Assembly: GCA_015061805.1 (NCBI GenBank)
Contig: SUVV01000002.1
Coordinates: forward strand, 133,523-182,081
Source of the DNA: Lentisphaerota bacterium
GTDB taxonomy: Bacteria > Verrucomicrobiota > Lentisphaeria > Victivallales > Victivallaceae
Length of the DNA stretch: 48,559 nt
Direction of reading: 5' to 3'
Part shown: piece by piece, positions 1 through 48,559 of the stretch
Numbering within the stretch: position 1 is the stretch's first letter
Layout of the letters: the number at the start of each line of letters is the position of its first letter
Program-made: the position numbers and the translations under genes
The notes under the pieces: generated by a model
What the model saw: only the letters and a program-made list of their open reading frames with translations
What the model was told of the DNA's origin: nothing
Databases searched by the model: none

Positions 1-51
1 ACGTCAGTCCGCCGCAGAGCCGGAGCGTTAGCGACGGCAACCCGCAACGCA

Positions 52-162
52 GAGAGAATCCCCATTTTTTTGCATTGCAAAAAAATAGCAGCAAAAAGCA
101 AAACTCCTGACATGCAAATTTATTTGCTAATGTCAGGAGTTGCTTTTTGCGGGGATTCTCTC
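52..162. repeat. Nested inverted repeat (cruciform-like)
   Basis: An outer 12-bp inverted repeat (52-63 with 151-162, GAGAGAATCCCC and its complement) encloses two further hairpins. The first pairs 65-74 with 76-85 (T-rich/A-rich). The second pairs 91-113 with 130-150 (two-base bulge) and continues inward as 114-119 with 122-127. Together they would fold as a three-way junction in single-stranded DNA or RNA. It lies just past the 3' end of the leftward tRNA-Leu gene, so part of it may terminate transcription. The nested outer arms are more than a terminator needs and recall a miniature palindromic element. Confidence 0.7.
79..150 (-). terminator. Intrinsic terminator after ung/tRNA-Leu
   Basis: Read leftward, the long hairpin 150-91 is followed by a TGCTATTTTTTT tract (about 90-79), the stem-plus-U-tract layout of a Rho-independent terminator. 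It would end transcripts of the tRNA-Leu gene and probably of the dut-ung run. Confidence 0.6.
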
Positions 163-174
163 GAAAATAAAAAA

Positions 175-259
175 TGGTATCCGGGACGGGGATCGAACCC
201 GTACTCCCGAAGGAAGCAGATTTTAAGTCTGCTGCGTCTGCCTATTCCGCCACCCGGAC
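175..259 (-). tRNA. tRNA-Leu (anticodon UAA)
   Basis: On the minus strand the 85-nt gene starts GTCCGGG and ends CCCGGAT-A-CCA. The 7-bp acceptor stem has one G-U pair, and CCA is encoded. The anticodon stem GCAGA/TCTGC encloses CTTAAAA, giving anticodon TAA. A variable arm (CTTCCTTCGGGAGT region) of type II length and a T arm with GGTTCGATCC fit leucine. It lies 75 bp downstream of ung on the same strand and has its own predicted promoter. Confidence 0.95.
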
Positions 260-291
260 ACCTGGAACAACCAATATGTTGTCATGTGTTT

Positions 292-320
292 AATATAATA
301 CCGAAAGTGTTATCTTGCAA
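292..320 (-). promoter_or_regulatory. Predicted promoter of tRNA-Leu
   Basis: On the minus strand: -35 TTGCAA (320-315), a 17-bp spacer, -10 TATATT (297-292). Transcription would start near 285, about 25 nt before the mature tRNA 5' end. The same -35/-10 hexamers and spacing recur upstream of the pseudouridine synthase gene. Confidence 0.6.
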
Positions 321-333
321 GGGGGAGAATGAT

Positions 334-981
334 TCAAATTTCCGGCCAATCATCCAGGGCTTGAGAAAACGGTTTGGAACCGAAAAATCCCCGGTATGCC
401 GAAAGCGGTGACGGGTGGACTCCGGAGATCACCCGGTGTTTGTTTTGATTGATGAGTTTGGCTTTTTTCATGGCGAAACTTCCCCAGAGGATGAAACTTA
501 TCCCGGAAGTCTTTTCGCTGATGGCGGAGATGACGGCATCGGTGAAGTTTTCCCATCCGAAAGAGCGGTGACTGCCGGGGGCGTGGGCATCGACGGTCAG
601 GACGCTGTTCAGTAGGAGGATCCCTGATCTTGCCCAGTTTTCCAGCGAGGTGGAAGCGGGAATATCTCGGCCGAGATCGTCGGCGTATTCCTTGAAAATA
701 TTCCGCAGAGAAGGCGGTGCTGCGACGCCGTCGGGGACGGAGAAAGCAAGTCCGTGCGCCTGATTTTCATCATGATATGGGTCCTGTCCGATGATCACCG
801 CCCGGAGCGCTTGGGGCGGGGTAAGTTCAAAGGCGCGGAAAACCAACCCGGCCGGGGGATAGACGCAGTTTTCCTGCCGTCTGGCATCCACCTTTGCCAG
901 TAATTCCGGAATCATCTCCAATGCCGGAGTTCCGGCGAGGAAAGTTTGCCATGTTTCCGGCAGAGAATCCTGTTTCATCAT
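334..981 (-). CDS. ung: Uracil-DNA glycosylase, family 1 (Ung)
   Basis: Excises uracil from DNA as the first step of base-excision repair in the cytoplasm. The 215-residue length is usual for Ung. The water-activating motif GQDPYH is at residues 65-70 with catalytic Asp67. The Leu-intercalation motif HPSPLSAYRGFFG lies near 189-201, including the conserved His. The start codon overlaps the dut stop codon as ATGA (978-981), so the two uracil-exclusion enzymes are probably translationally coupled. A second ATG follows immediately, so the true start could be three bases later. No oddities; family assignment is firm. Confidence 0.97.
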   Translation of the reverse strand: MMKQDSLPETWQTFLAGTPALEMIPELLAKVDARRQENCVYPPAGLVFRAFELTPPQALRAVIIGQDPYHDENQAHGLAFSVPDGVAAPPSLRNIFKEYADDLGRDIPASTSLENWARSGILLLNSVLTVDAHAPGSHRSFGWENFTDAVISAISEKTSGISFILWGSFAMKKAKLINQNKHRVISGVHPSPLSAYRGFFGSKPFSQALDDWPEI

Positions 982-1415
982 GCTTTCCCGGTACTGCCGA
1001 AACCGCCGCTGCCCCGTCCGGATTCGCTCAAAGTGTCAGTTTTGGCCAGAGTTACCCTGGGCAGTTGATTGATGACCATCTGGGCAATGCGGTCGCCCCG
1101 GCGGATTGGGAATTCGGAAGTTCCGCCGTTGTACATGATGACCCCGACTTCGCCGCGGTAACCGGCGTCGATAGTTCCGGGCGAATTGGTGAGCATGAGA
1201 TCGTGTTTGAGAGCAAGACCGCTCCGGGGGCGGATCTGTGCTTCGTAATCCGGCGGCAGTTCAATGGCGAATCCCGCCGGAACCAGCGTACTTTTGCGAA
1301 CCGGCAGAACCATATCCACCCGGCTGCGCAGATCAAATGCGGCATCGTCATCGTGAGCTTTGACCGGCATCAGATCGTCGCAGTTTTCCAACATGGCAAT
1401 TTTGATTTCAGTCAT
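978..1415 (-). CDS. dut: dUTP diphosphatase (trimeric dUTPase)
   Basis: Hydrolyses dUTP to dUMP and pyrophosphate, which keeps uracil out of DNA and feeds thymidylate synthesis. All five trimeric-dUTPase motifs are visible: AAFDL near 25-29, PRSGLA 63-68, NSPGTIDAGYRGEV 77-90 with catalytic Asp83, RGDRIAQMV near 107-115, and the C-terminal glycine-rich GRGSGGFGSTG near 133-143. At 145 residues it is normal length. The gene begins in a TAATG overlap with the upstream MFS gene, whose last codons contain its AAGGAGG ribosome site. It ends in an ATGA overlap with ung. Confidence 0.97.
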   Translation of the reverse strand: MTEIKIAMLENCDDLMPVKAHDDDAAFDLRSRVDMVLPVRKSTLVPAGFAIELPPDYEAQIRPRSGLALKHDLMLTNSPGTIDAGYRGEVGVIMYNGGTSEFPIRRGDRIAQMVINQLPRVTLAKTDTLSESGRGSGGFGSTGKA

Positions 1416-2596
1416 TATTTTACCTCCTTGAGTGCAGATTTCCGCCGTTTATCACCGGCAAAGACTGTGATGTGGAAAATTGTTGCAAGGGTAATGGCAC
1501 CCGCCGCCATGGCAAATGGAGTCCAGGAAATGCCGGATTTTTCAGCCAGCAATCCGCCGAGCATGGGGCCTGCGATACTGGCGATGGAAACCGATATTTC
1601 GTTGATTGCGGCATTGTGTCCGGCTTTTTCCCGGTTTGCCAGCGCGTAAAAGACAAAGATGAAATAGCCGCATCCGGAATATATTCCGTAGAAGAACGCC
1701 GCCAGCAGAAATCCCGGCAGTTCCCGGACAAAACAGAATGAAAGCATAGCGGCAATACCGGTCAGCGCAATCAATACCACCGGGAGAAGTTTATACATCC
1801 AGATCCGGCTTTTGACCAGCGCCAATGCGGTAAGTCCCTGTACCAGACTGACCGTCATCAATGCCAGTGCCATTGTTTCTTTGAGGTTGTCAACTCCGAT
1901 AGCAGCGCCGTGGGGCTGCAGCATACTGCGGAGCTGAGTGACAGAAAAACTGACGATTCCGCCGACGATCCAGCCGACCCAGGCGTAATCCGGGAATTTA
2001 CTGACAATGAGATCGGCGGCACTGGGTTCGTCATCGGTGCTGACCGCGGCAATGGCAGGGTTTTTCTTCAAATTACAGTCGATCAGGGCTACACCGCCTG
2101 CGACGATGACTCCGACGGCAAAGCACATTGAAAAAGCAATCGTTGCATTCAGCAAGCCGAAAGTAACTGCTCCGGCGGCAAACCCGAGGCTCCACGCACA
2201 GGTGTATTTACCGGTGGCCATAGCGATACCGGATTCGCTGTTCTGTTCCAGTTCGCGGCACCAGACCTGAAATGAACTGCAGTAAAATCCGAAGCCGATC
2301 CCGAGTAATCCTGTCCAGATCAGCAGTAAGATCAGATGATCAAGGAAGATGAATCCCAGAGATGATGCAGCAAAGATCATACCGCCGTAAACGATGAGTC
2401 TTGCGGCATTTCTGGAAGTGACCAGTTTCCCGATGATGAGATTGGCGATACAGTAGTTTATTGCCCACATCGGAACCACCAATGCTGACAGCAGCCGGGA
2501 GGCACCGGAATCGACAAAGCGCTGGGTGACATAGAAAAAAACTCCGGAAACGACAAAATTGATCATTGCCGGAAAGAGATAAATCAGGAGCTTCAT
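1415..2596 (-). CDS. MFS-type transporter
   Basis: Polytopic inner-membrane protein of 393 residues with about twelve hydrophobic segments in two halves, separated by a charged loop (near residues 195-215) rich in Asp, Glu and Lys. This is the layout of the major facilitator superfamily; the substrate cannot be read from sequence. The start at 2596 (MKLLIYLFP) is preferred over an in-frame codon at 2632. The earlier codon falls inside the terminator hairpin of the preceding gene, and GGGGA lies a suitable distance before 2596. It precedes dut with a TAATG overlap. Its link to dut and ung is positional only. Confidence 0.8.
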   Translation of the reverse strand: MKLLIYLFPAMINFVVSGVFFYVTQRFVDSGASRLLSALVVPMWAINYCIANLIIGKLVTSRNAARLIVYGGMIFAASSLGFIFLDHLILLLIWTGLLGIGFGFYCSSFQVWCRELEQNSESGIAMATGKYTCAWSLGFAAGAVTFGLLNATIAFSMCFAVGVIVAGGVALIDCNLKKNPAIAAVSTDDEPSAADLIVSKFPDYAWVGWIVGGIVSFSVTQLRSMLQPHGAAIGVDNLKETMALALMTVSLVQGLTALALVKSRIWMYKLLPVVLIALTGIAAMLSFCFVRELPGFLLAAFFYGIYSGCGYFIFVFYALANREKAGHNAAINEISVSIASIAGPMLGGLLAEKSGISWTPFAMAAGAITLATIFHITVFAGDKRRKSALKEVK

Positions 2597-2611
2597 GCAG
2601 CAGTATTCCCC

Positions 2612-2649
2612 GGAATAAAACAGATGGCACAAATTACATGTGCCATCTG
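2612..2649 (-). terminator. Intrinsic terminator of the epimerase gene
   Basis: A perfect 10-bp stem (CAGATGGCAC, 2621-2630, with 2640-2649) has a 9-nt loop and is followed on the minus strand by TTTTATT. It begins 19 bp after the epimerase stop codon and ends just before the MFS start, so the MFS-dut-ung set needs read-through or its own promoter. Confidence 0.75.
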
Positions 2650-2668
2650 CGGTGTGTTGAAATTACGA

Positions 2669-3583
2669 TCAGCGGTTTTTCTTCCACGCTTCGATGGTGT
2701 AGGCGAGGGCATCGGCGAAACTGTGCGAAGGCACGAAGCCGGTGGCTTTGAGTTTATCAACCGCCGCCATGGAGTGTTTGACATCTCCGGCACGTTCCGG
2801 CAGGTGGATGATCTTGGAGTTGGAATTGGTCAGCCGGATGATCTCACTTGCCAGATCGTTGATGGTGATCCTGCCGCCATAGGCAATGTTATGGACACCG
2901 GTAAATTCGCTCCGGGCAAAGAAAGCGTTGGCGGCGACGACATCTTTGACAAAGACGAAGTCGCGGGTCTGTTCGCCGTCACCGAAGATGGTGAGATCTT
3001 CGTTGTTCAGCGCCTTTTCGATGAAAATCGGAACTGCGGCGGCGTAAGCGCTCTTGGGATCCTGACGGGGACCGAAGACGTTGAAGTAACGCAAACAGGC
3101 GGTCTGAAGTCTGCCTTCTTTGGTGAACATATTGCAGTAGTATTCGCCGTCGAGTTTGGTGATGGCGTAGGGGCTCTTGGGTTCCGGGAACATGGTTTCG
3201 ACTTTGGGAACCACCGGATTGTCGCCGTAGATGGCGGCGGAGGTGGAGAAGCAAAGTTTTTTCACGCCGTGTTCGGAAGCGGATTCCAGAACGTTGAGCA
3301 TGCCGAGGTTGTTGATCTGAATACATTCTGCGATCTTGCTCATCGATTCCGGTACGCTGATCATCGCGGCGAGGTGGAAAACGTAATCAACGCCTTCCAT
3401 TGCTTTGTCAACCGCGGCGCGGTCGCAGATATCGCCGAGTTGAAAATCAACATCGAAGTTTTCAATATTTTTCCGGTATCCGCTGCGCAGATTGTCCAAA
3501 ACCCGGACTTCAGCCTTTCCCTGAAAATGTTCAACCAGGTGACTGCCGATGAAACCGGCTCCTCCAGTGATCAGTACGCGCAT
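2669..3583 (-). CDS. NAD-dependent epimerase/dehydratase (extended SDR, UDP-sugar 4-epimerase-like)
   Basis: Cytoplasmic nucleotide-sugar enzyme of 304 residues. The Rossmann motif GGAGFIGSH spans 7-15. The catalytic set is Ser113-Thr-Ser115 with Tyr139-A-I-T-Lys143 (YxxxK). Conserved FNVFGPRQDP lies near 168-177 and DFVFVKDV near 208-215. This pattern is typical of UDP-glucose/UDP-GlcNAc 4-epimerases and related envelope-sugar enzymes; the exact substrate is not determined. Galactokinase and aldose 1-epimerase genes are elsewhere in the window, so a Leloir role as GalE is possible but not shown. AAGGAG lies upstream of the ATG. The gene appears monocistronic, with its own extended -10 promoter and a terminator. 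Confidence 0.88.
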   Translation of the reverse strand: MRVLITGGAGFIGSHLVEHFQGKAEVRVLDNLRSGYRKNIENFDVDFQLGDICDRAAVDKAMEGVDYVFHLAAMISVPESMSKIAECIQINNLGMLNVLESASEHGVKKLCFSTSAAIYGDNPVVPKVETMFPEPKSPYAITKLDGEYYCNMFTKEGRLQTACLRYFNVFGPRQDPKSAYAAAVPIFIEKALNNEDLTIFGDGEQTRDFVFVKDVVAANAFFARSEFTGVHNIAYGGRITINDLASEIIRLTNSNSKIIHLPERAGDVKHSMAAVDKLKATGFVPSHSFADALAYTIEAWKKNR

Positions 3584-3625
3584 AATTATTTTTTCTCCTT
3601 TTCCGTTATTTTGAATTATGTTTTT

Positions 3626-3634
3626 AATATATCA
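3626..3634 (-). promoter_or_regulatory. Possible extended -10 promoter of the epimerase gene
   Basis: The minus strand reads TGATATATT, an extended -10 (TGn plus TATATT), 43 bp before the start codon. No good -35 hexamer is visible at 17 bp. The 108-bp gap between rnr and this gene is otherwise AT-rich without an ORF. Confidence 0.4.
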
Positions 3635-3691
3635 CAGCAAGTTCAAATATGTTATGTAAAAATTTCTTTTTTTTATGCACAAATCAACAAA

Positions 3692-5671
3692 TCATGCCGG
3701 AACAAAGTTGGCAGTCCCCCGGGCAAAATCAATGCTGTCCAAGCGTAAATAGACATAATTTCCTACCTTGTAGCCGGTTCGGGAATTTTCTTCATCAAGG
3801 CGGCGGGAACGGTGCAGGAAATTGCCGCGCATGCGCTCCTTGCGGACGAACCCGTAAATACCGAGTTCAGCGATGTCGACCTGGAATCCGGCATTGAGGA
3901 CGCGGATGATGATACCTTCGTAAATCCGGGAAGCATCCCGGGATAATTCCTCTTCGAGATAGCGGAGTTTCATCCGGTCGCTCGCAGCGAATCCGGCATT
4001 GTCGATGACCTCTTCCTGTTCACTGCACCAGAGCGCGGCTTTTTCGATGGTGCGGCCGTTGCGGGTGCGGATATTGCAGTCGTGGTTCCACAATTGCTGA
4101 TGCACGATCAAATCGGTACAGCGCCGGATCGGACTGGTGAAGTGGCAGTAGCGGCTTTTGCCCAGAGCGAAATGGATATCCGGCTTAACTTGATAGAGAG
4201 CGCGAGGCATGGTACGCAGCAGGAGCGAGAGAATAACATTTTTTCTGGGATCATCGGGCAATGCGGCGATGAAGTTGCGGCACACTTCGCGGTTGCTGAT
4301 ATCGCCGACGGGAAGATTGAAATCATCGCGCATGGAAAGGGCGAATTCTTCTGTTTTTTCGGCTTCGGGAATAGCATGAGTGCGGTAAATTCCGGCGATG
4401 GATTTCTCCTGAAGTTCAATGCCGACGAACTGATTGGCGGCGAGCATGCACTCCTCGACCATGTTTTCCGCTTCCCGCGAAAACTTGACTTTCAGTCCTT
4501 CGATCGAGTTGTTTTTTTCATCGCAGATCACCCGGATCTCCGGAAGCGGCAGATCGATGAATTTTTCCACATTTTCCCGGAAGCGGCGCATTGTCTGAGT
4601 AAGTTTCAGCAGTTCGGCAACTTTGGAACGCAGCTTTTTATCCCAGTTTTCCGGGGCTTTGCCGGTGTCGTGAAACTCTTGGACCGTATCGTAATCCAAA
4701 CGGTGATCGACTGCGATCAAGGTGTGTTTGCGGATGCCGGATACCACCTCTCCGGTAACGGTATTGACTGTCAGAAATACCGAGTGAGCCAGTGATTTCT
4801 GATTGGCTTGCAAACTGATCTTTGCCGTAAGCCCAGCCGGAAGCATCGGCAGAGTTCTGCCGGGCAGATAACAGCTGAATGCCCGTTTCAGCGCCCATTC
4901 ATCGATCTTGCTCCGGGGCGGAACATAAGCGGCAACATCGGAAATGTGGACACCCAGCGTGACACAATCGGGAACCGGCGACGGTTCAACCGACAACGCA
5001 TCATCAAAGTCTTTGGCATCGGTCGGGTCAATGGTCAGGGTGTAAAGGTCACAGCAATCGGTACGGGGGATTTCCCGGGGGTCGGCAGCAAGGGCGATCT
5101 CCTCTTCTTTTTCGGTGTAGCGCGGCGGCAGATCGAATTCGGCGATAACCGCATCCAGATCGGCGGCGATCACTCCGGCTCTGCCGATGACCTCCAGAAT
5201 GTGTCCGCTGCGACGGCAGCCGTCATCATCGAATTTGACCCGCACCCAGTCGCCGCGTCTGGCGCCGTGGCGGGCGCCGTAAAGTTGAATATCTTCCGGG
5301 AGTTTGGGGTCGAGAGGACGGAGGAGGGAACCGGCGAGCAATTCGCCGACCAGTTCATTGCGTTCCCGTTGAACGACAGCGGTGATCTTCCCGGCAGGAC
5401 CGCGCTCCTCACCGGAATCCCAACTGCGGCGCGGCGGCAGCAATGCCACCTCCACGCGGTCGCTGTCGATGGCGCGGTTGACATATTTCGCCGGGATGAA
5501 AATATCTTCTGACATATCCGGGTGCAGTTCCGGATCAGGGGTGACGAAGCCGAAACCGGAAGCGGTCATGCGGAGGATTCCGGTGATAGTGCTTTGATTT
5601 TGGCGGCGGCGGTGACGTTCAACGACTCTTTCGGCTAATCGGCGCAGACGTTTTTTCCGGCTTTTTTTCAT
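3692..5671 (-). CDS. rnr: Ribonuclease R / RNase II-family exoribonuclease
   Basis: Processive 3'-5' exoribonuclease for structured RNA turnover. In 659 residues it shows a basic N-terminus (1-25), cold-shock-like OB domains (about 30-170), the RNB catalytic domain opening with DPTDAKDFDDA at 215-225 (the metal-binding Asp cluster), the second RNB signature HFTSPIRRCTDLIVHQ near 520-535, and a C-terminal S1-like domain ending near 655. In most relatives the residue after SPIRR is Tyr; here it is Cys. Length is slightly below E. coli RNase R (813) and close to RNase II (644). The name RNase R is favoured because of the basic N-terminus. It overlaps the PstS-like gene by ATGA, whose last codons hold its GGAGG ribosome site. 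Confidence 0.93.
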   Translation of the reverse strand: MKKSRKKRLRRLAERVVERHRRRQNQSTITGILRMTASGFGFVTPDPELHPDMSEDIFIPAKYVNRAIDSDRVEVALLPPRRSWDSGEERGPAGKITAVVQRERNELVGELLAGSLLRPLDPKLPEDIQLYGARHGARRGDWVRVKFDDDGCRRSGHILEVIGRAGVIAADLDAVIAEFDLPPRYTEKEEEIALAADPREIPRTDCCDLYTLTIDPTDAKDFDDALSVEPSPVPDCVTLGVHISDVAAYVPPRSKIDEWALKRAFSCYLPGRTLPMLPAGLTAKISLQANQKSLAHSVFLTVNTVTGEVVSGIRKHTLIAVDHRLDYDTVQEFHDTGKAPENWDKKLRSKVAELLKLTQTMRRFRENVEKFIDLPLPEIRVICDEKNNSIEGLKVKFSREAENMVEECMLAANQFVGIELQEKSIAGIYRTHAIPEAEKTEEFALSMRDDFNLPVGDISNREVCRNFIAALPDDPRKNVILSLLLRTMPRALYQVKPDIHFALGKSRYCHFTSPIRRCTDLIVHQQLWNHDCNIRTRNGRTIEKAALWCSEQEEVIDNAGFAASDRMKLRYLEEELSRDASRIYEGIIIRVLNAGFQVDIAELGIYGFVRKERMRGNFLHRSRRLDEENSRTGYKVGNYVYLRLDSIDFARGTANFVPA

Positions 5672-6486
5672 AACTTTCCTCCTTTGGACGGTATCGGAAG
5701 CAGAGAAGATTCCCGCAGCATGGCGGAATATTCCGGCGACATGACAAGTTTGATGAATTTATCTGCCGCAGGAATTGTTTTTTTCAGTGTTATGAATTCA
5801 TAGCGCAGATTGAGCGGGTACTTTCTCCTGATGATCGTTTCCGGGGCCGGAGCGATCCCTTCGATGGCGATCGCTTTCAAATCGGCGGGCAGTTCTTCTG
5901 ACCACGGCGCACAGAGCAACGCGGATGACGAACAAAATAGCCACGCTCTCCGGATATCTTTCACCCGGAAAACTCCTGCGCTGCGGAGCTTTCCACCAAG
6001 AAACCGGGCTTCGACGAAGCCGCCGTGGTGAAAATCCAATCCGATACGGTGAATGTCATTGAATTCTCCGTTGTATGGACGCCACACCGGACGGTCACCC
6101 GCCCAAATCTCTTTGAGCTGGCGGATGGAGAGTGACTGCAGCGGATTGCCGCGTCCGGTATAGCAAATCAGTGCTTCGGCGGCAAAGGGGATGCGGGATA
6201 AATTTTTGAGATTTGCCGGGATGTCCCTACTTTCCATGATGATAAGTTCCAGTTCGCCGGCGGCAAGTTTTTTCAGAGCCTGTTGCGGAGTGAGCCGTGA
6301 GATCGAAAATTCGGCATTTTCTTTACCGGCATCTTTGGCAAGTTTGAGCAATGCCTGACGGAGCGGAGTGAGCGCGCTGCCGCCGGAGCCATCGCCAATA
6401 CGAAAATCACTTCCTTTTGCCGGCAGAACTGCAACACTGAGCGCTGCCAGCAAAGAATATACGGTGAACCGGACGATTTTTCTCAT
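5668..6486 (-). CDS. PstS-like periplasmic substrate-binding protein
   Basis: Protein of 272 residues with an N-terminal signal peptide (charged MRK, hydrophobic core to about residue 24). It is followed by a periplasmic binding-protein fold resembling phosphate-binding PstS: GDGSGGSALTPLR near the N-terminus, then the tract ending SRIPFAAEALICYTG with LSIRQLKEIWAGDRPVW, the usual second half of a PstS-like lobe. No Pst permease or ATPase is nearby. It overlaps hisC upstream and rnr downstream by ATGA, so it is co-transcribed with unrelated genes. Ligand unknown; it could be an orphan phosphate or anion sensor. Family assignment is moderate. Confidence 0.75.
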   Translation of the reverse strand: MRKIVRFTVYSLLAALSVAVLPAKGSDFRIGDGSGGSALTPLRQALLKLAKDAGKENAEFSISRLTPQQALKKLAAGELELIIMESRDIPANLKNLSRIPFAAEALICYTGRGNPLQSLSIRQLKEIWAGDRPVWRPYNGEFNDIHRIGLDFHHGGFVEARFLGGKLRSAGVFRVKDIRRAWLFCSSSALLCAPWSEELPADLKAIAIEGIAPAPETIIRRKYPLNLRYEFITLKKTIPAADKFIKLVMSPEYSAMLRESSLLPIPSKGGKL

Positions 6487-7538
6487 GAGTACCGGGCGGA
6501 AAGCAGTTCAAGCACCCGGCGGTTTTCCTCCGGAGTACCGATGGTTATGCGGATGTAACGGCCGGTGACGGCACCCTTGAAGTAGCGCACCAGCACCGCG
6601 TTTTCCCGCAGGTAGGCAAAACATTTTTCTCCGTCACCGTCCGGGGGGGCGGCGAAGAGGAAGTTGGAATGGGATTCCGGAATGTCAAATCCGAGTTTTT
6701 TCAGTGCATCAGCCAGCAGATCGCGGTCACGACGGATCGCGGCGATACATTCTGTCCGGTAACTTTTGTCCAGGTAGTTGGCTTTGCCGACCAGCTGGGC
6801 AAGCATATCGACATTGTAGGAATCTTTGAGTTTCATCAATCCGTCGATCAGCACCGCATTGGCGACCGCATAACCCAGGCGGACTCCCGCCATGGAACAA
6901 CTCTTGGAAAAGGTACGCATTACGATCACATTGTCGAATTCGCCTGCCAAATCCATGCAGTTGTCAGAAGCGAAGTCGGCATATGCTTCATCGATCAGCA
7001 CAATGCCGTCGAAATCCCGGCAATATTTGCGAACCAATTCTTTGGGACAGAGTGTGCCGGTCGGAGCATTGGGACGGGTGATGATCAGCATATTGGCATC
7101 GGCGGCAGTTTCTACGGCATTTGCCGGATAGGCAAAATCGCCTGCTGCCAGGTCGATCCGGATCACCTTTGCGCCCTGCATTGCCGCCAGAACCGGGTAG
7201 AGTGAATAACTCGGTTCAAAGACCGCTACCGGATGTTCCGGAGAGGTGAAGGCGCGGAAACACATGGTCAGAAGATCATCTGAACCGTTGCCGATGATGA
7301 CGTTATTGCGGGAAACATTGCAGTCCGCTGCGAAAATATCCCGCAATTCGTCGGCAAAGGGGTCGGGATAACGGCGCAGTCTGGCAATATCAAATTCCCG
7401 GATCGCCTTTTCGACCGCCGGTGACGGCGGATAGGGGTTTTCGTTGGTATTGAGTTTGATCAGATCGGGGATTTTGGGCTGCTCACCTGCGGTGTAACCG
7501 GCAAGGGCATCGATCTCCGGACGGAAATATGATTTCAT
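6483..7538 (-). CDS. hisC: Histidinol-phosphate aminotransferase
   Basis: Class I/II PLP-dependent aminotransferase of 351 residues, the usual HisC length. It exchanges an amino group between L-histidinol phosphate and 2-oxoglutarate in histidine synthesis. Visible: N-terminal LNTNENPYPPSP (29-40), GNGSDDLL (84-90), RPNAPTG (155-161, Asn157), IDEAYADF (182-189) and the PLP-binding SKSCSMAGVRLGYA with Lys212. The C-terminal tract RYIRITIGTPEENRRVLELL fits HisC. No other his gene is in the window. GAGGA precedes the ATG. Closely related aminotransferases act on other substrates (for example phenylalanine or cobyric-acid pathways), so HisC is likely, not certain. Confidence 0.9.
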   Translation of the reverse strand: MKSYFRPEIDALAGYTAGEQPKIPDLIKLNTNENPYPPSPAVEKAIREFDIARLRRYPDPFADELRDIFAADCNVSRNNVIIGNGSDDLLTMCFRAFTSPEHPVAVFEPSYSLYPVLAAMQGAKVIRIDLAAGDFAYPANAVETAADANMLIITRPNAPTGTLCPKELVRKYCRDFDGIVLIDEAYADFASDNCMDLAGEFDNVIVMRTFSKSCSMAGVRLGYAVANAVLIDGLMKLKDSYNVDMLAQLVGKANYLDKSYRTECIAAIRRDRDLLADALKKLGFDIPESHSNFLFAAPPDGDGEKCFAYLRENAVLVRYFKGAVTGRYIRITIGTPEENRRVLELLSARYS

Positions 7539-7589
7539 ATTGGTTCCTCAAAATATTTGGTAAAATCCCGGAAATTTCCGGGAGGTGTG

Positions 7590-8072
7590 TTATTTCAAAA
7601 GTCGGTTCAGGACGGTACGTTCTTTCAAGAGCAGTGCTTTTACCCGCTGGCGTCTGACCTTGACCTTTTCTCCGGTCAGCGCTTCCGGGATGCCGCGCTG
7701 AGAGGGAGATATCTCCGGTGCGGTACTGCCGGGGCGCGGGGCGCCGAACTCTTCATAGTTGGGGGTGTATGCTCCGCTGACAATGCTGAATGCTTCGACC
7801 CGGCAGACGGCATCGCCGCCGAATTCCATGGCTTTTTCCATCAGTATCTTCTGGAAGGCATAATGGTCAGTCCGGGCAGGGGCGGTCACGACAAATCTGC
7901 CGATAATGGCGTATTTATCGAGGTCGAGTTCCTGCCGGGATTTGAAATATTTAACATTGTAATTGCCTTTGTCCACCGGGAACTTCTGCCCGGTGTAATC
8001 CACATCGACAGTACATCCGCAGAAGAGAAACAGTGCCGGCAGCAGCAACAGATGCAACGGAAAACTTTTCAT
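7590..8072 (-). CDS. Small lipoprotein, paralogue of the one at 32698
   Basis: Protein of 160 residues with a lipoprotein signal peptide; the lipobox LFCGC places the lipidated Cys at residue 20. The mature part begins with acidic DVDYTG, then a tract containing YAIIGRFVVTA and later MEKAMEFGGDAVCRVEAFSIV. The same order (DYxG, Y-x-I/V-L/I-G, M-x(6-8)-A-x(2-4)-GA/GGDA-x-x-I/V) is seen in the lipoprotein at 32698. The C-terminal third is basic and proline-rich. Function unknown. It overlaps the CNNM gene by ATGA and so belongs to the SPFH-transport operon. Confidence 0.75.
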   Translation of the reverse strand: MKSFPLHLLLLPALFLFCGCTVDVDYTGQKFPVDKGNYNVKYFKSRQELDLDKYAIIGRFVVTAPARTDHYAFQKILMEKAMEFGGDAVCRVEAFSIVSGAYTPNYEEFGAPRPGSTAPEISPSQRGIPEALTGEKVKVRRQRVKALLLKERTVLNRLLK

Positions 8073-9343
8073 TTATTATTTCCTGTATTTTTTTCATCAT
8101 CGTCAATATTGTGACGTTTCAAATTGAATTCCCACACCTGATAACGGCGGATCTTACGGACGTAGAATTCGGCATTCCGGAAGATCAGCGAATCTCCGAC
8201 TTTGGGATGACGTTTGAGTATCCGTTCAAACCACGCCGAAACCGGCTCCACCCGTCGCGGTAGATCCAGACCGGTATCGCGCGCCAGCTGGGTGAGCGGA
8301 ATACCGCCGCCGACGATCCAGAAACTTTCGCGCGGAGAGTAGAAGGTTCGGGGAAGCGGGTCGAATTCATCATCAAGGTCGCCGAGCAGCTCTTCAATGA
8401 TATCTTCAAGGGTGGCCAGTCCGCGGATTTTTCCGCTTTCGGGATCCCGGATAATGGTCATGTGACAATGCTGGGAAGCAAATTTTTCCAGCAATTCCGC
8501 TGCTGAATCATCCGGTTCAGCAAAGCCGATCGGACGGATGATTTCGGTAAGTTTGGCATCTCCCTTGTTGGAACGTTCCGCGCTCACCAGTTCTTTGATG
8601 TTGATGTAACCCAATATCCGGTCGGCATCCTGTGCCGAGCGCACCGGGTAGCGGGTGTGGAAGTCACGCGCTGAAACGTTGATCGCTTGAGAAATGGTCA
8701 TATCTTCGGAAAGGACGGACATATTGTCGGCATCGATCATCACCTGTACCGCAGTTCTTTCGGAAAGGTGCGGAACCATTTTGATGATCCGTTCCTGACG
8801 GCTGGAGATGATCTGGGAACTGCGGGCGAGAGCGGCGAGCGCCGAAATCTCTTCTGCCGCAGTCGGACGTTCCGGGCGTCTGCGTTCAAATATCCGGTTG
8901 AGCAAACGCGAAAATTTGATCAGCGGTCCGAGGATCACTGCCAATATCTGCAACGGACGAGCGGCTATCCGCATGATCGTGATATTGAATCTTACACCGA
9001 GTGTCTTGGGCAGAATTTCAGTATACTGCACCATGACCAGAGTGAAAATCAACGAAAAAGCACTCATGTACTTTTCGTATCCCATTTTGCTGAAACTGGC
9101 ACCGGCAACCGCCGCACCGATGGTATGGGCGGCGGTATTGATGATCAGGATGACTGCCAGAGGGTTGTCAATATCTGCTTTTAACTTCTGAACCACCTTT
9201 CCTGCCGATGGTGAAGTCCGGCGCAATTCGCCGATCTGGCTGGGGGTCAAACTCAACAATGCCGCTTCCATCAGCGAGCAGATGTGGGAAAACACCAGCG
9301 CAGTAGTCAGACTGATAACAAAACATATAAGGTAGTCGTCCAA
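8069..9343 (-). CDS. CNNM-domain / CBS-pair membrane protein (CorC/TlyC-like)
   Basis: About 424 residues from the preferred TTG start: an N-terminal CNNM (DUF21) membrane domain with four hydrophobic segments, including LMEAALLSLTPSQI, then EILPKTLGVRFN. A CBS pair follows (around PVRSAQDADRILGYINIKEL and CHMTIIRDPESGKIRGLATLEDIIEELLGDLDDE), then a C-terminal CorC-HlyC domain. Relatives are linked to Mg2+/Co2+ transport or tolerance. Earlier in-frame starts at 9415 (TTG) and 9400 (ATG) lie inside the upstream gene. The TTG at 9343 sits one base after that gene's stop and has AAGGAAGGA upstream, so I chose it. Co-operonic with transporters. Confidence 0.85.
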   Translation of the reverse strand: MDDYLICFVISLTTALVFSHICSLMEAALLSLTPSQIGELRRTSPSAGKVVQKLKADIDNPLAVILIINTAAHTIGAAVAGASFSKMGYEKYMSAFSLIFTLVMVQYTEILPKTLGVRFNITIMRIAARPLQILAVILGPLIKFSRLLNRIFERRRPERPTAAEEISALAALARSSQIISSRQERIIKMVPHLSERTAVQVMIDADNMSVLSEDMTISQAINVSARDFHTRYPVRSAQDADRILGYINIKELVSAERSNKGDAKLTEIIRPIGFAEPDDSAAELLEKFASQHCHMTIIRDPESGKIRGLATLEDIIEELLGDLDDEFDPLPRTFYSPRESFWIVGGGIPLTQLARDTGLDLPRRVEPVSAWFERILKRHPKVGDSLIFRNAEFYVRKIRRYQVWEFNLKRHNIDDDEKNTGNNK

Positions 9344-9344
9344 T

Positions 9345-10997
9345 TTAGTTCCTTCCTTTCTCTCCGGCTTGACTGTTCTCTGCAGAAGCCGGATTTTCAT
9401 ATTTTCTCTGCTCAAGTGCTTCCGCCTTTTCTGCGGCGATCGCGGCCTTGAGAATGGTTACCATTGCCGGAGGCAGGCGGCGTTCACAGTCTGCCACGAC
9501 TCCGGCTTTCATTGTATTGTAAGGCGGCAGATTGTTCCGCTTTACTTCGGTATTTTCCTTGACGTACTTGCGGTGTATGAAGCGGGCGAGCCGTTCATTG
9601 GCGACTGCAGAATCGTGATCATTGTAGATCAGACTGATGATACTGCGGAAGATAAGTTCGCTGATGATGGCGCTGACCTTTTTGACGTCGGCATCCCGGA
9701 CATCTTCGGCAAACTCCGCCATGACGAACTCATCCAGCGTACGCTGTTTCTGCGGGCCGTCCTCCTTGATCAACTTGCGGAAAAATTCCTCTGCTTTGGT
9801 GATATTTCCATGAGTGTAGATCAGCGGGATGGAATCTTTCAGGAAGTTGATACGGGCACTGCGGAAAGAGGATGAGGCTCCGCTGGAAGCATCATATTTC
9901 TCCTGTGTTTCCAAATAGGTGTTGTATGCCGCATCGGCGAGTGCCAGATTGGGGACGATCTGAACGTATGAAAGCGTTTTATCATCCATGCTCAACATTC
10001 TGCCGCCCCGGAATGCCGCCTGAAGCGATTGGGTGATCGAACGCGCACAGCGCAAATCTTCTTTGCCCGGAGTTTTTTCGATTCCGACGGTTGCCCAGTA
10101 GATCGCCTGGGATTCCGGCACGCGCCAGTCCATTTTGCCGTATTTGCGGTCGATCTCAAGGATCTTGGACGGATCAAGTTTCATCCGTTCCCGGAGCAGT
10201 TCGGCGCGGAAGAAGTTATCGACCTTTTTGAACTCAGTTTCGCCGAGTTTTGCAGCAAGATCCTGCGGCAGAACTGCCGGAGCCTGATTCTTGAATGCCA
10301 GAAACAACGCGTTGAAATCATTGTAACCGGATTCGCGGGCGATCTGCCACAAACGGTGATCTGCCGGGTAGAGTTTCAGGAATTCCCCGCGGTTTTTTGG
10401 GGCTGCCGCCAGCGCTTCCCAGTCGGGGGTGCCGGTTGCGAGAATATTGGTGATCTGCATGCCCAGACGGTTCTTGTAGAGCAAATTGGCATCGTCAAGG
10501 ACATTGCCGAGTTTGTGCTGGAATATCCACGCCAGTTCCTTGTAAAGGACGGGGTCTTCCGGGTTGTAGACCAGCGCCTTGTCCCGGATCAGTGAAATAC
10601 CTTCATTGACCCAGCGCCAGCGGTCTTCGTGGTTGGAACAGGTTACTGAAATATTGTAAGCAAGGTTCCACGCCAGATAAGCCGTACCTCCGGAATAGTT
10701 CGGCTGAAGGTCGGTTATCCACCGGGCAAGCTGAACCATTTCAAAGTAGCTTTTTTCCTGCTTGAGGTTTTCGGAACGCAGCCAGAGCAAGTCCGCGATC
10801 AGACCGCGGAAACTGCCCAGCGCAACCGAGGTGAAAGCCACCAGCGGAGGCGCGTTACGGACATCGCCGCTGAAACGCAGACGTTCCTGATCAACGAGAT
10901 CATCCATCTTTCGTTCGACGTTGCGGATGGCAAAGAGCGCTCCGGCAGAGATGATGATAAGGACAGTAAAGATGACAATTCTTTTGAACCGGTTCAT
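9345..10997 (-). CDS. Membrane-anchored TPR-like helical protein
   Basis: Protein of 550 residues: one N-terminal transmembrane helix (about 6-24), then a long, mostly helical extracytoplasmic region. Aromatic-rich tracts (SFRGLIADLLWLRSENL, YFEMVQLARWITDLQPNY, LAWNLAYNISV, YKELAWIFQHKLGN) resemble TPR repeats. It directly follows the ABC-2 permease with an ATGA overlap. From memory, similar proteins sit beside ABC-2 exporters in other PVC genomes, but I cannot check this here. I infer an accessory or cargo-recognition role for the exporter; no catalytic motif is visible. The C-terminus is Glu/Ala-rich and low in complexity. Confidence 0.7.
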   Translation of the reverse strand: MNRFKRIVIFTVLIIISAGALFAIRNVERKMDDLVDQERLRFSGDVRNAPPLVAFTSVALGSFRGLIADLLWLRSENLKQEKSYFEMVQLARWITDLQPNYSGGTAYLAWNLAYNISVTCSNHEDRWRWVNEGISLIRDKALVYNPEDPVLYKELAWIFQHKLGNVLDDANLLYKNRLGMQITNILATGTPDWEALAAAPKNRGEFLKLYPADHRLWQIARESGYNDFNALFLAFKNQAPAVLPQDLAAKLGETEFKKVDNFFRAELLRERMKLDPSKILEIDRKYGKMDWRVPESQAIYWATVGIEKTPGKEDLRCARSITQSLQAAFRGGRMLSMDDKTLSYVQIVPNLALADAAYNTYLETQEKYDASSGASSSFRSARINFLKDSIPLIYTHGNITKAEEFFRKLIKEDGPQKQRTLDEFVMAEFAEDVRDADVKKVSAIISELIFRSIISLIYNDHDSAVANERLARFIHRKYVKENTEVKRNNLPPYNTMKAGVVADCERRLPPAMVTILKAAIAAEKAEALEQRKYENPASAENSQAGEKGRN

Positions 10998-12394
10998 TTT
11001 CTCACCGCCAATCCGAGTTCACGCTTGCGGTACATCCACATTCCGAAGAGGAAGAGCGGCAGACCGCGGAGTATGAAAAAGTTGAAAAAGAGCCGCCAGA
11101 TCAGAGAAAATTCAATCAATTCTCCGGTCGAAAGCAGTTCCGTCACATCAAATGCCTGCAGCGGAATTACGATTATCAGCAGCAGTTTTGCCAGATTCTG
11201 ACCGATTTGATCCCACGCGGTGGACACGAAGAACGACTGATCGGTCAGCAGAGTTGAGAAACTGCCGAGCAGCAGGTAACTTGCCACAACAAAGACCGCC
11301 GTCGGCATCGTGAGGAATCCGCCGAAAGCACAGGCAAGTGCCGACAACAGAAGCATCTGGATCACCAGAACGAGCACCATTCGCATATAATTCCCTTCAA
11401 ATCCGCAGATGCGGAGCAGAAGTTTCGGGCCATCTGCCGGCTGATAGTAGTGCTTTTCTCCGAATTTGTCGAAGTTGGCAACCATCACCCGGACTTTGCG
11501 GTCGGGGGTGATGACCTGCCATTCGCCCGGAATGGTCTTTTCATAGAATACGCCGGTAAAGGTTTGTTCCGGGCCTTCGCTGAGCGGCTGGGGCCATTCC
11601 GAGGCGGCGACCCGTTCTCCGGAGGGGAGAACCGCTTCGCCGCTGGGACGGATCACGACCCACTGCAGATGGCTCTGGCGCTGATCTTCACTGGAAATCT
11701 TGCCCAGATAGGGACGATAACGCAAAAACAGCGGCTCATTACCGATATCAGGAAGATTTTCAAAAATCCAGCCTTTGCTCTGACCGGCGGGCAGTTCGGA
11801 ATAACCGGCGGCGATCTGCTGGAGCAGTTCACCGTAGAGTTTGTCCTGCGCGTCGCTGGGCAGAACTCCGGTCTGTTTCATCTTTTCCTGCAGTGCCTGA
11901 CGTGCCAGCGCCGGGAAATCCGGCCGGGTCGGCATGAATACCCGTCTGCCGACCAGAACTTCCGAAGATATCTGACGGCGGTCAGCCTGTGTGAAGCGGT
12001 CATCGCTTTTGTAACGGTACATGACGATCGAATAAACTGCCGTCAGGGATATGATCAACAGAGATATGTTGATAAGGTTGATGCCGGTCCATTTGCCCAG
12101 CCAGATCACCACCCGGGAAATCGGTTTGGCAACGACCATGTGCAACTGATAACTGTCCACATCCTGCGCCATGATGAAGCACCCCAACCACAAACTTGCC
12201 AGCGCCAGTACCAGTACGATCGCCCAGATGCTGTAAAGCAGTGAGACCCGGACAAAATCCAACGGACTGCCGCCGCCTATCGAGTAGGGGATGATGCCTA
12301 CACACAGAAGCAGTACCGCCAGCAATATCTGGAAGACATGCGAGCGGATGGCATTTTTAAGTGTCAGATTGATGATGGCAAAAAACGGTCTCAT
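10994..12394 (-). CDS. ABC-2 type transporter permease
   Basis: Inner-membrane subunit of 466 residues. Hydrophobic segments lie near 20-40, 50-75 and 105-125. A large extracytoplasmic domain (about 130-330) follows, then four further hydrophobic segments (about 338-455). The N-terminal INLTLKNAIRSHVFQILL and the AKPISRVVIWLGKW tract are typical of ABC-2 exporters of the NatB/CcmB-like kind. It overlaps the ATPase gene before it and the TPR-like gene after it by ATGA, which makes a three-gene exporter unit. The large periplasmic insertion is unusual and may bind cargo or the TPR-like partner. Substrate unknown. Confidence 0.85.
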   Translation of the reverse strand: MRPFFAIINLTLKNAIRSHVFQILLAVLLLCVGIIPYSIGGGSPLDFVRVSLLYSIWAIVLVLALASLWLGCFIMAQDVDSYQLHMVVAKPISRVVIWLGKWTGINLINISLLIISLTAVYSIVMYRYKSDDRFTQADRRQISSEVLVGRRVFMPTRPDFPALARQALQEKMKQTGVLPSDAQDKLYGELLQQIAAGYSELPAGQSKGWIFENLPDIGNEPLFLRYRPYLGKISSEDQRQSHLQWVVIRPSGEAVLPSGERVAASEWPQPLSEGPEQTFTGVFYEKTIPGEWQVITPDRKVRVMVANFDKFGEKHYYQPADGPKLLLRICGFEGNYMRMVLVLVIQMLLLSALACAFGGFLTMPTAVFVVASYLLLGSFSTLLTDQSFFVSTAWDQIGQNLAKLLLIIVIPLQAFDVTELLSTGELIEFSLIWRLFFNFFILRGLPLFLFGMWMYRKRELGLAVRK

Positions 12395-13581
12395 TTTTCC
12401 TGTGTTCCATCCAGATTTCCAAGCAGAGAATCGAGTTTCCGGTTGGCATCAGCGAGTTTTTCCGCCTTATCGGCTTTGGGCTGAACCGGTTCTGCCGGAG
12501 TTTCGCCGACGGTTTCTTTGAGAGCTTCGGCGATTTTGGCGCTGGTGCTTTCGTTTTCAGAAGCGGCAGAAGCTGATTTTTCTGCTTCCGGAGCGGCAAC
12601 TGAAGTTTTGAGTTCCGGGGTAGCCAGCAGATTTTCCAAAACGGTGTTTTTGTCGGCATCGGGAGCCAGATAATCGGCAATCTTGCCGCTGCTGACTACG
12701 CCGCTGGTCTCCACGCTTTCCCGCCTGGCGGTGGCGATGACGTCGAGGAAGAACTCTTCCAGAGTCCGGCGCGGATGATCGATACGGAACTCTTCGCCGT
12801 CCAGATTTTTACGAAGAATATTCAACAGCTGATCCATTGCCGGTTTCGGCAGAGTCGGAGTCATGATGCGGGTTTCATTGTTTACCGCGAGCAGATCATC
12901 GAGGGCGCCTTCGGCACGGACTTTGCCGCCGTAGAGAATGATCACGCGGTCGCAGATATCCTCAACATCGCTGAGCAAGTGGCTGGTGATCAGCACCGTT
13001 TTGCCGCGTTTCTTGAGGGCGAGAATAAGGTCTTTGACTTCCCGGCAGCCCAACGGGTCAAGACCGCTGGTCGGTTCGTCAAGGATCAGGAAAGCCGGAT
13101 CGTTGATCATCGCCTGGGCGAGACCGATCCGCCGCGCCATACCTTTGGAGAATTCCCCGACCCGGCGGCGGCGGGCGTGAGCAAGTCCCACCATTTCCAA
13201 CAACTGATCGATACGCTGTTTACGGTCAGCGGCAGAAAGATTGAACAGTGAACCGAAGAAGTCCAGCGTTTCTTCGGCAGTAAGGAATTTGTAAAGATAG
13301 GACTCTTCCGGCAGATATCCGATTTCGCGTTTGGTTTCTACCGCGCGGGGAGAACGTCCGAAAACGGTGAGTTTACCGCCGGTGGGATAGAGCAGACCGA
13401 GCAGCATTTTTACGGTGGTGGATTTGCCGGAACCGTTGGGACCGAGCAAACCGACCACTTCACCGGGACGGACTTCAAAATCGATACCGTTGACTGCCCG
13501 GGCTTTGGGGCGGTTCCAGAAATCGCGAAAAAGTTTGGTAAGGCCGACGGCCTGAACTACCGGTTCATATTTCTGTTCCAT
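12391..13581 (-). CDS. ABC transporter ATP-binding protein (ABC-2 exporter)
   Basis: ATPase of 396 residues from the ATG at 13581. Walker A GPNGSGKST spans 47-55, the signature FSKGM is at 144-148 (degenerate LSGGQ as in ABC-2 exporters), Walker B LILDEP at 165-170 and the switch His at 201. The nucleotide-binding domain ends near residue 240; a C-terminal extension of about 150 residues, rich in Ala, Glu and Lys, follows and looks like a coiled or disordered regulatory tail. A GTG at 13614 in the same frame lies inside the upstream ATPase gene; the ATG with AAGGACGGTGA before it is preferred. It energises the permease encoded immediately downstream. Confidence 0.93.
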   Translation of the reverse strand: MEQKYEPVVQAVGLTKLFRDFWNRPKARAVNGIDFEVRPGEVVGLLGPNGSGKSTTVKMLLGLLYPTGGKLTVFGRSPRAVETKREIGYLPEESYLYKFLTAEETLDFFGSLFNLSAADRKQRIDQLLEMVGLAHARRRRVGEFSKGMARRIGLAQAMINDPAFLILDEPTSGLDPLGCREVKDLILALKKRGKTVLITSHLLSDVEDICDRVIILYGGKVRAEGALDDLLAVNNETRIMTPTLPKPAMDQLLNILRKNLDGEEFRIDHPRRTLEEFFLDVIATARRESVETSGVVSSGKIADYLAPDADKNTVLENLLATPELKTSVAAPEAEKSASAASENESTSAKIAEALKETVGETPAEPVQPKADKAEKLADANRKLDSLLGNLDGTQEK

Positions 13582-13588
13582 AATCAAT

Positions 13589-15643
13589 TCACCGTCCTTC
13601 TCCGGTGCTGTCACCGTCGTTGTTTTCTTCGAGAGTCAACTCTTCACCGGTGCGGACCAGACGGGCACTGTTGAAGACGATGACAATGGTGCTTCCGGCG
13701 TGAAGAACTGCCGCCCAGATCGGGGTCATCACCCCGACGATGGAGAGGATCATACCGCCGAAAACAAAGAGCATACCGAACAGCAGGTTCTGATTGATCA
13801 CCACCTGCGATTTTTTCGCGAGGAAAAGCAGTACCGCGATCCGGCGCAGATCGTTGGTCATCAATGCCACCGAAGCACTGTTCACAGCGATATCACTGCC
13901 GATCGCACCCATGGCGATACCGAGATCACCGGCGGCAAGTGCCGGAGCATCGTTGACACCGTCACCGACGACGGCTACCCGGCTGGTGCGTTTGACATTT
14001 TCAACATATTCGACTTTGGTTTCCGGCAGGCATCCGCTGCGGTAATCATCGATACCGAGTTGAGCGGCGACGCTTTCGGCGACCGATTCACGGTCACCGG
14101 TGACCATCGCGCAATGGCGGACCCCGAGGCGGCGGAGATCGGACAGCAGAATCGGGGCTTCTTTGCGGATCTTATCGCGGAAACCGATCCAGCCGAGGAC
14201 TTTTTCTCCGCAACTGACGTAGACGATACTCATGCCGCTGGCGCTTTCAGGGTCGCTTTCGGGAACCGGCAGGGAATTTTCCCGCATCCAGTTTCCTCTG
14301 CCGACCCGGCACAGCACACCGTTGATCGTACCGGTGACACCGCGTCCGTGAGTTTCGGAGAATCCGGAAACTTCGTCCAGATTGATTCCGGCTTCGGTTG
14401 CAAGTTTCATGATCGCCACCGCAGTCGGGTGGTTGCTGAAGCGTTCAAGCGAAGCGGCAGTCTGCAGTAATTCTGCCGGAGTTACACCGTCATGGCCCTG
14501 CAGTTTGACCACAGAAAGCAGACCGTCGGTCAGCGTACCGGTTTTGTCGAATACGAAACTGGTGATTTTACTCGCCAGCTCCAGATGGGAGATGTTTTTG
14601 ATGAATATACCCAAACGGGCGGCGGCTGCCACAGCGGCAACGACTGCCGTCGGAGTTGCCAGCACTACCGCGCAGGGGCAGGAGATCACCAGAAACGCGA
14701 TAACGGAATTCATATCTTTGCTGAACCACCAGGTGATCCAGGCGATCATCAGCACGGTCGGAGTGTAATATCCGGCGTAGCGGTCAATGAGACGAACCAC
14801 CGGGGTCCGGCTGGCTTCAGCCTGCAGGATCATCTCTTTGACCTTGCCGAGCGTGGTGTCTCCGCCGACTTTGGTGACTTCGACTTCGACGGCGCCGGTC
14901 AGGTTCTGGGTACCGGCGAAGACATCGTCGCCGGAACTTTTTTCCACCGGGACCGATTCGCCGGTGATGGAAGCCTGATTGACGGTACTTTCGCCGGTGA
15001 CGATGCGGGCATCGACCGGGAAGTTTTCTCCGGGACGCACCAGAATACGGTCGCCGACGGCGAGCGTTGACACCTGAACTTCGCTTTCGTTGCCGGAAGC
15101 GTCAAGTTTGTGTGCGATATTCGGAGTGAGTTTGATCAGCTCTTCGATCGAACGCTGGGCACCGCTTGCGGTACGGGTTTCGATGATGATGGTCACCAGC
15201 AGGAAAAAGGCGATGATTCCGGCGGTCTGGAAGTCAGCACTCACCATGGCGGCGAGTATCGCCAGAGCCACCAGTTCGTTCATGTAGACTTTGCCGCGGA
15301 GCAGATCTTTGACCGCAGTGATGATGATCGGCAGGGCGAGGATGAATGCACCGCAGATGGCTGACATGTCAGCTGCGAAACTCTGTTCGGGCAGTACCCG
15401 CTGCAGAATGAAACTGTTCGCAGTCAGCATGCCGCCGACCAGCGCAAAGAACAATCTGCCCATGGAACGGTCATGACCGACGCCGCCTTCGGCTTTGTGA
15501 TCGTGACCGCAAATGCAGGTGCTGTCCATCTCATCGTGCTTATGATCGTGACCGCAGTTACACTGGTGACCGTGGTCGTGATGATGATTATGCTCATGTG
15601 CGGAACATCCGCACTGGCAATGTTTGTGATCGTGTTCAGCCAT
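13589..15643 (-). CDS. P1B-type heavy-metal-transporting ATPase with His/Cys-rich N-terminus
   Basis: Metal-pumping P-type ATPase of 684 residues. The first 50 residues contain 15 His and 7 Cys, including CGHDHK twice (30-35, 45-50), in place of a folded HMA domain. Then come membrane helices, TGES (227-230), the metal-site motif SCPC (321-324), phosphorylation motif DKTGTLT with Asp366, HP (405-406), GDGVNDAP (560-567) and HAGST (648-652) in the last helix. CPC with an H-x-G-S-T last helix and a His-rich tail points to Zn/Cd/Co rather than Cu, but the ion is not proven. It has a GGAGGAG ribosome site and starts 6 bp after hflK. Confidence 0.93.
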   Translation of the reverse strand: MAEHDHKHCQCGCSAHEHNHHHDHGHQCNCGHDHKHDEMDSTCICGHDHKAEGGVGHDRSMGRLFFALVGGMLTANSFILQRVLPEQSFAADMSAICGAFILALPIIITAVKDLLRGKVYMNELVALAILAAMVSADFQTAGIIAFFLLVTIIIETRTASGAQRSIEELIKLTPNIAHKLDASGNESEVQVSTLAVGDRILVRPGENFPVDARIVTGESTVNQASITGESVPVEKSSGDDVFAGTQNLTGAVEVEVTKVGGDTTLGKVKEMILQAEASRTPVVRLIDRYAGYYTPTVLMIAWITWWFSKDMNSVIAFLVISCPCAVVLATPTAVVAAVAAAARLGIFIKNISHLELASKITSFVFDKTGTLTDGLLSVVKLQGHDGVTPAELLQTAASLERFSNHPTAVAIMKLATEAGINLDEVSGFSETHGRGVTGTINGVLCRVGRGNWMRENSLPVPESDPESASGMSIVYVSCGEKVLGWIGFRDKIRKEAPILLSDLRRLGVRHCAMVTGDRESVAESVAAQLGIDDYRSGCLPETKVEYVENVKRTSRVAVVGDGVNDAPALAAGDLGIAMGAIGSDIAVNSASVALMTNDLRRIAVLLFLAKKSQVVINQNLLFGMLFVFGGMILSIVGVMTPIWAAVLHAGSTIVIVFNSARLVRTGEELTLEENNDGDSTGEGR

Positions 15644-15649
15644 GATGTA

Positions 15650-16789
15650 TTATTTCTCCTCCTGCGCGCGCTTCTTATCAGCGGATTTTTTCGGTTCCGG
15701 ATTGAGTTTGAAGCGGATCTGCTTTTTCTCGCCGCTGGAACCGAGGATGAATTTATCTCCATCCAGTTTGGCGGCGACTTCTGCCAACGCTGCGGTGTAG
15801 AGCGCCATAGTGACGCTGCTGCCGTGGATTTTGTGCTTGGCATAGATCTCTTTGAAGTAAAATTCCTGTGCTTCGGTACGGGCGACCAACTGCTTTTTGT
15901 AGGTTTCGGCAGTTGCGATGATCTCTGCGACCGAGGCTTTGGTATCATTTTCCACTTCGACCTTGTAGGCTTCAGCTTCGTTGTAGAGCTGGGAACGGAC
16001 GTTTCCGGCGGCGGTAACTGCATCAAAGGCGCCTTTGGTCTTGCGCGGCGGATAGATACGGTTGAGTCCGACATTGTCGATCTTGATGCCGCAGTTGGCA
16101 TCGGCGACCAGTTTGGCGAAGAGGTTCTGCACCTTTTCGCTGTAGGCGCCCTGTCCGGCATAAAGGATATCGCCGACCTGGGATTCAGCGGTTACGTCGA
16201 TAACGGCCTGACGGAAAAGATTCCGCAGGAAAGTCTGGGGGCCGCGGGTTCCTTTCATGCCGACGGCATCGGTGAACTCTTCATCCGGCACGATCTTGCC
16301 GTTGACCATCGGCAACGCCGGAGTGAGGAGAGTTTCATAATATTTGGCGGCATTTTCCACCCGGTAGGCGATCGTCCAGGAGGTGTGAACGATATTGGCA
16401 TCGCCGGTGAGCAGGTAACTGTCACGTCCGGGTTCAAGAGAAATACCTTCTTCCTCGCCGGCGGAAACTACTGCCGGGACGAAGTCGACATTGAGCAGCT
16501 GCTGGCTGGTCTGGATCCGGATGAACTGGTTTACCGGATAGGGCAGATACCAGTGACCGCCGGAATCATGAGTCGCCGCGACTTTACCGAACCGCAGGAC
16601 GATCACCGCCTGCTGGGGTTCGACAGAAAAGTATCCGGCACCGCTGAAAAAGTAGATCAGCGTACCGATGATGCCGAGCAGCAGTACAAAAAATGCCGCC
16701 CGGAGGCTGTTGGCAAGCGACTTCAAACCGGCATCGTAACGGTCGGTACGGTCGAAGTCACCTGCGATTACGCTTTTGTTTTCACTCAT
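15650..16789 (-). CDS. hflK: SPFH/Band 7 protein, HflK-like
   Basis: Protein of 379 residues: a short cytoplasmic N-terminus, one transmembrane helix (about 33-53), then a Band 7/SPFH domain beginning FSVEPQQAVIVLRFGKV and LPYPVNQF. A helical region follows (NVRSQLYNEAEAYKVEVENDTKASVAEIIATAETYKKQL, read in pieces), with a charged Lys/Glu-rich C-terminus. In E. coli HflK pairs with HflC to form a cage around the FtsH protease. Here the partner gene lies directly upstream, 24 bp away, and ftsH is not in the window. GGAGAAAACATT precedes the ATG. It is separated by 6 bp from the metal ATPase, so all are probably one transcript. Confidence 0.88.
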   Translation of the reverse strand: MSENKSVIAGDFDRTDRYDAGLKSLANSLRAAFFVLLLGIIGTLIYFFSGAGYFSVEPQQAVIVLRFGKVAATHDSGGHWYLPYPVNQFIRIQTSQQLLNVDFVPAVVSAGEEEGISLEPGRDSYLLTGDANIVHTSWTIAYRVENAAKYYETLLTPALPMVNGKIVPDEEFTDAVGMKGTRGPQTFLRNLFRQAVIDVTAESQVGDILYAGQGAYSEKVQNLFAKLVADANCGIKIDNVGLNRIYPPRKTKGAFDAVTAAGNVRSQLYNEAEAYKVEVENDTKASVAEIIATAETYKKQLVARTEAQEFYFKEIYAKHKIHGSSVTMALYTAALAEVAAKLDGDKFILGSSGEKKQIRFKLNPEPKKSADKKRAQEEK

Positions 16790-16813
16790 AATGTTTTCTC
16801 CGCGGCATCGGGC

Positions 16814-17758
16814 TTATTTTGCTGCCGGCACGACCGGCAGATCAGTTTTGAAAACCGGTTTGGAATTGGCGGCATTGAGCAGATCAAAGGGCGGGACGTT
16901 GGTATCGAAGACCACCGTGGTGCGTCCTTTGAGGATCGTACGCAGGGCTTCGAGTTTGCGCAGGAATTCGGCGAGTGCCGGATCCTGACTGAAGGTCTTG
17001 TAGGATTCAGCGGCCTTGGCATCGCCTTCGGCGCGGATGCGCTGGGCGCGGGCTTCGGCTTCGGCGAGCGCAATGGTGCGGTCGCGGTCGGCGGAGATCC
17101 GGATCTCCCGGGCTTTGCTCTTACCTTCGGCGATACTGCGGTCAGCGAACTGTTTGCGTTCCGCGACCATGCGGTCGAAGACCTTTTCGGTAATGGTTTT
17201 GGGGACACCCAGAGAATTGATGCCGACACCGACGATGTCGATACCGAATTTTTCAGTCTGGGTGATCAGGTTGCTTTTGATCTGGTTCTGAATTTCATCC
17301 AGTTTGAGTTTTTTGGGGTCGGTGTTGACGATCTGATTGAAGTTGTAAAGACCGAAAGCGCTGTTCTTTTCACTGCGCATCAGGTTGTTCAGCACCTCTT
17401 CGGCATTGGGGATGTCTTTGAGTTGTTTGAAGAAAACCTCCGGATTGCCGATGCGGTAATCGACGTAGATGCCGGCGAGGATGTTGTGGCCGTCGCGGGT
17501 GGCGGTCTCTTCGAGTTTGCCGCTGCTGCCTTCAAAACAGCGGATGCGTTTGTCGAAGCGGTAGACCTTCTGGAAGGGGAAAGGCCAGCGGAAGTGCAAT
17601 CCCGGAGTTTCCACCACCGCCGGTCTGCCGAAGGTGGTTATGACTGCCACATCAGTCTGGTTGAGTTGAAACGAGAATACTGCCGTGAGCAGAATAACTG
17701 CCACGATCAGACCGAGCAGCATCGTCGGCCAGTGTTTGAAGAAATTTCCTGTTGCCAT
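16814..17758 (-). CDS. hflC: SPFH/Band 7 protein, HflC-like
   Basis: Protein of 314 residues: one N-terminal transmembrane helix (about 11-32), then a Band 7 domain with FQLNQTDVAVITTFGRPAVV and PGLHFRWPFPFQKVYRFDKR. A coiled-coil region follows with FADRSIAEGKSKAREIRISADRDR and AEARAQRIRAEGDAKAAESY, strongly HflC-like. The ATG at 17758 has GGAGG nine bases upstream; an in-frame TTG at 17776 would place that ribosome site inside the coding region and is rejected. Expected to form a hetero-oligomeric membrane ring with the HflK-like protein. Confidence 0.9.
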   Translation of the reverse strand: MATGNFFKHWPTMLLGLIVAVILLTAVFSFQLNQTDVAVITTFGRPAVVETPGLHFRWPFPFQKVYRFDKRIRCFEGSSGKLEETATRDGHNILAGIYVDYRIGNPEVFFKQLKDIPNAEEVLNNLMRSEKNSAFGLYNFNQIVNTDPKKLKLDEIQNQIKSNLITQTEKFGIDIVGVGINSLGVPKTITEKVFDRMVAERKQFADRSIAEGKSKAREIRISADRDRTIALAEAEARAQRIRAEGDAKAAESYKTFSQDPALAEFLRKLEALRTILKGRTTVVFDTNVPPFDLLNAANSKPVFKTDLPVVPAAK

Positions 17759-17805
17759 AACTGTTATTACCTCCAAATTATATTATTTATTTTCTTTTAT
17801 CACTT

Positions 17806-19743
17806 TTATTGAGCCGGATTGGATGACAATTCAGCAGAATCGATATCGACGAGGTCGATCCGTTCTCTGGTTTCAAAGTTCATCTCGTAGATCTCATCCT
17901 TGAGTCCGGCACCGACGATGTATTTGCGGATAGCGGCGGTCTCCTGGGTAAGCACATCCAGTTTGTTGTTCAATTTGAACATGCCGGGGAGCGCCTGGTA
18001 GGCGGACAACTGGAACTTGAAGCGTTCGCTCTCAGCTTGAGCGACCGTGCTGATGCGGTTGCTGTAACTGCGGGCGGCTTCGACGATCTCCATAGCAGAA
18101 GCGTTGGCTTCCGGAATGACGGTGGCGGCGTAGGCATTGGCTTTGAGGATTTCGGTTTCTTTCTCTTCGAGAGCGCCGATGACCTCCTGATATGCCGGAG
18201 CTACCTTTTCTACCGGAGGATGTGCATCCATAATGCCGACCCGGACGATTTCGATACCGAGTTTATTCTGGTCGGCGAGAGCCTGAATCCGCTTGGCAAG
18301 AGTCTGTTCTGCCTGACGTCTGCCGTAGGAAAGCAGTTCATCCATGGTGGCGCCTGCCATATATTCGGCGGCGGCCTGTTCTCCGATCTTGCGGAGGATT
18401 TTTACCGGGGAAGCGTTGCCGTATGCATAGTTATAAACATCTTCAAAAGAGGGTTTGATGCGGTATTCGATCGGGATGCCCATGCGGACAAATGAGATAC
18501 TGGCATCGCTGTCGGTAAGGTTCTTGTCGCTGCCTTCGGTTTTAACTGCGACGACGAAAGGATCATCGGCGCCGCCGTGTTCGTTGGTCCAGAGGACGAC
18601 CGGAGTTGCGGAACGCTTGTCGGCGTTGGTGGTGCTTTCTCCGATATACAAACTCTTCAGTTCGGTACAGCTGAAACGCTGAACTGTGCCGAACGGATAG
18701 GGCAGAGTCCAGTAGACTCCGGGAGTGAGCAAACGCTGTTCGATCTTGCCGAAGGTTTCCCGGATACCGACCTGATCCGGACCGATCTCGTGGATAGTGG
18801 TGAAGCCCCAGAAAAGCACCGCCCAGAGGATAAGCACCGGGAAAAAGGAGCGTTCAATAAAGCCGTAGAGCCAGGTTCCGGAAACTTTGAAGCCGAACTG
18901 GTAGTCCAACGCTGCTGCGATGTTACGCATGACACCGCCGGGTTCGGTGAAAAATGAAAGCAGTTGGCTTTCAAAGACCGGGCGGGTTTCCGCAATGGTG
19001 CGCGGGCGGTAGAATTCGATGACAAAGTTGACGATGAATTCCGCCCCCAGTACCACAAAGAGCCAGAAAAGGATGCGTGAACAGATCTTGTCAACTCCGT
19101 TGATATTATTGGCGGTGCAGATCGATGAGACCGTCACCAGAAGCATACCGGCAAATCCGGTGATCAGCCATGCTCCGGCAGGACGGAGCCAACGGAATTC
19201 ACGAACCCGGGACTGTCCGGCGAAAAACGCTCCTGCCAAAACACTTACCATCATCATTACTGCGGAAAGCAGTGCGGTGTGGATCGGTGAAGCTGTGATT
19301 TTTTCTGCCGTGGCAAGCACCTTTTTGGGATCCGTTGCCTGAGTGAACTGCCAGAGCAGGAAGCCCATCAGCAATGCCGCGATCGCCGCGATGGCATAGG
19401 GGGCAAAGCGCCGGTAATTGGCAAAACTTCTGCCGGCAGTGAAGCGGACGTCCTCTTCGACATTGAGCGCCCGGCTCTCCATGCGTTTTTCCAATAATTT
19501 TTTCTCTTCATCTTCATGTGCGACCGAGGTGCGGAGAATACCGTAAATCAGCGCTGCTGCTGAAAAAAGCAGGGAAAATACATAGGGTATCGCTGCAATC
19601 TGCAAAGTCGTACTGCCTCGGCTGCCGCTTACCGCCAGAGTTGTCACCAACAGTATCAATGAGCCGATGCCGGCAAAAATCGACAGTTTGGTGAGTAACC
19701 GGGCGCTTTCTGCGGCGCGGTTGAAATCATCGCCATTAGCCAC
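17806..19743 (-). CDS. Multi-pass membrane protein with C-terminal SPFH/Band 7 domain
   Basis: Protein of 645 residues in two parts. The N-terminal half has about six hydrophobic segments (near 20-40, 48-70, 112-132, 157-177, 190-212, 222-246). A further helix near 305-325 leads into a Band 7 domain (IGPDQVGIRETFGKIEQRLL, LPYPFGTVQRF, IPIEYRIK) and an Ala/Glu-rich helical tail. Canonical SPFH proteins have one membrane anchor, so the polytopic N-terminus is unusual. The start is GTG with AAGGAGAG upstream. It heads the operon containing HflC, HflK, the metal ATPase and the ABC exporter, behind a near-consensus promoter. I infer a membrane-organising scaffold. Confidence 0.82.
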   Translation of the reverse strand: MANGDDFNRAAESARLLTKLSIFAGIGSLILLVTTLAVSGSRGSTTLQIAAIPYVFSLLFSAAALIYGILRTSVAHEDEEKKLLEKRMESRALNVEEDVRFTAGRSFANYRRFAPYAIAAIAALLMGFLLWQFTQATDPKKVLATAEKITASPIHTALLSAVMMMVSVLAGAFFAGQSRVREFRWLRPAGAWLITGFAGMLLVTVSSICTANNINGVDKICSRILFWLFVVLGAEFIVNFVIEFYRPRTIAETRPVFESQLLSFFTEPGGVMRNIAAALDYQFGFKVSGTWLYGFIERSFFPVLILWAVLFWGFTTIHEIGPDQVGIRETFGKIEQRLLTPGVYWTLPYPFGTVQRFSCTELKSLYIGESTTNADKRSATPVVLWTNEHGGADDPFVVAVKTEGSDKNLTDSDASISFVRMGIPIEYRIKPSFEDVYNYAYGNASPVKILRKIGEQAAAEYMAGATMDELLSYGRRQAEQTLAKRIQALADQNKLGIEIVRVGIMDAHPPVEKVAPAYQEVIGALEEKETEILKANAYAATVIPEANASAMEIVEAARSYSNRISTVAQAESERFKFQLSAYQALPGMFKLNNKLDVLTQETAAIRKYIVGAGLKDEIYEMNFETRERIDLVDIDSAELSSNPAQ

Positions 19744-19785
19744 TTTTGTTTACTCTCCTTGTTTTATTTAATACACTTGTGTTTA

Positions 19786-19815
19786 CTTATAATTACAATA
19801 CACCGGAAATGTCAA
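19786..19815 (-). promoter_or_regulatory. Promoter of the SPFH-transport operon
   Basis: On the minus strand: consensus -35 TTGACA (19815-19810), then TATAAG with an 18-bp spacer or TTATAA with a 17-bp spacer (19792-19786). The GTG start is about 45 bp further on. It lies in the 99-bp gap between the CapA-like gene and the SPFH gene. Confidence 0.6.
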
Positions 19816-19842
19816 ATTTTCAACCCGGTTATATAAAAATAA

Positions 19843-21084
19843 TTATTTTTCCACTCCCGGCAGTTTCAACCATTCCAGAGCCCGGAGTTCCTGAATTTTA
19901 CCGGCGTACTCTCCTGCGCTGCCGCAACGTTTCTCCTCGATGATCAGCATGCAGTTGCGAAGAATATCACAATGGGATTCGCAGTTGAGCAGATTGCGGA
20001 AAGGCATCATCTGCTTATGGATCGCTTCAAAATCCCAACCGTTTTCCGTTTTTTTCATCTCAAACATACGCTGGAAATAATAGTTGGGCTCTTTGCTCCA
20101 GCACCATGAATCAAAAAGTTTTTCACAATATTCCATATCTTCAAAGGGGCGGCAGAGTTCGGAAAAGTATGATTTGAAATCCGCTTCATCGTTTTCATCA
20201 AACAATTCAATGCTGTGCGGCATATTAAGATATGGAGTCAATTCCAGCTGCCACGCTCCCTGAGAATCAAAACTGTAAACCGGAAGATAGCCCAGATGCC
20301 AGGGTTTGAAATTGCTTATGCCGTAGTCTTTTTCCGGGAAATAGAAATTCCCGCAGCTGCCGACTATCGGAACTCCATTGTGGATCTCACAGCCCAGCGG
20401 ACAGTGAGTATGGGTATTGAATACCGCATCAGCACCGCCGTCTGCCAACGCCCGGAAAAGTTTCACCATCCGCGGCGAGGGGGCGGGGAAGTTTTCATGA
20501 CCGCCGTGGAGCGTGACCATGACCAGATATTTCTGTTTTTTGAGTTCCCGGATATGCTCGAGTATCAGCGGCAGATCCATTCCGCAGGTTCCCGGGGTAT
20601 TACGCCGGGCAAAACCGAATTCATGTTCACAGGCATTGAGAATGGCAAGTTTGATACCTTTGGCTTCCACGATCAACGCTTCAGCGGCAGCTTCGGCATC
20701 GGCACCGGCGCCGACGGTGGCAAAACCGGATTTTTCACACTCTTCAATGGTATTGAGCAGGGCATCTCCACCATAATCTCCGGTGTGATTATTGGCGAGC
20801 ATCAGCACTTGAGCCTTCAGCGCTCTGGCAAATTCGAGTGCTTCTGAACTGCAGCGCAGATTGGGACCGCTCTTGGCGATCGGCGCCGAATCTGTGTCGA
20901 TAGCGGTTTCCCAGTTGAGCAGACGGATATCTGCCGCCCCGTAAACCGGAAGAATATTTTTAACGATATTGGAAGCTTCAGCGGCACAAATGGAAGTGCT
21001 GTTTTCCCGTGGACAGAAATCTCCGGCAACAGCGACGCGGAACGTCTCCCCGACCGGTTCACGGAATTTCATCACTATACTCAT
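19843..21084 (-). CDS. CapA-family metallophosphatase-like protein
   Basis: Protein of 413 residues matching the CapA/PgsA family associated with poly-gamma-glutamate capsule genes. Metallophosphatase-like motifs appear in order: GDFCP (21-25), NWET (57-60, usually NLE), ANNH (97-100), LHGGHE near 203-208 and NTHTHCPLG near 230-238. No signal peptide is evident, so it is probably cytoplasmic, unlike the membrane-anchored PgsA of Bacillus. No ligase genes (CapB/CapC) are nearby, so a true polyglutamate role is doubtful. The C-terminal 130 residues are acidic and Cys-containing. AAGGATAA precedes the ATG; the gene follows the aldose epimerase gene by 21 bp. Confidence 0.82.
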   Translation of the reverse strand: MSIVMKFREPVGETFRVAVAGDFCPRENSTSICAAEASNIVKNILPVYGAADIRLLNWETAIDTDSAPIAKSGPNLRCSSEALEFARALKAQVLMLANNHTGDYGGDALLNTIEECEKSGFATVGAGADAEAAAEALIVEAKGIKLAILNACEHEFGFARRNTPGTCGMDLPLILEHIRELKKQKYLVMVTLHGGHENFPAPSPRMVKLFRALADGGADAVFNTHTHCPLGCEIHNGVPIVGSCGNFYFPEKDYGISNFKPWHLGYLPVYSFDSQGAWQLELTPYLNMPHSIELFDENDEADFKSYFSELCRPFEDMEYCEKLFDSWCWSKEPNYYFQRMFEMKKTENGWDFEAIHKQMMPFRNLLNCESHCDILRNCMLIIEEKRCGSAGEYAGKIQELRALEWLKLPGVEK

Positions 21085-21105
21085 AACAATTTATCCTTTA
21101 TACAA

Positions 21106-22218
21106 TTAAAATGTATCAAACGCCCAGACGGTACGGCTGGAATAGGGGTTTTCCGGGGTGATGACCGCAGAGGGGAATTCCGGCTGGTTCACAGCATCGG
21201 GCCAGTTCTGGGTCTCCAGGCAAAAGCCGCCGAATTTGACATAGTTTCCGGAACGTCCGGGTTTGTCTTTCAGACAGTTTGCCATGTAGAACTGGATTCC
21301 GGGACGGTCGGTACTCAAGGTGAGGCGGATACCGGACTTTCCGGCTTTGACAACTGCGGCAGCTTCAGTAAACTTTCCGCCGTCATTAAGCACATAATTA
21401 TCGTCCAGACCGTTGGGGATATCTTTCAGGATATCGGCAAAGTTACGTTCTTTCTGCAAATCGTAGATGGTTCCGGCAACTTCCGGAGTTTTGCCGGTGG
21501 GGATGAGTTTTTCATTGACTTCGGTGCGGCGGGGAGCTTTCATAACGATACTGTGATCGGAACAATCTCCGCTGCCTTCACCATTCAGATTCAAATAGAC
21601 ATGACTGGTGAAGTCGGCAACTGTTTTGCGGTCGGGAACTGCGGTGATCTCAAGAACAAGTTTGTGGTCATCGCTGATGGAATAACGCGCAGTGATGTCA
21701 AGTTCGCCGGGGAAACCGCCGTCACCGTGGAGGCTGTTCAAAGTGAGGATCAATTCCTGATCGGTATGCTTTTTCACCTCCCACAATCTGCCGGAGATGC
21801 CGAAACCGCCGTGGAGAGAATTGGTTTTACGGTCATTGGGCAGAAGCTGATAAACTTTGTCATCCAGAACAAAACTGGCGTTACTTACCCGGTTGGCAAG
21901 GCGTCCGACCAGCGCTCCGAGATAGATCGGATGATTGGTGTAACGCACCGGGTCTGCCCAGGAAAGAGCCACATTGCGGATTTTTCCGTTGCGGTCGGGG
22001 GTATAGATAGCGATGATGGTTGCTCCGTGGTCACTGATATCAACACCGAACCCGTCTTTGTTGCGCAACTGATAAAGTTTGGCACTTCTGCCGTTGGGCA
22101 GTTTGAAAAATTCACTGGATTTACCGGTCATAGCACACTCCTTGTTCTGGTATTTGACCGCTGTGCAGGAACAAAGCAGCAGCGGAAGCATAACGGCGAC
22201 AATTTTTTTTACATTCAT
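21106..22218 (-). CDS. galM: Aldose 1-epimerase (galactose mutarotase), lipoprotein
   Basis: Interconverts alpha and beta anomers of aldoses such as galactose. In 370 residues it shows a lipoprotein signal with LLCSC (Cys18), so it is predicted to act outside the cytoplasm. The mutarotase core includes NSLHGGFGISGRLW (His136), TSHVYLNLNG with His206, and the C-terminal base motif FCLETQNWPDAVN. Secreted or lipidated mutarotases occur in polysaccharide-degrading bacteria. AAGG lies upstream of the ATG. It begins 20 bp after the ABC-F gene and shares its transcript. Galactokinase is 6 kb away on the same strand. Confidence 0.93.
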   Translation of the reverse strand: MNVKKIVAVMLPLLLCSCTAVKYQNKECAMTGKSSEFFKLPNGRSAKLYQLRNKDGFGVDISDHGATIIAIYTPDRNGKIRNVALSWADPVRYTNHPIYLGALVGRLANRVSNASFVLDDKVYQLLPNDRKTNSLHGGFGISGRLWEVKKHTDQELILTLNSLHGDGGFPGELDITARYSISDDHKLVLEITAVPDRKTVADFTSHVYLNLNGEGSGDCSDHSIVMKAPRRTEVNEKLIPTGKTPEVAGTIYDLQKERNFADILKDIPNGLDDNYVLNDGGKFTEAAAVVKAGKSGIRLTLSTDRPGIQFYMANCLKDKPGRSGNYVKFGGFCLETQNWPDAVNQPEFPSAVITPENPYSSRTVWAFDTF

Positions 22219-22238
22219 AATTTATTTTACCTTATATT

Positions 22239-24200
22239 TCAGCGGTTTTCACTGTTTATACGGTCATTTTCAATACGCAAGGCCTCAAGTTCAGTCGAGG
22301 TGTTTTCCCACTCTTCCTCAGTTTTGGCGATTTCTTTATCCAGCGCGGCAAGTTCGCTGTTGAGTTTGGCGAAGTCCACCTTTTCTCCGGAAGAGAGTTT
22401 GGCGACCAGCACCGCTTTGCGTTCGGATTGTTTGTCCAGCAGTTTTTCCAGTTCTTCGACCTTTTTCCGGGCGGCGCGGAGTTCTCCGGCGATGGCGTTG
22501 CGCGCCTGCGCTCTGGCGCGGCGGCGGTCTTTGGCGGTTTCTCCGGAGAGCGGGGCGATTGCTGAAGCGATCGTTTCGGCGGGAGAGGCGGTTCCGGCGG
22601 ATTTTTCCAGATAGTAGTCGTAGTTGCCGAAGAACTTTTTCACGCCATCCGGGGAAACTGCCCAGATGGTGGTTGCGGTATTGCGGACAAATTCGATATC
22701 GTGACTGACCATGACCACCGTGCCTTTGTAGTTGCGGAGCGCTTCCTGCAGCAGTTCGCGGGCGGAAATGTCCAAATGGGTGGTCGGTTCGTCCAGAATC
22801 AGCAAGTTGGGCGGATTGATGAATATGCGTGCCATCTGCAGACGGATCTTTTCGCCGCCGGAAAGCACCCCGCATGGTTTATTCATCGCCTCTCCGGAAA
22901 ATCCGAATGAACCGAGGACATTGGCAACACTTGCCAGACTTGCTGCCGGGGGCAGACACTGGCGCACCGCATCGTAGACCGACAATTCGTCATTGAGCAG
23001 ATCGGAGAATTCCTGTGCCTGATAGCCGATGATGATCCGGTGTCCGATGACTACGCGTCCTTCCTGCGGAGTGAGATGTCCGGAGAGCAGTTTCAGCAGT
23101 GTGGTTTTTCCCATGCCGTTGTAACCGATGACCGCCAGTTTATCTCCGGCGGCGATTTCCATGGAAAGATCGTTGAAAAGTTTACTGCCGCCGGGGTAAC
23201 CGAAGTGCAGATGCTCAAAACGTGCTGCTTCCACGCCGCAGCCGGGCGGCTCCGGGAAGCGGATGACACCCCGGTAGTCCATGGCATCGGGCAGTTCGAT
23301 ATCCTCCATGCGATCGAGTTTTTTCTGGGCGCTCCGGGCGGCGGCGGCCTTGGTACTTTTGGCTTTGAAACGGTCGATCATCCGTTCGAGCTGTTCTTTT
23401 TTGTGGTCGCTGTTGCGCTTGGCGGCTTCAAGGGAGATTTTGCGCTGTTCCTTTTCGGTACGGTAAAAATCGTAATTGCCGGGGAAGCGGGTCAGTTTGG
23501 CATTGTTGAGTTCCAAGGTTACCGAACAGAGTTTCCGCAGCAGGAAGCGGTCGTGGGAAATCAGCAGGAGAGTTCCCTTGAAGTTGGCAAGATAGCGGCA
23601 GAGCCACTCCACCGCCGGGATGTCCAGATAGTTGGACGGTTCGTCAAGCAGGAGTATGTCCGGGTGAGAGATCAGCACCCGCGCCAGCGCCGCGCGCATC
23701 TGCCAGCCGCCGGAAAATCCGGAAAGCGGATCGTTAAGGCGTTCCACCGGGAATCCCAGACTGGTGAGCGCCTCTTTTGCCTCCTGTTCCAGATGATATA
23801 CTCCCAGATGTTCGATGGTGGTCTGGAGGAAGCCGTGGCGCTTGAGCAGAGTATCAAGTTCATCGTCGGAAGCGTTGTCGAGTTTGTGTTCGAGTTGTTC
23901 CAGTTCGGCGGAATAACTTTTCAGTTCCGGTATGGCATCGGCGGTGAATTCCAGCAGGGAGCGTTCCCGGTCGGTGTCGGCGATGTGCTGACGCATGATG
24001 CCCAGGCGGAAATCTTTCGGGATGACCACTTCGCCGCAATCGGGATACATTTCACCGGTGATGATGGAAAAAAGCGTACTTTTACCGGCTCCGTTGGGGC
24101 CGACGACCCCGACTCTTTCGCCGGTATTCACCCGGCAGTTCACATCTTTGAAAACATAACTGCCGCCAAAACTTTTGGAAAGGTTCTTAAAATCGATCAT
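22239..24200 (-). CDS. ABC-F family ATPase (Uup/YdiF-like)
   Basis: Soluble tandem ATPase of 653 residues, without membrane segments, acting on the ribosome or in translation quality control. First domain: GPNGAGKST (34-42), LSGFSGGWQMR, LLLDEPSNYLDI. A charged helical linker (Lys/Arg/Glu-rich, with TEKEQRKISLEAAKR) follows. Second domain: GYNGMGKTT, LSGGEKIRLQMAR, LILDEPTTHLDI. The C-terminal 100 residues form a predicted coiled coil (AARKKVEELEKLLDKQ and after), as in Uup, which binds DNA in E. coli. The ATG at 24200 (MIDFKNL) is chosen; an upstream codon at 24275 adds an unrelated tail. Confidence 0.92.
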   Translation of the reverse strand: MIDFKNLSKSFGGSYVFKDVNCRVNTGERVGVVGPNGAGKSTLFSIITGEMYPDCGEVVIPKDFRLGIMRQHIADTDRERSLLEFTADAIPELKSYSAELEQLEHKLDNASDDELDTLLKRHGFLQTTIEHLGVYHLEQEAKEALTSLGFPVERLNDPLSGFSGGWQMRAALARVLISHPDILLLDEPSNYLDIPAVEWLCRYLANFKGTLLLISHDRFLLRKLCSVTLELNNAKLTRFPGNYDFYRTEKEQRKISLEAAKRNSDHKKEQLERMIDRFKAKSTKAAAARSAQKKLDRMEDIELPDAMDYRGVIRFPEPPGCGVEAARFEHLHFGYPGGSKLFNDLSMEIAAGDKLAVIGYNGMGKTTLLKLLSGHLTPQEGRVVIGHRIIIGYQAQEFSDLLNDELSVYDAVRQCLPPAASLASVANVLGSFGFSGEAMNKPCGVLSGGEKIRLQMARIFINPPNLLILDEPTTHLDISARELLQEALRNYKGTVVMVSHDIEFVRNTATTIWAVSPDGVKKFFGNYDYYLEKSAGTASPAETIASAIAPLSGETAKDRRRARAQARNAIAGELRAARKKVEELEKLLDKQSERKAVLVAKLSSGEKVDFAKLNSELAALDKEIAKTEEEWENTSTELEALRIENDRINSENR

Positions 24201-24275
24201 ATATACAGGTAATATTCCGGAATTTTGTAAAACTTTGATACACTTATTTATCTCAAATTCTATTGACGTTTTCAA

Positions 24276-24304
24276 AATATATCATGTGCCGCCCGGTTTG
24301 TCAA
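24276..24304 (-). promoter_or_regulatory. Promoter of the ABC-F gene
   Basis: Minus-strand consensus -35 TTGACA (24304-24299), exactly 17 bp, then -10 TATATT (24281-24276). Transcription from about 24270 would give a leader near 70 nt. The 225-bp gap between the metallophosphoesterase and ABC-F genes contains nothing else I can identify. Confidence 0.65.
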
Positions 24305-24425
24305 TGCGGAATTGATAAACGCTGCCGCGCAATGCGCCGTAATTCGAGAGACAAAAGTAATTTGTCCAATCAGAAAAAATTTATGGGATATCCGGGCAAT
24401 TTTGCCGGAACATCCGGGAAATGCT

Positions 24426-25400
24426 TCATTCGATATCCAGCTTTTTGCGTACCGGCACCTTGGCTTTGTTCTGCGTGACAACATCATCCGGTACGATGCC
24501 GTCCAGAAGAATGTTCACTATTTTCGGACCGCTTCCGGTCATTGTTATCCAGACGATGTGATCCATTTCTCCGTATTCCGGTCCCCGCGGGGCCGGGATG
24601 GCGGTTTTCCCAGTTTCCGGTACCACTCCTCCGCAGGTGGAGACCACATAATAATTTCTGCCGTAACGCCGGAATCGGGTATATCGGTGCCAGTCTCCGG
24701 AAAACACCGTATAGTTGCGTTTTCGCAGTTCCTGTTCGATGGCGTTGAAACTTTTGTGATGGAACTTCGGATGATGCATAAAGACAAATGTCCAGCGCAC
24801 ACCGGGATGTTTTTTCAATGTTTTCAGAGCCCACTTCTGCTGTGCCGCAGAGAACGGTTCCGGCGAAAACGAAGTGTCGCCATCCTCCATGCTGTTCATA
24901 ATCATGAACAATACGTTGCGGTAGACAAAACTGTAATAAGTCTGCCCGCCGAAATTCTTTATCCAGGCATTGCGGGAGATGGTGAATCGTTTGGTGTTTT
25001 TGGGGGTATTGCGGTTGATATCGTGATTGCCGACGCAGTAGAAAAACGGCATTTTAAGCGATTCTGTCATTGCACGCACGTTTTTCCATTGGGCATCGAC
25101 CGGTGCAGAAGTTGTTGCCTCTGCCGGGCTGCCTTCGATCAGATCGCCGACGCTGACAGCGAAATCCGGACGGAGCATATTGATCTTTTTCATCGCACTT
25201 TCAAAAACTCCCTTGCGCGGTCTGCCGGTGCGGTCCGGGATCACGGCAAAAGAAAAATCTCCGTCATTTACCGACAAAACAGGAAAATTTTCGTTGGTCC
25301 ACGGTTTCACGGCTCCGGTGACATTGTGAGAGAACTCCGGATTTTTTCCGAAGGTCGCCTCTGCAGTCAATAACAGTATCAGCAATATGAGTTTTTTCAT
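24426..25400 (-). CDS. Secreted metallophosphoesterase
   Basis: Calcineurin-like phosphoesterase of 324 residues with an N-terminal signal peptide (MKKLILLILLLTAEATFG). Metal motifs: PDRTG (DxH variant, residue after Asp is Arg-Thr), VGDLIEG, GNHD, MHHPKFHH and SGDWHRY. The D-R-T substitution is, to my knowledge, typical of a known subfamily and is not decay. Substrate unknown; a periplasmic phosphodiester or phosphomonoester is likely. The ATG at 25400 with AAGGA upstream gives a normal signal peptide. An earlier ATG at 25466 overlaps the pseudouridine synthase stop as ATGA and would add 22 residues before the signal sequence; it is less likely but cannot be excluded. Confidence 0.85.
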   Translation of the reverse strand: MKKLILLILLLTAEATFGKNPEFSHNVTGAVKPWTNENFPVLSVNDGDFSFAVIPDRTGRPRKGVFESAMKKINMLRPDFAVSVGDLIEGSPAEATTSAPVDAQWKNVRAMTESLKMPFFYCVGNHDINRNTPKNTKRFTISRNAWIKNFGGQTYYSFVYRNVLFMIMNSMEDGDTSFSPEPFSAAQQKWALKTLKKHPGVRWTFVFMHHPKFHHKSFNAIEQELRKRNYTVFSGDWHRYTRFRRYGRNYYVVSTCGGVVPETGKTAIPAPRGPEYGEMDHIVWITMTGSGPKIVNILLDGIVPDDVVTQNKAKVPVRKKLDIE

Positions 25401-25462
25401 TTTCCATTTTTCCTTTATCGACAGTTGATCAGGCAGTTTCAAAAGTTTATACAGCAAATCCA

Positions 25463-26179
25463 TCATGTTTCAGCAGATGCTGCCGGATTTTTCAATAAAT
25501 TTTCCACTTCTTCATTACGCAATTCCCGGAACGTGCCGCAGGCGAGTTTTCCCAGTTCCACCTTGCCGATGGCGACCCGGATGAGCCGTTTGGTCGGAGC
25601 ATTGGCGGCGGCGGTCAGGCGACGGATCTCCCGTTTTTTACCTTCGTTGAGAATTATTTCATAACGGCAGGGAGTCAATTCTTTGATGGAGATCACTTTC
25701 AATTTTTCGCCGTCATCGGTGATGCCCTGCACCATTTTTTTCTGCCACTCAGGGGAAACCGGACGTACGGTGGTGACTTCATAACGTTTCAAGATGCCGT
25801 AGCGGGGGTGGGCGAGGCGGTTGATGAATTCGCCGTCATCGGAAAAGATGATCGCGCCTTCACTGTCCTTGTCCAGACGGCCGGCGGAAACCAGCCGGGT
25901 TCCGGGGATATCGATCAGGTCTACTGCCAGTTTTTCCGCGTGGGCATCGGCGTTACTGCAGACATAACCTCTTGGTTTGTGCAGCAGGATGTAGTGCCGC
26001 TTCTCCGGTGCAGAAACCGGAGTGCCGTCCAGCGTGACCGGCAGCGTGCCGTCGACCCGGAATGCCGGATCACAGATGACTTCGCCGTTGACCGTTACAT
26101 GTCCTGAACGTATCAATTCCTCTGCTTTGCGCCGGGATGCCGCGCCGCAGGAACTTAAAAATTTCACTAAATTCATCAT
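25463..26179 (-). CDS. Pseudouridine synthase, RsuA/RluB family
   Basis: Isomerises a uridine in rRNA to pseudouridine. In 238 residues an N-terminal S4 RNA-binding domain (FLSSCGAASRRKAEELI, VTVNG) precedes the catalytic motif GRLDKDSEG with Asp103, then the LNEGKKREIRR signature near 185-195. This set defines the RsuA/RluB/RluE/RluF family; the exact rRNA site cannot be assigned. No Shine-Dalgarno sequence is visible, and the predicted transcription start falls at the start codon. ATGATG gives two adjacent candidate starts. Confidence 0.92.
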   Translation of the reverse strand: MMNLVKFLSSCGAASRRKAEELIRSGHVTVNGEVICDPAFRVDGTLPVTLDGTPVSAPEKRHYILLHKPRGYVCSNADAHAEKLAVDLIDIPGTRLVSAGRLDKDSEGAIIFSDDGEFINRLAHPRYGILKRYEVTTVRPVSPEWQKKMVQGITDDGEKLKVISIKELTPCRYEIILNEGKKREIRRLTAAANAPTKRLIRVAIGKVELGKLACGTFRELRNEEVENLLKNPAASAET

Positions 26180-26187
26180 AATATTAT

Positions 26188-26216
26188 AATATATTGCCTC
26201 AAAGAACTCTTTGCAA
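26188..26216 (-). promoter_or_regulatory. Promoter of the pseudouridine synthase gene (leaderless?)
   Basis: Minus-strand -35 TTGCAA (26216-26211), 17-bp spacer, -10 TATATT (26193-26188). A start 7 nt past the -10 lies at about 26181, only one or two bases before the ATG at 26179, which suggests a leaderless message. It is divergent from and almost abuts the rsmI promoter. Confidence 0.55.
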
Positions 26217-26218
26217 GG

Positions 26219-26247
26219 TTGCCAAAATCCCTTTTTACATATATATT
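26219..26247 (+). promoter_or_regulatory. Promoter of rsmI
   Basis: -35 TTGCCA (26219-26224), 17-bp spacer, -10 TATATT (26242-26247). The leader is about 22 nt and contains the AGAGGAGAG ribosome site. Confidence 0.6.
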
Positions 26248-26275
26248 AGAAAAAAGATTTCAGAGGAGAGTTCTT

Positions 26276-26953
26276 ATGTCCGGTAAATTATATATTGTCA
26301 GTACCCCGATCGGTAATCTTGAAGATATCACCATGCGCGCCTTGCGTATTCTCAAAGAGGTCGATGTTATCGCTGCTGAAGATACCCGTCACACCCGGCA
26401 GTTGTTGAGCCACTTCGATATTCATTGCCCCCGGCTGGAAAGCTGCCATGCTTTCAATGAACACGGCAAGGTGGATCGACTTCTGGATGAGGTGGAAAAC
26501 GGGGTGAATATGGCGCTGGTTTCCGATGCCGGAACCCCTTCCGTTGCTGATCCCGGATTCCTGCTGGTGCGTTCTGCGTTGGAACGCGAGATCGAACCGG
26601 TGGTCATTCCCGGAGTGTCAGCCGTCACCTTTGCGGTAACGGCATCCGGATTGCCGGTAGACAGTTTCACTTTCCGTAACTTTGCACCGGTCAAGCCGGG
26701 CAAGCGGCAGAAATTTCTGGAATCGATCGTTGCTGACGAGAGGACGAGTTTTTTCTTTGAATCGCCCTTCCGCATTGCCCGGACGATAGCCGAGATCGCG
26801 GCTATCTCTCCGGAATCCCGTATCGCTGTCATCCGGGAAGCAACCAAACTGCACGAAGAGATCATCCGCGGAAGCGCCGCTGAAGTTGCGGCACAGAACC
26901 GGCAATGGAAAGGCGAAATCGTCGTTGGAGTCGGTCATCCGAACAAGGCGTGA
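26276..26953 (+). CDS. rsmI: 16S rRNA 2'-O-ribose methyltransferase RsmI, short form
   Basis: SAM-dependent methyltransferase that modifies C1402 of 16S rRNA (with RsmH) in the decoding centre. Motifs: TPIGNLEDIT (10-19), AAEDTRHT (33-40), SDAGTPSVADPG (83-94), PGVSA (112-116) and FESPFR (161-166). At 225 residues it is shorter than E. coli RsmI (286): the methyltransferase core is complete but the C-terminal helical domain is absent. The reading frame ends GHPNKA-stop exactly where repeat DNA begins; its TGA is part of a GCGTGAAGC block seen in the array downstream. The start at 26276 follows AGAGGAGAG. It is the only plus-strand gene before 32.6 kb. Confidence 0.93.
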   Translation: MSGKLYIVSTPIGNLEDITMRALRILKEVDVIAAEDTRHTRQLLSHFDIHCPRLESCHAFNEHGKVDRLLDEVENGVNMALVSDAGTPSVADPGFLLVRSALEREIEPVVIPGVSAVTFAVTASGLPVDSFTFRNFAPVKPGKRQKFLESIVADERTSFFFESPFRIARTIAEIAAISPESRIAVIREATKLHEEIIRGSAAEVAAQNRQWKGEIVVGVGHPNKA

Positions 26954-26996
26954 AGCGCTTTTTCAAAACGCGTTGTTCCTGATAAGGAGAGATACT

Positions 26997-27077
26997 CGGG
27001 AGAAGGGAAAAACTTTTTTTCACGGGAAAAAAAGTTTTTCCCTTCTCCCGAACCCTCATCCCTTTTCAAAAAAAGCG
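26997..27077 (-). repeat. Palindromic element, copy A
   Basis: Perfect 24-bp inverted repeat (26997-27020 with 27027-27050) with loop CACGGG, followed by a C-rich stretch and TTTCAAAAAAAGCG. Read on the minus strand this is CGCTTTTTTTGAAA, a G-rich spacer, and the palindrome with loop CCCGTG. This is the same order as copies B and C. Confidence 0.85.
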
Positions 27078-27163
27078 AACTGTTTTGCCGCTCCGTTGTC
27101 GCGGCAGGATTCTCAAAAATAATAACGCAGTTATTGTAGAGATCAGACGTGGTGTGGAAAGTG

Positions 27164-27417
27164 TAAATCCTGCGTGAAGCATTGCTGACGCAATGTGAAG
27201 CGTTTGCCTTTGGCAAACATGAAGCGCTCACTTCGTGAGTAAGGATATGATTGTGTTGGTTTGCGTATGCAAACCAACGTGAAGAGCAGGATAAATCCTG
27301 CGTGAAGCATTGCTTCGCAATGTGAAGCGTTTACCTGCGGTAAACATGAAGCGCTCACTTCGTGAGTAAGGACATGATAAGTTTATGTTTCCTGTTTGCG
27401 ACCAACGGGAGCAAACA
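27164..27417. repeat. Tandem array of short hairpins with GTGAAG hinges
   Basis: A unit of 127-128 bp (starting TAAATCCTGCGTGAAGC at 27164) recurs at 27292, the second copy partial. Perfect stems include 27202-27208/27212-27218 (GTTTGCC/GGCAAAC) and its counterpart 27329-27335/27339-27345 (GTTTACC/GGTAAAC), which differ by a compensating pair change. Others are 27180-27185/27190-27195, 27227-27231/27235-27239, 27255-27264/27269-27278, 27286-27292/27295-27301, 27308-27313/27317-27322, 27354-27358/27362-27366 and 27393-27399/27411-27417. Neighbouring stems are joined mostly by (G/A)TGAAG. Confidence 0.85.
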
Positions 27418-27501
27418 TACCCCGCTTTTCTTGAAAAGGGTTGGGGGTGTGGGGGAGGGGAAAAACCTTTTTTCACGGGAAAAAAGGTTTTTCCCCTCCC
27501 C
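27417..27501 (+). repeat. Palindromic element, copy B
   Basis: Begins ATACCCCGCTTTTCTTGA, then a G-rich spacer, then a perfect 22-bp inverted repeat (27452-27473 with 27480-27501) with loop CACGGG. Compared with copy A, the stem changes ACTTT to CCTTT with the matching change in the other arm. The loop is inverted relative to copies A and C when all are read in element orientation. Confidence 0.85.
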
Positions 27502-27520
27502 ACAATGCCATCTCCCCAGA

Positions 27521-28483
27521 TTATCTCAAACCGACTGCGCGGCGGACTTGAGACATCAGTTTTTCGGCTTCTTCTCTGGCTCTGATGCCGTTTTTACGCA
27601 GGATTTCGTCGACGTAATCGAGGTTTGCGGCGAGTTCTTCGCGTTTTTTCCGCATGGGTTCAAAGAAACTCCACATCTTGTCGAAAAGTTCTTTTTTGGC
27701 GTGGCCGTAACCGTAGTTTCCGGCGCGGTATTTGGCTTTCATCTCTTCGACTTCGGCTTCGTTGGCAAAGAGTTTGAAGAGGGCTACCACGTTGCAGTTT
27801 TCGGGGTCTTTGGGTTCTTCCAGGCCTTTACAGTCGGTAACGATGCTCATCACCTGTTTTTTGATCTCTTTTTCCTTGCCGAAAATCGGAATGGTATTGT
27901 TGTAACTCTTGGACATTTTCTGACCGTCAACGCCGGGGACGATGGCGACCTGATCCGGGATGTATCCTTCCGGAATGGTGAGGATCTCGCCGTATTCATT
28001 GTTGAATTTGATGGCGATATCGCGGGTGATTTCCAAGTGCTGTTTCTGGTCTTTGCCGACCGGGACGAGGTTGGCGCGGTAGAGCAGGATATCTGCTGCC
28101 ATCAGCACCGGATAGGAAAAGAGTCCGTTGTTGGGAGCAAAACCTTTGGCGATTTTGTCTTTGTAACTGTGGGCGCGTTCGAGCAGTCCGACCGGGGTGA
28201 CGGTGTTGAGAATCCAGGCCAGTTCGCACACTTCGGGGACATCGGACTGACGGAAAAAGAAGGTTTTTTCCAGATCGACACCGCAGGCGATGAAGTCCAG
28301 CGCCAGATTGACCACGCGCGCCCGGAGGTCTTCGGCTTTCGGGTTGGTTGTAAGAGAATGATAGTCGGCGATAAAGAGGAAGCTTTCACCGCGGCTCTGC
28401 AATTCGCAGACCTGCCGCATTGCTCCGAAATAGTTGCCGAGGTGGGGGATACCCGACGGTTGGATGCCAGTTAAAATACGCAT
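27521..28483 (-). CDS. trpS: Tryptophanyl-tRNA synthetase
   Basis: Charges tRNA-Trp with tryptophan. Class I synthetase of 320 residues, usual for bacterial TrpRS. The HIGH-type motif sits in GIQPSGIPHLGNYFG (6-20), KMSKS at 189-193 preceded by VPGVDGQ, and the specificity region FSYPVLMAADILLYRANLVPVGKDQKQHLE is intact. GGAGAAAAAAT precedes the ATG. It ends a probable dapA-MBL-lpxK-galK-trpS transcript, and its stop codon lies 19 bp from the palindromic element. Confidence 0.97.
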   Translation of the reverse strand: MRILTGIQPSGIPHLGNYFGAMRQVCELQSRGESFLFIADYHSLTTNPKAEDLRARVVNLALDFIACGVDLEKTFFFRQSDVPEVCELAWILNTVTPVGLLERAHSYKDKIAKGFAPNNGLFSYPVLMAADILLYRANLVPVGKDQKQHLEITRDIAIKFNNEYGEILTIPEGYIPDQVAIVPGVDGQKMSKSYNNTIPIFGKEKEIKKQVMSIVTDCKGLEEPKDPENCNVVALFKLFANEAEVEEMKAKYRAGNYGYGHAKKELFDKMWSFFEPMRKKREELAANLDYVDEILRKNGIRAREEAEKLMSQVRRAVGLR

Positions 28484-28510
28484 ATTTTTTCTCCATATAT
28501 TATTGATTTA

Positions 28511-29656
28511 TCAAGATTCTACCAGAGAGGCTCCATCGCCGATGGAGCAGATGAAACATTGCGGCGTGATACCGGTCCGGGAGTGATATGCCGCAGAAAT
28601 CCGTTGTGAATAGCGTTCTGCTTCGGTGCTTTCGACGAGGTGGATGGTGATTCCCCCGAAGCCGCCGCCGGAGAGTCTGGCTCCGATACAGCCGGGGATG
28701 GAGGTGGAAAGTTCCACCAGACAATCGAGTTCCGGGGTGCTGTTTTCAAAATTCACCCGGCTGGATTCATGTGATGCGTAGAGCAGTTTTCCGAAATCAT
28801 CCATGCGTCCGGCGCGGAGTATTGCCGGAGCCTGCTGTACCCGGAAACATTCATTGACCACATGGCGGGCGCGGGCAAGTTCCATTGCGGATAGGTGATC
28901 TGCGGCATTTTCCAGCATTTCCGGAGTGATATCCCGCAAGGTTTGAATTCCGGGATAGACAGCGGCAAGTTTGGCAGCGGCGCTTTCGCAGTTTTCCCTG
29001 CGCACATTGTAGTCGGAGTCGACCAGGTGATGTTTTATCATTGAGTTGACGACCACGAAAACATATCCTTTTTGCAGCGGCAGAGTATCGATGACTTCAA
29101 CCGAACGGAAATCGCTCATGATGATATTGTCAGCTTTGCCGAAAAGCGAACTGAATTGATCCAGAAGTCCGGTTTTAAGTCCGAGAAAATTATTTTCCAC
29201 GCCCTGTCCGGCGCGTGCCCATTCCGCTTTGTCAAGTTCAAATCCGAATGCCTTGCCCAGTGCCAGACCGGCGGCAGTTTCCAGCGCTGCCGAACTGGAC
29301 ATACCGGCAGAGAGCGGAACATCGCTTTCCAATCCGGCGACGAATCCGGTGAATTCCGCGCCGCGTTTACGCATTTCATTCATCATGCCGATGATGTAAG
29401 CGCTGCCGTTTTTGGGCGGAGGAGCATCCATTGCTGCAAGATCAAAACTCATCTCTTCTCCGGAACGGAAATCAACGATCTGACAGCGGGAAGTTTCCTG
29501 CGGAGTCAACGCAAACCGGGTATTCTGCCCTACGGCACAGGAGAGGACGAAGCCCTCATTGTAGTCGGTGTGGTTGCCGAGGACTTCCAATCGTCCTGGA
29601 GCCTGAGCAATGGCGGCCGGAGCAAAACCGAAGCGCTGGATAAATTTTTCTTTCAT
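28511..29656 (-). CDS. galK: Galactokinase-type GHMP kinase
   Basis: Phosphorylates galactose to galactose-1-phosphate (Leloir pathway). In 381 residues the galactokinase signature is GRLEVLGNHTDYNEG (21-35; usual form GRVNLIGEHTDYN), followed by the ATP-binding GHMP motif PLSAGMSSSAALE (114-126), and C-terminal ARLSGGGFGG. The Glu-to-Asn change before HTDYN and GRLEV for GRVNL place it in a divergent galactokinase subgroup, so another sugar is possible. The ATG at 29656 is preferred to a start at 29713 that would overlap lpxK; the ribosome site is weak (CGGGAAATAATCACA). It follows lpxK by 22 bp. Confidence 0.87.
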   Translation of the reverse strand: MKEKFIQRFGFAPAAIAQAPGRLEVLGNHTDYNEGFVLSCAVGQNTRFALTPQETSRCQIVDFRSGEEMSFDLAAMDAPPPKNGSAYIIGMMNEMRKRGAEFTGFVAGLESDVPLSAGMSSSAALETAAGLALGKAFGFELDKAEWARAGQGVENNFLGLKTGLLDQFSSLFGKADNIIMSDFRSVEVIDTLPLQKGYVFVVVNSMIKHHLVDSDYNVRRENCESAAAKLAAVYPGIQTLRDITPEMLENAADHLSAMELARARHVVNECFRVQQAPAILRAGRMDDFGKLLYASHESSRVNFENSTPELDCLVELSTSIPGCIGARLSGGGFGGITIHLVESTEAERYSQRISAAYHSRTGITPQCFICSIGDGASLVES

Positions 29657-29678
29657 TGTGATTATTTCCCGGAACGAG

Positions 29679-30854
29679 TTACATAAAGCATATACGCGAA
29701 ATACATTGATCAAAACTTTCTTTACCGCTCAAAATATCGATCTGGATGCGCAGATAATAGATTGGAACATCGCAACGTTCGATATGCGGTATGCGGACAG
29801 CATCTTTTTCGGTGGTGACGATCATCTCCGCTCCGTGACTTTTTGCGGTATTGATGAAATCGATGATTTCCTGCTGTGAATAGCGGTGGTGGTCGGCAAA
29901 GTGATCTCTGGCAACCAGTACGGCACCGAGTTGTTCGAGGAACTCTTCAAAACTTTCCGGACGGGCGATCGCGGAAAGCGCCGCCACCTTTTTCCCTTTG
30001 AGGAATTCCAGTTCGACGCTTTCCCGTTCGGTGAAAAGTTTCACCAGATGACGCGGTCGGTGACAGCATTCGATGATTTCCGCGCGGCGGGTGTGGCGCC
30101 GGAGAAAACGTTTGAGGTGCTGATTTTTGTGACTGCCGTCGGATTTGGTCAGAAAGATGTAATCCGCGCGGCGGATATTTTTGATCGGTTCGCGCAGGAT
30201 CCCGCGCGGCAGAACGTGACCGTTGCCGAAAGGTGCGGTGGAGTCCACCAGTACGATATTGATGTGGGGCTTCAATCGCAGATACTGAAATCCGTCATCA
30301 AGGATGATCACATCAGTTTCAAATTCATCGATGGCGTGGATCCCGGACTTTACCCGGTCTTTATCTACGACCACAGCCACATCCGGCAGATTGGAAGCCA
30401 GCATGTACGGTTCATCTCCGGCGTGTTCGCTGTCCATGAGCAGATTTTTTCCGTCGGAAACCACCTGCGGCGGCAGCTCCATTTCGCCGGAGTGGAAAGC
30501 ATGCATCAATTTCTCCCAGAAACTGCGCTTTTTTCTCCGGTAGCCCCGGCTGAGGATCGCCACCTTGCGGCCCCGCGCTGAAAGTGAACGGGCAAAGACC
30601 TCCACCACCGGAGTTTTACCGGTTCCTCCGCAGGTCAGGTTGCCGATGCTGACGACCAGACAACCCAGTGCCTGATTGCGGATGAAGCGTTTGTCGTAAA
30701 GCCAGTGACGGAACTGCACAGCCATCCGGTAAAAGCGCGAAGCGACAAAAAGCACGCAACGTACCACCCGGTCGATCCGGTTGCGCCGTCTGCCTGCCAT
30801 AATGTCGAGGAAATATTGTTCTAATTCCTCAGCGCTGAATTTGAATTTGTGCAT
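29679..30854 (-). CDS. lpxK: Tetraacyldisaccharide 4'-kinase (lipid A synthesis)
   Basis: Adds the 4'-phosphate to the tetraacyldisaccharide precursor to form lipid IVA at the inner face of the inner membrane. In 391 residues an N-terminal membrane-associated basic helix is followed by the P-loop variant [12 protein letters not shown] (71-82). LSRGYRRK and [10 protein letters not shown] near 185-195 (usual DDGFQH) follow, then LPRGILREP. The roughly 60-residue N-terminus before the P-loop is a little longer than in E. coli. Its presence is good evidence that the organism makes lipopolysaccharide. Same transcript as dapA and the MBL hydrolase. Confidence 0.95.
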
Positions 30855-30875
30855 TATATCTTTCAGTTCCGGGAG

Positions 30876-31643
30876 TTACAGTTCAAAAGTGGAACCATCG
30901 GAAGCGACCCGCAACGGTGCTCCCCACGCTTTTTCTGCCCGGGCAAGAGCGTTTTCGTAATCGTTGAGCAATTCTCTGCCGCTGTGAATGAATATGATAT
31001 CTTTGATCTTGCGGCCTTCCCGGCGCAAGGCGGCGCATACCTCTGAACTTTTATGGTGTCCGGTCTCCATCAGCAGCAGATCACATTCATCGAGCCAGTC
31101 CCCCATATCGGCATAACTTTTGACATCCCCGGATGCGACGATGGTCTTGTCTTTGCTCTTTATCCGCAGAGAATAAGAGCGGAACTCTGCGGCATCCGGA
31201 GGATCCATGTGGAAATTGTGCCGTGCTTCAATGGAAATATTGCCGTCATCAAAGAGCAATCCATCCTTTATCTGCTGCGGAATCACGTTGAAGCGCGTAT
31301 TCTTGGAGATCGTCCCCAGCCAATTCTTTGCCGCATCCCACAATCCGGGGATCGGCTGAAACAGCCGGATATCAAAACCGCCAGTCCCCTTGCCGACAGC
31401 GATCAGTTTATCCATGCTCCACAGCAAATTGGGCAATCCGCCGGTGTGGTCGATGTGAGGATGGGTGATCGTAATGGTGCGTATTGACAGCAGATCAAGC
31501 CCCATCAAATGGGCGGTATGATAGCAGCTTTCTCCGGCATCGAACCAGTACAATCCACCGGCGTATTCGATTGCCCACGCGGTATGGTGGCGCCCGGATT
31601 GCGGTTCAGTGCCGGCAGAACTGCCGAAAACATGCAATTTCAT
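30876..31643 (-). CDS. Metallo-beta-lactamase-fold hydrolase
   Basis: Cytoplasmic protein of 255 residues with the MBL signature THPHIDHTGG (60-69; His61, His63, Asp65, His66), FDAGES (34-39), an ASGDVK turn and a C-terminal HSGRE. It lacks a signal peptide. Architecture resembles RNase Z-like or ribonuclease/phosphodiesterase MBL proteins, but no tRNase Z exosite is visible, so only the fold is assigned. GGGGAG precedes the ATG. It sits between dapA and lpxK with gaps of 27 and 21 bp, hence one operon. Confidence 0.85.
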   Translation of the reverse strand: MKLHVFGSSAGTEPQSGRHHTAWAIEYAGGLYWFDAGESCYHTAHLMGLDLLSIRTITITHPHIDHTGGLPNLLWSMDKLIAVGKGTGGFDIRLFQPIPGLWDAAKNWLGTISKNTRFNVIPQQIKDGLLFDDGNISIEARHNFHMDPPDAAEFRSYSLRIKSKDKTIVASGDVKSYADMGDWLDECDLLLMETGHHKSSEVCAALRREGRKIKDIIFIHSGRELLNDYENALARAEKAWGAPLRVASDGSTFEL

Positions 31644-31670
31644 AGGGTCTCCCCGTTGATGAACGGTATT

Positions 31671-32540
31671 TCAGAGAATGCCGCAGTCCTGAAGTGTCTT
31701 TTTGAGAACTTCCGCGTGGGGTGCGCTCATTTCGCACAGCGGCAACCGGTATTCCGGAGTTATCGCTCCGGTCATGCCCATAGCCGCTTTGACCGGGATC
31801 GGGTTGCTTTCAATGAAAAGATTGCGGAACAGCGGATAGTATTTGCGGTGCGCTTTGATTGCCGTTTTGAAATCTCCGGCAAGCGCGGCATCGACCATGG
31901 CGGTAAGTTCGCCGGGAATCAGGTTGGAAGCAACGCTGATGATACCTTTGGCTCCCACCGAGATCATCGGCAGAGTGAGCGAATCATCGCCGCTCAAAAC
32001 GGTAATGTCACAAAGATCAAGGATTTCCGAAACCCGGTCAACACTGCCGCCGGCTTCTTTAACTGCGACCATCAGCGGATGGGCAGAGAGCCGGGCGATG
32101 GTGTCGGTTGCGATCGGAACTCCGGCACGGCCGGGCACATTGTAAAGCACTACCGGCAGACCGGTCTGGTCGGCGATCGTGGTGAAGTGACGGTAGATGC
32201 CTTCCTGGGTCGGCTTGTTGTAATAGGGGGTCACCTGAAGTGAAGCATCCGCTCCGGCAGCTTTGGCTTCGCGGGTGAGGTAGATTGCCTCTTCGGTTGA
32301 ATTCGCTCCGGTTCCGGCGATGACCTGACAGCGGCCGTTGATGATTTCAACGGTGCGGGCGATGACCTGAATGTGTTCTTCGGTGGAGAGGGTCGGAGAT
32401 TCTCCGGTGGTTCCGACCGGGACGACACCGGCAACTTTTCCGGCGACCTGATTTTCGAGCAGAGTTTCAAAAGCTTTCCAATCGATCCTGCCGTTTTTGA
32501 ACGGAGTTACCAATGCTGTATAGACGCCCTGAAATAACAT
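31671..32540 (-). CDS. dapA: 4-hydroxy-tetrahydrodipicolinate synthase
   Basis: Condenses pyruvate with aspartate semialdehyde in the lysine/diaminopimelate pathway, which feeds peptidoglycan. In 289 residues it shows GTTGES (43-48), Tyr107 in TPYYNKP, Tyr133 in LYNVPGR, and the Schiff-base lysine Lys161 in AVKEAGGS. All key residues are present and length is normal. GAGGAAAC precedes the ATG. It is the first gene of the leftward run to trpS and is divergent from the small lipoprotein. Confidence 0.96.
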   Translation of the reverse strand: MLFQGVYTALVTPFKNGRIDWKAFETLLENQVAGKVAGVVPVGTTGESPTLSTEEHIQVIARTVEIINGRCQVIAGTGANSTEEAIYLTREAKAAGADASLQVTPYYNKPTQEGIYRHFTTIADQTGLPVVLYNVPGRAGVPIATDTIARLSAHPLMVAVKEAGGSVDRVSEILDLCDITVLSGDDSLTLPMISVGAKGIISVASNLIPGELTAMVDAALAGDFKTAIKAHRKYYPLFRNLFIESNPIPVKAAMGMTGAITPEYRLPLCEMSAPHAEVLKKTLQDCGIL

Positions 32541-32591
32541 TTTTGTTTCCTCGCAGATAGATTCCTTATAAATTATAGATTGTTCTGTTAT

Positions 32592-32620
32592 AATTTACCA
32601 CCATTTGCAGTTAAAATCAA
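32592..32620 (-). promoter_or_regulatory. Predicted promoter of dapA operon
   Basis: Minus-strand -35 TTGATT (32620-32615), 17-bp spacer, -10 TAAATT (32597-32592). A TATAAT closer to the gene is an alternative -10 but has only a poor -35. Confidence 0.4.
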
Positions 32621-32629
32621 TACTCTTGT

Positions 32630-32657
32630 TTGAAAAAAGCTGTAACTGTGTTAAATT
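32630..32657 (+). promoter_or_regulatory. Predicted promoter of the small lipoprotein gene
   Basis: -35 TTGAAA (32630-32635), 16-bp spacer, -10 TAAATT (32652-32657), divergent from the dapA promoter. The leader would be about 33 nt, ending in the CGGAGAAAA ribosome site. Confidence 0.4.
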
Positions 32658-32697
32658 ATATACAAAACACTCAACATTTGAACGGAGAAAACTCGAT

Positions 32698-33183
32698 ATG
32701 AAAACCTTTTTTTGTGTGATCGCTGCCGTTGGTTCGGCATTGCTTTCCGGCTGTATCTCCTTTGATTACGAAGGTAAAAGCGAAGCCCCGGTGCGTTCTG
32801 CTGAAAATATCCGCATTTTCAACGATGCGACTGCCATCAAGGAATCCTATTCCGTCCTCGGTACTGCCACCGTTTCCGGCTACACTCAGGATGTCAGCCG
32901 TGACCGGATGATCGCCAAACTCCGTTCCGAAGCTCACAAGTGCGGCGCTTCTGCCATTCTGATCGTCGAACAGCAGATCGTTTCGGTTCATTCCGATTCC
33001 GGCAGTCAGCCCTTTACCACTGCATTCGATTACGATGACAGCAGCAACAGCTGGAGCCAACTCTACCGGGATGTCGATCAGAACTTCTCCAACACCCGGC
33101 GCAGCAAACACTCTTACGTTACCCCCGGTGCCACCCGCCGGATCATCCGCGCCGAATTCCTGCGGTATAATAACGCGAAGTAA
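32698..33183 (+). CDS. Small lipoprotein, paralogue of the one at 7590
   Basis: Protein of 161 residues with a lipoprotein signal ending LLSGC (Cys19). The mature part starts ISFDYEG and contains YSVLGTATVSG, then MIAKLRSEAHKCGASAILIVEQQIVSV. This matches in order and spacing the lipoprotein at 7590. The C-terminal third is rich in Ser, Asp and Arg and unrelated. Function unknown; probably periplasmic-facing. The start at 32698 is chosen because GGAG precedes it and the signal peptide begins there; an earlier in-frame codon at 32605 adds 31 unrelated residues. Confidence 0.8.
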   Translation: MKTFFCVIAAVGSALLSGCISFDYEGKSEAPVRSAENIRIFNDATAIKESYSVLGTATVSGYTQDVSRDRMIAKLRSEAHKCGASAILIVEQQIVSVHSDSGSQPFTTAFDYDDSSNSWSQLYRDVDQNFSNTRRSKHSYVTPGATRRIIRAEFLRYNNAK

Positions 33184-33602
33184 GTAAGAAACGGGCGGCA
33201 CGCCCTCGCGCGCGCCAGCTTGGAAAGTTGAGGGAAACTCGTGAACAAAAGTTCACTTCGCCCTCAACTTCCCGGCGCTATCATCGCGCGATCATCGTGC
33301 CGGTTGCAGCCGCGAAGGTTTCGGAACTGCGCGGCTTGTTCTGCGCCAATCGCCGGGCTGTCCGCCCGGCAGGCGGGAGGTAGTGTTTGTTTCGCCTGAC
33401 GGCGATAATAAGGGCGCCAATCGCCGGGCTGTCCGCCCGGCAGGCGGGAGGTAGTGTTTGTTTCACCTGACGGCGATAATAAGGGCGCCAATCGCCGGGC
33501 TGTCCGCCCGGCAGGCGTTGCTGAGCAGTTCCGCGCTGTTTGTACCCCTTTGGTTTTCTTTGTATTTGCCGATCAAATTTTGCTGAAAACTTTCTGCGGA
33601 TG
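33184..33602. other. Repeat-rich intergenic region, no gene seen
   Basis: This holds a small GC hairpin (33193-33197/33201-33205), a long imperfect hairpin (33222-33272; GGAAAGTTGAGGG with CCCTCAACTTCC and an inner GTGAAC/GTTCAC stem), the 71-bp tandem repeat (33343-33518), and an unremarkable stretch up to the promoter. Open frames over the repeats are compositional. Confidence 0.75.
33343..33518. repeat. 71-bp tandem repeat, about 2.5 copies
   Basis: Copies start at 33343, 33414 and 33485 with GCGCCAATCGCCGGG; the third stops after GGCAGGCG. The first two differ at one position (TTCGCC versus TTCACC). Each unit contains GCCGGGC/GCCCGGC and CGCC/GGCG hairpins, and CGGCGAT of one unit pairs with ATCGCCG of the next. 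Confidence 0.92.
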
Positions 33603-33631
33603 TTGAAATCTGCAATAATCGGTGATACATT
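33603..33631 (+). promoter_or_regulatory. Predicted promoter of the first DUF4838 operon
   Basis: -35 TTGAAA (33603-33608), exactly 17 bp, -10 TACATT (33626-33631). Downstream at 33649-33663 is a small dyad ATTGTT-AAA-AACAAT that could bind a regulator, then AAAGGAGG before the ATG. Confidence 0.55.
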
Positions 33632-33683
33632 AAGTTCCGAAGGTGATTATTGTTAAAAACAATTTATTATCAAAGGAGGATTT

Positions 33684-35990
33684 ATGTTCAGATTTTGCAG
33701 TTATGTCATTGGTTGTGTTCTGGCGTTGTCAGCATTTTCTCTGCGTGCGGCACTGCCGCTTGCGGCGAACGGCAAACCGGTTGCCTCCATCGTTGTCCCG
33801 GAAAAATCCGATGTGACTTTGGATTACGCGGCGCAGGAGTTGCAGTTGTGGATCAAAAATATTTCCGGCGCTGAACTTCCCATTGTTAAAAGTGGTGCTT
33901 CTGCCGGTGGTCAGATCGTTCTTGATCCGGCTTCGGTGAATTTCCCGGCGGATGCCAAGCAGTTCAAAGGCAATGACGGTTACTCTGTCCGTCAGAAAGA
34001 TAATAAAGTTTATCTCAATGCCGGCTGTTCCAAAGGTATTCTCAACGGTGTTTTCCGCATGCTCTACAAGAACAGCGACATCATCTGGGCGCGCCCCAAT
34101 CCTGAATTCGGTACGATTTTCACCCCTGATAAAAATTTCACCCTGACCAAGACCGATTACATCGATATTCCGAAATTTCTTCTTCGCGGCTGGCAGATGC
34201 CGCCTGCTTACAAAGACAAGAGCCGCTACAGCAATTTCATCTGGCAGACCCGCAACGGAACCAACTGGAACTCTCTGGAAAATTCCGATCCGGTGAAAAT
34301 CAAATTCGGTACCATTCTGGAAGACGGCGGCGGTCACAACATCGTAGGCCGGTTCATCCGGGAGAAAAAGTACTTCAAGACCCATCCGGAATTCTATCCG
34401 CTCAAGAATGGCAAACGTATGCAGCCCAGCAAGCACAAAGGTTCCGTCCAGCTGTGCTTCACCAATCAGGAAATGGTCAAAGCCTTTATCCATGAAGTGG
34501 ATGAACGGGTCAGACGCAATCCGCACTTTTCCACCTACCGCATCATGAATGAGGATAACCGCAACCTTTGCGAATGTCCCGAATGTATGAAGCCGGTCGT
34601 TCTGGCGGATGGAACGACTGTCGATGTCAAAGATCCGGCGTTCCGTTCCACCCAGTTCTTCCTTTTCCTCAATCAGGTCGGCCGCCACTTCAAGGCGAAA
34701 TATCCGGAAAAACGCATTCTCACCTTTGCTTATCTTTTTACCGTGATCCCCCCCAAGTGCCGGGTCGAAGACAATATTGATATCTCTTTTGCGCCAATTT
34801 CCAAAGATGCCAAGTTTGATATCACTGCTCCGCAGTCTGCCAAAACAATGAAGCAGTTCATGAATTGGATCAAGATCACCCGCAATATCACTCTGCGTGA
34901 ATACTACGGTCTGGGCGGTGACTTCCCGCGTGCGATCGACAAAACCGCTTTCGGTGACTGGCAGTACATGTACAAGCATGGTGTCCGCCGTACCTACAGT
35001 GAAATGCGCGGTGACTTCAAATATCCTGCTTTCCTCGCCAATCCGTGGGATATCAACTCCATGCAATACTGGGTGCTGACCCAGGGCTGCTGGGATCCGA
35101 TGCAGGATTATAAGGCGCTGCGCATGGAATTTCTGACCCGGGTTTACGGTGCAGAAGCGGCTCCGGATATTGCGGAATTCTACGAACTTATCGGCAATTC
35201 ATGGCTCAAACTGACCAGCCGTTCCATTTGGAATGAGGTTGCTCATACCGCCTGGCAGGAAGCTGTCATCAGCAAGCCCAAACTCGTTGCCGCCTGCCGT
35301 GCGGCGCTCAAACGTGCGGAGGGCAAAGTGAAACCTGCCGGTAAAAAGCATTTTGCCGCGCTCAAAGCCGCGTTCGATGTTCACATGAACTTTGAGGCGA
35401 AAAAACTGATCGTCGGCAAACGTACCTCCGGTAATCCCGGACTTGATCCTGATTTCAGTACTGCGGCATGGGTTGCTGCTCCTGTTCATGACCAGTTTTT
35501 CCACAATACCGGGGCTTTCCGCCATCCGAACAAAACTGAAGTCCGGATGCTGTTCGATGACAAAAATATTTACGTCGGGGTGAAGTGCGAATTCCCCAAT
35601 GTCAAAAAGATGAAATACCGTCCGCTGCGTGCCGGTAAAAATGCGGTTCCGCATGGTGAGGGATTTGAGGTTATTTTCTCCTATAAATCAGGGAAAAAGA
35701 CCAATTTGATCCATCTTGCGACCGATCCCTCCGGCAACCGTTTCTCCGGAGGCCGCAAAGTCAATTGGAAGCATGAGGTCAAAATCACCGATTACGGCTG
35801 GTGTGCGCTTTTTACTGTGCCGTGGAAAGATCTGAAACTTACTCCGGCAACCGCCGGCAAAATGCGCGGTCAGTTCATCCGTCAGTATAATCAACTCAAG
35901 GAAGAGGGCAAAGTTCCGTGGACAGCGGCGATTCTTTTCTCCGGCCGCCGTCGGCAGTCGAAATACTATCATCCGCTTGAATTCAAATGA
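33684..35990 (+). CDS. DUF4838 secreted protein with C-terminal CBM9-like domain
   Basis: Protein of 768 residues with a signal peptide (to about 22). Residues 30-130 resemble the alpha-glucuronidase/GH20-type N-terminal domain (LDYAAQELQLWIKNISG). A DUF4838-type central region follows: HPEFYPL (234-240), LCFTN (257-261), MNEDNRN then Cys296-x-Cys298-x2-Cys301. From about 580 a CBM9-like beta domain appears (EVRMLFDDKNIYVGVKCEF, EGFEVIFSY). I infer a glycan-active protein at the cell surface; activity unproven. Where the paralogues have (N/S/H)-D-G, this one has N-E-D, so it may be divergent in activity. AAAGGAGG precedes the ATG. The next gene starts 12 bp later. Confidence 0.8.
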   Translation: MFRFCSYVIGCVLALSAFSLRAALPLAANGKPVASIVVPEKSDVTLDYAAQELQLWIKNISGAELPIVKSGASAGGQIVLDPASVNFPADAKQFKGNDGYSVRQKDNKVYLNAGCSKGILNGVFRMLYKNSDIIWARPNPEFGTIFTPDKNFTLTKTDYIDIPKFLLRGWQMPPAYKDKSRYSNFIWQTRNGTNWNSLENSDPVKIKFGTILEDGGGHNIVGRFIREKKYFKTHPEFYPLKNGKRMQPSKHKGSVQLCFTNQEMVKAFIHEVDERVRRNPHFSTYRIMNEDNRNLCECPECMKPVVLADGTTVDVKDPAFRSTQFFLFLNQVGRHFKAKYPEKRILTFAYLFTVIPPKCRVEDNIDISFAPISKDAKFDITAPQSAKTMKQFMNWIKITRNITLREYYGLGGDFPRAIDKTAFGDWQYMYKHGVRRTYSEMRGDFKYPAFLANPWDINSMQYWVLTQGCWDPMQDYKALRMEFLTRVYGAEAAPDIAEFYELIGNSWLKLTSRSIWNEVAHTAWQEAVISKPKLVAACRAALKRAEGKVKPAGKKHFAALKAAFDVHMNFEAKKLIVGKRTSGNPGLDPDFSTAAWVAAPVHDQFFHNTGAFRHPNKTEVRMLFDDKNIYVGVKCEFPNVKKMKYRPLRAGKNAVPHGEGFEVIFSYKSGKKTNLIHLATDPSGNRFSGGRKVNWKHEVKITDYGWCALFTVPWKDLKLTPATAGKMRGQFIRQYNQLKEEGKVPWTAAILFSGRRRQSKYYHPLEFK

Positions 35991-36002
35991 TCCGGGGGCG
36001 TG

Positions 36003-37433
36003 ATGCTGAAAAAAATCTTGTTATTGTGCGTGATTTTCGGGGGAATGGTTATGGTTGATGCAAAGGAAAAATATTTCCCGGTCGAAGAACTCATCCCCGG
36101 CAGCTGGTTTGTGAATTCGATTCAGAAGACCCGTGCTGACCGCGAAAAGTTTTATCTGGAAAAATTGGCAAAAATCACGCCGGATGATTCCCGGCGTTCC
36201 GCCTGCGCCGAAGCATTTCACCGGATGCTCGAAATCAATTCTTTTTCCAGCAACCGGGCAGAAGATGAAGCCATCGAACGCGCGCTCGGCTGGAAAAAGG
36301 GTGATTTCACCTGGCACAACAATACTTTTTACACCAGAACCGGATGTACTTCATGGATAATCACTCCGGATGTTTCGGCAACCGGAGCGTGTATGGTTCA
36401 GAAAAACCGGGACTTCAAGGGGCAGAATCTCTTGAGCGCCCGGCTTTACCGGGCATGTCAGGGTAAGTACAAAGTTATCACTGTAAATGATCTCTGGAGT
36501 TCCGGCGCCGGTGCAGTGATGAATGAAAAAGGTCTGATGATCGTTCAGAATGACGGCAGTTCAGTCTTGAAACAGGAACTTCCCAGCCGCAGTATCACCG
36601 TCGGTTGTATTTTTATGCTCCGGCACATCGCTGAACATTGTGCGAACCTTGAAGAAGCGGTGGCAATGTTGAAAAAATTCTACCGCACCGGTCTCGGCCG
36701 CTCTTCATCCATATATCTGCTCGCTGATCTCGACAGCGGCGCGATCATTGAAACTACCGGAAAACATCTTGCTTACGCGGAGGTCAATTTCGCTTATGAG
36801 GTGCGCGCCAATAACTATCTGCTCCCCGGAATGCGCAGTACGGTGAAAAAGAGCCGTGAAGCCTTTCTCAACGGCGCCAACCGCCGCTATGCCGCTTCGG
36901 AATTTCTCCGCAAAGTGGTCGCTGATAAAGGCAGGATCGCTCCTTTTGATCTGATGCGGCTTGCCCGTTTCCGTCAGCCCGGCATTGAGAAAACTTACAA
37001 ATACCGTTCAGTTTGTGTCAATGCATCACTTGCCAGTACCATGTTTGTTCCTGACCGGCAGTTTCCGGAATACCTGAGCGTTGCGTTTGTTGCGCTCGGT
37101 CCCCAGCGGCACACGGTTTTTCTGCCGATTCCGATGGGCTTGAGTGCCATGCCGGAGTCGCTTGTCAATGGTGACTGGGGCAGCAAGGCTATTGCTCTTT
37201 CGGAAATTCTGCCGCTTGATCACAAACATATTACGGAATTTGAAACGGTGGAAACCCGCTTTATTGATGAGTTTTTTGCCGCCAGAGAAAAGGCACGGAT
37301 GCTGCTTGTCAGCGGCAAACGTCCGGAAGCGGTGAAACTGCTGGATAATGTTTTCCGCAGACAATATGACGAAGCTAAACAATTTTTGGCTGATTTTACT
37401 GAAAAAGCAACCAAAATCAAGGATAAAAAATGA
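36003..37433 (+). CDS. Secreted C45-like N-terminal-nucleophile hydrolase (AAT family)
   Basis: Protein of 476 residues with a signal peptide ([19 protein letters not shown]). Residues 112-140 read [10 protein letters not shown] then [10 protein letters not shown], the pattern of acyl-CoA:6-aminopenicillanate acyltransferase and C45-type Ntn hydrolases. In that family a Gly-Cys bond is cut autocatalytically and the new N-terminal Cys (here Cys115) is the nucleophile. [12 protein letters not shown] and [13 protein letters not shown] fit the fold. Probable substrate: an amide or acylated amino sugar or peptide. GTG at 36000 directly precedes the chosen ATG. It overlaps the prepilin gene by ATGA and follows the DUF4838 gene by 12 bp. 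Confidence 0.75.
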
Positions 37434-38458
37434 TGTCACTCAAAAGTTTTCTCAAGCGCCGCGGCAAACTGGAACTGCAAAATACCCCGCTTTTCTTGAG
37501 CGGCAAACGTGCCGCTTCGGAGGTGTCGCGCCCATCCCGTTGGTCGGGCTTGATCGAATCTCTTAAAAATACCCCGCTTTTCTTGAGCGGCAAACGTGCC
37601 GCTTCGGAGGTGTCGCGCCCATCCCGTTGGTCGGGCTTGATCGAATCTCTTAAAAATACCCCGCTTTTTTTGAAAGAGAAAGGGGGCGCGGGGGAAAGAG
37701 GAAACTTTTTTTCCCGTGAAAAAAAGTTTCCTTTGTCCCCCGCACACTCCCGTTTCACTTTAATAGAACTGTTGGTTGTTATTGCAATTATTGCGATTTT
37801 GGCGGCGATGCTGCTTCCTGCGCTGCAGAGCGCGCGTGAACGTGGCAAGGTTACTGCATGTTTGAGTAATGTCCGGGAAATATCCAAGGCGACCCAACAG
37901 TATTTCGATAATTACGATGCGTTGGTCACCGGCAACAAAGAATATGTTGAAGATGACTGGATCAAAGGTGTGATGAAGGAAATCCGGCTCAGCGAGGATA
38001 AACTCAAGACCAAAAATCATGTTATGTACTGCCCGAATTCCAAAAGTGCCGCCCGTGCCTATCTGGCAGATTACCGTACCTATGGTGTCAATGCGTGGAT
38101 GGGAACCAATCCGTGGTACAAAGCCAAAGCCTATTCCAATACTGATAAAGGTGGATTCAAGCGGGTTCGCAAACCGAGTCAGGTGTTCTTTATCGCTGAA
38201 GGTCAGCAGACCAATTACCGGAATTTTGGGGTGAATGAACGGACGATTGCTGTAAACGGCGAAACCAAACAGCAAGTAGTCTATGGTCATGGAAAAGGGG
38301 CGACCAACTCGTTGCGAACCGGTACGGCCAGTTTCTTTGACGGTTCGGGAATTATTATAACGCCCAAATCCATCACCCGGCGTTATTATGTGGTCATCAG
38401 TCCGACCGGGGAGGTCGCACGGGCGGCAAGTAAAACTGCTATGGCACCGGATTTTTGA
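37430..38458 (+). CDS. Prepilin-type protein with repeat-derived leader
   Basis: Open frame of 342 residues. The type IV prepilin/pseudopilin helix ([24 protein letters not shown]) begins at residue 109, followed by [20 protein letters not shown] and a soluble domain ending near FFDGSG. The leader is abnormal: 17 residues, two identical 29-residue units ([15 protein letters not shown]...), then [33 protein letters not shown] from a palindromic element. The ATG at 37430 has AAGGAT seven bases upstream and overlaps the previous stop, so translation through the repeats is plausible. Prepilin leaders are normally 5-30 residues. No ATG, GTG or TTG with a ribosome site is evident close to the helix. 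The residue before the cleavage Phe is Arg instead of Gly. Confidence 0.75.
37484..37657 (+). repeat. 87-bp tandem duplication inside the prepilin gene
   Basis: 37484-37570 and 37571-37657 are identical; 87 is a multiple of three, so frame is kept. Each copy starts ACCCCGCTTTTCTTGA (the start of element B) and contains a GCGGCA-AACG-TGCCGC hairpin. A third, diverging copy is element C. Confidence 0.95.
37656..37741 (+). repeat. Palindromic element, copy C, within coding sequence
   Basis: ATACCCCGCTTTTTTTGA, G-rich spacer, then a 24-bp inverted repeat (37690-37713 with 37718-37741, two mismatches) with loop CCCGTG. It is read in frame as [17 protein letters not shown] immediately before the prepilin helix. 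Same family as copies A and B, 10 kb away. Confidence 0.9.
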
Positions 38459-38507
38459 TGATCGGAATATGTTTTCATGCTACAATATGTAAGGGACTTG
38501 AAATTTT

Positions 38508-41012
38508 ATGAAAAAAAATGCTTTGATTGCAGGCGTGGTTGCTATGAGTTTGATTTCAACATCGTGTTCCACATTGGAAAATGCGCCCGGAGGAATATAC
38601 GCCGGTTGCGGTGACAAGGTGATGACCATCACCGAAAACGGCAAAGCCAAAGCGACCATCGTGGTTGCCGCCGATGCTCCGTATAAAAATCAACTCGCAG
38701 CCAAAGAGTTGAAGCACTTCCTCGACCGGATTTCCGGTGCGGATTTTGTGATCAAGACCGACGATCAGAAAGTTACCGGTCCGAAAATTCTGGTTGGCCG
38801 CAGCCGTTATACTGCCAGAATGAAACTTGATATTCCTTCCGGTGAGAGTTATGAGGAGATCAAAGAGGGATTTCTCATCAAGACGGTCGGCAGCGATCTG
38901 GTGCTGGCGGGCAACGATGACGGCTGGAATCTGGCAAGCGGCAGAGGCGGACGGGCGCGCAAAAAGACTGCTCCCCTTGCCGGACGTCCGTGGGATTTGG
39001 ATTTCGGCAAGGCGTACAAAGGAACTCTCTTTGCGGTCTATGCTTTCCTCGAACAGCTCGGCTGCCGCTGGTATATGCCCGGTAAACTGGGTGAAGTCGT
39101 CCCTGCCAACAAAAATATTTCCATTGGAAAACTTGATATTCTGGAACGCCCCGGCTTCCTGATGCGCGGTTACTGGCTCACTCCGGACAAAAATGCCGCC
39201 AACGATCTGGATGCGTTTTTCCACCGCAACCGCTTTTTGGAATTCAGTGCCGGATTCAGCAATGCCGAAGACAGTTCAATTCACCGTTTTATCACCAATT
39301 CGATGTTTGAAAAGCACCCGGAATATTTCGGATTGATGCCGGACGGCAAGGGCAGGGATATCAAAGTTATCTGCATGACTCATCCGGAGGTCGAGGAGAT
39401 CCTGGTGAAAAAGATCCGGGAATTTTTCAAAAAGAATCCGGATGTCACCTATGTCGGGTTTGCCCCCCATGACGGCATGTTCATCTGCTACTGTCCGAAC
39501 TGCCTTGCCGCCAACGGCAATATCCGTAAAGAGGGCGTTGCCGGCCGCGGCAAACCTTCGGTCAGCGGTTCTTACTACCGGTTGATCAGCAACGTTGCCG
39601 CCCGGTTGAAGCCGGAATTCCCGGATAAGATAGTTTCGGCGAGCATCTACTGCGGCAGAATCTACACGCCGCCCACCGAATTCAAATTTGCGGATAATGT
39701 CGGCGGACACCTTGCGCTTCTGGAATATTCTCTGGTCAAACCGATCGATCATCCGGATAACTGGCAGTCGCAGCAGATCGCCGCGATGTTCAAGGCGTGG
39801 AAACGGCGCATGGACAAGTTCATTTACCGTCCCTATTATCCCAACTTCATGTTTAATCTGACTCTGCCCATCCCGCAGATGCACAATATCATCCGGGATG
39901 TGAAATTCCTCGCCCACCCGGAACGCAAACCGCTGGGAATGCGCTGGGAGTGCCGTCAGGTCTGGAATCTGCACTTCCTCAATATATATATGTTGGGAAG
40001 AATGCTCTGGAATCCCGACAGTGACGGCGAAAAACTGCTCGATGAGGCCTATTGCAAACTGTACGGCCCCGCCGCTCTCCCGGTCAAAAAATTCTATACC
40101 GCCCTCGAAGATGCGGTGCGTAATTTCACGGTAAACACCCACGAGGAGGAGTTGATCCCGGAATTTTACAACTATGAATTCATTTCCGGTTTGATGCCGC
40201 TGATCGATGAAGCCGAAAAGTTGACTGCAAATTCGACGGATGAAAATCTCAAACTGCGGATAAAGATGCTTCGCATTACCGCCGATCATATCCACACTTA
40301 CAGCGAAATGCGCGGAGTGTGCGAGCGCAATCTGGATTATGCCCGGGCTGCCAAACTGGCGGAAAAAATGCAGAAACTGGAAGCGGAGATGATGAAACTC
40401 AACCCCAGTTCATTCAAGCCGTCGGATTACCGTATGGATAAGCGTCCGGTGTACGGCAAGTTCGGTGCCAACCGTTCTTCCTACGGCAAGATGATGCAGT
40501 ACCGCAACACCGATGCCCTGCGCAACGGCACCGAAGGCACTCTGGCGGTCGATTTCCCGCGCATTTGGAAATTCAAGACTGACGAACTGTCGCTCGGTAT
40601 CATGGATGAGTGGTTCCGCAAAGATCTGGATATCTCCGACTGGAAAGATATCCAGGTTCCCCGGGCAATCGAAATGCAGGGATATTTCACCGATAAAAAG
40701 CACATGGTTCCCTATCTCGGAGAAATGTTCTATGCCACCGACTTTGAATTGGATGGCAAATTCGATCCGGATAAACTCGCGATCTATGTTGGCGGTATCA
40801 ATAATGAAGCATGGATTTGGATCAACGGTCAGATCGTTGCTTATCAGCCATTCCACAGTTGGTGGGCGCGGTATAATTATACCTGGACGCAGGATTTGCC
40901 TGCCGGAGTGCTGAAACCGGGCAAAAACCGGATCACGGTTCGGGTCATTGCCATGGATAAGAGCGGTTTCGGCGGCATTTTCCGCAACATGTTCCTGTAC
41001 CAGAAAAAGTAA
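38508..41012 (+). CDS. DUF4838 lipoprotein with C-terminal beta-sandwich domain
   Basis: Protein of 834 residues, lipoprotein signal ISTSC (Cys20). N-terminal GH20/GH67-type accessory domain (about 50-130: NQLAAKELKHFLDRISGADF), then AVYAFLEQLGCRWYMPGKLGE, HPEYFGL (270-276), ICMTH (288-292), FAPHDG (318-323) and Cys327-x-Cys329-x2-Cys332. From about 690 a GH2-like sugar-binding beta-sandwich (FYATDFELDGKFDPDKLAIYVGGINNEAWIWINGQ). Predicted outer-membrane-anchored glycan hydrolase-like protein; catalytic residues are not established, though Asp322 next to the Cys cluster is a candidate. AAGGGA precedes the ATG. It begins 49 bp after the prepilin gene and ends in a terminator. Confidence 0.8.
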   Translation: MKKNALIAGVVAMSLISTSCSTLENAPGGIYAGCGDKVMTITENGKAKATIVVAADAPYKNQLAAKELKHFLDRISGADFVIKTDDQKVTGPKILVGRSRYTARMKLDIPSGESYEEIKEGFLIKTVGSDLVLAGNDDGWNLASGRGGRARKKTAPLAGRPWDLDFGKAYKGTLFAVYAFLEQLGCRWYMPGKLGEVVPANKNISIGKLDILERPGFLMRGYWLTPDKNAANDLDAFFHRNRFLEFSAGFSNAEDSSIHRFITNSMFEKHPEYFGLMPDGKGRDIKVICMTHPEVEEILVKKIREFFKKNPDVTYVGFAPHDGMFICYCPNCLAANGNIRKEGVAGRGKPSVSGSYYRLISNVAARLKPEFPDKIVSASIYCGRIYTPPTEFKFADNVGGHLALLEYSLVKPIDHPDNWQSQQIAAMFKAWKRRMDKFIYRPYYPNFMFNLTLPIPQMHNIIRDVKFLAHPERKPLGMRWECRQVWNLHFLNIYMLGRMLWNPDSDGEKLLDEAYCKLYGPAALPVKKFYTALEDAVRNFTVNTHEEELIPEFYNYEFISGLMPLIDEAEKLTANSTDENLKLRIKMLRITADHIHTYSEMRGVCERNLDYARAAKLAEKMQKLEAEMMKLNPSSFKPSDYRMDKRPVYGKFGANRSSYGKMMQYRNTDALRNGTEGTLAVDFPRIWKFKTDELSLGIMDEWFRKDLDISDWKDIQVPRAIEMQGYFTDKKHMVPYLGEMFYATDFELDGKFDPDKLAIYVGGINNEAWIWINGQIVAYQPFHSWWARYNYTWTQDLPAGVLKPGKNRITVRVIAMDKSGFGGIFRNMFLYQKK

Positions 41013-41060
41013 TCAGGAAAGATTCTGCGGCATCCCCCGCTATTCTTGCGGTGTTCAGCG

Positions 41061-41102
41061 CCCGGACAGCGTACTATTTGCGCTTTCCGGGTGTTTGTTT
41101 TG
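41061..41102 (+). terminator. Intrinsic terminator after the second DUF4838 gene
   Basis: Stem CCCGGA/TCCGGG extended by AGCG/CGCT across one mismatch (41061-41070 with 41081-41091), then GTGTTTGTTTTG. It lies 49 bp after the stop codon and separates this transcript from the LacI-headed one. Confidence 0.65.
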
Positions 41103-41223
41103 TGAAACTGCCGGATGAGCCATTTCCAATTGTTTATGAGGGCGGTTGATTCACATCTGCTGATTACATGATTTTTCTTGAACAGTAAAACACAAAAAAA
41201 TATCATATTTGTAAAAAAACCAT

Positions 41224-41252
41224 TTGCAAAAACAAATATATTGTGATATTTT
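41224..41252 (+). promoter_or_regulatory. Predicted promoter of the LacI-family gene
   Basis: -35 TTGCAA (41224-41229), 17-bp spacer, -10 TATTTT (41247-41252). It lies within a larger AT-rich dyad (41194-41212 with 41232-41254). The operator palindrome starts 15 bp after the -10, across the likely transcription start. Confidence 0.5.
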
Positions 41253-41266
41253 TTAATAAGATGAAA

Positions 41267-41286
41267 TTTTTGGAACGTTCCAAAAA
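41267..41286. promoter_or_regulatory. LacI-family operator, perfect 20-bp palindrome
   Basis: TTTTTGGAACGTTCCAAAAA is perfectly symmetric about a central CG step, as operators of LacI/GalR proteins usually are. It lies between the predicted promoter and the regulator's start codon, so autorepression is expected, with control of the downstream genes if they share the transcript. Confidence 0.8.
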
Positions 41287-41307
41287 CGCTTTGCAGGGGT
41301 CTGATTT

Positions 41308-42291
41308 ATGGCTAAAAAAGGTGTGACAATCAATGATGTGGCAAAATATGCCGGAGTATCCCGGTCGATGGTTTCTTATGTGCTGTGCCACGGTGAACGC
41401 GGTTCCTCCACTCCTGAAACCCGGGAAAAAATTTATAATGCGGTAAAAGCACTCGGGTACCGGGTCAATCATACCGCCCGTTCATTGCGTTCCGGAAAGA
41501 CCCGCAACATCGGCGTTGTCCTGCCCTCTCTGCAGATGTATCTGTATGAATTGATCGTGGAACTGGAAAAAAGTTTCCGCAAATATGATTACACATTGAC
41601 CTACAACTTTTTTGAACGTTCCAGTAATCTCGACGGTTTTATCGCCGCCATGGAACGGCAGTTTCAAACCAATGTGGATGCCGTCATTACACCCTCTTTT
41701 GATTATACTGAACCCTCGCCGGTGCCGATCATCATCTGGGGCAATAAAGTTCCCGGTTTTGACTGTGTTTTTGTTGACAAAGAAACTTACGGGCACGATG
41801 TGATCCGCCGTCTGCTCTCTCTCGGTCACCGGAAAATTGCTGTCTGCGGCCGCTTGACTGAAGTCCGCTACAAAGGTATGCGCGATGAACTGGCAGCGCA
41901 CGGATTGGATTTTTATGCCAGATTAAGTACGCAGAACGATGATTTGCAGCAGAGGGGAATTGCTGCTATCCGGGAAATCGCCGCATTGAAAGAATTGCCG
42001 GATGTGATAATTTTTCACGATGATGAACTTGCATTGTCGGCGGTTGGTGCGGCGTTTGATCTCGGCTTGAAGATACCGGATGATATTTCGGTTGTCAGTT
42101 ACGGCAGAACTCCCTTGTCCGGAGCGGTACGTCCGACCCTTGCAACTTACGATACCGACTGGAAACGTACAGCGGATATGTTGGCTTCAGTCACCTTGAA
42201 ACGGCTCGAAAATCCGGAAATGCCATTTCAACAGATGTCCGTCACGGCGGAATTTGTTCCCGGCAACTCCTTGAAAAACAAAACAGTATAA
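41308..42291 (+). CDS. LacI/GalR-family transcriptional regulator
   Basis: DNA-binding regulator of 327 residues. The N-terminal helix-turn-helix and hinge (VTINDVAKYAGVSRSMVSYVL, 4-24; RVNHTARSLRSGKTRNIGVVLP) are followed by a periplasmic-binding-protein-like effector domain (FVDKETYGHDVIRRLLSLGHRKIAVCG, FHDDELALSAVGAAFDLGLKIPDDISVVSYG). The effector is probably a sugar released by the locus, but its identity is unknown. The gene directly follows its putative operator and lies 33 bp before the third DUF4838 gene, so it most likely controls the genes from here to beyond the window end. Confidence 0.93.
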   Translation: MAKKGVTINDVAKYAGVSRSMVSYVLCHGERGSSTPETREKIYNAVKALGYRVNHTARSLRSGKTRNIGVVLPSLQMYLYELIVELEKSFRKYDYTLTYNFFERSSNLDGFIAAMERQFQTNVDAVITPSFDYTEPSPVPIIIWGNKVPGFDCVFVDKETYGHDVIRRLLSLGHRKIAVCGRLTEVRYKGMRDELAAHGLDFYARLSTQNDDLQQRGIAAIREIAALKELPDVIIFHDDELALSAVGAAFDLGLKIPDDISVVSYGRTPLSGAVRPTLATYDTDWKRTADMLASVTLKRLENPEMPFQQMSVTAEFVPGNSLKNKTV

Positions 42292-42324
42292 AAACTCAAT
42301 ACGATAAATAAACGAGGTGAAAAA

Positions 42325-44697
42325 ATGAAATTTTTCAAACAATTGTCCGTATGGCTGCTTTGTGCCGCCATTTTGTCGCCCGCACTGCTTGGTGGTACAG
42401 AAGTGGAGATCGCTGATTTGACCGATGTCTACTATGCCCAAAAGTCATCGCTCCGCGATGCAAAGGAACTTGCCGCATATCTGGGCAAAATCTTCGGCAA
42501 ACGTTTCAACGTGAAACGCGCCAGAGAGAGCAGTAAAAAAGGTTTCTATGTAGGCAAAGCCTTTGCGCCGAAGGATGTGAAAGCTGAAAACACGGAACAG
42601 ATTTTCCGCAAAGTCGATGAGAATGGTAAAATTTTCCTCTGGGGCGCAGAAAATACCAAAAAGATCCCCGGTGATTCCCGCGCCGTCACCACCTTTCTGG
42701 AAGATGTGTGCGGTGTGCGCTGGCTCTGGCCCACCGCTACCGGCGAAGTCATCCCCCGCAGTAAATCCATAAAGGTAAAAGCCGGATTTTCCACCGAAAA
42801 ACCTGCCTTCGGCATCCGTATTCTCAAATACGGCACGGAAAAAGAGTGGATGCGCCGGATGAAACTCGGTCAAGCTATCGGATATGTTACCGGGCACTCT
42901 TTCAGCAAATGGTTCCCGCCGGAACAGTATTTTGAAAAACATCCGGAATATTACAGTCTGGTTTCCGCTGCCAACTGGATCGGTTCCAGCGACAAACCTG
43001 CCGTCGCCGCCCGCACCTCCCGGCAGCTCTGCACCAGCAATCCGGAAGTCCGCCGCCTCCTTGCCGAAAAGATTGCTGCCAAAAATCTGGATGTGATGCA
43101 GTCGATTTCTCCCAATGACGGCTACGCTTTCTGCGAATGTGCCAACTGCCGCGCGCAGGATTCTGATCCCAACTGGAAAAGCATTTACGATGCTCCCCAT
43201 CTTTCCGACCGGATGTATGACTTCACCCGGGATGTGGCAATTCAGGCGAAAAAACTCAACCCGAAAAGCAAAGTTCTGTTTCTTGCCTATGCTTTCTACG
43301 AGCAGCCGCCGAAAAAAGTTTTCCAGATGCCGGACAATGTCTATGTTCTGCGCTGTCTCTGGGGGCCCTCGCTCAAAGATCGCAAAAAGGTCGAAAAGGA
43401 GTTTGAATACTATAAAAAATCAGGTCTTAAACTCTGGCTCTATGAGTACTGGGGAACCTACAATCACGGTATGCCCTGGAACGTTCCTCACTTTATCTCC
43501 TGGGAAACCAAACTGCTCAAAAGCGTCAACGGCTTCGGTTTCCGGGTGGAAAACAATGGCAACTTTGCCAATGGCGGTCTGACCAACTACGTCGGTGCCA
43601 AACTGATGTGGAATCCGGATGCCGATGTGGATGCAATCATTGACGACTACTGCCGTGCCGGTTTCGGTAATGCGGCTGCGCTGATGCGGAAATATTTCGA
43701 TCTGACCGAAGAGTACACGATGAAACTCCAGAAAATCTGGGGCGGATACCGCAAGGTACTGCGCAATATCGGCATTATTTACGATGAAGAATTTTTCCGC
43801 AAGGGCGATGCGCTTTTCAAAAAGGCGTTGAGATCCAAAATCACCCCGGAGGAACGCGCCCGCATCCTCTATATCAAATCCGGTTTCGATTACGGTCGAA
43901 CCAGTGCCAACTGGAGCCGGATGCTTTCGCAGGTCAATGCCCATGGCGGCAATCTGCCGCTGGTACTGCCGACGACCGGAGAACCTGCTGAAATCAATGA
44001 CAAAATGCTGCTTAAACTTTTCACCCAAGCAAGTAAAGTTTGTGAATCCCGCCTCAACCAATCCCTTGCCGGGACGGTCAGAAAGGATTTCTCCATCAAC
44101 TATAACACCAAACTGGAATATACTTTGTGGCATATGCCTTATAAGTTCATGATCCAGCACCTGATGAAAGGTGTTCAGCTCGGATTTTTCAACTACTTTG
44201 TCAACAACGCTTTTGAATTGACCAATGCTCCGGAATTCAACCGTCCGGTCTTCGGCTGGAACATTGATGGCAAAAAATATGAAGTCACCTTGCAGGATTG
44301 TCACGATGACATTCATGACATTACCGCCATGTATCACGCCAGACAGGGCAAATCCCTCTGTATCACCCTTGCCCCGCAGGAGACGGCGACGGTGACTTCA
44401 ACCGTTAAAGTGGTGCTTGAGTCCGGAACCCGGATGCTTATTTCCGGCTACTTCAAAAACGGCATCCCGGAAGTTGCGGTCAACTTCGATGTGGACGGCA
44501 AAGCGGTCGTGCAGAAACTTGCCGTCGGCGCAATGGGATTGAAAGAAAACTCTAATTGGCAGCAGATAACTTACACTCCGTTTGTCTTCCCGCAGGGCAA
44601 AAAGGTTGCCGCCACGGTTACTTTTACCGTTAAAAACGATACCAAAACTGAACAGAAAGTTTTCCTTGATGATTTGAAATTTATCCGTGCCAAATAA
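42325..44697 (+). CDS. DUF4838 secreted protein with C-terminal carbohydrate-binding-like domain
   Basis: Protein of 790 residues with a signal peptide (to about 23). Same core as its paralogues: TFLEDVCGVRWLWPTATGE, FEKHPEYYSL (203-212), LCTSN (235-239), SPNDG (262-266) and Cys270-x-Cys272-x2-Cys275. A region of Trp and Tyr (LWLYEYWGTYNHGMPW) follows. The C-terminal 170 residues look like a jelly-roll carbohydrate-binding domain (SLCITLAPQETATVTSTVKV ... FLDDLKFI). Predicted glycan-active, extracytoplasmic. GAGGTGA precedes the ATG. It lies between lacI-like and prepilin genes with short gaps. A 10-bp operator-core match occurs inside it at 43478-43487. Confidence 0.8.
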   Translation: MKFFKQLSVWLLCAAILSPALLGGTEVEIADLTDVYYAQKSSLRDAKELAAYLGKIFGKRFNVKRARESSKKGFYVGKAFAPKDVKAENTEQIFRKVDENGKIFLWGAENTKKIPGDSRAVTTFLEDVCGVRWLWPTATGEVIPRSKSIKVKAGFSTEKPAFGIRILKYGTEKEWMRRMKLGQAIGYVTGHSFSKWFPPEQYFEKHPEYYSLVSAANWIGSSDKPAVAARTSRQLCTSNPEVRRLLAEKIAAKNLDVMQSISPNDGYAFCECANCRAQDSDPNWKSIYDAPHLSDRMYDFTRDVAIQAKKLNPKSKVLFLAYAFYEQPPKKVFQMPDNVYVLRCLWGPSLKDRKKVEKEFEYYKKSGLKLWLYEYWGTYNHGMPWNVPHFISWETKLLKSVNGFGFRVENNGNFANGGLTNYVGAKLMWNPDADVDAIIDDYCRAGFGNAAALMRKYFDLTEEYTMKLQKIWGGYRKVLRNIGIIYDEEFFRKGDALFKKALRSKITPEERARILYIKSGFDYGRTSANWSRMLSQVNAHGGNLPLVLPTTGEPAEINDKMLLKLFTQASKVCESRLNQSLAGTVRKDFSINYNTKLEYTLWHMPYKFMIQHLMKGVQLGFFNYFVNNAFELTNAPEFNRPVFGWNIDGKKYEVTLQDCHDDIHDITAMYHARQGKSLCITLAPQETATVTSTVKVVLESGTRMLISGYFKNGIPEVAVNFDVDGKAVVQKLAVGAMGLKENSNWQQITYTPFVFPQGKKVAATVTFTVKNDTKTEQKVFLDDLKFIRAK

Positions 44698-44712
44698 TAG
44701 GAGGAACGCATT

Positions 44713-45384
44713 ATGCAAACATTCCGGCGAAAAGAAAAATTTACTTTGATCGAATTGCTGATCGTAATTGCCATTATCGCCATACTTGCAGCGATGCTGC
44801 TTCCGGCTCTGCAAAAAGCAAGGGAACGGGGAATGACGTCAAACTGTACCTCACGAATCAAGCAGTTCGGAATGATAAATATGTCCTACTGCAATGATTA
44901 TGACGGCTACATCGCTTACCCGAAAGAAGGCGGTTCTTATCCCTGGATGGCGTTCAAAAATTATTCTCCGGTAAATAATTACCCGTTGAAGAAAGTGGTT
45001 CTCGGAAACGAAGATCCTCTCAAGGTGCCGATATTCTGTTGTCCGAAATATTACCGTCACCCCAAGCATCCTAAATCCAGAGGTACTTCGTTTTACGGAT
45101 GGATCAATTTTGAATTCTGGAAGCGGAAACGGACAAATATCAAAAGAGTTAAAAATCCGTCTAAAAAATTTATGCATATTGAGAGTGCATTGGTTACCAG
45201 CGGTAATACGGTTTATGGGAATTATTACCTGACGACTGCAAATTCATTTTCGCATAATAAACAGATGAATGTATTCCACCATGACGGACACGTTGAAATG
45301 TTCCGGGAAATTCGTCCCTGGTTCTCTGTGGAGAAAATAAATAAAAGTCCTGGGTTCCGGGATTATTGGGATTATGAATATTGA
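44713..45384 (+). CDS. Prepilin-type protein with DGH C-terminal motif
   Basis: Protein of 223 residues. Short basic leader MQTFRRKEK, then the prepilin helix [24 protein letters not shown] from residue 10, [21 protein letters not shown], and a small soluble domain ending [10 protein letters not shown], the H/DG-type ending usual for this PVC family. The residue before Phe10 is Lys where classical prepilins have Gly; Glu14 (position 5 of the mature protein) is present. Predicted to be inserted in the inner membrane and handled by a type II secretion/type IV pilus-like peptidase not found in this window. AGGAGG precedes the ATG, 15 bp after the DUF4838 stop. Confidence 0.9.
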
Positions 45385-45396
45385 GGATAAATCAGT

Positions 45397-46353
45397 ATGA
45401 GGAAATTTGTTTTTGCTGCTTTTGCGGTCACCACAGCGGCGGCGATATTTGCCGGATGCTGCAGCACCTTTGATGCGGTCGAAGTTGCCGATCAGCCGGT
45501 TTCAGCAGAACAACTCAAAAAGTCCGGCATCGTTGCCGCCTATCCCGGTTGGAAACTTAAAGCATTGTCCTTCAGTTATGATGACGGCCATAATGCTGAC
45601 CGTCAGTTGGTCAAGGTGTTCGATAAATATGGTATGAAGGCGACTTTCAATATTCCTTCCGGCTTGTTCGGCAAACCCAAACCGGGCAATATGGTCGATC
45701 CATCTGAAGTCAAAACGCTCTATGCCAATCACGAAGTTGCCGGACACGGCGCCCATCACATCAATCTTCCACGGAAAAAACCGGAACTCGTTTCCAGCGA
45801 ATTGGACGGCGACATTCAGAAACTTCCCGAACTTACCGGGAAAAAACTGCTCGGTTACGCCTATCCCTACGGCAGATTCAGCGATATGGTCGTGAATATC
45901 ATGCGCCCCAAAGGTCTGCTTTACGCACGTACCTGTAAAATGGCAGGAAATTTTGACCTGCCGCAGGATTTTCTGATGTGGCATCCCTACTGCCACCACA
46001 ACCGGGTCAAAGGACTTGCCAAAAAGTTCCTCGATTACAAAGCGGAAAAGATGTCCGTGCTGATCGTCTGGGGGCACAGCTATGAATTCATCGCCCGCCG
46101 CAACAGAAAAACCGGACAAATGTCCAAACCCTGCTGGCACGTTATTGAAAATTTCTGTAAAGAAATCTCCGGCAAACCGGAACTCTGGTACGCCACCATG
46201 GGCGAAATCGCCACCTATGTCCAAGCCACGGAAAAACTTACCGCAAGTAAATGCGGAAATTTCCTGAAAAATAATTCCGATCTTCCGGTCTGTCTTCTGG
46301 TCAATGGCAAAAAATGTCAGATCGAGCCGGGAAAAACTGTCCGCGTAAAATAA
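45397..46353 (+). CDS. Polysaccharide deacetylase (NodB-type) lipoprotein
   Basis: Protein of 318 residues with lipobox FAGC (Cys21). The NodB/CE4 motifs are visible: motif 1 SYDDGHNAD (60-68; Asp62, Asp63), motif 2 HGAHH (117-121) as the metal-binding HxxxH, then YAYPYGRF. Later tract VLIVWGHSYEF probably supplies the C-terminal His. Motif 1 is usually TFDDG; here it is SYDDG. It would remove acetyl groups from N- or O-acetylated glycans outside the cytoplasm, which fits the neighbouring glycan-active proteins. GAGGAT precedes the ATG by a few bases; it lies 12 bp after the prepilin gene. Confidence 0.9.
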   Translation: MRKFVFAAFAVTTAAAIFAGCCSTFDAVEVADQPVSAEQLKKSGIVAAYPGWKLKALSFSYDDGHNADRQLVKVFDKYGMKATFNIPSGLFGKPKPGNMVDPSEVKTLYANHEVAGHGAHHINLPRKKPELVSSELDGDIQKLPELTGKKLLGYAYPYGRFSDMVVNIMRPKGLLYARTCKMAGNFDLPQDFLMWHPYCHHNRVKGLAKKFLDYKAEKMSVLIVWGHSYEFIARRNRKTGQMSKPCWHVIENFCKEISGKPELWYATMGEIATYVQATEKLTASKCGNFLKNNSDLPVCLLVNGKKCQIEPGKTVRVK

Positions 46354-46371
46354 TTATTCAGGTTTATAAAA

Positions 46372-48559
46372 ATGAGAAAAATTTTTGCTGTTACAATTTT
46401 CAGTATGTTGCTGCCGGTGTTGAATGCCAAACCGGTGGGGATTTGGCAGAGTTATTCCGGCGCCAGAGTAAGGGATTTGTTTAATGCTACTGTTATGAAT
46501 CCGCAGTGGAGCAAACTCAAGCCGGTATTCGAGGTGTTCAAAGGCGGTGATTTTGAAAAATATTCCGTCATCGTTTACTTAATGGGCAACGACCGTCCGG
46601 CAATATTCAAAGAGTGGACGAAATCCCATGTCGAAAAAGCAGAAAAATTTGTCCGCAACGGCGGTACTCTGGTCATTATCGGTGACGGAGCCCCGCCCCG
46701 GAAAATTACCGCTCCCACCGGATTGTGGAAAAATCTGCTGGGCGCAGCGCGTTGGGGAACTCTTAAAGGCAAGGCGGATTTCCCCGCCCCGAAATGGCAG
46801 GCGTGCGGGAAAAATCCTGCGGTGCATAAATTCATGCTCCGGGACGGTTATGCGGTCTTGAAGGAGTTGACTACCGGAAAAATGCTGGTCGGCAACGATT
46901 CCGGTGCTGTCGTTGCCTCTAATGAGTTGGGCAAAGGTCGCGTATTGTTTTTCAATGTCAAACTTACACAGGCATTCACTCCTTACCGTCAACGCGGCGG
47001 GCAGGGGGCGCAAGCGGCATTGGATCAGCTTTTTCCATTTGCTAAAGCGATATATTCATTTATAATGGCAGCCAACCCGGATGCGGAGAATTCCCCCAAA
47101 GAGTTGTGGGATTACCAGCCGCTGGGCCCCAAAAAGGTATATGATGACGGCTCTTGGAAACCGGAGATCAGACCGGTTCGCTCCCGTCGCAAAATGGAAA
47201 AACTTTCCGGCAGGGAACTCTGTCTGATCTCCGACGGCAAGGCTCACGCGGTAATTGCGAACCGTCAAGCCGGTGACCGACCGGCAGGTGAGATGCTCAA
47301 CCGGGTGTTGAAAAAAATGTCCGGTGTCAGTTTGCCGGTAGTGCCGGCGAAAGCTGTCAGAAGTGAAGGCGATATGTGGAAATGGCGCAAGGAGAAGTTT
47401 CACATCCGGATCGAATTTGTCCTTCAAAAGGATATATCTATCCGTGCCGAAAACAATAAATTGATCATCGGCGCACCGAATCAGCAATTGGGCGTGGTCT
47501 GTTTTCTGCGTGAGATACTTGATTACCGGATGCTGTGGCCCGGAAAAAGCGGCGAAGTGTATAAAAAATCATCGAAAATCGCGTTTGCGCCGTTCCACTT
47601 GACCGATGCACCGTTTTTCCGCCGCCGCTATATCCGCAATTCGTTCAGCCAATCGAAAAAGGATTGGAAGCGACCTGACGGCACGATCGTAAAATTGAAT
47701 CTGTCGCAGGAGTTGCTGGATAGAGTGAAATTCACCGGATTGGACCCGGAAGAGATCGCCGCATTGTGGAAGAATCATGGTTCGTGGTTCGCCATTCAGC
47801 GGCTCGGCGGCAAGTTGCCCATAGCCGGAGGAAGTAATTTCACTAATTATTATTTCCGTTTCAGCAAAACTCATCCGGAATATATGGCATTGCAGTTCAA
47901 TGGCACCCGGAAGATGATCCGGCCGAAAAACACCCGGCTCTGCAAGTCCAATGATGCGCTCATCCGTCAGGCCGCTGCCGATTGCCGGAATCTTCTCAAT
48001 AAACGGCCCGAAGTGAAATATCTCAGCGTTTCTCCCAGCGACGGAAATTATGATATATTCTGTATGTGCGAAAACTGCCGCAAATGGGATCCGGCAGACG
48101 GAAAACTTACCACCAAAAGAGTTTTCCTGAACCGGAACCGTCCGACATTCCGCTATCCAAGTTTCAGCGACCGGGTGGTGCGATTCACTGCCGCCGTGGC
48201 GCGTGAATTGAAAAAAACTCATCCGCAAGTGAAAATACTTTATCTGGCGTATGCGGGGTATCAGCGTCCGCCGGAATATTTCCGCGATTTCCCGGATAAT
48301 ATGGCAGTCACCTTTGTCGGATTCCAGTATCTCAACCGGCATGGACTGGAACAGGATCGCAAAAGTTGGGATTTCTGGGCTTCCCGGGTCAAAGAATTGA
48401 TTCTGCGGCCGAATTATCTGCTCGGCGGACGGGGCTTCCCGGTAGTATATGTGCATGAAATGGCAAAAGATATCCGCCATTGTGCCGAAACCGGCATGAT
48501 CGCTTCGGATTTTGACAGTTTGACCCATAATTGGGCGGTGAATGGATTGAATTACTATG
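46372..48559 (+). CDS. DUF4838 protein with N-terminal ThuA/GATase-like domain, partial
   Basis: Reading from ATG 46372 the frame stays open for 729 codons to the window edge, so the gene is truncated at its 3' end by the window, not by mutation. A signal peptide (MRKIFAVTIFSMLLPVLNA) is followed by a class-I-amidotransferase-like fold (about 25-210: KYSVIVYLMGN, NGGTLVIIGDG, GKGRVLFFNVKL), absent from the other three paralogues. The DUF4838 core follows: FLREILDYRMLWPGKSGE, KTHPEYMAL, LCKSN, SPSDG (554-558) and Cys564-x-Cys566-x2-Cys569. The ribosome site is weak (CAGG). It starts 18 bp after the deacetylase gene. Confidence 0.8.
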   Translation, partial: MRKIFAVTIFSMLLPVLNAKPVGIWQSYSGARVRDLFNATVMNPQWSKLKPVFEVFKGGDFEKYSVIVYLMGNDRPAIFKEWTKSHVEKAEKFVRNGGTLVIIGDGAPPRKITAPTGLWKNLLGAARWGTLKGKADFPAPKWQACGKNPAVHKFMLRDGYAVLKELTTGKMLVGNDSGAVVASNELGKGRVLFFNVKLTQAFTPYRQRGGQGAQAALDQLFPFAKAIYSFIMAANPDAENSPKELWDYQPLGPKKVYDDGSWKPEIRPVRSRRKMEKLSGRELCLISDGKAHAVIANRQAGDRPAGEMLNRVLKKMSGVSLPVVPAKAVRSEGDMWKWRKEKFHIRIEFVLQKDISIRAENNKLIIGAPNQQLGVVCFLREILDYRMLWPGKSGEVYKKSSKIAFAPFHLTDAPFFRRRYIRNSFSQSKKDWKRPDGTIVKLNLSQELLDRVKFTGLDPEEIAALWKNHGSWFAIQRLGGKLPIAGGSNFTNYYFRFSKTHPEYMALQFNGTRKMIRPKNTRLCKSNDALIRQAAADCRNLLNKRPEVKYLSVSPSDGNYDIFCMCENCRKWDPADGKLTTKRVFLNRNRPTFRYPSFSDRVVRFTAAVARELKKTHPQVKILYLAYAGYQRPPEYFRDFPDNMAVTFVGFQYLNRHGLEQDRKSWDFWASRVKELILRPNYLLGGRGFPVVYVHEMAKDIRHCAETGMIASDFDSLTHNWAVNGLNYY

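Follow-up and report, generated by a model that had tools for sequence, protein, structure and literature searches.

The described repeats closest to the element reported here are palindromic and can lie inside protein genes. Rickettsia palindromic elements (RPEs), given as 105-146 bp or about 150 bp long, form strong stem-loops and are described as occurring both between genes and in frame within protein genes, where they are tolerated (PMC2229807, PMC10969869). Small bacterial MITEs with open frames, such as ERIC and Yersinia RU-2, are described as 100-200 bp elements with hairpins that form in-frame fusions, and one such MITE is reported as part of a predicted signal peptide (PMC2229807). 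In-frame palindromic repeats are usually regarded as chance, tolerated insertions. A third group, the REP elements with RAYT transposases, consists of short palindromes with many intergenic copies near gene ends.

Here we describe palindromic cassettes in prepilin-like genes that resemble each of these groups in part. Compared by literature description rather than by RPE sequences, RPEs are the nearest known kind: the cassettes are also palindromic and also lie both between genes and in frame within them, with a basic spacing slightly longer than an RPE. However, RPEs enter unrelated genes, whereas prepilins were the sole place where the motif-ended insert was found; it uses a single codon boundary there, brings a copy of the motif that it interrupts, and is often nested. 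With the MITEs the cassettes share hairpins and in-frame fusion, but their target is a coding motif and their motif copies, although doubled, are no more alike than shuffled pairs within genomes, which sits poorly with a simple target duplication. They share short palindromes and many intergenic copies near gene ends with the REP/RAYT systems, yet the genome holds no intact Y1_Tnp match and cassette copies stand in frame inside coding sequence. In-frame repeats in proteins are thus known, while a repeat that repeatedly lands in one signal and restores it looks new; among the titles listed in a literature search, none concerns repeat-made prepilin leaders. The best overall explanation, which we regard as probable, is that palindromic cassettes enter prepilin genes inside the signal motif, restore it and are translated as a tolerated leader.

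The prepilin-like gene in the window

The window, the whole stretch of 48,559 nucleotides that was analyzed, contains a prepilin-like ORF of 342 residues (37430..38458, + strand) that is open throughout and encodes a 108-residue leader followed by the signal motif, helix and body, with the helix ([16 protein letters not shown]) running from residue 109. The protein contains the type IV prepilin N-terminal methylation motif, scoring 21.3 bits against TIGR02532 (cut-off 16.3) and 20.4 bits against Pfam N_methyl, slightly below the cut-off of 21.2. It shares with type IV prepilins and pseudopilins the helix with Glu5; differences are leaders that reach 164 residues in its genome and, among the prepilins examined, an almost complete lack of Gly at position -1. 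The first ATG (37430) overlaps the TGA stop of the upstream gene (ATGA, 37430-37433), and a Shine-Dalgarno-like AAGGA (37419..37423, + strand) lies 6 nt upstream of it, in agreement with the ribosome site and coupled start that the first-pass annotation had pointed out.

That annotation had also described two identical 87-bp copies and a palindrome, in frame before the helix, and this architecture was borne out. The 29-codon units at 37479..37565 and 37566..37652 (both + strand) are 100% identical and are followed by a partial third copy. The hairpin module ([31 protein letters not shown]) occupies 37653..37743 (+ strand) and includes a palindrome at 37688-37743 with 26-nt arms that are 92% complementary and a 4-nt loop. 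A motif copy in the cassette spelling (FTLIELL-GT) follows at 37754..37776 (+ strand), and the host gene resumes at 37777, with diversity rising from base 24. Upstream of the 87-bp units, the left arm of the cassette (37436..37486, + strand) is identical at 38 of 51 nt to each of six cassettes compared from the same genome; this segment is therefore repeat too, so that nearly all of the window leader is element. Compared with other genes, the window gene lacks the first FTLIELLV together with a few codons after it. It seems to have since lost its first motif, and it is because this motif is missing that the insert looks as if it lay upstream of the motif.

The RNA of the segment 37479-37760 is predicted to fold at -120.8 kcal/mol (z -6.3), a value as low as which was reached by none of 200 shuffles. 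So stable a fold would fit a regulatory role for the cassettes, with strong hairpins early in the coding sequence acting on prepilin transcription or translation and the peptide being incidental. Another set of short palindromes in leaders, with FTL codons as the 3' arm (see below), points the same way. We nevertheless consider such a role unlikely, as orthologues bear unrelated leader types and regulation has no need of a doubled motif.

Position of the inserts within the signal motif

A prepilin-helix query matched 48 places in the window's own genome, 44 of which were fetched (four weak ones, one on contig C6 and three on C14, were omitted). The 44 ORFs listed were reduced to 41 by a helix filter and de-duplication, with L004 and L010, both cut by contig ends, among those dropped (L and G numbers are labels for loci and genomes). 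Inserted leaders were present in 22 of the 41 prepilin ORFs. Leaders measured 41-164 residues in the insert-bearing ORFs with a complete 5' side and 5-28 residues in the others. By hand count, 18 of the 22 leaders contain all or some of the hairpin module, and the inserts of the remaining four are of other kinds (the first ORF of L005, L042, L056 and L065). Among the matches listed by a BLAST search with 37560-37760 (see below), those covering the 87-bp unit lie in eleven prepilin leaders, two of them truncated by contig ends.

Related genomes carry such leaders as well. DNA matches at E <= 0.001 were found in 27 of the 40 genomes searched, the own genome included, with the strong ones in the same genus. 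The first-pass annotation had proposed looking among relatives for leaders of this type, and ORFs carrying at least two motifs were indeed found in ten genomes of the genus, again counting the own one; L003, L175, L191, L195, L204, L205, L231 and L232 have three or four. The relatives were sampled unevenly, as 60 stretches chosen from a ranked match list, mainly within contigs and some with a hairpin only, and duplicate re-fetched stretches were excluded from the counts. Two of 80 named loci from elsewhere (L103 and L107, from assemblies named Lentisphaeria and Lentisphaerae) also have two FTLIELL motifs in one ORF, with differing inserts, and L103 has a similar G-rich hairpin ahead of its second motif. 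Searches with the cassette gave no match in a phage collection and none in a plasmid collection. From viral contigs, 80 of 122 loci were kept; the cassette check covered the five that were translated, which align from query residue 4 or 5 and have leaders of 16-40 residues with no cassette, the other loci aligning from residue 18 or later. As a separate observation, L231 (G021) and L232 (G018), counted as two species, have an identical three-motif leader in the stretch printed, which may reflect descent, transfer or contamination.

Throughout the ten genomes the insert directly follows FTLIELLV, within the signal motif, and ends in its own FTLIELL-GT, leaving two copies of the motif and an intact helix. 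The gene order in many cases is accordingly FTLIELLV, the insert, and then the complete helix sequence. The first-pass annotation had placed the insertions upstream of the prepilin cleavage site: many prepilin genes are hit, as it supposed, but in genes that retain the first motif the insert interrupts it, following FTLIELL-GT, instead of preceding it. For 16 of 57 upstream copies the motif-to-motif spacing has its basic value of 180 nt. Exact motifs account for 99 of 104 last copies, as against 44 of 55 upstream copies (Fisher P 0.004).

The two motif copies differ in how their spelling varies. On the left, spelling changes from gene to gene; on the right, it is near-constant within a genome up to the GT and gene-specific beyond it, and the five right copies of G001 show zero variation over 23 nt. 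In G008 and G015 third positions of the right motif do vary (0.387 vs 0.463 on the left), so the right junction is less sharp there. The right-end 23-mer has 17 matches in the own genome with at most one mismatch; 16 of these run on into prepilin helix codons and the 17th (C4:1-23) is cut by the contig end. A simple target-site duplication would fit the doubling of the 23-nt motif but has no support from the spelling, in which the two copies resemble each other no more closely than do shuffles within genomes (P 0.25).

The main rival explanation draws on the same junctions. After one founding event, cassettes could have spread by recombination or template switching among the roughly forty [12 protein letters not shown] coding copies, with no mobile step. 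This would account for the sighting of motif-ended cassettes only at prepilins, for the mosaic look of the right motifs in G008 and G015, and for wholly different leaders on orthologues with 87-93% identical bodies (see below). However, cassettes of the own genome that are identical over their first 50 nt follow left motifs that differ in their LL codons right up to the junction, which argues against recombination inside the left motif, as this should bring the donor's codons along. We rate spread by recombination alone as a serious contender, if somewhat short of an even chance.

Reading frame, start codons and the fate of the leader

The favored reading, in which the cassettes are translated as leaders, makes the reading frame a central point. 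A frame-blind search of the 800 bp upstream of 104 last motifs found 57 motif copies, not all of them independent, of which 54 are in frame and stop-free, where 19 would be expected in frame. The three out-of-frame copies come from two loci, L203 and L240. Control searches gave one match on the reverse strand and one downstream. With only the nearest copy per locus counted and similar bodies collapsed, 44 of 45 are in frame (P 3e-20).

Start codons are placed consistently with this. The 5' side is present in 66 insert-bearing ORFs and absent from eight more. An ATG precedes the insert in 64 of the 66, and in 55 such an ATG has a Shine-Dalgarno-like site by a loose definition, a site found before 71 of 1534 ATGs inside bodies; as these ORFs were picked by in-frame cassette peptides, the audit of start codons presupposes the frame. 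None of the 66 has an ATG between the insert and the last motif. The first-pass annotation had named an internal start just before the helix as a finding that would speak against it. Such a start would have to be a TTG or GTG inside or after the cassette, leaving the cassette as 5' untranslated DNA, and 48 of the 66 ORFs do have an in-frame TTG or GTG in that interval. Yet none of these has a Shine-Dalgarno-like site, and a late start would not call for a frame kept in nearly all motif pairs, collapsed or not; we consider it very improbable. The retained frame, the upstream starts and the exactness of the last motif together indicate that translation very probably runs through the insert and that the working motif is the last one, in line with the earlier proposal that the leader is made. 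Gene callers should be warned that the true start of such genes would lie far upstream of the conserved helix.

Whether the leader is also removed is a different matter. The genome encodes an A24 prepilin peptidase in an intact ORF of 291 residues (E 2e-15). Prepilin peptidases usually require Gly at position -1. This residue is nearly absent here, being present in 1 of 77 insert-bearing prepilins and 3 of 27 other prepilins, and the window protein has Arg instead; cleavage therefore cannot be assumed despite the intact peptidase gene. The suggestion that the extra residues are discarded thus found no support. Either the peptidase is relaxed in these bacteria, or the leader stays on many such proteins. 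To account for survival, it would suffice that the leader is tolerated on the cytoplasmic side.

Empty sites, proposed mechanism and palindromes elsewhere

Orthologous loci without the element, which the first-pass annotation had suggested seeking, do exist. L236 (G018) has one motif, while its counterparts L239 in the own genome (the L011 gene) and L234 in G003 (the L176 gene) are filled, with inserts that directly follow FTLIELLV. Neighboring proteins of L236 and L239 are 87% identical over 377 residues and 82% over 301 residues, with one side inverted, and the body of L236 is just 59% identical to that of L011. The 23 nt at 1414-1436 of L236 align both before and after the L239 insert, and this comparison of filled and empty site indicates that the 23-nt motif, and nothing more, is duplicated.

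Other orthologues differ in the kind of leader they carry. Counterparts of the window gene in G045 (L168) and G003 (L169) are 51-52% identical to it over helix and body and have the same downstream gene. The L168 leader retains only QQNTP...KP, which looks like the scar of an in-frame deletion, and L169 has an unrelated palindromic leader. The bodies of L168 and L169 are 93% identical, and the DNA alignment of the two loci ends at the motif. With leaders wholly different between orthologues whose bodies are 87-93% identical, leaders change far faster than bodies, as judged from these alignments. By contrast, the trio L014, L174 and L178 has one leader common to three genomes; N/S counts in the leader of one orthologue trio gave too few changes to decide.

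All cassette-bearing genomes used are draft assemblies in which repeats break contigs, so false joins at single loci are possible, and many copies do lie at contig ends. An assembly artefact in which repeats glued unrelated prepilin halves together is nonetheless extremely improbable as a general explanation: many copies lie well within contigs, in ten genomes, the L014 trio has its single leader in three of them, and the alignment of L234 with L239, each holding the insert, extends over 3638 nt.

We propose the following course of events. A family of non-autonomous palindromic cassettes in the genus, with the basic spacing given above, would enter prepilin genes at a single position, just past the GT that opens the eighth codon of FTLIELLV. 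Each cassette would keep the frame and end in its own FTLIELL-GT, which would once more place a full signal motif ahead of the host VIAIIAIL. Translation from the old start codon through the cassette would then give a leader of about 40-160 residues, which would lie on the cytoplasmic side of the helix and presumably be tolerated there. The last motif would be the working copy, while earlier copies would decay and might disappear, as seems to have happened in the window gene. The DNA itself shows the positions, the frame, the duplication of the motif, its decay and the empty orthologous site, whereas translation, tolerance and the loss of the first motif in the window gene are inferred and the joining step is the least certain part. 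We think it most likely that the cassette is joined to the gene where its own motif copy pairs with that of the host. A precise left end together with a right end that carries the motif suggests joining through the motif, as does the occurrence of motif-ended cassettes only at prepilins when the bare hairpin is also common between genes. No recombinase for the cassette was identified in the genome, and a RAYT transposase was rejected as the mover: the sole Y1_Tnp match (E 2.4e-12; genome 91% complete) is broken by three stops and leaves an open frame of 83 residues.

A stronger version would make the cassette a signal-motif homing element, one that, itself non-autonomous, recognizes the coding sequence of the prepilin motif, integrates at the eighth codon, brings a replacement motif and multiplies, nested, in dozens of genes of the family without breaking them. 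We put this forward tentatively and regard it as on the whole doubtful. What sets the present case apart from chance insertion is that, across genes and genomes, the inserts recur at a single codon boundary in a single protein family and rebuild the interrupted signal. If the favored reading holds, it would be a clear, testable case of a repeat that survives because it repairs the signal it disrupts, and nature would have provided an experiment on the length and oddity that a prepilin leader can reach.

The hairpin module also occurs away from leaders. In the window, related hairpins lie between genes at 26996..27086 (- strand) and 27414..27501 (+ strand), confirming that the element recurs in intergenic DNA 10 kb away. 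A BLAST search with 37560-37760 gave at least 81 matches in the own genome, where 40 of 96 candidates were scored. Of 35 non-leader hairpins, five overlap an ORF, and by eye three of these ORFs look spurious; in L022 and L071 the C-terminal end of the ORF extends into the hairpin, and the L022 one (1396-2412, minus strand) is a non-prepilin ORF that appears to reach the module close to its C terminus. An open hairpin core in the leader's frame is also seen in 32 of 39 non-leader copies, so openness by itself shows nothing, and we rejected it as a sign of selection. In a tally made by hand with ORFs called by a simple rule, 27 of 30 non-coding hairpin copies (L015-L038 and L068-L078) lie 16-50 nt past the stop of a gene and antisense to it, a placement that would be that of a terminator-like 3'-end element; a further one, in L032, follows a gene at a distance of 45 nt and has the same orientation as that gene. 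An Rfam search of 26500-38600 gave no match at gathering score. Other repeats in the window include an array of 71-bp units (33343-33517; 2.5 copies, 99% matches) before a DUF4838 gene (33684), and two 63-bp copies (27189-27378; 92%) with small hairpins joined by ATGAAGC, beside a hairpin at 27255-27278.

A second class of leader palindromes stands directly before the first motif, in L049, L060, L044, L046, L051, L047, L206, L240 and others. In 20 of 66 leaders a perfect stem of at least 9 bp takes in the FTL codons of the gene itself as part of its 3' arm (0.15% of shuffles); the corresponding counts are 1 of 85 for prepilins from named genomes and 0 of 53 for those from viral contigs. Some of these leaders are common by descent. 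Across 28 such palindromes with stems of at least 8 bp, the arm follows seven codon spellings of the motif.
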